Positions 1 to 36,855 of a stretch of DNA of 36,855 nucleotides are shown here, one piece after another; the stretch's first letter is position 1; every line of letters begins with the position of its first letter. The notes beneath the pieces were generated by a model. That model was not told the origin of the DNA, did not search any database, and worked only from the letters and a program-made list of their open reading frames with translations. The position numbers and the translations under genes were made by a program. Source of the DNA: Sutterella wadsworthensis 2_1_59BFAA (GTDB lineage Bacteria > Pseudomonadota > Gammaproteobacteria > Burkholderiales > Burkholderiaceae_F); the NCBI RefSeq assembly GCF_000297775.1, contig NZ_JH815513.1:136425-173279 (forward strand), read 5' to 3'.

Positions 1-31
1 TTCTTACGAGAATTGCGTTTGGTGTTCGTGT

Positions 32-526
32 TCATTGGATGCACCCGTTTGGCGGGCTCCGATTATCCCATGGACACAAAATTTCTGACGCTCTCACCTT
101 GACCGTCATCGGACCCGTCGAATACGTATGCACGGGATCAATTTTGCCGTCGATGAGGAGACCGGTTGACATACCATCGGCACGATCATTGACAAAATTG
201 ATGGTCGCGTCCTTACCAATGACCTTGCCAAAGGTCATGCCGGACGACTGAATGGTCACATCGGTTTGTCCATCCAGCGTAATATCCCTGCCGTCCCAAC
301 GACCAAGGTTATTTCCAAGATAGCTCTCAACAACAAATGTCTTTCCGCTGTCGGCCTCGGTGAAATGACCAAGATCAGCAGCAAGCGCCGAGCCCGCTGC
401 CATCGCGCCAATGGCCGCAACTGTCACAGCTGCAGTCTTGCCAGACTGCACTGACGAAGTTACTTCATTGACAACCATCAAGGCTCCGCGAACCTTGTTG
501 AAAACAACTTTGAATGTCGAATTCAT
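32..526 (-). CDS. ESPR-type autotransporter N-terminal fragment
   Basis: Reads as 164 residues from an ATG at 526, preceded by a GAGGT ribosome-binding site; the frame is open further upstream but has no such site. Residues 1-24 (MNSTFKVVFNKVRG...) match the extended signal peptide region of type V secreted autotransporters and adhesins. A hydrophobic, Ala-rich segment follows, with a signal-peptidase site at about ALA-AD (residues 48-50). The next ~90 residues look like the start of a beta-helical passenger (repeated DxT, ATI and TIQ strands). The last ~16 residues lose this character and the frame stops at 32, with no beta-barrel translocator. Either a frameshift or truncation occurred near codon 148, or the rest lies beyond the window in another frame. 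Export through Sec and a surface role are inferred from the family only. Confidence 0.6.
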   Translation of the reverse strand: MNSTFKVVFNKVRGALMVVNEVTSSVQSGKTAAVTVAAIGAMAAGSALAADLGHFTEADSGKTFVVESYLGNNLGRWDGRDITLDGQTDVTIQSSGMTFGKVIGKDATINFVNDRADGMSTGLLIDGKIDPVHTYSTGPMTVKVRASEILCPWDNRSPPNGCIQ

Positions 527-627
527 TACAGTTACCTCAAAACAGTGAAACGAATTAAATCGGGATTGAAGAAAGGCTTCAAGGAGAGTTTTGAGGATTA
601 AGATGGTCTCATAGGGAGGTAGAAACC

Positions 628-656
628 CTAATATCGCTTTATCGAGCAATTGACAA
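628..656 (-). promoter_or_regulatory. Probable sigma-70 promoter of the autotransporter-like gene
   Basis: On the minus strand TTGTCA (651-656) is followed after exactly 17 bases by TATTAG (628-633), a reasonable -35/-10 pair. Transcription would start near 621, giving a ~95-base leader before the ATG at 526. Confidence 0.45.
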
Positions 657-1192
657 CTACACGAAATAGCCTACAGCACAATCCTTTCGACGAGATCTCA
701 AAAGATACGCAAAAGTTGTCTATACACGTAAACCTTTTTTGATGGTTGTGGTTGGATTGCAACAGTGTCCTTTGAAAATCGGCGTTTGGCATCACAGCTG
801 TCCAAGAAGCATTCTCTTCTTGGTGCGACATCCGGGCAGTTGGTCGCAAGCTCAAGCATGCTTGAAAAAGGCTGAGGATCTGATTGTGGAGAGGCAGCAG
901 ACGATGGAGCGTAATCAGGGCGAGAGGCGAGTGTCTTTGTAGGGGACTCAAGATGCTCCAAGTGGAGCTCGACAGGATCAGAGTCTCAGCAGTGATCAGC
1001 GCCGGCGAAACTGCCGCGAGTCGACCACTTTTTCAGGAACCTTGTCGAAAAGTTCAGGAAGGTTGATCAATGAATCTTCCAACCGAATGATGGACATGCA
1101 TGACGGCGCCGTCAGCCTCGGTTCACGTGCTCGGTGATCCGATCGCCAGACCAACCCCGGGCAAGCCATGGGGAAACGAATCAGCATGAGTG
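657..1192. other. Gene-free stretch, nothing recognised
   Basis: About 540 bases between the autotransporter promoter and the leuD terminator. Several overlapping short frames (60-107 codons) exist on both strands. None has a convincing ribosome-binding site, a recognisable motif or the local codon bias. Composition is lower in GC than the leu genes, so it may be decayed sequence or the edge of an acquired segment. Confidence 0.5.
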
Positions 1193-1219
1193 AAAAAAGA
1201 CCGGGAGCGGATCCCGGTC
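1193..1219 (-). terminator. Rho-independent terminator of leuCD
   Basis: GACCGGGA (1199-1206) pairs with TCCCGGTC (1212-1219), and on the minus strand the stem runs straight into six T residues (1193-1198). It lies 22 bases past the leuD stop. Confidence 0.85.
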
Positions 1220-1241
1220 CTGTGCATGGACCCCGTGCTGG

Positions 1242-1886
1242 TCAGCGGCCTTCAAGCCTTCGCTTCGCCTTGCCCGCGAGTCCCGTCATCCAGGAGAACT
1301 CGGCCTCGTGCGCGGCTCGGAAGCGCTCGATCTCGTCCATGTCGCGCAGCGTGGCGGCGATCATGTCAAGGCCTTCCATGAGCATGGTGCGGTGTCTCGG
1401 CGCGACCTCGAAGGACCAGACGCCGTCGCCCGCACGGATTTCCTGCGCGACCAGGTCGACCGTGAGCTCGACGGGCGTCGTGTCGGAGAGCGCGGCCATG
1501 ATCGCCGCAGCGTCCTCGGGGCTGACGCGGCAGGCGAGGAGACCGTTGTTGAAGCAATTCGAGTAGAAGATCTCGCCGAAGCCCGATGCGATGACGGCTC
1601 GGATGCCCATCTGCATCAGGCCCCAGACGGCGTGCTCGCGGCTCGAGCCGCAGCCGAAGTTCGGACCCGCGCAGATAATCGCGGTCTTTTCGAATCCGGG
1701 CCTGTTGAAGACGCAGTCGGCTCTGGGCGAGCCGTCGGGATTGCAGCGCATGTTGAAGAAGACGCCGCGGGCGAGCCCCGACTTGTCGATGCCGCGCAGG
1801 AACTGCTTGGGCATGATCTGGTCGGTGTCGCAGTTGTCGATCGGAAGCGGTGCGGCGACGGCCGTGAGCGTGGTCAGCTTTTCCAT
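1242..1886 (-). CDS. leuD: 3-isopropylmalate dehydratase small subunit
   Basis: This is the small (swivel-domain) subunit of isopropylmalate isomerase, which with LeuC converts 2-isopropylmalate to 3-isopropylmalate in leucine synthesis in the cytoplasm. The 214 residues match the usual LeuD length. Recognisable blocks are DTDQIMPKQFLR near the start, GPNFGCGSSREHAVW in the middle (substrate-binding loop) and FYSNCFNNGLL. The ATG at 1886 was chosen because GAAGGAG lies 8-9 bases upstream; the frame stays open further up inside leuC. The gap to the leuC stop is only 14 bases, so the two subunits are probably made from one message ending at the terminator at 1193-1219. leuB is not next to it. 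Confidence 0.95.
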   Translation of the reverse strand: MEKLTTLTAVAAPLPIDNCDTDQIMPKQFLRGIDKSGLARGVFFNMRCNPDGSPRADCVFNRPGFEKTAIICAGPNFGCGSSREHAVWGLMQMGIRAVIASGFGEIFYSNCFNNGLLACRVSPEDAAAIMAALSDTTPVELTVDLVAQEIRAGDGVWSFEVAPRHRTMLMEGLDMIAATLRDMDEIERFRAAHEAEFSWMTGLAGKAKRRLEGR

Positions 1887-1900
1887 TGCAATGCTCCTTC

Positions 1901-3304
1901 TCAAAGACGGCGCCAGTCGGTGAACCTGCCCGTCACGGCCGCAGCTGCGGCCATCTGAGGGCTCACGAGGTGCGTGCGGGCGCCTCGCCCCTGACGGCCC
2001 TCGAAGTTGCGGTTCGTGGTGGAGGCGCAGCGCACGCCCGCCTCCAGAATGTCGTCGTTCATGCAGAGGCAGAGCGAACAGCCGCTCTTTCGCCACTCGA
2101 AGCCCGCGTCGCGGAAGATCTGCGCGATGCCCTCCTCTTCCGCCTGGCGGCGCACCTCCATGGAACCCGGCACCACCTGTGCGCGGACGCCCGGCGCCAC
2201 ATGCCGCCCCCTGAGGATCCCGGCTGCGGCGCGAAGATCCGCAAGACGCGCATTGGTGCAGGAGCCGATGAAGACGTGCTGCACGGGAACGTCTTCCATC
2301 GTCATGCCGGGCTCAAGTCCCTGATAGGCGAGCCCGCGACGGGCGGCTGCGCGCGCAATCGGATCCGCGAAGGATTCGGGTTCGGGAATCGGCTCGTCAA
2401 TCGCCGTGCACTGGTCGGGACTTGTGCCCCAGGTGACCATCGGCCTGACGCTCGAAGCGTCGATCGTCACCGTGCGGTCGTAGACGGCGCCTTCGTCGGG
2501 CGCGAGCGTCCGCCAGAAGCTGCGGGCGGCCTCAAGCTCCTCTCCCGCAAGATCGGGCACATGGGCCTCGACCCACGCAGTCGTCTTCTCGTCGGGCGCG
2601 ATCAGGGCGCCTCGGGCGCCCGCCTCGACCGTGAGGTTGCAGAGCGTCATGCGGCCCTCGATCGAAAGCGCATCGACCGCACTGCCCTGATACTCGACCA
2701 CATGTCCGAGCGCACCGCGGGCGCTGATCGTGCGAAGCACCGTGAGCGCCAGATCCTTGGCCGTGCTGCCCTCGGGCAGCTCGCCGTCGATGCGGATCAG
2801 CATCGTCTTCGCCAGACGATAGACGAGCGTCTGCGTCGCAAGAATGTGCTCGATTTCAGAGGTTCCGATCCCGAATCCGAGGGCGCCGAGCGCCCCGTGG
2901 GTCGTGGTGTGACTGTCGCCGCAGATGACGACCATGCCGGGACGCACGAGTCCCTGCTCTGCCACCACGACGTGCTCGATGCCCTGATGCGGGTCATTCG
3001 CGCCGTAGAAGGCGTCGATGCCGTTGCGGCGGCAGTTGGCCTCAAGCGTTTCGGCCTGACGCAGCGAGGCCGCGTCGGCAATGACGCGCGGCGTGACGTC
3101 CGCGCTCGGAATGATGTGGTCCACGACGCAGAGGTGCGCGTCGGGAACGGGCGCCTTCACGCCTCGCTCGACGAGGCCCGCAAACGCCTGCGGGCTCGTG
3201 TATTCGTTCGCAAAATGCAGATCGACATAGAGCAGCACGGTGTTCGCGTCGATCGCGCGCACCACGTGCTTGTCGAGAATCTTCCGGTACAGAGTTCGGG
3301 CCAT
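1901..3304 (-). CDS. leuC: 3-isopropylmalate dehydratase large subunit
   Basis: Aconitase-family large subunit of isopropylmalate isomerase, 467 residues from the ATG at 3304 (GGAGAAG upstream; MARTLYRKILDKHVV is the typical LeuC opening). The three cluster ligands expected for the [4Fe-4S] centre are present: Cys349 in GSCTNAR, and Cys409 and Cys412 in CSLCLCMN. An extra cysteine (Cys414) sits at the usual Ala of CSMCLAMN. DSHTTTHGA and the ATQT block are also typical. It is the first gene of a leuC-leuD unit. The AT-rich leader at 3345-3400 probably carries its promoter. In many betaproteobacteria leuCD continue into leuB-asd; here they do not. Confidence 0.95.
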   Translation of the reverse strand: MARTLYRKILDKHVVRAIDANTVLLYVDLHFANEYTSPQAFAGLVERGVKAPVPDAHLCVVDHIIPSADVTPRVIADAASLRQAETLEANCRRNGIDAFYGANDPHQGIEHVVVAEQGLVRPGMVVICGDSHTTTHGALGALGFGIGTSEIEHILATQTLVYRLAKTMLIRIDGELPEGSTAKDLALTVLRTISARGALGHVVEYQGSAVDALSIEGRMTLCNLTVEAGARGALIAPDEKTTAWVEAHVPDLAGEELEAARSFWRTLAPDEGAVYDRTVTIDASSVRPMVTWGTSPDQCTAIDEPIPEPESFADPIARAAARRGLAYQGLEPGMTMEDVPVQHVFIGSCTNARLADLRAAAGILRGRHVAPGVRAQVVPGSMEVRRQAEEEGIAQIFRDAGFEWRKSGCSLCLCMNDDILEAGVRCASTTNRNFEGRQGRGARTHLVSPQMAAAAAVTGRFTDWRRL

Positions 3305-3378
3305 CGGGACTTCTCCAAACATCATCCGCCTCAGGGCCTGAGGAGAGGCGGCTCATTTGTAGAAAATTTTACACCCAA

Positions 3379-3397
3379 ATATAGATTTTCATATAGA
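3379..3397. promoter_or_regulatory. AT-rich direct repeat upstream of leuC
   Basis: ATATAGA occurs at 3379-3385 and again at 3391-3397, one helical turn apart (12 bases), in an AT-rich pocket within GC-rich DNA between the rhodanese gene and leuC. This suits a promoter or regulator site for leuCD. No clear -35/-10 pair was settled on. Confidence 0.3.
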
Positions 3398-3459
3398 AAT
3401 TGTCCCCTGCCCGATGTTGCAATCCGAATCCGCCGGCCCTCGGATTTCGAAGGCGGCGT

Positions 3460-3789
3460 TCAGCGCACGAGCTCGTAGGGCCACTGGATGACGCCGAGGA
3501 AGTTGCGCACGTCGCGGTAGCCGCTCGCCGCCATGATCCTGCCGCCGATGTTGCTGCGTCGGCCCGAGCGGCAGTAGATGAGGACGGTCTTGTCGAGATC
3601 GGGGCATTCGGGAAGCGTGCGGCCCATGCGGATTTCGCCCAGAGGGACGTTGATGGCGCCGGGCACGTGGCCCGTGGCGAACTCCGAGGGCTCGCGCACG
3701 TCGAGGATGACGACGTCGCCGTCGTCCATCATGGCTCTGGCTTCCTCGGGAGTGATGGTCGAGAAGCCTTCGGAATTGCGATCGTCCAT
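3460..3789 (-). CDS. Single-domain rhodanese (sulfurtransferase) protein
   Basis: 109 residues forming one rhodanese domain. VILDVREPSEFATGHVPGAINVPLGEI is the usual first half, seen as consecutive short blocks, and CRSGRRS (Cys73) is the active-site loop that would carry the persulfide. The ATG at 3789 is preferred because AGGAGG stands 6 bases upstream; an ATG nine codons earlier has no such site. The natural sulfur donor and acceptor cannot be told from sequence. It lies between purF and leuC, separated from purF by an inverted repeat, so it is probably transcribed on its own or by read-through. Confidence 0.85.
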   Translation of the reverse strand: MDDRNSEGFSTITPEEARAMMDDGDVVILDVREPSEFATGHVPGAINVPLGEIRMGRTLPECPDLDKTVLIYCRSGRRSNIGGRIMAASGYRDVRNFLGVIQWPYELVR

Positions 3790-3820
3790 ATCGAACCTCC
3801 TGAATGTATTTTTCATAAAG

Positions 3821-3858
3821 AATCGGCACGCTCCGTGCGTGCCGGATGCGTGCCGATT
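3821..3858 (-). terminator. Hairpin between purF and the rhodanese gene
   Basis: AATCGGCACG (3821-3830) is the perfect complement of CGTGCCGATT (3849-3858), with an 18-base GC-rich loop. T-runs are short on both strands, so it may be a weak terminator for purF. Confidence 0.5.
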
Positions 3859-3879
3859 TTAGCGCAGGCTCGGGCTGCT

Positions 3880-5382
3880 TCAGTCGTCGGAGCCCGCCGC
3901 CTTCACCGCGGTCTTGGCGGCCGCGGCCTTCGCGTCGAGTGCGTCAAGATATTCGGGTGTGATGTCGCCCGTGACGTAGCGGCCGTCGAAGCACGAGCAG
4001 TCGAAGGACTCGACCGACGGGTTCATGTCGCAGAGCACCTTGTTGAGGTCCTCGACGGGCGGGTAGATCACGGCGTCGGCGCCGAGGATCTTCGCGACCT
4101 CCTCGGCGCTCTTGCCGTCGCCGCAGAGCAGTTCGGAGCGCGTCGGCATGTCGATGCCGTAGACGTTCGGGAACATGACGCGAGGGGCGGACGAGGCCAC
4201 GAAGACCTTGACGGCGCCGGCCTCGCGGGCCATGCGCACGATTTCGGTCATGGTCGTGCCGCGCACGATGGAGTCGTCGACGAGCAGGACGCTCTTGCCC
4301 TCGAACTCGACGGGCATGGCGTTGAGCTTCTGGCGCACGCTCTTCTTGCGGACCGTCTGGCCGGGCATGATGAAGGTACGGCCCATGTAGCGGTTCTTGA
4401 TGAAGCCTTCGCGATACGGCAGTCCGAGCACCTGGGCGAGCTGCTGGGCGCACGGGCGGGCGCTGTCGGGAATCGGCATCACGACGTCGATGTCCTTGAG
4501 GTCGACGGCCTCCCTCACGTGGTCGGCGAGGATCTCGCCCAGACGCAGGCGGGCGGCGTAGACGTTGATGCCGTCGATCGTGGAGTCGGGACGGGCGAAG
4601 TAGACGAACTCGAAGGCGCACGGATGAAGCGAGGGCTCGTCGGCGCACTGCGAGAACGAGACGTTGCCCTCGAGGTCGATCCACATGGCCTCGCCCGGCT
4701 TAAGGTCACGCTCGGTCTTGAAGCCCAGGCCGATCATCGTCACGGACTCGGAGCTCACCATGTACTCCGTGAAGCCGTTCTCAAGCTTGTTGGAGCCCCA
4801 GCAGATCGGACGAATGCCGCAGGGATCGCGGAAGGCGAGCATGCCCTTGCCCGCGATCACGGCGACGCAGGCGTAGGAGCCGCGAACACGGCGGTGCAGC
4901 GCGCGAACCGCGTCGAAGACGGCCGTCTTCGTCAGCCGCCGGCCCTCGCTCGTGGCGCGGGAGAGCTCGGAGGCGAGCACGTTGAGAAGAACCTCGGAGT
5001 CGCTCGTCGTGTTGAGGTGGCGGCGGTCCGTGTCGTAGAGTTCGCGGCGCAGGTCGTCCGCGTTCGTCAGGTTGCCGTTGTGCGCGAACGCAATGCCGAA
5101 CGGCGCGTTCACGTAGAAGGGCTGGCATTCGTCAGGCGACGTCGCGTTGCCCTGAGTCGGGTAGCGGACGTGGCCAATGCCGATGCTGCCCGTCAGGTCG
5201 CGCATGTTGCGCGTACGGAAGACGTCACGCACGAGGTCGAGCCCCTTGAAGAAGTGAAACTGAAGGCCGTCGAGTGTCGCAATGCCGGCGGCGTCCTGGC
5301 CGCGGTGTTGCAAGAGGTGAAGCGCGTCATAGACACGCTGGTTGACCGGCGTGTCGGACATCAGGCCGATAATCCCGCACAT
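3880..5382 (-). CDS. purF: Amidophosphoribosyltransferase
   Basis: First committed enzyme of purine synthesis: it transfers glutamine-derived ammonia to PRPP to give phosphoribosylamine. At 500 residues it is close to E. coli PurF (505). The start MCGIIG exposes Cys2 as the N-terminal nucleophile of the glutaminase domain once Met is removed; LQHRGQDAAGI and the HNGN block follow. The phosphoribosyltransferase half carries the PRPP loop VLLVDDSIVRGT at about 366-377. The ribosome-binding site AAAGGA lies about 11 bases upstream. The last ~20 residues form an Ala/Lys-rich tail. It follows cvpA as in E. coli, but a terminator-like pair of hairpins separates them. Confidence 0.97.
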   Translation of the reverse strand: MCGIIGLMSDTPVNQRVYDALHLLQHRGQDAAGIATLDGLQFHFFKGLDLVRDVFRTRNMRDLTGSIGIGHVRYPTQGNATSPDECQPFYVNAPFGIAFAHNGNLTNADDLRRELYDTDRRHLNTTSDSEVLLNVLASELSRATSEGRRLTKTAVFDAVRALHRRVRGSYACVAVIAGKGMLAFRDPCGIRPICWGSNKLENGFTEYMVSSESVTMIGLGFKTERDLKPGEAMWIDLEGNVSFSQCADEPSLHPCAFEFVYFARPDSTIDGINVYAARLRLGEILADHVREAVDLKDIDVVMPIPDSARPCAQQLAQVLGLPYREGFIKNRYMGRTFIMPGQTVRKKSVRQKLNAMPVEFEGKSVLLVDDSIVRGTTMTEIVRMAREAGAVKVFVASSAPRVMFPNVYGIDMPTRSELLCGDGKSAEEVAKILGADAVIYPPVEDLNKVLCDMNPSVESFDCSCFDGRYVTGDITPEYLDALDAKAAAAKTAVKAAGSDD

Positions 5383-5458
5383 GATGCTTGTTTTTCCTTT
5401 AGCCCGTGCCGCACCAACGAGGGATCGGCGGCAGGCTGTGATTGAGGAGAGTTGAGAG

Positions 5459-5511
5459 AAAAAAGTCGTCTAAAAACGACCAAGGGGACCATGCATGTGC
5501 AAGGTCCCCTT
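5459..5511 (-). terminator. Terminator/attenuator between cvpA and purF
   Basis: Two stem-loops read on the minus strand: AAGGGGACC/GGTCCCCTT (5482-5490, 5503-5511), then GTCGT/ACGAC (5465-5480) running into six T residues (5459-5464). It lies just past the cvpA stop and 77 bases before purF, so purF needs its own promoter or regulated read-through. Confidence 0.7.
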
Positions 5512-5522
5512 GATGAAATTCG

Positions 5523-6029
5523 TCACAATCCCGTCACCTTCGTGCCTCTGAGCGCCCGAATCCACTCGGGCATGTAGGGCATCGACCACTCGATCACGGT
5601 CTCGGCAGGTCCGATCATGACGGACTGCTGCCACATGCGGCTTGAGCTGAGCGACTGCGACAGCCCGAAGAAGAACACGCAGGCGGCCACAACGATGATG
5701 CCGCGCACGAAGCCGAATGCCGCGCCGAGGATGCGGTCCTCGAAGGTGAGTGCAGCCACCTCGAGCATCTTGCGCAGAATGAAGCCGAAGAGCCCGACGA
5801 CGAAGAGGCAGGCCACAAGAATCAGAACGGCCGCAATGATCACGCGCGGAATGTAGCCGATGCTATCGAGCGGAACGCGGTCGGCGATTTCACCCGCGAA
5901 GCTCATGCTCAGCATGAAGCCGGCCACCCAGCCGACGATCGAGAGCACTTCGCGGATGACGCCGCGCATGATGCCCACCACCGTCGAAAGAACGAGCAGG
6001 GCACAGATGATCCAGTCGATTTCAGTCAT
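5523..6029 (-). CDS. cvpA: CvpA family inner-membrane protein
   Basis: 168 residues with four hydrophobic helices (about 5-22, 27-45, 63-87 and 101-124) and the family signature DWIICALLVLSTVVGIMRG followed by REVLSIVGW, and later the block DRILGAAFGFVRG. CvpA proteins are small inner-membrane proteins first linked to colicin V production and later to envelope integrity; the biochemical role is unsettled. It sits in the conserved dedD(SPOR)-cvpA-purF order. An extended -10 element just upstream (6063-6071) suggests its own promoter. Confidence 0.9.
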   Translation of the reverse strand: MTEIDWIICALLVLSTVVGIMRGVIREVLSIVGWVAGFMLSMSFAGEIADRVPLDSIGYIPRVIIAAVLILVACLFVVGLFGFILRKMLEVAALTFEDRILGAAFGFVRGIIVVAACVFFFGLSQSLSSSRMWQQSVMIGPAETVIEWSMPYMPEWIRALRGTKVTGL

Positions 6030-6062
6030 CTTGAAAAAGGCTGCAGAATTGATGAAGCCGTT

Positions 6063-6071
6063 ACTATAGCA
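6063..6071 (-). promoter_or_regulatory. Extended -10 element for cvpA
   Basis: The minus strand reads TGCTATAGT, that is TG-N-TATAGT, 34 bases before the cvpA start. Very similar TTGCTA-type elements precede mltB, the FAH-family gene and pssA. No good -35 was seen, as expected for an extended -10. Confidence 0.5.
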
Positions 6072-6077
6072 GGAATG

Positions 6078-6105
6078 GGGGCGGGCGTTCGGGATATCCC
6101 GCCCC
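6078..6105 (-). terminator. GC hairpin after the SPOR gene
   Basis: GGGGCGGG (6078-6085) pairs with CCCGCCCC (6098-6105), 27 bases past the SPOR gene stop. There is no T-run, so it may only slow polymerase or protect the message. Confidence 0.3.
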
Positions 6106-6131
6106 TCAGGCGTTTACGAGCCGGCGGGCGC

Positions 6132-7334
6132 CTAGGGATTGTTGCCGACGATGAGCTGGCCCGTGTGGCCGTCGAGCACAAGCGTACCCTGAACGCCACG
6201 GGCCTCGTCGCGGGTCGCGTAGTTGCCCACGCGCACGCGCCAGAGCGTGCCCGCCTTCTGGCTCACCGAAACCTTGTAGGCCGGATAGCCCTTGGCGGAA
6301 AGCTCCCTGACGAGCTTTTCGGCATTGCGCTCGCTGCTCGTCGCGAGCACCTGAACGTAGAAGCCCTTGCCGTCCGTGGCGGAGCTCTTCTTCGCAGGCT
6401 TTTCCTCGGCCTTCTTGGGCTCGGGCCTGGCGGCGGGCGCAGGCGCGGGTTTGGCGGCCTCGGCCTTGGGCGCGGGCTCCGTCTTCACGGGCTGGCGAGC
6501 CTCGTTGGCAAGGTTGGCTCTGGAGGTGGACTGCTCCGCGGCGGCGCCGTTGGCCGTCACGTCGACGTCGCCCGAACTGCCGGGCAGGGCGTTGAGCGTC
6601 GTCCTCGCCGTTTCGGGCACGGCCGGAATCTCGGTCGAGACGGGCGGCTTGACGTCCTGCTCCCTGTCGAGCAAAAGCGGCGAGACGACGATGACGCCGA
6701 GCATCAGGGCGGCGGCACCCACGAGCCTGTAGCGGGTGCGCTGGCGCTGGACAAGGATCTCCTCGTCGGGCACGTCGTCCTCGACCTCGTCGGAAAGCGG
6801 CGCGGCCTTCCTCTTCATGAATCCGAACGCAGGCATCCTGAGACGCTTCTTCCCCGTCGGCTCCTCGTCCCCTGCGGGCGCGGCGGCCTCGGGTTCGGGC
6901 GCGGGACGCCGCGGCGCCTCGGGCGAAGGCGCACTGCCGATTTCGCCGATCACGAGACGGGTCTCGGGCGCGGCATCCGCCGCGCGGGGCGCGAGGCGCG
7001 GCTCGATCTTGGCCGCAGGCTGCGGAGCCTTCGGCTCGACGAACAGGGAGCCGCGCGGCGCAGACTCGGGAGCGGGTGCAACAGGGTCCGCAGATGCTGC
7101 GGGCGCCGCGGGAGAGCAAACGGGAGTCTGAACAGACTCCGGAACGGGCTCGGCAGCGCGTTCGGGCTCGACGAGCGGCTTTTCCTCGCCCACGACGTTG
7201 AAGGCCGGCGGATCCTCGCGGACATCCCAGGGGGAGGGCTCTCCGCCTTCGCCTCCGAGCTGAGGCTCGATGCGGGGCGCTTCGGCGGCCTGTTCGGCCG
7301 GCTTCTCTTTTTTGAACGGATTGGGAAACTGCAT
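6132..7334 (-). CDS. SPOR-domain cell-division protein (DedD-like)
   Basis: 400 residues: a long acidic, Pro/Ala-rich cytoplasmic region (1-200), one membrane helix (about 203-222), a Pro/Ala/Lys-rich periplasmic linker, and a C-terminal SPOR domain (about 323-398, with GFYVQVLA, LWRVRVGNY and AR). SPOR domains bind septal peptidoglycan stripped of stem peptides, and DedD works in cell division. Position between folC and cvpA matches dedD of E. coli, so the assignment rests on both synteny and domain. The cytoplasmic part is much longer than in E. coli DedD. A GAGGGG ribosome-binding site supports the ATG at 7334. Confidence 0.85.
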   Translation of the reverse strand: MQFPNPFKKEKPAEQAAEAPRIEPQLGGEGGEPSPWDVREDPPAFNVVGEEKPLVEPERAAEPVPESVQTPVCSPAAPAASADPVAPAPESAPRGSLFVEPKAPQPAAKIEPRLAPRAADAAPETRLVIGEIGSAPSPEAPRRPAPEPEAAAPAGDEEPTGKKRLRMPAFGFMKRKAAPLSDEVEDDVPDEEILVQRQRTRYRLVGAAALMLGVIVVSPLLLDREQDVKPPVSTEIPAVPETARTTLNALPGSSGDVDVTANGAAAEQSTSRANLANEARQPVKTEPAPKAEAAKPAPAPAARPEPKKAEEKPAKKSSATDGKGFYVQVLATSSERNAEKLVRELSAKGYPAYKVSVSQKAGTLWRVRVGNYATRDEARGVQGTLVLDGHTGQLIVGNNP

Positions 7335-7382
7335 GGCGTGTGGCCCCTCAGGTGGTGTTGGGTCTTCCGGTCCTTCGCTGCA

Positions 7383-8711
7383 TCAGCGAGCGATGCCTTC
7401 CCCTGCGAAGACTTCGAGCGCGGCGGTCACGGTGACGAAGGAGCCGAATACGACGATTCTAACAGCCTGTTCCGCGCCCGATTCTGCGCCGCCTGCAATT
7501 TTTACGGCGCTCTCGCGCGCGGCGGCGAGCGCCTGCGCAACGTCGGCGTGCTCGTGGATGCGGCCGGGCTCGACGCCCGCCGTAAGCATAGCTTCGTGCA
7601 GCTGTGCTGCGGTGGCGGCGCGCGGCCCCGTGAGGGAGGCGACGTGCCACTCGTCGAAGGCGTCGGCAAGAATGTGCGTCACGCCCGCCATGTCCTTGTC
7701 GGCGAGCATGCCGCAGACGGCGATCGTATGTTCGCCGGGCCTGCGGCTTCGGACGACGTTGGTGAGAAGCACCTCGGCCGCCTGCGGATTGTGACCGACG
7801 TCGATGACGGTGGGCACGGGATCGGTGGTGATGAGTTCGAAGCGGGCCGTCAGGCGGACCTGGCGCAGACCCGTGCGGATGTCGTCGAGCGTGACGGGCA
7901 CGCGGTCCATCAGGGAGGCGATGACGGAGAGGACGCCGCCCGCATTGCGGTACTGGTTGACGCCGGCGAGCGCGGGCTCGGGCAGGTCCTCGAAGAGCGT
8001 CGCGCCCTGAGCGAACGTAAACGTGCCGTTCTCCTTCACCGTCACCGTCCAGTCCTCGCCCGCGAAGAGTCGCTTCGCGCCGATCTGCTCGACATGATTC
8101 CTCACCGTGGCGGGCACGTCGGCGTCGGCGCAGACGGCGGGGCAGCCCGGACGGTAGATGTGAGCCTTCTCGAGGCCGATCGCCTCGCGCGTGTTGCCGA
8201 GGAAGGCGACGTGGTCGATGCCGATCGTCGAGATGACGGCGGCGTTGGAGTCGATCGTGTTGATGGCGTCAAGACGGCCGCCGAGCCCGATCTCGAGGAT
8301 CACGACGTCGAGCTCGTCCTCGCGGAAGATCCTGAGGATGGCGAGCGCCGTGTATTCGAAGTAGGAGAGCGTCATGTCGCCGCGGGCCTTCTCGACCGCG
8401 CGGAAGGCGTCCATGAGGCGTTCGTCGTCTACTTCGCGCCCGTTGACTACGCAGCGCTCGTTGAGGCGGATGAGGTGCGGCGAGGTGTGCATGCCGGTTG
8501 TGTAGCCCGCCGCGCGGTAGATGCTCTCGAGCATCGCGCAGGTCGAGCCCTTGCCGTTCGTGCCGCCCACGGTAATGACGGTTCGGGACGAGAAGTCGAG
8601 CCCCATGCGCTCGACCATGGTCTTCATGCGATCGAGTCCGAGGTCGATGGGCTTCGAGTGCAGCACTTCGATGTGCGTGAGCCACGCGTCAAGGGTCTTG
8701 GCATCAAACAT
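7383..8711 (-). CDS. folC: Folylpolyglutamate/dihydrofolate synthase
   Basis: Mur-ligase-family enzyme that adds glutamate to dihydropteroate (DHFS activity) and to folates (FPGS activity) using ATP. 442 residues. The P-loop GGTNGKGST is at 49-57, followed by the family block TSPHL. LEIGLGGRLDAIN and IGIDHVAFLGNT form the central substrate and metal regions, and DVGHNPQA opens the C-terminal domain. GGAGA lies about 10 bases before the ATG at 8711. It follows accD as in E. coli and many betaproteobacteria and is 48 bases before the SPOR gene, so co-transcription is likely. Confidence 0.95.
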   Translation of the reverse strand: MFDAKTLDAWLTHIEVLHSKPIDLGLDRMKTMVERMGLDFSSRTVITVGGTNGKGSTCAMLESIYRAAGYTTGMHTSPHLIRLNERCVVNGREVDDERLMDAFRAVEKARGDMTLSYFEYTALAILRIFREDELDVVILEIGLGGRLDAINTIDSNAAVISTIGIDHVAFLGNTREAIGLEKAHIYRPGCPAVCADADVPATVRNHVEQIGAKRLFAGEDWTVTVKENGTFTFAQGATLFEDLPEPALAGVNQYRNAGGVLSVIASLMDRVPVTLDDIRTGLRQVRLTARFELITTDPVPTVIDVGHNPQAAEVLLTNVVRSRRPGEHTIAVCGMLADKDMAGVTHILADAFDEWHVASLTGPRAATAAQLHEAMLTAGVEPGRIHEHADVAQALAAARESAVKIAGGAESGAEQAVRIVVFGSFVTVTAALEVFAGEGIAR

Positions 8712-8815
8712 GAAAGGGAATCTCCAGTCTGGAAAATGGAAAAGCCGTCCGAACGATGCGTCCTGCGCTCGTCTCGGGCGGCTCGAAAATGCGTGCGGGT
8801 CGGGAGAGCCGTGCG

Positions 8816-9691
8816 TCAGGCGCCCGCCACGGGCGGCCTGCGCATCAGGTGTTGCGTGAGGCAGGAGATGCGCGAGCGCATCTCGCGGCGGTCGACGATC
8901 ATGTCGATCTGGCCCTTGGCAAGCAGGAACTCGGCGCGCTGGAAGCCCTCGGGGAGCTTTTCACGCACGGTCTGCTCGATGACGCGCGGGCCCGCAAAGC
9001 CCACGAGGGCCTTGGGTTCGGCGATCACGACGTCGCCCATGAAAGCGAACGAGGCGGAGACGCCGCCCATCGTCGGGTCGGTGAGCACCGAAATGAAGGG
9101 GAGCCCGGCCTTGTGCAGACGCGTGATGGCGGCCGTCGTCTTGGCCATCTGCATGAGGGAGAGAAGGCCCTCCTGCATGCGGGCGCCGCCCGAAGCCGCG
9201 AAGCACACGAAGGGCGCGTGCAGGCGGATCGCCTCGTCGACGGCGCGGGAGAAGCGCTCGCCGACGACGCTGCCCATGGAGCCCGCCTGGAAGCGGAACT
9301 CAAAGGCCGTCGCGACGATCGGCTGGCTGCGCAACGTACCCGACATCGCGATGAGCGCGTCGGTTTCGCCCGAGGCCGCCTCGGCCGCGGCGATGCGCTT
9401 CGGATACGGCTTGCTGTCGACGAAGCCGAGCGGGTCCACGCTGCGCACGTTGGCGGCGATTTCGACGGCGCTCTCGGGATCAAGGAAGGCGAGAAGGCGC
9501 TGGCGGGCGCCGATACGGTGATGGTAGCCGCACTTCGGGCAGACCTGAAGGCTGGCGCGGAGCTCTTCCGTGTAAAGCGGCTGCTCGCAGCCCGGACACT
9601 TGGTCCAGACGCCTTCGGGAATCGGACTCGGCTTGCGCTCGTTGTCGTCCTCGCGCTTGATCTTGGGGAGAATGTGCGTAATCCAGCTCAT
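8816..9691 (-). CDS. accD: Acetyl-CoA carboxylase carboxyltransferase subunit beta
   Basis: Beta subunit of the carboxyltransferase that makes malonyl-CoA for fatty acid synthesis, acting with AccA. 291 residues. The N-terminal zinc ribbon is intact (Cys32, Cys35, Cys51, Cys54, as CPGC and CPKC). The crotonase-like core shows [25 protein letters not shown] and the [12 protein letters not shown] block. The C-terminus is the usual short basic tail. Gene order truA-accD-folC is kept, but trpF, trpB and trpA, which usually lie just upstream of accD in betaproteobacteria, are absent from the 118-base gap to truA. Confidence 0.96.
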
Positions 9692-9763
9692 AAGCTCTTC
9701 ATTTCAGGTTCGTCCGCTCCCTGCCGTGCGACGGCGGGGACGGACCGTTTCAAAACTGCGCCA

Positions 9764-9769
9764 ATTATA
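9764..9769 (-). promoter_or_regulatory. Consensus -10 box upstream of accD
   Basis: A perfect TATAAT on the minus strand, 72 bases before the accD start in the truA-accD gap. No good -35 at 16-18 bases was found, so the promoter is only suggested. Confidence 0.4.
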
Positions 9770-9809
9770 TCGCCCGGGAGGAATCCCAAAGGCGCGCCCC
9801 GCATCGGCT

Positions 9810-10616
9810 TCACGGATTAGCGGAAGGATGCTCGGGATCCTCCCAGCCGAAGGGACTCGGCCCCGCGGCGGGGATGGACGGATCCTCGTAGCCCACGCCC
9901 ATCAGGTATAGGCCGTTCGGGCTGAAGGTGGGCGCGGCCGCGGCGCGGCTGCGCGCCTTGAGGACCTCCTCGACCCACTCGGGCTTCTCGCGGCCCGTGC
10001 CCACGTAGATGAGCGTGCCCACGATGTTGCGCACCATGTGCTGCAGGAAGGCATTGGCCTCGATGCGCACGCCGATGAGGCGGCCGCGGCGCTCAAGCTC
10101 GAGGCGGCGGATCGTACGCACGGGACCCGAGGCCTGGCACTCGGAGGCGCGGAAGCTCGTGAAGTCGTGCTCGCCCACGAGGCAGGCGGCACCCTCGCGC
10201 ATGCGCTCGACGTCGAGCGGGCGGAAGACCCAGCCCGTCAGATCGTCGAGAATGGGAGAGCGCACGGGATCGTTGTAAATCCAGTACTCGTAGGTGCGCG
10301 AGCGTGCGGAGAAGCGCGCGTGGAAGTCGTCGTCGACGAGCCTTGCCCAGCGCACGGCGACGCCGGGCGGCAGGTACGTGTTGAGGCCGCGCACCCAGCT
10401 GCGCTCGGGGCGGTCGGCCTGCGTCTCAATGCTCACCACCTGCTGCATGGCGTGCACGCCCGTATCCGTGCGACCCGCGCACATCGTCGGCGTCTTCACC
10501 TGCAGGAAGGTCTCAAGCGCATCCTCAAGCGCCTGCTGCACGGACGGGCAGTCGGGCTGGATCTGCCAGCCGTTGAAGCCCGTGCCGCGATATTCAATGC
10601 CAAGCGCTATCTTCAC
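9810..10616 (-). CDS. truA: tRNA pseudouridine(38-40) synthase
   Basis: Converts uridines 38-40 of the tRNA anticodon arm to pseudouridine. 268 residues. Catalytic Asp51 lies in CAGRTDTGVHA; SARSRTYEYWI and the block HMVRNIVGTLI are standard TruA. It begins with GTG, and that GTG overlaps the fimV stop (GTGA), which indicates translational coupling. The ~20-residue tail rich in Pro, Gly and Ser is not conserved in the family. The fimV-truA pair is common in beta- and gammaproteobacteria. Confidence 0.96.
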   Translation of the reverse strand: MKIALGIEYRGTGFNGWQIQPDCPSVQQALEDALETFLQVKTPTMCAGRTDTGVHAMQQVVSIETQADRPERSWVRGLNTYLPPGVAVRWARLVDDDFHARFSARSRTYEYWIYNDPVRSPILDDLTGWVFRPLDVERMREGAACLVGEHDFTSFRASECQASGPVRTIRRLELERRGRLIGVRIEANAFLQHMVRNIVGTLIYVGTGREKPEWVEEVLKARSRAAAAPTFSPNGLYLMGVGYEDPSIPAAGPSPFGWEDPEHPSANP

Positions 10617-12685
10617 TTCGGATCCGTCTGAGTCTTGATGCGTTCTTCAAGGACTTCGGCGCGATGGCGAAGCTCGTCGCCGCCGCGGCGCTTCACTTCC
10701 TGGAGAAGCTCGAGGGCCTCGTCCACGGCGCCGAGGCTCACGAAGCTCGTGGCGAGCTTGAGCTTGGCGTCAAGCGCCTTGGCAAGCGCACGTTCCTTGT
10801 CGGTTTCGGGTTCCGCGGGCTCGGGCTGTTCTGCGGGCTTCTGCTCCGCGGGAGCAGGCGTGGCAGCTGCAGGAGCGGCGGCGGGGGCGGAAGTCTGAGC
10901 GGGGGCGACCGCATCGTCAAGCTCCAGCGAGACGCCCTCGAGAACGGCGGCAGCCTGCCTGGAGGCGCCGAGCACGGGGCCCTTCTCCTCTTCGTCAAGC
11001 GGCGGCAGCTCGTCGTCATCGGGCTCGAGCCACGGCTGGTCAGCCGGGGCCCCGGTTCCTTCGGACTTCAGAGCCTTTTCGGAATTCCGGGTCTCGTTCT
11101 TCTGCGCCATGGCGTAGGCCATCGCGCCCGCGCCCATGGCGCCGGCGGTCGTGCCGTTCTTCACGGCTTCGTCAACGGTCGTGCTGACGGCCTTGAGCTG
11201 GGCTTCGGAGGTTGGCGGGACATCCTTCTGAATCTGGACGGCAACGGGCTTCTTCTCCTCGACGGGATCTTCCTCACGCTTGCGCGAGCGAAGGCCGAGG
11301 AAGGCGAGAAGCGCCAGAACGAGGGCGCCGACGCCCCAGAAGAGCAAGTTGTTCGTGCCGCCGGAGCCTGCGGCATCAGCCGGCCGGGCGGGCGCCTCGG
11401 TCTTGACGGGCTCGACCTTGGGCGCATCGGCGGCGGGCTCTGCCGGCTTGGCGGACTCGGCGGGCTTTTCAGCGGCCGCAGCTTCTGCGGCTGCAGCCTT
11501 CTCCGCGGCCTCTTCGGCGGCCTTTGCTTCGGCACGCGCCTCAGCGGCTTCGGCCTCTTCCCTGACGGCCTCGGCCTTCTCCTCCTCAAGGGCCTGCTGG
11601 CCCGCCTCGGCGACGACCTCGGGGGCCTTGCCTGCGGTGCGCTCGCGGTCCTGAGCATCGGCCACCTTCGCGGCGGCCTCGCCGGAGAGCCGTTGGGCGT
11701 CAATCAGATTCTGCGTGGGGCCGGGAATGGCCGTGTCCGCACCGTGCACTTCGTGGAAGGCGGCGACGGGATCAATGGCGAGGACCTCCTCGACCGTCGG
11801 CGGATTGAGGACGGAACGGACCTCGAGCCTGCCCGGATCGCCTTCCTTGAAGGCGGTGCGGTTGAGGTTTCGGAATGCGATGACGAGCTGCTCGAGCGTG
11901 GCGCCGCGGTAGCTCGGCCAGTAGAGCAAGGCGACGGACCAGAGGGTCATGTCCTGCTGCACGTGGAAGGCCTGCGAAGCGTCGAAACCGTTGAGCGCCA
12001 CGTATTCCTTGACGACGTTGGGCGCATAGCGGCCTTTGCGGCGGATCTTCCCCTGCTTCTCGGCAGAGGCGGCGGAGACTTCCTTCTGCGAGGCGGCAGC
12101 CGTCTTCACGGCGAGCGCTGCGGCCCCGGATTCGGCCTTGGATTCGGACTTCGTCTCGGCCTTGCCCTCCTTCTTCGCCTCCTGATTGTCCTGAGCGGCC
12201 TCAGGCTCTCTGGGCACGACAAGCGGCTCGGGGGAGAGGCGGCGGGGCTCGCCCTTGACGGTGGTGCGTTCGGCCGAAGGTGTCACGACGAATGAGCCGT
12301 CCTTCGTCTGCACTTCATAGGCGCGGACGGTGACGGTGCCGCCTGCGTTCATCTCCATGAGAAGCGGGAAGCTGCCTGACTGAAGAGCCTGCTCGCCGTA
12401 GAGGCGCAGGCGCACGGTGCCGTTGCTGCCGTCGCGCGCAAGCTTGAGGTCCTGAACCTGGGAAGGCCAGTTCACGCCTTCGCGCAGGTAGGTGGCGGGA
12501 GGCGCCACGCGAACGAGTAGCGGAGAGATCGTCAGATCGAGGTCGTTGATCTCCAACAGGGCCTCAAGGGGCTCACCCGGCTTGCTTTCGACAGTCAGGT
12601 CGCCGAGCGAGACGGCCTGCGCCGAAACGGCGAAGCCGAGGATTGCAAGCGCCGTTGCGCCCGCCAGCATGCTTTTTCTGAACAT
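10613..12685 (-). CDS. fimV: FimV/HubP-family polar peptidoglycan-binding protein
   Basis: 690 residues. A signal peptide (1-24, ending AQA) precedes the FimV N-terminal domain (about 25-130, with LGDLTVESKPGEPLEA). A LysM-type region follows (about 227-305, with a TLWSVALLYWP block). Then come a Glu/Ala-rich coiled coil (about 330-410), one membrane helix (446-466), an acidic cytoplasmic stretch and the helical FimV C-terminal motif (about 630-690, with LATSFVSLGAVDEALELL). Family members (FimV in Pseudomonas, HubP in Vibrio) sit at cell poles and organise pili, flagella or chemotaxis; no pilus genes are visible here, so the local role is inferred. The gene overlaps truA. Confidence 0.85.
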   Translation of the reverse strand: MFRKSMLAGATALAILGFAVSAQAVSLGDLTVESKPGEPLEALLEINDLDLTISPLLVRVAPPATYLREGVNWPSQVQDLKLARDGSNGTVRLRLYGEQALQSGSFPLLMEMNAGGTVTVRAYEVQTKDGSFVVTPSAERTTVKGEPRRLSPEPLVVPREPEAAQDNQEAKKEGKAETKSESKAESGAAALAVKTAAASQKEVSAASAEKQGKIRRKGRYAPNVVKEYVALNGFDASQAFHVQQDMTLWSVALLYWPSYRGATLEQLVIAFRNLNRTAFKEGDPGRLEVRSVLNPPTVEEVLAIDPVAAFHEVHGADTAIPGPTQNLIDAQRLSGEAAAKVADAQDRERTAGKAPEVVAEAGQQALEEEKAEAVREEAEAAEARAEAKAAEEAAEKAAAAEAAAAEKPAESAKPAEPAADAPKVEPVKTEAPARPADAAGSGGTNNLLFWGVGALVLALLAFLGLRSRKREEDPVEEKKPVAVQIQKDVPPTSEAQLKAVSTTVDEAVKNGTTAGAMGAGAMAYAMAQKNETRNSEKALKSEGTGAPADQPWLEPDDDELPPLDEEEKGPVLGASRQAAAVLEGVSLELDDAVAPAQTSAPAAAPAAATPAPAEQKPAEQPEPAEPETDKERALAKALDAKLKLATSFVSLGAVDEALELLQEVKRRGGDELRHRAEVLEERIKTQTDPK

Positions 12686-12829
12686 CAGTCAATTCCGAAC
12701 AGGCCCGCGAAGCCCGTCGGGCGTTTCGCGGAGTCATGAATAACCTGTTGATAATACCGCATGGAACCGTGCGAGCGGAAATACGCATTTTCCGCAGGGC
12801 GAGCCCGTGCGGCACCCGCTTCAGGCCTG

Positions 12830-12862
12830 AAAAAAGCCGCCGTGCCCGCGGGCGACGGCGGC
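12830..12862 (-). terminator. Terminator of the formate/nitrite channel gene
   Basis: GCCGCCGT (12836-12843) and ACGGCGGC (12855-12862) form a GC-rich stem; on the minus strand it runs into six T residues (12830-12835), 24 bases past the stop. Confidence 0.85.
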
Positions 12863-12885
12863 TTCGGGAAGCCGTTTCAGGATAC

Positions 12886-13704
12886 TCAGGCGCGCTTTCT
12901 GAAGGCAGCCCAGTACATGAGGACGAGAACGACGCCCGCGATGGTGTTGCCGACCGTGGCGGCAGAGAGGTTCTTGACGATGTTCTCGATCGTGATCACG
13001 TCGAGCGGCACGCCCTCGGGCGCGTAGCCCGAAAGCTTGAGGACGAAGGCGAGCGGCAGGAAGTACATGTTCGCCACGCAGTGCTCGAAGCCCAGCGCCA
13101 CGAAGGCGGAGACGGGAAGCACGACGCCCACGGCCTTGTCGACGACGGTGCGGCCCGCATAGCCCACCCAGACGCCGAGGCACACGAGCAGGTTGCAGAG
13201 GATGCCCTTGATCATGATCGTCGTCCAGTCGGCGGAAAGCTTGCCGACGGCGATGCTCATCATGCCTTTGGCCATGGGACCCGTGTCGGCCACGTGCGCG
13301 AAGTAGACGAGCGTGACGAGCGCGAGGGCCCCGACGAAGTTGCCGAGCCAGACGCGCACCCAGTTCATGACCGCCGCGCCCCAGCTGATGCGGCCGTCGA
13401 CGGCCGCACCCGCGAGCATGGTATTGCCCGTGTAGAGCTCGGCACCTGCGACGAGCACGAGGTAGAGGCCGAGCGAGAAGACGGCACCGCCCATGAACTT
13501 CTGCACTGCGAAGGGAAGCGTGGAGTCGCTCATGAAGAGCGTGCAGAAGAGCCCGCCGAGCCCGATATAGAAGCCGGCGAGTACGGTGAGGGGCAGCTGG
13601 GTGCGCAGATCCATGCTGCTTTTGGTTACCCCGAGGCCGAGCACCTTTTCGGTGATTTCCTTCGGGGTGAGTGCGTCGGGACGCAGTGCGCTGTTGTCGG
13701 TCAT
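12886..13704 (-). CDS. Formate/nitrite transporter (FNT) family channel
   Basis: 272 residues from the ATG at 13704 (GGAG upstream); the frame is open 26 codons further up but without a ribosome-binding site. Six membrane helices and the FNT hallmarks are visible: GAELYTGNT (88-95 region, omega-loop side) and FEHCVANMYFLPL with the central His208 that gates or protonates the anion in FocA. It probably moves formate, or another small monovalent anion such as nitrite or acetate, across the inner membrane as a pentamer. No pfl or nitrite-reductase gene is adjacent to decide the substrate. The last ~60 residues are typical FocA. It appears to be a single-gene unit with its own terminator and a palindromic leader (13745-13784). 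Confidence 0.88.
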   Translation of the reverse strand: MTDNSALRPDALTPKEITEKVLGLGVTKSSMDLRTQLPLTVLAGFYIGLGGLFCTLFMSDSTLPFAVQKFMGGAVFSLGLYLVLVAGAELYTGNTMLAGAAVDGRISWGAAVMNWVRVWLGNFVGALALVTLVYFAHVADTGPMAKGMMSIAVGKLSADWTTIMIKGILCNLLVCLGVWVGYAGRTVVDKAVGVVLPVSAFVALGFEHCVANMYFLPLAFVLKLSGYAPEGVPLDVITIENIVKNLSAATVGNTIAGVVLVLMYWAAFRKRA

Positions 13705-13744
13705 GGGAAGCTCCGGAATGTTTGAATAACTGTGGGCGAGGCCC

Positions 13745-13784
13745 GTTTGGAAAGCGTCCTCGGACGAGGCGTCGTTTTCCAAAC
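13745..13784. repeat. Compound palindrome in the FNT gene leader
   Basis: Outer arms GTTTGGAAA (13745-13753) and TTTCCAAAC (13776-13784) enclose inner arms CCTCG (13758-13762) and CGAGG (13765-13769). Placed 41-80 bases before the start codon, it could be an operator or a leader RNA stem. Confidence 0.45.
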
Positions 13785-13932
13785 CGGCCGCAGCTTCTGG
13801 CTCGGAGGAGCCTGACCTGAAACGGCGGAATCAAAGGAACGGACATTGTATTGAAGTTTTCGCGCCCCTTCGGGCGACTACTTCCAATTTTCGCCGAAAG
13901 ATGTATTCACTTTTTTCCGCGCCCGTCTTCCG

Positions 13933-13983
13933 AAAACGACGAAGGCTTCGAGAGCGCCTGTTTCCTGGGCTCTCGAAGCCTTC
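13933..13983 (-). terminator. Terminator of the rluD-pgeF-rimO unit
   Basis: A perfect 15-base inverted repeat: GAAGGCTTCGAGAGC (13941-13955) with GCTCTCGAAGCCTTC (13969-13983). It is followed on the minus strand by GTCG and four T residues, 23 bases past the rimO stop. Confidence 0.8.
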
Positions 13984-14005
13984 TGCGTGATGCGTTTCGG
14001 ACGAA

Positions 14006-15361
14006 TCAGCTCGTCTGAACCTCGTCTTCGGGCGTGCCCACGAGGTCGTACTCCTCGCTGCCCGTGATGCGGACCTTCACGAAGTCGCCCGGCTTGTAGG
14101 GCGTGAGGGTCTCGACATAGCACTTGCCGTCGATCTCGGGAGAGTCGGCCTTCGTGCGACCGATGGCAAGACCTGCCTCGTCGTCGTACTCGTCGATGAT
14201 GACCTCCTCGACGGTGCCGATCTTGGCGCGGAGCTTCTCGGCCGAGATCTCGGCCTGAACCTCCATGAAGCGGTTGCGGCGCTCCTCGCGAACCTCGTCG
14301 GGCAGCGCACCGGGGAGCCGGTTGGCCTGGGCGCCCTCGACGGGCGAATAGGCGAAGCAGCCCACGCGGTCAAGCCTGGCCTCGCGCAGGAAGTCGAGCA
14401 GGTACTCGAACTCCTCTTCGGTCTCGCCGGGGAAGCCCGCGATGAAGGTCGAGCGGATCGTGATGTCGGGGCAGACCGCACGCCAGGCGGCAATGCGCTC
14501 GAGGTTCTTCTCGGCGCTCGCGGGGCGCTTCATGGCCTTGAGCACGCGCGGGTGCGCATGCTGGAACGGCACGTCGAGATACGGCAGGATCAGGCCCTCG
14601 GCCATGAGCGGCACGATCTCGTCGACGGACGGATACGGATAGACGTAGTGCAGGCGCGTCCAGACGCCGAGCTCGCCCAGGCCCCTGCAGAGGTCGAGCA
14701 GATGCGTGCGCAGCGGCGGATTGGCGCGCAGATCGAGCGCGTAGCGGCGGTCGACGCCGTAGGCGGCCGTGTCCTGGCTGATGACGAGGAGCTCCTTGAC
14801 GCCCGCGTCGACGAGGTTGCGGGCCTCGCGGATCACTTCGCCCGCAGGACGGCTCACGAGGCCGCCGCGCAGGTTCGGGATGACGCAGAACGTGCAGTGG
14901 TGATTGCACCCCTCGCTGATCTTGAGGTAGGCGTAGTGCTTGGGCGTGAGGCGCACGCCGCAGGCGGGCACCAGATCGCCCCAGGGCTCGTGGGGACGCG
15001 GCAGATGGGTCTCGACCATCGCGATGACGTCATCGACGGAGTCGGGGCCCGTGACGCCGAGCACCTTCGGGCAGTGGTTCAACACGTAGTTGCTGCCGTC
15101 GGCCTCCTTGCGGCCGCCGAGGCAGCCGCAGACGATGACGCGGCCGTTTTCGGCGAGCGCCTCGGTGATGGCGTCAAGGCTTTCCCTGACGGCCTCGTTG
15201 ACGAAGCCGCAGGTGTTGACGATCACGATGTCGGCGTCGTGGTAGCTCGTGCCGATGCGGTAGCCTCGGGCGCGGAGCTCGGTGACGATCCGCTCCGTAT
15301 CGACGAGGGCCTTGGGGCAGCCGAGGGAAACGAAGCCGACGACGGGAATCTTGTGGGACAT
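14006..15361 (-). CDS. rimO: Ribosomal protein S12 methylthiotransferase
   Basis: Radical-SAM enzyme that adds a methylthio group to Asp89 (E. coli numbering) of ribosomal protein S12. 451 residues. The N-terminal MTTase domain has cluster cysteines 15, 51 and 80. The radical-SAM triad is CNHHCTFC (Cys152, 156, 159), and a C-terminal TRAM domain starts near residue 385. [15 protein letters not shown] is the RimO-type opening that separates it from MiaB; the usual Asn of CPKNLVD is Ala here. It is the last gene of the rluD-pgeF-rimO group, 45 bases after pgeF. The ribosome-binding site is poor (AGG, 13 bases away). Confidence 0.95.
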
Positions 15362-15406
15362 GGGAGTCTGAACCTGTAAAAGCGGTTGTTCGGCGGGACC
15401 GGGAGA

Positions 15407-16204
15407 TCAGGCCTCTTCGGGCTTGATCCAGATCATCGCGGCGTGGCGGCCGGACTTCTCGCCGTCACGGCGGAAGCTGTAGAAGCGGCGCGGATGCGAA
15501 TAGGTGGAGAGGCCGCAGTCGAAGACGTCGTCCTCGGAGACGCCCTCGGCGGCGAGCGCCATTTTTGCGAGCAAGGCGAGGTCGCACATCAGGCGGTCGC
15601 CTTCGCCCTGCGTGAAGGCGCGGTCGGCTTCGGGGAGACCGGCGAGCATCGCCTCGCGAACGTCCGGGCCGACCTCGAAGGCCTCGGGACCAATGCGCGG
15701 GGCGAGCCAGGCGACGAAACCCGTGCTTTCGGGGGCGCGTTCGCGCATGACGCGGATCGTCTTCCCGATGATGCCGGCGGCAAGGCTCTTCCAGCCCGCA
15801 TGGACGGCGGCGACGACCGTGCCCTCACGGTTGGCGAGGAGCACGGGCAGGCAGTCGGCGGTCATGATCGTGCAGACGACGCCCGGCTTCGTGGAGACGG
15901 AGGCATCGGCCTCGGGTTCGCCTTCGGCCGTGTCGGCGTCGACGACCTCGGTGCCGTGCACCTGCCTGAGCCACACGGGATCGGACGGCACGAGCTGCGC
16001 GACGATGGAGCGGTTCATGCGCACACAGGCGCCGAAGTCGCCCGTATGCGGGGCGACGTTGAGGCCCATGATGCCTTCGGCGTTGCCGTAGGCGCCGCTC
16101 GAGACGCCGCCGTCGCGGCACGTGAAGAGCGCGTCGACCGAAGCCGGGGCGCGGTCCTTCCAGGCGGGCTGCAGAATGTCGAGTCCGGGTTTCGTCAGTT
16201 CCAT
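15407..16204 (-). CDS. pgeF: PgeF/YfiH laccase-domain protein
   Basis: 265 residues from the ATG at 16204, with AGGAGG upstream; the upstream extension in frame lacks such a site. Multicopper-polyphenol-oxidoreductase-fold protein (PF02578) known as PgeF/YfiH. It is reported as a peptidoglycan editing factor that prevents Ser replacing Ala in muropeptides, and as a purine-nucleoside-processing enzyme. The zinc ligands expected for the family are all present: His83 (RQVHG), Cys118 (TADCLPV) and His135 (VHAGWK). It follows rluD by 31 bases, the same rluD-pgeF order as in E. coli. Confidence 0.93.
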   Translation of the reverse strand: MELTKPGLDILQPAWKDRAPASVDALFTCRDGGVSSGAYGNAEGIMGLNVAPHTGDFGACVRMNRSIVAQLVPSDPVWLRQVHGTEVVDADTAEGEPEADASVSTKPGVVCTIMTADCLPVLLANREGTVVAAVHAGWKSLAAGIIGKTIRVMRERAPESTGFVAWLAPRIGPEAFEVGPDVREAMLAGLPEADRAFTQGEGDRLMCDLALLAKMALAAEGVSEDDVFDCGLSTYSHPRRFYSFRRDGEKSGRHAAMIWIKPEEA

Positions 16205-16235
16205 GACCTTCCTCCTATATCTTGTGGTGCCTGCT

Positions 16236-17312
16236 TCAGAGGCGTTCGTTCTCAAAGACCCTGACCGGGACGTTCCAGGGGCCGAAGCCGAGTTCGTCCA
16301 TCAGATCGATCATGTCGTCCTCGGGCGGCACGAACCACTCCATGTACTCGCCCGTGACCGGATGGTCGAGGCCGAGGCGGGAGGCATGCAGCGCCTGGCG
16401 GTGGAAGTCGAGCTCGTTCTCGACCTTGACCGTGAGGCCGGGCGCGCGGCCGCGGTAGACCTGGTCGCCGATGAGCGGCAGGTCCTCGCTCGTGAGGTGG
16501 ACGCGGATCTGGTGCGTGCGGCCCGTGTCGAGGCGGCAGGCGACCCAGGAGACGGGCAGGCCCTCGATGGAGCTCCAGCCCACGCAGCGGGCACGAGTGC
16601 GTGCCGGCTTGGCGCGCACGCCCGTGCTGCCGGGGAAGCACTTGAAGCGGGTGCGGCTGCGCGGATCGCGGCCGATCGGCGTCTCGACGACGAAGTCGGG
16701 CGCGGCGGAGCCGAGCGTGAAGGCCCAGTACTCGCGCTTGACGGTGCGCTCCTGAAGCTGGCGCACGAGGTTCGTCTGGGCGGCAAGCGTGCGGGCGACG
16801 ACCATGAGGCCGGTCGTGTCGCGGTCGAGGCGGTGGACGATGCCCGCACGGGGCACCTCGCGGAGCTCGGGATAGCGCCACAGCAGGCCGTTGAGCAGCG
16901 TGCCGCAGGGGTTGCCCGCGCCCGGATGCACGACGAGACCGGCGGGCTTGTTGACGACGACGATCGCATCGTCCTCGTAGACCACGTCGAACTCCACGTC
17001 CTCCTCGGGCGTGAAGGCGAGCGCCTCGTCAAGATGGGGCTCCTCGAGCAGCGAGATCTCGTCGCCCTCGGTGACCTTCTGGCGCACCTTCTGGACGACC
17101 TCGCCGTTCACCTCGACGCTTCCCTCCTCGATGAGCTTCTGCAGACGAGCTCGGGAAACATCGGGCATCAGGGTGGCGAGAACCTTGTCAAGGCGTTCTC
17201 CCCAGAACCCTTCCACCGTGAAACTTGGTAAAGTGTCATCATCGGCGCCGTTCCCGGCATCGGGGAGGTCGTTATAATCCGAAAGTTCAGAATTTTCGCA
17301 ACTGCTTGTCAT
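16236..17312 (-). CDS. rluD: 23S rRNA pseudouridine synthase RluD
   Basis: Makes pseudouridines 1911, 1915 and 1917 in helix 69 of 23S rRNA. 358 residues from the ATG at 17312: an acidic N-terminal extension, an S4-like RNA-binding domain (about 32-95, with RLDKVLA and SRARLQKLIEEG), then the RsuA/RluA catalytic core with Asp163 in HRLDRDTTGLMVVA and the block DTGRTHQIRVH. The start overlaps that of bamD on the other strand (CATG), and the bamD -10 box lies inside its first codons. AGGAAA about 11 bases upstream is the only ribosome-binding candidate. A frame exists further upstream inside bamD but is unlikely. The rluD/bamD divergence and rluD-pgeF order are conserved. Confidence 0.93.
   Translation of the reverse strand: MTSSCENSELSDYNDLPDAGNGADDDTLPSFTVEGFWGERLDKVLATLMPDVSRARLQKLIEEGSVEVNGEVVQKVRQKVTEGDEISLLEEPHLDEALAFTPEEDVEFDVVYEDDAIVVVNKPAGLVVHPGAGNPCGTLLNGLLWRYPELREVPRAGIVHRLDRDTTGLMVVARTLAAQTNLVRQLQERTVKREYWAFTLGSAAPDFVVETPIGRDPRSRTRFKCFPGSTGVRAKPARTRARCVGWSSIEGLPVSWVACRLDTGRTHQIRVHLTSEDLPLIGDQVYRGRAPGLTVKVENELDFHRQALHASRLGLDHPVTGEYMEWFVPPEDDMIDLMDELGFGPWNVPVRVFENERL
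17273..17278 (+). promoter_or_regulatory. Consensus -10 box for bamD inside rluD
   Basis: A perfect TATAAT lies 33 bases before the bamD ATG, within the opening codons of rluD. The best -35 candidates (around 17250-17256) are poor. Confidence 0.5.
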
Positions 17313-18096
17313 GAATTTCAAGTTTCCTAATAAGCGCCTCGCCGCGAGGCTGATGGCCGTGACGGCCATCACGCTGGCGACCGCCTCCTGCTCCTGGCTC
17401 GAATCCCTCGACAAGGATCCGACGGCGGACTGGTCGGCCGACAAATTGTATACCGAGGCCCGAGCCGCTCTTGAAGAGAGCAACTGGACCGATGCAAAAG
17501 ACTATTACACCAAGCTCGAGGCTCGCTATCCGTTTGGAACCTATGCACAGCAGGCCCAGATCGAGCTGATCTACGCGAACTGGAAGGACGGCGACGCCGC
17601 CCAGGCCGTTCAGGGTGCGGACCGCTTCCTGCAGGCCTATCCGAACCACGCCAACAGCGACTACGTCATGTACCTGAAGGCGCTTGCGACCCTCAATGAA
17701 AACGACGGCTGGTTCGCGAAGCTCGCCGCGCAGGACCTTGCCGAGCGCGACGCCAATGCCGCCCAAGAAGCCTTCGACATCCTCAAGGAGCTCGCCCTGC
17801 GCTTCCCCGACAGCCGCTACGCGCCCGAAGCGCGCCGCCGCATGCACCAGCTCGTGCTGGCTCAGGCAAAGCATGAACTTGGAGTTGCAGAATACTACTA
17901 CGTTCGACACGCTTATGTCGCGGCCATCCAGCACGCGCAGCGAGTCGTGAGCGAATTCCAGAACACGCCCATGCGCGACGACGCTCTTGAGATCATCGCG
18001 AACTCCTACGACAAGCTTGAAATGCACGACCTCGCCGCCGACACGCGCAGGGTCCTCGAGCTCAACAAGGGCAAGACCGTCAAGGTCCGCCGCTGA
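17311..18096 (+). CDS. bamD: Outer membrane assembly lipoprotein BamD
   Basis: Essential lipoprotein of the BAM complex, which folds beta-barrels into the outer membrane; in Neisseria it is called ComL. 261 residues. A signal peptide ends in the lipobox ATASC, so Cys27 would be lipidated, and helical TPR-like repeats cover about 40-250 (LYTEARAALEESNWTDAKDYY, then LEARYPFGTYAQQAQ as successive segments). Length matches family members. There is no clear Shine-Dalgarno sequence before the ATG at 17311. Its start codon overlaps the divergent rluD start. A terminator follows 24 bases after the stop, so it is probably a single-gene unit. Confidence 0.96.
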   Translation: MNFKFPNKRLAARLMAVTAITLATASCSWLESLDKDPTADWSADKLYTEARAALEESNWTDAKDYYTKLEARYPFGTYAQQAQIELIYANWKDGDAAQAVQGADRFLQAYPNHANSDYVMYLKALATLNENDGWFAKLAAQDLAERDANAAQEAFDILKELALRFPDSRYAPEARRRMHQLVLAQAKHELGVAEYYYVRHAYVAAIQHAQRVVSEFQNTPMRDDALEIIANSYDKLEMHDLAADTRRVLELNKGKTVKVRR

Positions 18097-18120
18097 GTCG
18101 GGCTCTGATTTCCGCTCGCA

Positions 18121-18155
18121 AAGAGGAGGCTTCCTGAAGGAGGTCTCCTTTTTTT
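18121..18155 (+). terminator. Terminator of bamD
   Basis: AGGAG near 18124 pairs with CTCCT near 18145, with an inner CTTCCT/AGGAG-type alternative stem, and is followed by a run of T residues to 18155. It isolates bamD transcription from the promoter-like sites that start 20 bases later. Confidence 0.75.
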
Positions 18156-18174
18156 GTTTACCACCCTCCTTTTC

Positions 18175-18188
18175 TTGATCAGGATCAA
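18175..18188. promoter_or_regulatory. Perfect FNR-type palindrome
   Basis: TTGATCAGGATCAA fits the FNR/ANR consensus TTGAT-N4-ATCAA exactly and is extended by one more C/G pair on each side. It lies in the gap after the bamD terminator. Its centre is about 80 bases upstream of the start point predicted for the adjacent candidate small RNA, a class I activator distance. The only downstream unit it could serve on the plus strand is that RNA; on the minus strand it would point into the bamD terminator. Confidence 0.65.
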
Positions 18189-18225
18189 GTCAAGGACAAT
18201 CTCCTCGAAAAATTCCACAAACGAT

Positions 18226-18244
18226 ATTGAGAACCATTCTCAAT
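18226..18244. promoter_or_regulatory. Fur-type iron box
   Basis: Arms ATTGAGAA and TTCTCAAT around CCA give a 19-base palindrome. Against the 7-1-7 Fur motif (TGATAAT-N-ATTATCA) it matches 11 of 14 positions. It overlaps the proposed -35 of the promoter at 18227-18255, a position suited to iron-dependent repression. Confidence 0.6.
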
Positions 18245-18255
18245 TCATGCACAAT
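18227..18255 (+). promoter_or_regulatory. Probable promoter of the candidate small RNA
   Basis: TTGAGA (18227-18232, five of six consensus bases) and CACAAT (18250-18255, four of six) are spaced by 17 bases. The -35 lies within the Fur-type box, and an FNR-type box lies upstream. Confidence 0.4.
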
Positions 18256-18261
18256 ACATTC

Positions 18262-18431
18262 AACGACAGCGAAACGCCGCCGCCTCCATCCAAGGACAAC
18301 GGGGGTCGTCCGGAGCGGACGGCGAGGAAAGGAACCAAGCGCCTTCCCGCAAAGCGGGGCAATCTCCACCCGCACGCTGTTGGGGGTCTGAGAAGGGCCG
18401 GATGCGTGCAACGCGCATCCGGCCCTGTTTT
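18262..18431 (+). ncRNA. Candidate oxygen- and iron-responsive small RNA
   Basis: A ~170-base segment between a plausible promoter and a strong terminator, with no start codon followed by a credible frame. It contains stem-loops CGTCCG-GAG-CGGACG (18307-18321) and CCCGC-AAA-GCGGG (18346-18358), then the terminator stem. The unpaired 5' part contains CGCCTCC, complementary to Shine-Dalgarno sequences, as in base-pairing small RNAs. The ends are inferred from the promoter and terminator positions. No known RNA family was recognised. It could instead encode a very small unrecognised protein, but no ribosome-binding site was seen. Confidence 0.45.
18394..18431 (+). terminator. Strong terminator closing the candidate small RNA
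   Basis: AGGGCCGGATGCG (18394-18406) pairs perfectly with CGCATCCGGCCCT (18414-18426) across a 7-base loop, followed by GTTTTT on the plus strand. No annotated plus-strand gene ends here. It might also act for the minus-strand transporter gene, but the T-run there is poor. Confidence 0.85.
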
Positions 18432-18485
18432 TATCCTGCTCTCGTGCAGAAGGCACCCTGCTGTGAGCGCCCTGCTGCGGGCGTC

Positions 18486-19802
18486 CTACTTTGAGAGCCT
18501 TGCGGCCACCTCGGCGCCGCGCTTCATGCTCACAGGCGCGAGCGCCAGAAGGGAGAGCACGAAGAAGAGGCCCGTGAAGAGGATGGCCATCCTGTGGTCG
18601 TTGCCGGTGATCCAGGTGATGGCGCCGTAGGAAAGCGGGCCGACGATGGCAGCAAGCCACAGCGCCATGTTCCAGAAGCTGTAGAACTCGGCCAGGCGCG
18701 AGCTCGGCGCGAAGACCGCGACCATGGCTCGGCCTGCGGACTGGGACGAGCCCATGGCGAGGCCCGCGAGATTGGCGGCGACCCAGAACTGCCAGCGCTC
18801 GGTCGAGAAGGCGGCGACGGCGATCATCGCGATCCAGACGCAGAGCGTGCCCGCGAGCGCGAGCTTGTGGCCGATGCGGTCCTGCACGTAGCCGAAGGCG
18901 AAGGCGCCGACGGCGGCCGTGATGTTCACGAGGAAGACCATGAGGAGCGTGTCCTCGGTCTTGAACCCCATGACGGCGGCGGCATAGACGGCCGAGAGCG
19001 TGATGACGACGGAGACGCCGCACTGATAGAGGAACCCGCAGACGGAAAGCCAGGCAAAGTCGCGGAAGTCGCCGAGCGAGCCGAGCGTGCGGCGCAGCTC
19101 CGCAAAGCTCTCCGAGGCGGCGCTCCTGACGGCCTCGCGGTCCGCAGCATCAAGACGCGGCACGCTCCTCTCCTTGAGGAAGAGGAAGATCGGAAGCGCG
19201 GCGGCCGCGAAGACGAAGGCCGTCACGGCCATCGTGCCCGCCACGGTCTGGTCCATCCCGTAGCCGAGCTTCTCGCCGCCGAGCACCACGCCCAGACAGA
19301 GGCCGAGCGTAAGGATGCCGCCGCAGTAGCCGAAGCTCCAGCCCCAGCCCGAAACCTTGCCCACGGCGTCCTCACGGGCGAGCTCGGGCAGGAAGGCCGA
19401 GTTGAGGGACTCGCCCACGTTGTAGGCGACGTTGCTCACGATGATCATGAGGGAGGCCCAGACGATCGTGCCCGGTCCCGCGAACATGAGGCCGAGCGTG
19501 CCGCCCACGGCCATGAAGGTCGCGACGGCGAGCCAGCGCTTCTTCGTGGCGGTCGCGTCGGCCACCGTGCCGATGACGGGCATCAGCAGCATGCTCACCG
19601 CATTGCTCACCGCGATGACGACGGTCCAGAGGAACGTCGCCGAGGGGGCGTCGCCCGCCACCACGCTCACGAAGTAGGCGTTGAAGACGGCCGTGAGCAC
19701 CACGGTCGTGTAGCCCGAATTGGCAAAGTCGAATGCGGCCCAGGACCAGACCTCGCGCATCGCGACGCCGTCCTTGAGAGCGGACCGGGAGAAAAACGGC
19801 AT
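18486..19802 (-). CDS. UMF1/Atg22-type major facilitator transporter
   Basis: 438 residues with about twelve membrane helices. The opening WSWAAFDFANSGYTTVVL is the hallmark of the unknown major facilitator (UMF1, Atg22-like) family, whose fungal members export amino acids from vacuoles; bacterial substrates are mostly unknown. Helix-2/3 loop VIGTVADATATKKRW is an MFS motif-A variant. AAGGAGG just before the ATG overlaps the stop region of the upstream gene (13-base gap), so the two are co-transcribed and probably coupled. A transport role for a product or substrate of the neighbouring deacetylase-like hydrolase is an inference. Confidence 0.85.
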   Translation of the reverse strand: MPFFSRSALKDGVAMREVWSWAAFDFANSGYTTVVLTAVFNAYFVSVVAGDAPSATFLWTVVIAVSNAVSMLLMPVIGTVADATATKKRWLAVATFMAVGGTLGLMFAGPGTIVWASLMIIVSNVAYNVGESLNSAFLPELAREDAVGKVSGWGWSFGYCGGILTLGLCLGVVLGGEKLGYGMDQTVAGTMAVTAFVFAAAALPIFLFLKERSVPRLDAADREAVRSAASESFAELRRTLGSLGDFRDFAWLSVCGFLYQCGVSVVITLSAVYAAAVMGFKTEDTLLMVFLVNITAAVGAFAFGYVQDRIGHKLALAGTLCVWIAMIAVAAFSTERWQFWVAANLAGLAMGSSQSAGRAMVAVFAPSSRLAEFYSFWNMALWLAAIVGPLSYGAITWITGNDHRMAILFTGLFFVLSLLALAPVSMKRGAEVAARLSK

Positions 19803-19815
19803 GTGGTTCTCCTCC

Positions 19816-20787
19816 TTATCGCGCGGTTCGTCCGCGCATGACCAGCATGTTGAGATGCGCCATCACGCTTCGCGCAAGGCTTCTGACGGCGTAACCGCCC
19901 TCGAGCACGCTCACGAGACGCCCCTCGCAGAGGACGTCGGCCGCATCGAGCAGCCTGCGCGTGATGCGCGCGTAGTCGAGCTCCTTCACCTTGAGCTGTG
20001 CCATCTGCTCCTCGACGTGGGCGTCGAAGCCCGCCGAGACGAAGATGATGTCGGGCCTGAAGGCCTCGAGCTGCGGCAGCCAGACGTTCTCGAGGATGTC
20101 GGTGAAGACCGCGCCGTCGGCGCCTGCGGCAACGGGACTGACGACGACGTTCTTGGGCGTGGGCTCCATCATGCGGTGCGGATAGAGCGGCCACTGGAAA
20201 AGCGACATGAAGCGGATGTCGGGATGGTTCGCGACGATCTCCTCGGTGCCGTCTCCGTGGTGCGCGTCAAAGTCGACGATCGCGACGCGTCTCGCGCCGT
20301 GGCGGCGCATCGCCCAGTAGGCGCCGATCGCCACGTTGTTGAGGTAGCAGAAGCCGCGAGCCTCGGCGCGCGCCGCATGGTGTCCCGGCGGGCGCACGCC
20401 GCAGAAGGCGTTCTTGATGCGGCCCGCATAGAGCTCGTCGACCGCCTCGACCACCGCGCCCGCACTCTTCATTGCGGCGTCGAAGGTGTCGGGACCGACG
20501 CGCGTGTCGGGCGCGTCGAAGGTCGCAAGCGCGGCGGGATCGCCCGCCGAAGCGGCCTCGAGGCGCCTGACGTACTCGAGGTCGTGCGCGAGGATCACGG
20601 ACTCAATCGGCGCGGGCTTCGCATAGTGAACCCTGACGAGGGCGTCCATCCCGAGGGCGAGCATGTTGCGCTCGATGACGTCGAGCCTCTCGGGGCGCTC
20701 GGGGGCCTCGGGAAGCGGGTTGGGCACGGCGATGCGGTCGTGCGTGAAGTAGCCCGTGAGCGGGCGAACGTCCGTTTGATTGATCAT
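19816..20787 (-). CDS. Histone-deacetylase-like amidohydrolase
   Basis: Class II HDAC / acetylpolyamine amidohydrolase family, a zinc hydrolase that removes acetyl groups from amines. Visible motifs in order are RPPGHHAARAEARGFCYLNN (His136/His137 charge-relay pair), DFDAHHGDGT (zinc ligands Asp174 and His176), SAGFDAH (zinc ligand Asp255) and LEGGY (Tyr299). 323 residues from the ATG at 20787; an ATG at 20823 adds 12 residues, and neither has a strong ribosome-binding site. The bacterial substrate may be an acetylated polyamine, an acetoin-type compound or a protein, and cannot be chosen from sequence. It is first in a two-gene operon with the UMF1 transporter and is divergent from mltB. Confidence 0.88.
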   Translation of the reverse strand: MINQTDVRPLTGYFTHDRIAVPNPLPEAPERPERLDVIERNMLALGMDALVRVHYAKPAPIESVILAHDLEYVRRLEAASAGDPAALATFDAPDTRVGPDTFDAAMKSAGAVVEAVDELYAGRIKNAFCGVRPPGHHAARAEARGFCYLNNVAIGAYWAMRRHGARRVAIVDFDAHHGDGTEEIVANHPDIRFMSLFQWPLYPHRMMEPTPKNVVVSPVAAGADGAVFTDILENVWLPQLEAFRPDIIFVSAGFDAHVEEQMAQLKVKELDYARITRRLLDAADVLCEGRLVSVLEGGYAVRSLARSVMAHLNMLVMRGRTAR

Positions 20788-21052
20788 CTGCAATGGCCTG
20801 TTCTTGTTATTGGCGGCGTTCATGCGGGCTGCCCGCCCGCGCAGTCCGCGCGGGCCTGAGGGAGGCGCCCCATGACGGAAAGCGTACCACAGGCGGCCCA
20901 CCCGAAAAAGAGACCGCTCGGGAACGGGCCCCGCAGCTTCGACGCCTCCGAGGCGCACTGCACGTGCGACGCCTCTCCCGCAGGCATCCCGCCGTCAATT
21001 TGTGCCATCCTGAAACACGGCCCCGCGCCGGTGAGGCCCGTCGGGCGAGCCT

Positions 21053-21061
21053 TGCTACAAT
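21053..21061 (+). promoter_or_regulatory. Extended -10 element for mltB
   Basis: TGCTACAAT (TG-N-TACAAT) lies 32 bases before the mltB ATG, within the larger context TTGCTA seen also before the FAH-family gene, pssA and (as TGCTA) cvpA. Confidence 0.5.
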
Positions 21062-21093
21062 GCCTCAGGTCACCCATCCACCGCACAACCTTC

Positions 21094-22209
21094 ATGACGA
21101 CACGATCCCGACTCCGCATGACGATCTACGCGACCGCCTGCGCCGCCTGCATGGCGGCCTGCGCCTGCGCGCTCGCCGCGGATGCGCCCGCCAATACGGC
21201 GAAGGCGCCCCAGTCGACCGTCTCGCCCTCCGCATCCTGCTATCTCGCCCGGCCCGACGTCGTCGAATTTCTGGGCCAGATCTCGGAAAAGCACGGAATT
21301 CCGCTCGAGTGGCTCAAGGACGAGGTGGCCGTCGCCCGCTACTCGGAAACGGCCGAGCGCCTGATGACGCCCAAGCCCGGCATCAGAAAGCCCGGCTCCG
21401 ACGTCGTCAAGTCGCCCTTCAGGAACTACCTCGCCTACGCACGCGGCTTCCTCACGCAGGAACGCATCCTGCGCGGGCGCGAGTTCATCGAGCGCAACGC
21501 CGCCATCTTCGACGAAATTGAAATGAAGAGCGGCGTCTCCCGCTACGTCATCACCGCCGTCATCGGCGTCGAGACCTTCTACGGCCGCAACATGGGCCGC
21601 TACCGCGTGCTCGACAGCCTGATGACGCTCTCCTTCGACTACACGCGCCGCGCCGCCTTCTTCAAGGAGGAGCTCGCGCACTTCCTCGAGTTCTGCTGGC
21701 GTCAGGAAGTCCAGCCCGTCACCGTGCTCGGTAGCTTCGCGGGCGCCATCGGCTACGGTCAGTTCATGCCGAGCTCGCTCGACCGCTGGGGCGCCGACGG
21801 CGACAAGGACGGCAGGATCGACATGGTCGAGAGCGAACCCGACGCCATCGCCTCCGTCGCCAGATTCCTCACAGCCCACGGCTGGGTCGCGGGCCGCGGA
21901 CTCCTCTACCCCGTCAGGGCCGACGCCGAGATCTTCGACGCGACGGGCTCGGGCGGCATCGCCGCACACGCCACCGTCGAGGGACTGCGCAAGGCGGGCG
22001 TCGACACGGGAGAGCACTTCCCGCTCCTCGACGACGAGCCCGTCCTACTCGTCGACCTGCCGCAGCTCGACGAAAAGGGCCGGCGCACCACGAAGTGGTA
22101 CATCGGCACCCGCAACTTCTCCTCGGTCCTGCGTTACAACCGCAGCTACTTCTATGCGGCCGCCGTCGCCATGCTCGCCAACCGCATCGCGGGCATCGAC
22201 GAGCCCTGA
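21094..22209 (+). CDS. mltB: Lytic murein transglycosylase B
   Basis: Cleaves the glycan strand of peptidoglycan in the periplasm to give 1,6-anhydro-muropeptides. 371 residues from the ATG at 21094; a second ATG at 21118 is also possible. The frame is open upstream, but the promoter element at 21053-21061 excludes that part. The N-terminus is a signal peptide (hydrophobic to about residue 28, ALA-AD); MAAC just before could be an imperfect lipobox. The SLT_2 domain shows IGVETFYGRNMG with catalytic Glu160, and GYGQFMPSSLDRWGADGD. The gene is divergent from the HDAC/UMF1 operon. Confidence 0.92.
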   Translation: MTTRSRLRMTIYATACAACMAACACALAADAPANTAKAPQSTVSPSASCYLARPDVVEFLGQISEKHGIPLEWLKDEVAVARYSETAERLMTPKPGIRKPGSDVVKSPFRNYLAYARGFLTQERILRGREFIERNAAIFDEIEMKSGVSRYVITAVIGVETFYGRNMGRYRVLDSLMTLSFDYTRRAAFFKEELAHFLEFCWRQEVQPVTVLGSFAGAIGYGQFMPSSLDRWGADGDKDGRIDMVESEPDAIASVARFLTAHGWVAGRGLLYPVRADAEIFDATGSGGIAAHATVEGLRKAGVDTGEHFPLLDDEPVLLVDLPQLDEKGRRTTKWYIGTRNFSSVLRYNRSYFYAAAVAMLANRIAGIDEP

Positions 22210-22250
22210 CGCCTCCTGCGCGCACCCGCTCGCGCCCGAGGCGAAGCATT

Positions 22251-22259
22251 TGCTATATT
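22251..22259 (+). promoter_or_regulatory. Extended -10 element for the FAH-family gene
   Basis: TGCTATATT (TG-N-TATATT), 40 bases before the ATG at 22300, in the same TTTGCTA context as the mltB and pssA elements. Confidence 0.5.
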
Positions 22260-22299
22260 TCCCTCGATGATTTTTCCATCTCCTTTCCGGAGGCCCTTC

Positions 22300-22980
22300 A
22301 TGTCTTTTGTCTTTGCCCCGCCCCAGCAGGCCGTCGTGCCCGTTCAGGACGAAACCTACTCCTACTTCCCGATCCGCCGCGTCTTCGGCATCGCCAGGAA
22401 CTACGCCGAACCGGGCGCCGCGACGAAAGACACGCCCTTCTACTTCATGAAGGACTGCTACACGGTGGTCCCCGTGGCCGACGGCGAATGCGCCCGAATC
22501 CCGATGCCGCCGCAGAGTCAGGTGCTCAAGCACGAGATCGAGCTCGTCGCCTGCCTCGGCAAGGGCGGCCGCAACCTCACGCTCGAACAGGCGGCCGAGG
22601 CCGTCTGGGGCTGGTGCGTCGGCATCGACTTCACGCTCGGCGACCAGAAGCTGCCGTCGGGCGCCACCGACTTCGCGCGCGCCAAGTCCTTCGAGCGCGC
22701 CGCGCCCGTGAGCCACGTGCGCCCCGCCTACCGCTGCCCGATGCCCGCCCCCGCCGACCTCTGGCTCTACGTCAACAACCAGAAGCGCCAGGGCGGCTGC
22801 ACGTCCAACCTGATCGTCCAGCCCCTTGAGACGATCGTCGAGCTCTCCAGATTCTGGGAGCTCCAGCCCGGCGACATGATCTTCACGGGCACCTGCGGCG
22901 GCGCCGACAAAGTGTTCCCGGGCGACCACCTTGAGGGCGGCGTCAACGGCGTCGGCTCCATCAAGGTCGACATCATCTGA
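22300..22980 (+). CDS. Fumarylacetoacetate hydrolase family protein
   Basis: 226 residues from the ATG at 22300, preceded by CGGAGG with good spacing. It has the FAH/FAHD1-type fold: FGIARNYAEPG near the start, the divalent-metal ligands Glu79 and Glu81 in KHEIELV and Asp110 in GIDFTLGD, then AKSFERAAPV, WLYVNNQKRQGG and PGDMIFTGTCGG. Small bacterial members act as acylpyruvate hydrolases, oxaloacetate decarboxylases or homoprotocatechuate-pathway isomerases/decarboxylases, and the exact reaction cannot be told. No aromatic catabolism genes lie nearby, which favours a general acylpyruvase or oxaloacetate role. It is a single-gene unit with its own promoter and terminator. Confidence 0.85.
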   Translation: MSFVFAPPQQAVVPVQDETYSYFPIRRVFGIARNYAEPGAATKDTPFYFMKDCYTVVPVADGECARIPMPPQSQVLKHEIELVACLGKGGRNLTLEQAAEAVWGWCVGIDFTLGDQKLPSGATDFARAKSFERAAPVSHVRPAYRCPMPAPADLWLYVNNQKRQGGCTSNLIVQPLETIVELSRFWELQPGDMIFTGTCGGADKVFPGDHLEGGVNGVGSIKVDII

Positions 22981-23009
22981 CGCCGAAACGGAAACGTTCA
23001 CTTACGTTT

Positions 23010-23041
23010 GGGTGGCGCGTCCGCGGACGCGCCACCCTTTT
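23010..23041 (+). terminator. Terminator of the FAH-family gene
   Basis: GGGTGGCGCGTCC (23010-23022) and GGACGCGCCACCC (23025-23037) form a perfect 13-base stem with a 2-base gap, followed by TTTT. Confidence 0.85.
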
Positions 23042-23067
23042 GCGTCATGGATCAAGCAGTCAAAAGT

Positions 23068-23076
23068 TGCTAAGAT
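23068..23076 (+). promoter_or_regulatory. Extended -10 element for pssA
   Basis: TGCTAAGAT (TG-N-TAAGAT) in the context GTTGCTA, about 144 bases before the chosen pssA start. The leader in between has no other recognisable gene. Confidence 0.4.
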
Positions 23077-23219
23077 CATGGATTGACCGCGAGACGCCCT
23101 GAGAAACGGGCGTTCCGCTTCAAAAAAGGAACCGCCGCCACGGCCTTCGCGCCGTTGCGCAGACGCAGGGAGTGCCACGTCCCCGCGTCATTCAACGAAC
23201 CGAACGAATCACAAAAGAG

Positions 23220-24071
23220 ATGAGCAACAACAACGCCTACCATCGCGAAAGCCTGGCCTCGATCAGCCAGCGCCGCCTCAGCACGGTCAAAAGCAAGAGC
23301 ATCTACGTTCTTCCGAACGCATTCACCGCTGCCGCGCTCTTCTCAGCCTTCTACGGCATCATCGCCGCCATGAACGGCGACTTCTACGCCGCCGCGATCG
23401 CGGTCTTCTTCTCCATGCTCTTCGACGGCATGGACGGCCGCGTCGCCCGACTCACGCACACCCAGTCCGAATTCGGCGTCCAGATGGACTCCCTCGCCGA
23501 CGCCGTCAGCTTCGGCGTCGCCCCCGGCCTCATCGTCTACGAATACACCCTCAAGGGGCTCGGCAAGCTCGGCTGGGCCATCGCCTTCATCTACTGCCTG
23601 TGCGCCATCCTCCGCCTCGCCCGCTTCAACTGCAACGTGGGCGTCGTGAGCAAGAACTACTTCCAGGGCCTTCCCTCTCCGGCCGCCGCCGCGCTCGTCT
23701 GCGGCTTCGTCTGGCTCGGCGTCGAGGGCAAGCTCCCCGAATGGCTCCTGCCGTACCAGAGTGAAATCGCCGCCGTCGTCACGCTCTACGCCGGCCTCAC
23801 GATGGTCTCCAACGCGCCCTTCTTCTCCGGCAAGAGCTACGCCGTCGTGCGCACGATCCCGTTCTGGTTCGTCGTGGTGTTCGCACTCCTCTTCATCGTG
23901 ATCTCAAGCAACACCTCGCTCTCCGTCTTCGTCCTCTTCTGCATCTACGCCCTCTCGGGCTTCGCCTACGGCTTCTACTGCTGGTGGACCGGCCGTCCGA
24001 ACCCGATCCAGGCCGACATCGCCGCCGCACTCGCAGCCGAGGCCGAGGAGCACGAGGACACGCAGCACTGA
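23220..24071 (+). CDS. pssA: CDP-diacylglycerol-serine O-phosphatidyltransferase
   Basis: Makes phosphatidylserine, the precursor of phosphatidylethanolamine, from CDP-diacylglycerol and serine in the inner membrane. It belongs to the CDP-alcohol phosphotransferase type (not the E. coli PLD type): the signature DG-xx-AR-x8-G-xxx-D-xxx-D is complete at Asp72 to Asp94. 283 residues from the ATG at 23220 with about eight hydrophobic segments. A GTG at 23172 with AGGGA just before it would add 16 residues, and the ribosome-binding site at 23220 is weak, so the start is uncertain. The C-terminus is acidic. Phosphatidylethanolamine is also the headgroup donor for the BcsG enzyme encoded downstream. 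Confidence 0.93.
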   Translation: MSNNNAYHRESLASISQRRLSTVKSKSIYVLPNAFTAAALFSAFYGIIAAMNGDFYAAAIAVFFSMLFDGMDGRVARLTHTQSEFGVQMDSLADAVSFGVAPGLIVYEYTLKGLGKLGWAIAFIYCLCAILRLARFNCNVGVVSKNYFQGLPSPAAAALVCGFVWLGVEGKLPEWLLPYQSEIAAVVTLYAGLTMVSNAPFFSGKSYAVVRTIPFWFVVVFALLFIVISSNTSLSVFVLFCIYALSGFAYGFYCWWTGRPNPIQADIAAALAAEAEEHEDTQH

Positions 24072-24097
24072 CCTCGGACACTCACCCGACCCCATCC

Positions 24098-24130
24098 AAA
24101 CGACGTCGCCCTGAAAGCGACGTCGTTTTT
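24098..24130 (+). terminator. Terminator of pssA
   Basis: AAACGACGTCGC (24098-24109) pairs with GCGACGTCGTTT (24117-24128) and runs into TTTTT. It marks the left border of the AT-rich island. Confidence 0.85.
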
Positions 24131-24543
24131 CGTGCCCGTCATCCGTTTTTCTACGCAATGGCTTTCGCTTATAAGCGACACTTTCCGTAGTCGTTAACGG
24201 CAATTGGACTCAACGGAAACTTTTCAATCCAGCCGCAGTCCTATCAAACGGCGAACAATGGCATTCAGTACTCGTCGCCAACTCACTGAAATCAACATTT
24301 CGCACAGACCAAACCGGTCGCTCTCAAGCCCGCACGCGGCATATGCTCGAACGCAGTCATGTCCTCCTCTATACGCTCCAGGCCTTGACTCCTCAGAGAG
24401 TCCCTCCCGTTAGGCCAGCCTCCTCACACCTGAATCCGTTTCGCCTTGTACTGTGCCAGCGCTCGTTGGCGCGGATTTCATCGGCGCTACCCACAAGGTC
24501 TCCACGAAGCCTCCCTTTTACCCTGTCGAGACTGACGACCTGA
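24131..24543. other. Gene-free left part of the AT-rich island
   Basis: About 410 bases without a convincing gene. Frames of 62-69 codons on the plus strand lack ribosome-binding sites and recognisable motifs. Composition is intermediate between the flanking GC-rich genes and the AT-rich ATPase. A few short stems occur (for example GCCA...TGGC near 24450). It may be an RNA-coding or decayed segment carried in with the ATPase gene. Confidence 0.4.
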
Positions 24544-24680
24544 GTATGAGGCAAACGAGGAAAGCGGCTCATACATTTACCTTTACGTGTATCATGTAAG
24601 CGTAAAACACAGCGAGGCTCGATATCATGCTTTTAACTATACGACATCATGAAAGGCAACCGCCTCATGAAAGTATAGTT
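24544..24680. repeat. Nested inverted and direct repeats upstream of the ATPase gene
   Basis: Three inverted repeats follow one another: GTATGAG/CTCATAC (24544-24550, 24568-24574), TTTACG/CGTAAA (about 24581-24606) and AACTATAC/GTATAGTT (24635-24642, 24673-24680). Inside the last, the direct repeat TCATGAAAG occurs at 24647-24655 and 24665-24673, 18 bases apart. The set lies 80-220 bases before the ATPase start, suited to operators or a structured leader RNA. Confidence 0.45.
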
Positions 24681-24691
24681 TCTCTCGCTAG

Positions 24692-24718
24692 TTGAAGGGC
24701 TTCTTTTCGCTGTATTAA
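24692..24718 (+). promoter_or_regulatory. Possible promoter of the ATPase-HEPN gene
   Basis: TTGAAG (24692-24697) and TATTAA (24713-24718) are spaced by 15 bases, shorter than ideal. The pair sits just after the AACTATAC/GTATAGTT inverted repeat and 44 bases before the ATG. Confidence 0.3.
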
Positions 24719-24761
24719 CTCACAAACGCCAGCAACGTTTAATCGAGAAGAAGGACACGGT

Positions 24762-26309
24762 ATGAGTCTTTACCTAACAAAACTACAACTCATCAACTTT
24801 AAAGGCTTTGCAGGACAAAATCCTCCGATAACTTTCCACGGTCCTGATGGTGTAACACCTGGCAGTGGACTTAACATATTAGTCGGTGAAAATAATGGCG
24901 GTAAGAGCACCATTTTTAGCGCCATCAGGTTCCTATATGACGGCTCTGGTACTGATCCTATTCTTACACAATCTGTTGGAAATAAGGAAGATGGTGGCGT
25001 CATCGCTACCTTCGAATCTGACAACATCTCGGAAGTATTATCAACTCACATTCCGAATAAAAAACACGTACCAACAACGATCGATCTAACTAATCAAAAT
25101 ACTATTCGCCTGCGCAGAACAATATCAAACAAAAAATACCTATATGCCTTAAACAAGGATGATTCCTTCAACAGTGAAGGGCATAATCCTACAGGCATTG
25201 ATAGTCTTTTAAAAAGTTGTTTCAATTTATTTGAAATAAGTGCCTCCGATGATCCTGAAAAGCTAGCAAGCTATTCACCTAACTCACTTACAAAAGGCCT
25301 GCTCGAGGACATATTTAAAGAAGCACACCAATCCCCTGAATTTTCGGAATTTGTAGAAGTTTTTGACAAATGCTTCAATGGCGAAGAATCTAGCCTCAAA
25401 AGACAAATGTCATCAATCGCAACCAACGTCAGCAATGAAATTTGCAACATGTTTGGCGAAGGTAAGGTATCATTCAAATTCCAAACACCTGAAATTAACA
25501 GTATCTTTAAATCGATTAACTTGAATATTGACACTACCGGCAATGATCTCAAGATGACAAATCACGGACAAGGCATGCAGAGATCAGTAGCATTTGCATT
25601 ACTGAAGGTTTGGGCTGATATTCAAGAGGAACGGCCTAAAAATGAAATTCCCAAACCCTACGCTTTCATTCTTGATGAGCCAGAAATTTGCATACATCCA
25701 AGAGCTCAATCGAAATTGCTTAGCACGTTAGTTGAAATATCCAAGCATCATCAGGTTTTTCTAGCCACTCACTCCCCAATATTTCTGCATTCACACGAAA
25801 TTAAGGACGCAAACGTAATCCTCTGCGAAAAAATTGAAAACGCACGAGAGATATCACAGATCAAACAATTCTCACATCTGTTCAGTTGGAGTCCATCATG
25901 GGGAGAAATTTCATGGTTTGCTTACAAAATTCCAACTGTAGAATTTCATAATGAACTCTACGGCGCAATTGAAGCTATTTTAAGAGACCACAAAGACGAA
26001 TACATTGAATTTAAAGAAAGAAATAGCTTCAAAGTTTTGGAACTTTCCCTAGATCAATGGTTTAAAAACCATGCCATAAATTATATTGGCCATGAACCAA
26101 ATACAGAGATTTGGGCCAAAAACGGATCAGGGAAACCCGAAGAAAATAGACGTACAATTTACCTAGCCGTTAGAAACGCAATCCACCACCCAGAAAATAC
26201 GAAAACATCACCCGCTCCAAATGCTGTAATTAATACGCACATTAGAGAATCAACACAAGATCTAATTTTAATACTGCAAGGACTCAAATCTGAATACAAG
26301 CTAGCATAA
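24762..26309 (+). CDS. OLD/AAA_15-type ATPase fused to a HEPN-like RNase domain
   Basis: 515 residues; AGAAGGA precedes the ATG. The ABC/SMC-like ATPase domain is split around a helical insert: Walker A GENNGGKST (42-50), signature-like NHGQGMQRS (267-275), Walker B FILDEPE with Asp305/Glu306, and H-loop His337 in LATHSP. No TOPRIM nuclease domain follows, unlike OLD proteins. Residues ~390-515 are helical and hold RNAIHHPEN (471-479), the R-N-xxx-H motif (Arg471, His476) of HEPN ribonucleases, with flanking helices that fit a HEPN fold. ATPase-HEPN fusions are known in abortive-infection and RNA-targeting toxin systems, so a phage-defence role is the best inference. The gene is about one-third GC in sampled stretches, far below its neighbours, indicating transfer. 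No separate antitoxin gene is visible. Confidence 0.72.
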   Translation: MSLYLTKLQLINFKGFAGQNPPITFHGPDGVTPGSGLNILVGENNGGKSTIFSAIRFLYDGSGTDPILTQSVGNKEDGGVIATFESDNISEVLSTHIPNKKHVPTTIDLTNQNTIRLRRTISNKKYLYALNKDDSFNSEGHNPTGIDSLLKSCFNLFEISASDDPEKLASYSPNSLTKGLLEDIFKEAHQSPEFSEFVEVFDKCFNGEESSLKRQMSSIATNVSNEICNMFGEGKVSFKFQTPEINSIFKSINLNIDTTGNDLKMTNHGQGMQRSVAFALLKVWADIQEERPKNEIPKPYAFILDEPEICIHPRAQSKLLSTLVEISKHHQVFLATHSPIFLHSHEIKDANVILCEKIENAREISQIKQFSHLFSWSPSWGEISWFAYKIPTVEFHNELYGAIEAILRDHKDEYIEFKERNSFKVLELSLDQWFKNHAINYIGHEPNTEIWAKNGSGKPEENRRTIYLAVRNAIHHPENTKTSPAPNAVINTHIRESTQDLILILQGLKSEYKLA

Positions 26310-26348
26310 TTTCAAAGTGGATATTCTTCCCCCAGGTTGGAAACCCAG

Positions 26349-26393
26349 AATCTCGGATCGGCCGGTTGTATAACCAGCAGGCGCGAGATTTTT
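26349..26393 (+). terminator. Terminator-like hairpin after the ATPase gene
   Basis: AATCTCG (26349-26355) pairs with CGAGATT (26384-26390), running into TTTTT; an inner stem GGTT/AACC (26364-26367, 26372-26375) lies in the loop. Located 40 bases after the ATPase stop and before the insertion sequence. Confidence 0.5.
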
Positions 26394-26441
26394 GGCTTCT
26401 AGGTGAGAAGCGAACCACATTTTTGACTCAACTTAGAAAGG

Positions 26442-26491
26442 GGTTCATCTCGGAAGTCCGTGGAACGCGGCCTTGACTTTTAAGAAAAAGT
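26442..26491 (+). repeat. Left terminal inverted repeat of the ISL3 element
   Basis: 50 bases identical to the reverse complement of 27780-27829; the match stops at 26441 and 26492. This is longer than the 15-40 bases usual in the family. Confidence 0.9.
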
Positions 26492-26587
26492 CTGGTCGGC
26501 TCCCTCCAAGAAAAAAAGTAGCGCTCACTCCAAATTTCAGGCAGATTCAAATTACAAGCGAAGAACCGCGAAAAAAGGATGAGCGCT

Positions 26588-27826
26588 ATGACCAATATTG
26601 TAGAGCAACTGTTCAAATCTCTCGATCCATGGCCCGGCTTCCAGATCACTTCCTTCAAGATTCAAGTCTCGCCCGTAGATGGCAGGAAGACTCTAATTCT
26701 TGATTTGCGACCTGTCGAAGGATCAATGCCGATATGTTCGCGCTGCCGCCATGAGGCACCGCTCGTTCACGGCTATGTTTCCAGAAGAATCAAGGAGCGC
26801 TCCCTTTTAGGGTATTTTGTTGAGCTCAACGTGACATTGCGACGAGTGGACTGCCTTCATTGCAAAGGGCATCCAATGGAAGCCGTAGAATGGCTTGCGC
26901 CGTTCAAGCGGTATACCGAGCTATTGCGCGAGCACGTTGAGCACAGAACGCTTGAAGAAACGGTGGCTTACGCTGCTCAAGAAACGAATCTTTCCAGGGA
27001 TACAGTGAAAGAGATCGACAAGGCCCGGTTGCGGCGATTGTACGAACATTTCCATTGGGATAACTCTCGCCGCTTGGCCGTGGATGAATTCGCCATTCAT
27101 CGCGGGCATCGTTACGCCACAGTTGTGTACTCCATTGATACAAAGAAAGTCCTTTGGCTTGATCGTGGCCGCTCCAGAGCTACGCTTCGAAAGTTCTTTA
27201 ACTTACTTACGCCAGAGCAAAAAGCTGGGATAAGAGCTGTTGCCATGGATCAAAACTCTGCCTTCGACCTTGAGGTGAAAGAGAACTGTCCCAACGGCGT
27301 GGTTGTCTACGACTTGTTCCATGTCCTGTCCAACTTCGGCAGAAAGGTGATCGACAGAGTCAGGGTGGACGCGGCCAATTCCCTCAGGCATGCGCCTTGG
27401 TTAAGAAAAGTCGTGAAGAGCTCCCGGTACCTCTTGTACAAGCGCCCTGAAAACCTCACGGAGAAGGAGCATACAAAACTGGCGGAGCTTTCGAAACTTA
27501 ATACGCCGTTGCTCAAATGCTATCTCATGGGAGACGAACTTCGACATCTCTGGAGTTTGGGAACGCGCGGACAAGCAATTGCTTTGGTTATGGACTGGAT
27601 TCACCGAGCCACTCACAGCAGGATCACGCCCTTGGTAGATTTCGGCAAGAACCTCAGGGGCTATGTGCAGGGCATCATTGCAGCCGCGGACTTTAAGATC
27701 AACACCTCTGTGCTTGAAGGTGTCAACAATAAAATCAAGCAAATTAAGCGACGAGCTTATGGCTTCCGAGACGATCAGTACTTTTTCTTAAAAGTCAAGG
27801 CCGCGTTCCACGGACTTCCGAGATGA
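26588..27826 (+). CDS. ISL3-family transposase
   Basis: 412 residues from the ATG at 26588, which has AAAGGA eight bases upstream; an ATG at 26579 directly touches that site and is less likely. An N-terminal zinc-finger-like region has two cysteine pairs (CSRC and CLHC), followed by helix-turn-helix-like helices. The DDE catalytic core shows LAVDEFAIHRGHRYATVV (first Asp), VAMDQNSAFD (second Asp) and VLEGVNNKIKQIKRRAYGFRD (Glu). The frame is intact, so the element could be active. The last ~16 codons and the stop lie inside the right terminal repeat. Confidence 0.92.
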   Translation: MTNIVEQLFKSLDPWPGFQITSFKIQVSPVDGRKTLILDLRPVEGSMPICSRCRHEAPLVHGYVSRRIKERSLLGYFVELNVTLRRVDCLHCKGHPMEAVEWLAPFKRYTELLREHVEHRTLEETVAYAAQETNLSRDTVKEIDKARLRRLYEHFHWDNSRRLAVDEFAIHRGHRYATVVYSIDTKKVLWLDRGRSRATLRKFFNLLTPEQKAGIRAVAMDQNSAFDLEVKENCPNGVVVYDLFHVLSNFGRKVIDRVRVDAANSLRHAPWLRKVVKSSRYLLYKRPENLTEKEHTKLAELSKLNTPLLKCYLMGDELRHLWSLGTRGQAIALVMDWIHRATHSRITPLVDFGKNLRGYVQGIIAAADFKINTSVLEGVNNKIKQIKRRAYGFRDDQYFFLKVKAAFHGLPR

Positions 27827-27829
27827 ACC
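27780..27829 (-). repeat. Right terminal inverted repeat of the ISL3 element
   Basis: Perfect reverse complement of 26442-26491. It encodes the C-terminus and stop codon of the transposase, which helps explain why so long a terminal sequence is kept. Confidence 0.9.
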
Positions 27830-27870
27830 ATAATCATGCCTATATGATACTAGCGTTCATCGAAAAACAC

Positions 27871-27909
27871 GCGGCTTATATCTCCGCCCTGAACGGAGCT
27901 TTACGCCGC
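27871..27909. repeat. Two-tier stem to the right of the ISL3 element
   Basis: Outer arms GCGGC (27871-27875) and GCCGC (27905-27909) enclose CTCCG (27882-27886) and CGGAG (27894-27898). It is possibly a remnant of the original convergent intergenic region. Confidence 0.3.
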
Positions 27910-27917
27910 AATTGGGT

Positions 27918-27951
27918 AAGGCCCGCGATCACACAGGTGTTCGCGGGCCTT
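27918..27951 (-). terminator. Terminator-like hairpin at the end of the bcs operon
   Basis: AAGGCCCGCGA (27918-27928) and TCGCGGGCCTT (27941-27951) form a perfect 11-base stem 26 bases past the bcsG stop. T-runs are weak on both strands. It marks the right border of the island. Confidence 0.6.
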
Positions 27952-27977
27952 GTCATTCATGTCTGCGGTCTCGGAAA

Positions 27978-29597
27978 TCAGCCGCCGTAGGGCTTCCACT
28001 CGCCGCCGTTCTGGCGGAAGTATTCGCGGCCCTGATATTCAAGCGTCTGAACGGTGCCGTTCTCGCTCACGGGGTTGGTCTGCGGCAGATCATGGACGAG
28101 CTGCTCGAGCGGAACCGTGCCGCCGTCCTTGGAAAAGTAGTCGGTCTCGAGCGTCTTGCCGATGAGCGACGTGAGCGCCAGGTAGCTCGTGTTGCCCGTC
28201 ACGTGGATGGGCTCGTTGGGCATGCCCTTGAGGCCCACGAACTTGACCATGACCGGAACGCGCGAAATGCGCATGGTCGGGATGTCGCGCAGGCGCGGGA
28301 CCTGGATCTTGTCGCCCCTCACGGCAGCGCCGTGTTCGGGCACGATCACGACCATCGTCTTGCGGCCGGAGCGTTCAAGCTCGCGCAGGAAGGTGCGGAT
28401 GTTGTCGAACATCTCCTGAGCACGCGGCTTGAAGGGCTCGGCGCGGCCGCGGCCGGGCAGGCGGTTGCCGTCGTGGAGCGCGATGAAGTTGATGAGCGTG
28501 GCCGTGCGGCCCGCCTTCGACTTCACCTGCGTGCGCTGCCAGTGGCGCAGCACGGCCAGGCTGTCGGCGATTTCCTCGTCGTCAAAGCCCATGTAGCGCG
28601 TCGGGTACTTCGCGTTGTCAAGCGTGGCGGTGACGCCCGCCTTGTCGCGCATCGACTGCAGGAAGTTGTCGTACTCGCCCGAGTGGTCCATCAGCAGGCG
28701 CTGCGAATAGCCGAGCGTGCCGAGCCTCGTCATGATCTCGCACTCGGGACGGCGCTCGCCGTAGAGCTCGCTGTGGGACGGCTGCCCGCAGGCGCCGTTG
28801 AGCAGGCGCAGCAGGGCCGGGCCCGAATAGGCCGTCGCCGCGTTGAACGAGTCAAAGCGGATGTTGAACTCCTTGAAGAGCGGATGCTGGTCAAGCTGCG
28901 AGACGGCGAGGTCGTCGTTCGAGACCGAGCAGATGCTCAGGAGCAGGATGTCGAACGGCGTGTCCTTCTCGGAAAGGCCGTTCGGGAAGCGGGCGCGTCG
29001 GTCGTGCTCGTAGGCGAGGAAGGCGTCGTACCACTCACCCACGGCCTTGGCGTCGGCCTTGCCCGTCTTGGCGGGCGCGGCGGCCTCATTCGTCTGACCG
29101 CCTGCGTCGGCCGTCACGACGGGCGCGCGTTCGGGCAGGATCGACTGCACCCACGGCATCGTCACTGCGCCGAGGAAGTAGACGATCGTGAAGAACGTCA
29201 CGCGCACGTAACGGCGCACGAGGAAATAGCCGAGGAAGACGAGAAGGCCCCAGCCCACCATCTTCACGTTGATGAAGTCGAGCGCGAACTCGGCCATGTA
29301 GAGAAGCGAGAAGCCCGCGATGCCGCCCTTGTTGGCGAGGATGCTGTCGACGCCCGGCAGCCAGCTCTCCGAATAGAGGAGCACGGCAGCCGCGGCGACG
29401 CCGAGCGTACCGCGCAGGATGCGCAGCCACTTCGGGCCGACGGGCAGCAGGAGCCAGGCCATCAGGAGCGCGTTGCCCAGAAGGTTGAGCTCGATGTAGC
29501 CGAAGGCTGCAAGCGCAAAGGCAATGATGAAGTAGACGTTCCAGACGCCGAGCCCCGTGAAGCGGGGGCCGGCGCCGTTTTCAATTCTGGTCTGCAT
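27978..29597 (-). CDS. bcsG: Cellulose phosphoethanolamine transferase BcsG
   Basis: Inner-membrane enzyme that moves phosphoethanolamine from phosphatidylethanolamine to glucose C6 of nascent cellulose in the periplasm. 539 residues: about four to five membrane helices (1-155), then a zinc-dependent alkaline-phosphatase-superfamily domain. The expected catalytic set is visible: nucleophile Ser258 in FNAATAYSGPALLRLL, and zinc ligands Cys223 (LSICSVS), His375 (ALHDGNR), Glu421 and His422 (PEHGA). It starts 5 bases after bcsZ and is last in the operon. In enterobacteria bcsG lies in a separate bcsEFG operon; here it is joined to bcsABZ, and no bcsE or bcsF is seen. Confidence 0.92.
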   Translation of the reverse strand: MQTRIENGAGPRFTGLGVWNVYFIIAFALAAFGYIELNLLGNALLMAWLLLPVGPKWLRILRGTLGVAAAAVLLYSESWLPGVDSILANKGGIAGFSLLYMAEFALDFINVKMVGWGLLVFLGYFLVRRYVRVTFFTIVYFLGAVTMPWVQSILPERAPVVTADAGGQTNEAAAPAKTGKADAKAVGEWYDAFLAYEHDRRARFPNGLSEKDTPFDILLLSICSVSNDDLAVSQLDQHPLFKEFNIRFDSFNAATAYSGPALLRLLNGACGQPSHSELYGERRPECEIMTRLGTLGYSQRLLMDHSGEYDNFLQSMRDKAGVTATLDNAKYPTRYMGFDDEEIADSLAVLRHWQRTQVKSKAGRTATLINFIALHDGNRLPGRGRAEPFKPRAQEMFDNIRTFLRELERSGRKTMVVIVPEHGAAVRGDKIQVPRLRDIPTMRISRVPVMVKFVGLKGMPNEPIHVTGNTSYLALTSLIGKTLETDYFSKDGGTVPLEQLVHDLPQTNPVSENGTVQTLEYQGREYFRQNGGEWKPYGG

Positions 29598-29602
29598 GCG
29601 TC

Positions 29603-30688
29603 TTATCGTCCCTTCGGAAAGATCAGGCGGCCGTCGGCGTCGAACGCGAAGCGGCCTTCATCCCAGCCTCGGCCGTAGAGCGCGAGCATGCTCGAGTAGT
29701 AGCTCTCGCCCGAAAGCCTTTCGGAGTCGACCACGCTGCGCACGAGGCCCGCGGTGCGGTCGTTTCCGAGCATCGGGATGAGGCAGGCGCCGAAGCCGAA
29801 GGGACCCGTGTCGTTGACGGTGAGATTGACCGTGTGGATCTTCTCGGGCGGCATGTTGAGCGCCCTCGTCGCCTCGACCATCGGGCTGAAGTGCTTCATG
29901 AGGATCGCGCGGTTGGGATCGTCGGGCGACATCATGCCCGCCCACAGATACGTGCGGATGGCGTTGTAGCTGCCGATCTCGTAGTCGTCGCCGTTGGGCG
30001 GCACTAGACGGCCGCCCTTGTCAAAGAGCGCCCAGTCGGGGGCGATGCCCGCGGGGGAGGACCTCAGCAACATGCGAAGCGATCCCTCGTAAACCTCGTT
30101 CCAGTAGGCGTCCTCGAGCGCGAAGCGCTTGAAGAGGAAGAGCGGGTAGTAGCTCGGATTGAGCTTGACCGTGCCGTTGTCCTCAAAGCCAACGCGGCCC
30201 GGCAGCACGACGCTGCCCAGATTGTCGACGGTGCGGACCTCCTTCTTGAGGAGCTCGAGCATCGCCATGCCCTTCTTCGTGTACTCCTCGGACTTCCAGA
30301 GACGACCTGCCTCGAGGAAGCACCAGGCGATCCACATGTCGGAGTCGGTGGCGTTGTTGGTGTCGAGAATGCCCCACTTGTCGCCGCGTCCCCTGCCCCA
30401 GAGCCAGGCGGGAAGCGTCTTCGTGAGGTCGCCCCCGGAGAGGTTGTCGGCGGTCCAGGCGGCGAGGCCGTCGAAGGTCACCTGATCGTTGGTGACGAGC
30501 GCGAAGAACATCGCATAGGACTGGCCCTCGCTCGTCGTCACCTTGCGGTCATCGCTCTTGTCGACGACGCGGCCGTTGTCGAGCGCGTCATTGCGGAACT
30601 CGTCCCAGACGGGCCAGGCGGCCATGGCGGACGAAGCGCTGCAGAAGGCGCAGGCAAGCGCTGCGGAGATAATCATCTTCTTGAACAT
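29603..30688 (-). CDS. bcsZ: Periplasmic endo-1,4-beta-glucanase BcsZ
   Basis: Glycoside hydrolase family 8 cellulase that trims cellulose in the periplasm during export. 361 residues with a signal peptide (1-23, ending AMA-AW). The general acid Glu54 is in VTTSEGQSYAMFFAL and the catalytic Asp region is TDSDMWIAW (115-117). LNPSYYPLFLFKRF and GDDYEIGSYNAIRTYLW follow the BcsZ pattern. Its start codon overlaps the bcsB stop (TAATG), so translation is coupled. Confidence 0.94.
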   Translation of the reverse strand: MFKKMIISAALACAFCSASSAMAAWPVWDEFRNDALDNGRVVDKSDDRKVTTSEGQSYAMFFALVTNDQVTFDGLAAWTADNLSGGDLTKTLPAWLWGRGRGDKWGILDTNNATDSDMWIAWCFLEAGRLWKSEEYTKKGMAMLELLKKEVRTVDNLGSVVLPGRVGFEDNGTVKLNPSYYPLFLFKRFALEDAYWNEVYEGSLRMLLRSSPAGIAPDWALFDKGGRLVPPNGDDYEIGSYNAIRTYLWAGMMSPDDPNRAILMKHFSPMVEATRALNMPPEKIHTVNLTVNDTGPFGFGACLIPMLGNDRTAGLVRSVVDSERLSGESYYSSMLALYGRGWDEGRFAFDADGRLIFPKGR

Positions 30689-32910
30689 TACGAGCGGCTC
30701 CTGATCCAGTAGCGCATGAAGAGGAAGATGCCGAAGCCCACGAAGAGCGCGCTCAGCAGAGCGGCCGCAACGAGGACGCCCGGACGGTCGATGACGGTCA
30801 TCCAGACCTTGTGGTACCAGGGCAGGTTGCCGACGGTGTAGTGCTCGCCCACGTCAAAACCCGTCACGCCGGCGGCGTTGACGACGGCGACGGAACCGGT
30901 CACGGAGCCGAGGCCGGCAGGATTGACGAGCTCGGCGTTGAGACGGGCGGCGCCGGACGCGCCTTCGGAGAGGAGCGCCACGAGCGTGCGGCCGCCCGCG
31001 AGCGGGGACTCTGCCGAGACGATGGCGGCAATACCGTTGTCATAGGCACCTTCGGCCGTCTTCTGCACGGAGGGGGACTTCGCCCTGAAGGCCTCAACGA
31101 GCTTCTCCTGAATGCGGCCCGCATTCTCGACGTCGATGTCGGTCACGGGGGCGGGGAAGCGCGCAAAGGCGAGAATGTCACGCTTGGCAAGCTCGGGATC
31201 GTTCATGTCGCCCGTCACGTGCACGTGCATCGCGGGGGCGCCCGTCATGGCGGACATGCGGCCCATGGTGTTGAGCATCGTCGTGAGCTCGCTCCTGCTC
31301 GCGTCCTGCGGAATGAAGACTGCGGTCTGCGAGAGGTCGGCGTACTTCGTGAACGGATAGCCCGCACGCGTGAAGAGCTTCAGATTGGGAAGCTCGGCGT
31401 GGTGAAAGAGGCCCTTGACCGTCAGCGTGGACGTGGGCTCGATCTCCATCTGATGGCCGATGAGCGAGACGGAGCGGCAGTTGTCCTGGGAGCCGCCCTG
31501 AATCGTGCGCTCGTAGCTCACGGAGAAGCCGAGGCTCGTCGAATGGGTGAGCGTGGCGCCCATCGGATCATCGACGGAGATGGCACCGTAGAAGGCAGGA
31601 AGCTGAACGGTGCGCGAACCGCGGCCGTCCCTGCCCGCGAGCGTGTCGCTGTCGGCGAGGTAGCCGTTGACGAAGGTGCGCAGCTGGGCGGTCTCCTCGG
31701 GCATCGGCTTGGCGTAGCGGTAGCGGATCTGCATGCCGAGCTCGGCGTCGCCCACCATGAAGAGGTCGGGTGCGAACTTGACGGGCAGTTGCACCGGGGC
31801 CATTACGTGACCGCGGGCGGAAAGCTGCCCCGGATACTGCATGAGCTTCGAGAACGGAATCTCGGCGTCGGTGTTGATCCAGCGCGGAGCGTCATAGGCC
31901 TCGCGCACGGGCGGCACTTCGGCCTTCTTGACGCGGAAGGTCTCGCCCACCATCACGGGACGGTCGGTGCCGAGCGCACGCACGGCAGCGAGGAGGTCCT
32001 CGTCGTTGCGGCCCTGAATGACGAGCATCTTGCCGGAGAGGCTGGCAGGCGCGTCGGCGATGGTCACCATCGGACCGTCGGCCTTGGGCAGATCGTGCAG
32101 GAAGTCAGGACGACGCTCGTTCGTCGCGAAGACGACGAAGTGGCCCTCGGCGGGCGTGCCGTTGTAGAAGACGGGGAAGTCGGCACCGCGCCAGTCGCTC
32201 ATGCGGCCGACGATGCTCGCGAGCACGGCGGCGGCCTGCTTTTCCATCGAGGTCGGAGCCGAGGTGAAGACCATCGGCAGCACGGAAGGCTCGTTCGAGG
32301 CGGTGTCGACGAACGGCGCGGGGAAGGCCGCGAGATCGTTGGCGAGCCTGACGCGCTGCTTGACGAGCGTGAGGCGGCTTTCGGCCGCGATGTCGAGCCA
32401 GATGGCGGCGTCGGCCGGATTTTCACAGACCGACGGCGTGTGTCCGATGAACTCGACCGTCAACTGATTGACGGACTCGATCACCTTGGGCGAAAGCTTG
32501 AGCGTGAGCTGCGAGGGTTTGCCCACCATCGAGGCCGAGATGGGCACCGAGCGCTGCAGGCGGCCGTTGAGGTAGAAGTTGATCTGCGAGCCGGACGGGG
32601 CGAGCGCGGGCGAAGGCGTAAAGCTCAGGTCGAGCGTCGCCTCAGAGACAACCTCGTCACGGCGCACGCCGAAGTCGAAGGCCTGCACACGGGAGAGGCC
32701 TGTAAGCTTGACGGCCGCGGCACTGCCGCCGGGCACGAGCTTCATGAGGGGAACGACTTCGGTACGCGAGCCTGTGACGTCTGTGCGCCAGACGGGCTGG
32801 AGCTGAGAGACGGACTTCATGCCGTCAGAGGGCGCGCTCCAGGCGGGAGCGGCGAACGCAGCGGCCATGAGGCACGCGGCAGCGGTTCCGATGAGTGTGG
32901 GATTCTTCAT
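30688..32910 (-). CDS. bcsB: Cellulose synthase regulatory subunit BcsB
   Basis: Periplasmic, membrane-anchored partner that guides the glucan out of BcsA. 740 residues with a signal peptide (1-25, AWS-AP). Paired jelly-roll carbohydrate-binding and ferredoxin-like domains follow (for example LDLSFTPSPALAPSGSQINFYLNG). A single C-terminal membrane helix (about 713-735, followed by RYWIRSRS) docks on BcsA and is needed for activity in the family. It lies 23 bases after bcsA. A GAGAAG ribosome-binding site is present but modest. Confidence 0.93.
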   Translation of the reverse strand: MKNPTLIGTAAACLMAAAFAAPAWSAPSDGMKSVSQLQPVWRTDVTGSRTEVVPLMKLVPGGSAAAVKLTGLSRVQAFDFGVRRDEVVSEATLDLSFTPSPALAPSGSQINFYLNGRLQRSVPISASMVGKPSQLTLKLSPKVIESVNQLTVEFIGHTPSVCENPADAAIWLDIAAESRLTLVKQRVRLANDLAAFPAPFVDTASNEPSVLPMVFTSAPTSMEKQAAAVLASIVGRMSDWRGADFPVFYNGTPAEGHFVVFATNERRPDFLHDLPKADGPMVTIADAPASLSGKMLVIQGRNDEDLLAAVRALGTDRPVMVGETFRVKKAEVPPVREAYDAPRWINTDAEIPFSKLMQYPGQLSARGHVMAPVQLPVKFAPDLFMVGDAELGMQIRYRYAKPMPEETAQLRTFVNGYLADSDTLAGRDGRGSRTVQLPAFYGAISVDDPMGATLTHSTSLGFSVSYERTIQGGSQDNCRSVSLIGHQMEIEPTSTLTVKGLFHHAELPNLKLFTRAGYPFTKYADLSQTAVFIPQDASRSELTTMLNTMGRMSAMTGAPAMHVHVTGDMNDPELAKRDILAFARFPAPVTDIDVENAGRIQEKLVEAFRAKSPSVQKTAEGAYDNGIAAIVSAESPLAGGRTLVALLSEGASGAARLNAELVNPAGLGSVTGSVAVVNAAGVTGFDVGEHYTVGNLPWYHKVWMTVIDRPGVLVAAALLSALFVGFGIFLFMRYWIRSRS

Positions 32911-32933
32911 GTCTTCTCAGTTTGCGTTTGCCA

Positions 32934-35501
32934 TCAGGACTTCCTTGCAACCGGCTGTCGCGGCAGCATGGAGAGGACGGCGTCCCGAACGGCGGGCAGA
33001 ACCCGGCCGGGCAGGAATTCGATCATGGAGCGGTAGCCGTAGAGCGCATGGCGGCCGAGCATCAGGAAGCCCGTGAGGAAGCGGTCGTCGACCGTGCCCT
33101 CGGGATTCATCGCCCACATGCCGCGGCGGGAGAACGTCACGCTGTTCCAGCGACGCTCGCAGGCCATGTCGGGAAGGTCGACGGCGATGTCCGTCCAGCC
33201 CTCTCCGTTTTCAATGACGGTGCCCTCGAAGCGGACGGGGCCCGCCTCTTCGGCGAATTCGAATGCAACGCGCTCGCCGGCCGCAGGCATGGTGAAGGCC
33301 GTGTCGAGGGCGCGCACGCGAAGCTCCTTCTGGGAGTATTCGACCGTACGTACGTTGTGGCGCATGCCGTCTCCAGTCTCAAGGACGATCGGCAGGTTGA
33401 GGCCGACGCGCGGGAAGCGGTGCGCCTCCTTCTCCTCGACGGCGACCGACATGGCGGCGCCAAGCACCATCAGGTTGTAGGCGATCCAGCCGAGGTTGAT
33501 GACAAGCGTCACGTACTGCGGATCCGGATCGAAGAAGGCCTTCTCAAGGCCGATGAACAGTCCGACGGCGTTGAGCGCGATGAGCGCGACGAAGGGCCAG
33601 GAGATGTGCCAGTCGAGGTACTTCTCGCCGATCGTGCCGCCCTTGGCCGTCACGTTGAACTTGCCGTAATGCGGGAAGATGAGCGCGACCGTGGTCGGGA
33701 TGAGGATGTACCAGGAGAGGACGGCCTCGTACACGCCGCCGAGGAACGGATAGCGGTAGCCCTTCTGCAGGATCGAGTTCGTCACGGCCGTGTGCACCAT
33801 GTGCGGGATCACGTAGGCGAAGACGGAGGCCGCCGTCGCGTAGATCACGTAGATGTCCGCATACATGTAGGGAAGCGGGGCCAGAAGGAAGATGATGCGC
33901 GGCAGGCCGTGCAGGAAATGCAGCATCGCGTTGAAGAAACACAGGCGCTGCGGAAGCGTCAGGCCCTTGCCGAGCATCGGATTGTCGAGTCGGAAGATCT
34001 GGATCATGCCGCGCGCCCAGCGAATGCGCTGGCCGATGTGGGCCGCAAGGGTCTCCGTGGAGAGGCCCGAAGCGAGCGGACGCGAGATGAAGGCCGAGTT
34101 CCAGCCCCTGCGGTTGAGCTTGAGAGACGTGTGTGCGTCTTCGGTCACGGTCTCGACCGCAATGCCGCCGATCTCCTCGAGAGCCTTGCGGCGCATGACG
34201 GCGCTTGAACCGCAGAACATCGTGGCGTTCCACGTGTCGTTGCCCTTCTGGATGAAGTCGTGGAAGAGCGAGTTCTCGATCGGCATGGCGCGCTCGAGAT
34301 GCATGTTCTTCTCGAAGGGATCGGGCGAGTAAAAGTGGTGCGGCGTCTGCACGAGTGCAATCTTCGGATCACGGACGAGCCAGCCCGTCGTCGAGACGAG
34401 GAAGTCGTTCGAGGGGACGTGGTCGCAGTCGAAGATCACGATGTACTCGCCGCTCGTGACGGTCATCGCGTGGTTGATGTTGCCCGCCTTGGCATGATTG
34501 TGCTCTTCGCGCTTGATGTAGCCCGCACCTGCGGCCTCCGCAAAGGCCTGGATGAAGTCGCGGCTGCCGTCGTCGAGCACATAGACGTGGAGCTTGTCGG
34601 CGGGCCAGTCCATGTTGAGCGCGGCGTAGACCGTCGGCTTGATGACGTCGAGCGACTCGTTGTAGGTCGGGATGAAGATGTCGACGTGGGGCCAGACGGA
34701 GCGGTCGGCGGGCAGCGCGGCAGGCTTGCGGTCGAGCACCCAGCAGACCTGGAAGTAGCCGAGCACCATCACGGAGAACGCATAGACCTCGGCCACGAGA
34801 AGCAGGACCCCGAAGAAGAGGTCGAGCCCGTTGCCCGTGCTCACGGTCGACGTGCAGCGCCACCAGAGGTAGCGGCCAGAGACAACGAACGAAATGACGA
34901 AGAGCAGCATGAGCGTGATCCGTGCGCGGATGCGCATGAGCACGATCATGGAGACGAACATGAGCGCAAGGAAGACGATCTGGCCGTGCAGGTTGAAGGG
35001 CTGGGTGATGCAGAGCGCGGCAAGGACGAGTCCCGGCACAAGCAGGACGACGGGCACCCAGCTGGGAAGCCTGCGGCCGCCCGGCTTTTTCTCCTCGCTG
35101 TCGTCGACGACGGCGCGCACGCACCTGAGGGCCGCAGCGCCGAAGGCATCGCCCGCGCGGTTGATCAGGGCGCCAGCGGCGCGCAGGATGTCGACGACCG
35201 TGCGCACGAGGCGCGGGCCGTGACCGCGCGGCGGAAGGACAGCCAGGAGAAAGACCGTCTGGATGAAGATGCGCAGGGGATCGAAAAGCTTCGGAGCGTT
35301 GAAGTCGACCTGAGGATAGAAGAACGCCTTGTTGCGGCGCAACGAGGCGAGTGGCTCCGACTCAAGCGGCGCCATGAGCCAGAGAAGACCGAGGCAGACG
35401 ATATTGAACGACGCGGCGATGCAGCCAGAGCCGGCGGCACGCCAGTTCTTGTACAGGCTGCCGATGTTCTCGAGCGCGTGCTTTATGGAAGTCGGAAACA
35501 T
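32934..35501 (-). CDS. bcsA: Cellulose synthase catalytic subunit BcsA, degraded PilZ motif
   Basis: GT2 processive glycosyltransferase that polymerises UDP-glucose into cellulose and threads it through the inner membrane. 855 residues from the ATG at 35501, similar to E. coli; a GTG at 35543 adds 14 residues, and neither has well-spaced ribosome binding. Catalytic motifs are complete: LDDGS (309-313), DCD (358-360), TED (453-455), QRIRW (491-495) and the gating loop FNVTAK (615-620). The C-terminal PilZ region (about 692-790) is present. By eye alignment, however, RxxxR reads H694-R-F-P-R698, and DxSxxG reads E721-Y-S-Q-K-E726, so three of five c-di-GMP contact residues are changed. First gene of bcsABZG. 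Confidence 0.95.
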   Translation of the reverse strand: MFPTSIKHALENIGSLYKNWRAAGSGCIAASFNIVCLGLLWLMAPLESEPLASLRRNKAFFYPQVDFNAPKLFDPLRIFIQTVFLLAVLPPRGHGPRLVRTVVDILRAAGALINRAGDAFGAAALRCVRAVVDDSEEKKPGGRRLPSWVPVVLLVPGLVLAALCITQPFNLHGQIVFLALMFVSMIVLMRIRARITLMLLFVISFVVSGRYLWWRCTSTVSTGNGLDLFFGVLLLVAEVYAFSVMVLGYFQVCWVLDRKPAALPADRSVWPHVDIFIPTYNESLDVIKPTVYAALNMDWPADKLHVYVLDDGSRDFIQAFAEAAGAGYIKREEHNHAKAGNINHAMTVTSGEYIVIFDCDHVPSNDFLVSTTGWLVRDPKIALVQTPHHFYSPDPFEKNMHLERAMPIENSLFHDFIQKGNDTWNATMFCGSSAVMRRKALEEIGGIAVETVTEDAHTSLKLNRRGWNSAFISRPLASGLSTETLAAHIGQRIRWARGMIQIFRLDNPMLGKGLTLPQRLCFFNAMLHFLHGLPRIIFLLAPLPYMYADIYVIYATAASVFAYVIPHMVHTAVTNSILQKGYRYPFLGGVYEAVLSWYILIPTTVALIFPHYGKFNVTAKGGTIGEKYLDWHISWPFVALIALNAVGLFIGLEKAFFDPDPQYVTLVINLGWIAYNLMVLGAAMSVAVEEKEAHRFPRVGLNLPIVLETGDGMRHNVRTVEYSQKELRVRALDTAFTMPAAGERVAFEFAEEAGPVRFEGTVIENGEGWTDIAVDLPDMACERRWNSVTFSRRGMWAMNPEGTVDDRFLTGFLMLGRHALYGYRSMIEFLPGRVLPAVRDAVLSMLPRQPVARKS

Positions 35502-35585
35502 TCCTTGAAGACGGATAAGGGATCGGAGGCGTGCGGGGCTCACCCGCCGGGCCCGGGACGGAAGCCGCCCTTGGTAAATCTTTAG

Positions 35586-35614
35586 ATTCTACTCAGATCT
35601 ACAAGGGATTTCGA
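35586..35614 (-). promoter_or_regulatory. Probable promoter of the bcs operon
   Basis: On the minus strand TCGAAA (35609-35614) and TAGAAT (35586-35591, five of six consensus bases) are spaced by 17 bases. Transcription would begin near 35579, about 78 bases before the chosen bcsA start. Confidence 0.45.
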
Positions 35615-35954
35615 GAAGGAGTTGACACACCGCTCAGTCGTGCGGCCGCCCTCCTCCTAGACACTCGTACACCTCGAACTCAAGCCGTCCATTTTTTGCT
35701 CTGTTCTGGAGGCATTTTCGACCAACAACCTTGTCTGATTGCGACTTCCGCAATCAGCAAGTCCTTGCAAACGATTGAAGCATTTACATTTTCTTTCACG
35801 AGTCGGCCCCACTGCACGCCTCTCCAAACCGTCCCACTCGCCAGTCGAGAAACGGATTATTTGAGAGCTTGCCTCACACGGAGCCGAGAAAGACTCCAGG
35901 CTTTCCTCTCAACATTCTAGGCTTTTACCTTAATTACGGTTATCCGCTAGTGAG
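35615..35954. other. Intergenic stretch between bcsA and the MORN gene
   Basis: 340 bases of lower GC content with no supported gene; an open plus-strand frame across it lacks a ribosome-binding site and motifs. It contains one perfect inverted repeat (35735-35757). Confidence 0.45.
35735..35757. repeat. Perfect 9-base inverted repeat upstream of bcsA
   Basis: CTGATTGCG (35735-35743) and CGCAATCAG (35749-35757) flank a 5-base centre. With no T-run on either strand it looks more like a regulator site or RNA stem than a terminator. It lies about 120 bases upstream of the proposed bcs promoter. Confidence 0.4.
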
Positions 35955-36410
35955 CTACTCATTCACCTCTTTGATCATGATCCCGCCATTGTCATTGGGC
36001 GAAACCTCATTCGGCTCCGGTCTTGGTGAGGACATGCCTTTGACAGTGCTTACAACATTGTCTTCGTGGGTGCCCTCTTGAACAATATTGCCACGCGAAT
36101 CATAGGCACGAAATTCCCCCGTCGCACGACCATTCTTCATCATTATTTCCCCCATCAACGCCCCTTGTGAGTTGTAGTTTTTCTGCCAGCCATTGGCAAC
36201 ACCATTTTTGTAAGTCTGAACGACTTTCATGCCATCAGGTCGCCATGTAGTCAACTCACCGTCGTACTCATTCATCTTATAAGTTCCTTGACGGGCGGGT
36301 TTACCTGTTTGCGGGAAATAGACAGTAAAAGGACCATGACGTAGGCCGTTTTTAAGCATCCCCTCTTCTAAAAGCTGACCGTCATCAGAAAAAAGTTTAA
36401 ACGGACCAGG
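35955..36410 (-). pseudogene. MORN-repeat protein, 5' end cut by an insertion sequence
   Basis: The last ~150 codons of a protein built from MORN_2 (YwqK-like) repeats: successive units with G-x-L-x-E-G, G-x-x-x-Y and N-G-x-x-x-G spacing, such as DDGQLLEEGMLKNGLRHGPF, GKPARQGTYKMNEYDGELTTW, and NGVANGWQKNYNSQG. The C-terminus is polar and Pro/Asn-rich and ends normally at 35955. Repeats continue upstream of the first Met (36359) up to about 36410, where the sequence becomes the end of an IS256-family element, so the original start has been displaced. MORN_2 proteins are often surface or secreted, sometimes antitoxin-like; the function here is unknown. Confidence 0.65.
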
Positions 36411-36448
36411 GAGTGTCAGGATTTCTGTGTCTGGGGAGGTTATTCCAG

Positions 36449-36479
36449 GGGCAGCCCAACGAGGCTGCCCTTTGTATTT
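36449..36479 (+). terminator. Inward-facing terminator at the IS256 end
   Basis: GGGCAGCC (36449-36456) and GGCTGCCC (36463-36470) around CAACGA, followed by TTTGTATTT on the plus strand. It would stop transcription entering the element antisense to the transposase. Confidence 0.55.
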
Positions 36480-36503
36480 GAGATGCAGTATGCCAGACCT
36501 GAT

Positions 36504-36574
36504 GCGATAGCGGGGGCTAAGGTGGAGGGGCCCGCGCGGAGCGCGGGAGGATCCTCCTTAGCCCCCGCTATCGC
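36504..36574. repeat. Large compound palindrome in the IS256-type element
   Basis: Arms of 19 bases match perfectly (36504-36522 with 36556-36574; GCGATAGCGG... paired with ...CCGCTATCGC). Inside is a second stem, CCCGCGC/GCGCGGG (36531-36537, 36541-36547), and a GGAGGATCCTCC palindrome (36546-36557). It lies between the transposase stop and the element end. Confidence 0.75.
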
Positions 36575-36627
36575 GCGCCGCGAAGCGGCTGGCGCGTTAG
36601 CGCGAGAGGTCTAATCATATCCCTTCC

Positions 36628-36855
36628 TTACTCCATGGCACCTGTAAAGCGCTCACCAAACAGCAGAGCGAACTGGGGCATGGCAGCAGCCCACTTGGGC
36701 GTAGCACGCTTCCAGGAGGCCGTGAAATTCATGATGGCCAGGTAAATCAGCTTCTTGGCAGCGTCCTCATTGGGGAACAGAGTGCGCGTCTTGATCACCT
36801 TCCTGATAGCACGGTTGAGCCCTTCAATCGCATTGGTCGTATAGATCAGCGTACG
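36628..36855 (-). CDS. IS256-family (Mutator) transposase, C-terminal part
   Basis: 75 codons plus stop; the 5' part lies outside the window. The reading IYTTNAIEGLNRAIRKV, then KTRTLFPNEDAAKKLIYLAI, is the diagnostic C-terminal block of IS256-family transposases, and contains the catalytic Glu in NAIEGLNR. The ending QFALLFGERF is also typical. The frame is intact as far as it can be followed. Confidence 0.9.
   Translation of the reverse strand, partial: RTLIYTTNAIEGLNRAIRKVIKTRTLFPNEDAAKKLIYLAIMNFTASWKRATPKWAAAMPQFALLFGERFTGAME

Follow-up and report, generated by a model that had tools for sequence, protein, structure and literature searches.

The segment 18175–18431 of the window, that is, the whole stretch of 36,855 nucleotides of Sutterella wadsworthensis DNA that was analyzed, was found to be one of three copies of a predicted sRNA gene family in its own genome (C1, C5 and C7). 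Judging from its sequence, the locus is very likely an sRNA gene. Outside the unit, bamD lies upstream on the plus strand at 17311..18096 (NCBIfam TIGR03302 OM_YfiO, 238.5 bits at a cut-off of 81.4) and is followed by a terminator-like stem-loop on the same strand (18120..18153). An MFS-like transporter gene, for which the family matches were weak and below cut-off, lies downstream on the minus strand at 18486..19802, also outside the unit. It had been stated in the initial annotation that no plus-strand gene accounts for the terminator and the regulator sites. This was borne out, because a terminator-like stem closes bamD and the MFS-like transporter gene runs toward the unit. The proposed link to bamD was rejected, as the sRNA was present at 0 of the 6 relatives' bamD loci compared and the position beside bamD is peculiar to the window species. 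The C5 copy of the same genome sits between the genes of a NarQ/NarX-like sensor kinase and argD.

The unit begins on the plus strand with the FNR-type box TTGATCAGGATCAA at 18175..18188. This palindrome was exact, as had been claimed, and was the sole perfect TTGATN4ATCAA of the window, where FNR-type matches with at most one mismatch numbered 3 compared with a mean of 0.41 expected. Another FNR-type site, TTGACAACCATCAA, was noticed at 468–481 of the window. In the 2.72 Mb genome, TTGAYN4RTCAA occurred at 26 places and the backwards pattern at 2. The center of the box was located at about −80.5 from the predicted start, in agreement with the class I distance of about 80 bases given previously, and an FNR-type box was also found in 7 further copies.

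The −35 element TTGAGA (18227..18232, plus strand) is spanned by an inverted repeat at 18226..18244, ATTGAGAA-CCA-TTCTCAAT, which confirmed the Fur-type palindrome described earlier; a related palindrome was present in 27 of 27 copies. No match to the E. coli Fur consensus was found in the window palindrome within 3 mismatches. Perfect matches to TTGMRAAYNRTTCTCA numbered just four in the genome, and three belonged to copies of this sRNA. The fourth perfect Fur-type palindrome (L140, ~1501; G000:C7:72762) was observed between the genes of a MarR-like regulator and a ZIP-like transporter, both named from translations. The −10 element CACAAT was located at 18250..18255 on the plus strand, at the 17-base spacing noted before. 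The predicted promoter matched the consensus at 9 of 12 positions, and 1 such promoter was found compared with a mean of 0.2 in shuffles. A predicted Fur site is placed at the sRNA's own promoter by its overlap with the −35 element.

The predicted sRNA of ~170 nt occupies 18262..18432 of the plus strand, its start being inferred from the −10 element. The predicted fold of 18262–18431 had an energy of −85.2 kcal/mol (z −4.1), and 0 of 200 shuffles were as good. On the plus strand, a closing stem is formed by the arms CGACAGCG (18264..18271) and CGCTGTTG (18375..18382). It encloses GGGGGTC (18301..18307), the conserved loop motif of the second hairpin, with which a rival hairpin competes in the window copy (unpaired probability 0.37), and the anti-Shine-Dalgarno motif TCTCC (18363..18367; unpaired probability 0.99). 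The 3' pairing motif GGGGTCTG follows at 18383..18390, and the intrinsic terminator lies at 18394..18431, both on the plus strand. The terminator and its T-run were present as annotated, its stem having 15 pairs instead of the 13 claimed. Both short perfect inverted repeats of the initial annotation (CGTCCG-GAG-CGGACG and CCCGC-AAA-GCGGG) exist in the sequence, and only the first forms in the fold. The CCTCC stretch (18283–18287), described as unstructured, had 3 of its 5 bases paired in the predicted fold. It was not kept in relatives, and its use as a target seed was rejected for this lack of conservation among the copies.

No match at gathering level was obtained with Rfam anywhere in the window, and a search of 18100–18500 at E up to 10 returned just weak eukaryotic or plastid families. 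The window sRNA was not matched by the covariance models of RyhB, PrrF, NrrF and FnrS, which we take to be families present in Rfam.

The family was searched for by several approaches. Comparison of the window stretch with 61 relatives gave one clear second copy, C5 in the same genome (75% identity, E 4.8e-27); the remaining matches were mostly short, and one of them (G005) was a distant copy. A pattern of a Fur half-site, GGGGTCT and a T-run was found in 7 of the 12 genomes of the genus, with 0 matches for the backwards control. A looser pattern, applied to 67 genomes of the taxonomic family, was positive in 9 of the 12 genomes belonging to the genus of the window and in 8 of 10 belonging to one other genus (backwards control, 0). 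Hence, 17 of 67 genomes were positive, all in two genera. The total of 27 copies comprises the loose-pattern matches minus one coding match (G075:C8) plus C5, which that pattern missed. Among 399 genomes of the order, a sample holding a single genome of the window's genus, a Fur palindrome with GGGGTC occurred in 5, each belonging to one of two genera within the family of the window (control, 0). Absence in other genomes means absence of these exact patterns. The pattern matches in G075:C8, G085 and G003 were dropped, being taken as chance matches in coding-like DNA.

When the genomes were searched, a covariance model built from four copies (R1) recovered these four, together with two true paralogues and a match in G003 (L063). 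The latter was rejected, since it reads like coding DNA. The copies of the window, C5 and G002 were not detected by the model at E up to 1. A MAFFT alignment of the copies put the closing stem in the wrong place, and therefore consensus folding on that alignment was not used.

Since the Fur palindrome and the GGGGUC loop belonged to the search pattern, their presence in all copies is partly by construction. Of the 27 palindromes, those of C5 (found by similarity) and of two copies found by the covariance model, which covers the transcript alone, were obtained independently of the pattern. The closing stem, UCUCC, the terminator and the FNR box were outside the loose pattern. A closing stem of 7–16 bp was present in 26 of 27 copies with arms that differ in sequence between copies, the 27th copy (G068:C15) having just 106 nt of sequence. 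Stems are thus kept while the sequence changes. UCUCC was found in 27/27 copies with an unpaired probability of at least 0.68 at one place or more. The GGGGUC loop was unpaired with a probability of at least 0.67 in 25 of 26 copies, the window copy being the exception; C5 has GGGGGC in its place. Every full-length copy ends in its own terminator.

End-to-end helices of 5–13 pairs were predicted in 24 of the 26 copies measured, compared with shuffle means of 1.5–3.9; for this count G068:C15 was excluded and G008a had been cut at the wrong place. The helices of single copies were often equaled by some shuffles, and 3 of 26 were equaled by 0 of 60. GGGGUCU stood directly 3' of the closing stem in 8/8 FNR-bearing copies. 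This motif was required by the pattern that detected 7 of 12 genomes and not by the loose pattern, and the latter found no extra FNR-bearing copy.

Further, the copies fell into two promoter classes. The box TTGAYN4RTCAA, which was part of no search pattern used to find the copies, was present in 8 of 27 copies from seven species (G000:C1, G000:C5, G002, G004, G006, G007, G008 and G010). The other 19 contained no TTGAN6TCAA within 110 bases upstream and had the Fur site only. From the 26 sites in 2.72 Mb, a chance match within 110 bases would be expected at about 1 per 950 promoters. The distance from box center to −35 start was 36.5 bases in one copy, 45.5 in two, 46.5 in two and 56.5 in three, steps of about one helical turn that put the boxes near −71, −81 and −91 relative to the predicted start (Rayleigh p ~0.0006 for the phasing, with relatedness ignored). 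The G002 and G010 copies have the same neighbors (an adk-like gene and an FAD oxidoreductase gene, from translations) at spacings one turn apart, and G008 shares neighbors with G006 and G007, yet its box spacing differs by one turn. It was therefore concluded that the phase was kept through spacing changes.

Several Fur-only copies (L088, L090, L095, L097, L100, L104, L107 and L114) have an A/T-rich stretch upstream of the Fur site. TACAAA or AACATTT-like words, seen by eye 15–50 bases before the Fur site, are possibly the site of another regulator. In G006, G007 and G008 (L152, L153 and L154), an FNR-bearing and a Fur-only copy lie ~3.2–3.7 kb apart with transporter-like genes between them. 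A 2Fe-2S/4Fe-4S enzyme gene follows the copy pair in G007, and GACCCC occurs in the leader of the homologue of this gene in G006 (L257). The copies examined in the other genus (G026, G070, G074 and G075; L161–L164) were near a queA-like gene (from translation), a stable place unlike that of the scattered Sutterella copies.

The genome encodes one protein above the HTH_Crp_2 cut-off. It has 255 aa, a CSNCNLREVC segment, later cysteines and the helix ETVSR, and its NCBIfam Fnr score was 214.6, below the cut-off of 228. An FNR-type box (L130; G000:C1:216002–216015) is located between fnr and a divergent hemN-like gene. Both kinds of site recur at the feoAB promoter (genes named from translation), where one FNR-type box accompanies two Fur-type sites (L143, 1381–1394 onward; G000:C3:154040–154175), matching the two predicted inputs of the sRNA. 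A predicted FNR site at an activating position of the sRNA promoter and a putative FNR protein are both present. Another FNR-type box of this genome (G000:C8:40747–40760; L178) precedes a molybdo-Fe4S4 enzyme gene by ~0.25 kb. A second CRP/FNR-like protein, L133, scored 22 bits, below the cut-off of 27; by reading, it has no N-terminal cysteine cluster and its helix is ETVSD, not ETVSR. FNR needs an iron-sulfur cluster, and therefore deep iron starvation could weaken the proposed gate.

According to the extracts of PMC3688515, FNR-activated promoters of E. coli are mostly class II (19 of 23), one site being at −60.5, and FNR activation of feoABC is masked by Fur repression. A study of anaerobic Fur in Salmonella reported 12 genes with both sites, and no sRNA was named among them in the extracts of that paper (PMC3212961).

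Candidate targets were sought through the two exposed motifs. GGGGUCU and UCUCC are complementary to AGACCCC and a GGAGA ribosome site, a combination that was unusually frequent in iron-protein leaders. GACCCC was present in the leaders of 6 of 18 (strictly 6 of 17) Molybdop_Fe4S4 genes from three species, compared with 1 of 114 genes from random stretches (p 1.8e-5); these stretches replaced a first control set that was too small (22 genes). The pattern GACCCC..GGAGA..ATG occurred at 93 places in 12 genomes and its backwards form at 22, an unfair control because GGAGA..ATG is a real ribosome site.

Two overlapping repeats and one antisense match of an sRNA copy were dropped from the 93 places, 5 molybdoenzymes were already included, and 85 genes were retrieved. 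Exclusion of 12 genes with frames under 75 aa left 73, which together with the 5 molybdoenzymes made 78 usable genes. By Pfam, 28 of the 78 were iron-related, with HypC counted as such: fumarase, aconitase, ferritin, CcmE, Fe4S4 proteins, hydrogenase-like proteins, HypC, cytochromes and molybdoenzymes. Fumarate-reductase-type flavoproteins accounted for 10, and 40 were neither, including lpxB (4), secD and secF. In the lpxB genes of four species (L216, L219, L242 and L290), GACCCC precedes a GGAGA ribosome site, though LpxB is not an iron protein. The 114 control genes were classed by sequence motifs alone, so that only the comparison using the same motif test on both sides, with iron-motif proteins in 14 of 73 genes compared with 1 of 114 (p 8.5e-6), sets like against like. 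Orthologues of close species (G004/G007 and G001/G009) entered these target counts separately.

The matches extended further in iron genes. Across the seven genomes that have an FNR-bearing copy, and with close orthologues counted singly, an A came next, able to pair with the final U of GGGGUCU, in 13 of 21 iron genes and in 7 of 29 others (p 0.008), and the eighth base fitted the species' own sRNA in 7 of 21 and 2 of 29, respectively (p 0.02). In the window species, CAGACCCC, the exact complement of the sRNA 3' motif GGGGUCUG, is found in the leaders of the three iron genes, which encode aconitase, a cytochrome c552-like protein and a molybdo-Fe4S4 enzyme, and is absent from the three other site-bearing genes. 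The predicted duplexes of the 3' motif with the three leaders had energies of −17.3 to −17.8 kcal/mol, these being chosen pairs and not a test.

Detection of an sRNA did not go with a higher number of GACCCC sites, a point against the proposed target code: there were 62 across the nine positive genomes and 31 across the three negative ones (G001, G003 and G009), and iron-related genes made up 21 of 52 and 7 of 26 usable genes, respectively. Either an sRNA copy was overlooked in these three genomes or the sites have another cause; we suspect that they carry an overlooked copy.

The phased FNR boxes, the Fur palindromes and the kept stems, all comparative evidence, argue for the joint control by FNR and Fur suggested in the initial annotation, which is likely. 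We proposed that the sRNA is a RyhB-like, trans-acting, iron-sparing sRNA with two pairing motifs and an AND gate for anaerobic and iron-poor conditions, and taken as a whole this statement is probably right. What the sequences show are the family, with its promoter sites, predicted fold and motifs, and an over-representation of complementary sites in leaders of iron proteins; transcription, FNR and Fur binding, pairing and repression are steps that we infer. Iron-bound Fur over the −35 element would block the promoter, and FNR, active without oxygen, would bind the phased class I site upstream and activate it. The sRNA would be produced when the cell is both anaerobic and short of iron. The RNA would have a closed multi-stem body, a loop of which displays UCUCC, and GGGGUCU would lie where this body meets the terminator. 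In iron-protein mRNAs, GGGGUCU would pair with the AGACCCC that immediately precedes the ribosome site, and UCUCC with the GGAGA Shine-Dalgarno sequence of the same mRNAs. Less aconitase, fumarase, cytochromes and molybdo-Fe4S4 enzymes would then be translated, and iron would be spared. A paralogue that lacks the FNR box would respond in the same way irrespective of oxygen.

Other explanations were considered. An iron-sparing sRNA controlled by Fur, with the upstream palindrome idle or bound by another regulator of the CRP/FNR type and with oxygen as no input, would suit the 19 of 27 copies without an FNR-type box and the existence of the sub-threshold L133 protein. It would also suit the extracts of PMC3688515, in which class I activation by FNR is the minority case in E. 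coli. We considered this unlikely, since the box recurs in 8 copies at phased distances, the same box is found between fnr and the hemN-like gene and at feoAB, and L133 is without the cysteine cluster and the ETVSR helix. It would be more improbable still that an sRNA under FNR and Fur acts otherwise, e.g., by binding a protein via repeated GGGGUC, the iron-gene sites then arising from the composition of the leaders. The GGGGUC motif is repeated and identical in position, a feature also of RNAs that titrate proteins (CsrB, for example), and similar sites occur in genomes without a detected sRNA; however, complementary sites are more frequent in iron-protein leaders than in random genes, and further matching bases (next base A) were more frequent in iron genes.

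That no independent sRNA exists, the unit being the leader of a neighboring gene or a small protein gene, is hardly credible. The next gene is co-directional after the terminator in G002 and G010, and a 54-codon TTG frame (18227–18391) overlaps the window copy. Nevertheless, the downstream gene is convergent in the window and at G000:C5, each full-length copy has a terminator of its own, stems and loops are kept while length and sequence drift, and the neighbors vary between species.

The AND-gated, iron-sparing sRNA preferred here was compared with known systems. FnrS of enterobacteria is alike as an FNR-activated sRNA; it represses genes of aerobic life, and we know of no Fur input to it. 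RyhB of E. coli and PrrF1/PrrF2 of Pseudomonas, described in part in the extracts of PMC7377471, are alike in the Fur site at their own promoter and in the repression, predicted here, of iron-protein mRNAs such as those of aconitase and fumarase, and PrrF has sibling copies like the Sutterella family. They differ in that no sequence relation was found (no Rfam match), the Sutterella sRNA having a G-rich seed and an anti-Shine-Dalgarno loop, and the FNR-type box belongs to the 8 Sutterella copies. BrrF of Burkholderia cenocepacia, from the same order, is induced at low iron through Fur and acts on TCA and oxidative-stress genes, and a run of G is the part mutated in experiments; according to the same extracts, it differs by being cut from the hemP mRNA without its own promoter or Fur box (PMC7377471). 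The window sRNA has a predicted promoter and terminator of its own, and its neighbors are bamD and the MFS-like gene, with no hemP.

IsrR of Staphylococcus is similar in its repression by Fur, in its several single-stranded motifs and in blocking translation of the anaerobic nitrate-respiration enzymes fdhA, narG and nasD. It differs in its C-rich motifs and Gram-positive host, and an FNR input is not mentioned in the extracts of the paper (PMC9410917). The feoABC operon of E. coli follows the same FNR/Fur logic, but the promoter drives a ferrous iron transporter and not an sRNA (extracts of PMC3688515). Among the open-license papers listed, no sRNA under both FNR and Fur and no Fur-controlled sRNA of Sutterella were found. 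The search covered open-license papers only, and therefore this is no proof of novelty.

We are inclined to regard these genes as an iron-sparing sRNA family of Sutterella's own, with no sequence kinship to RyhB, PrrF or BrrF, that reads an AGACCCC-GGAGA leader code. It may have been split by duplication into oxygen-blind Fur-only forms and AND-gated FNR and Fur forms, the latter sharing the logic of the feo promoter, with the code lying in the leaders of anaerobic respiratory iron enzymes. If true, this would show iron rationing in a gut bacterium living by anaerobic respiration with iron-sulfur and heme enzymes. The presence of the FNR box in some paralogues and not in others would offer a natural experiment on the addition of a second input to an sRNA promoter, and the exact code between seed and target would make the regulon directly testable.
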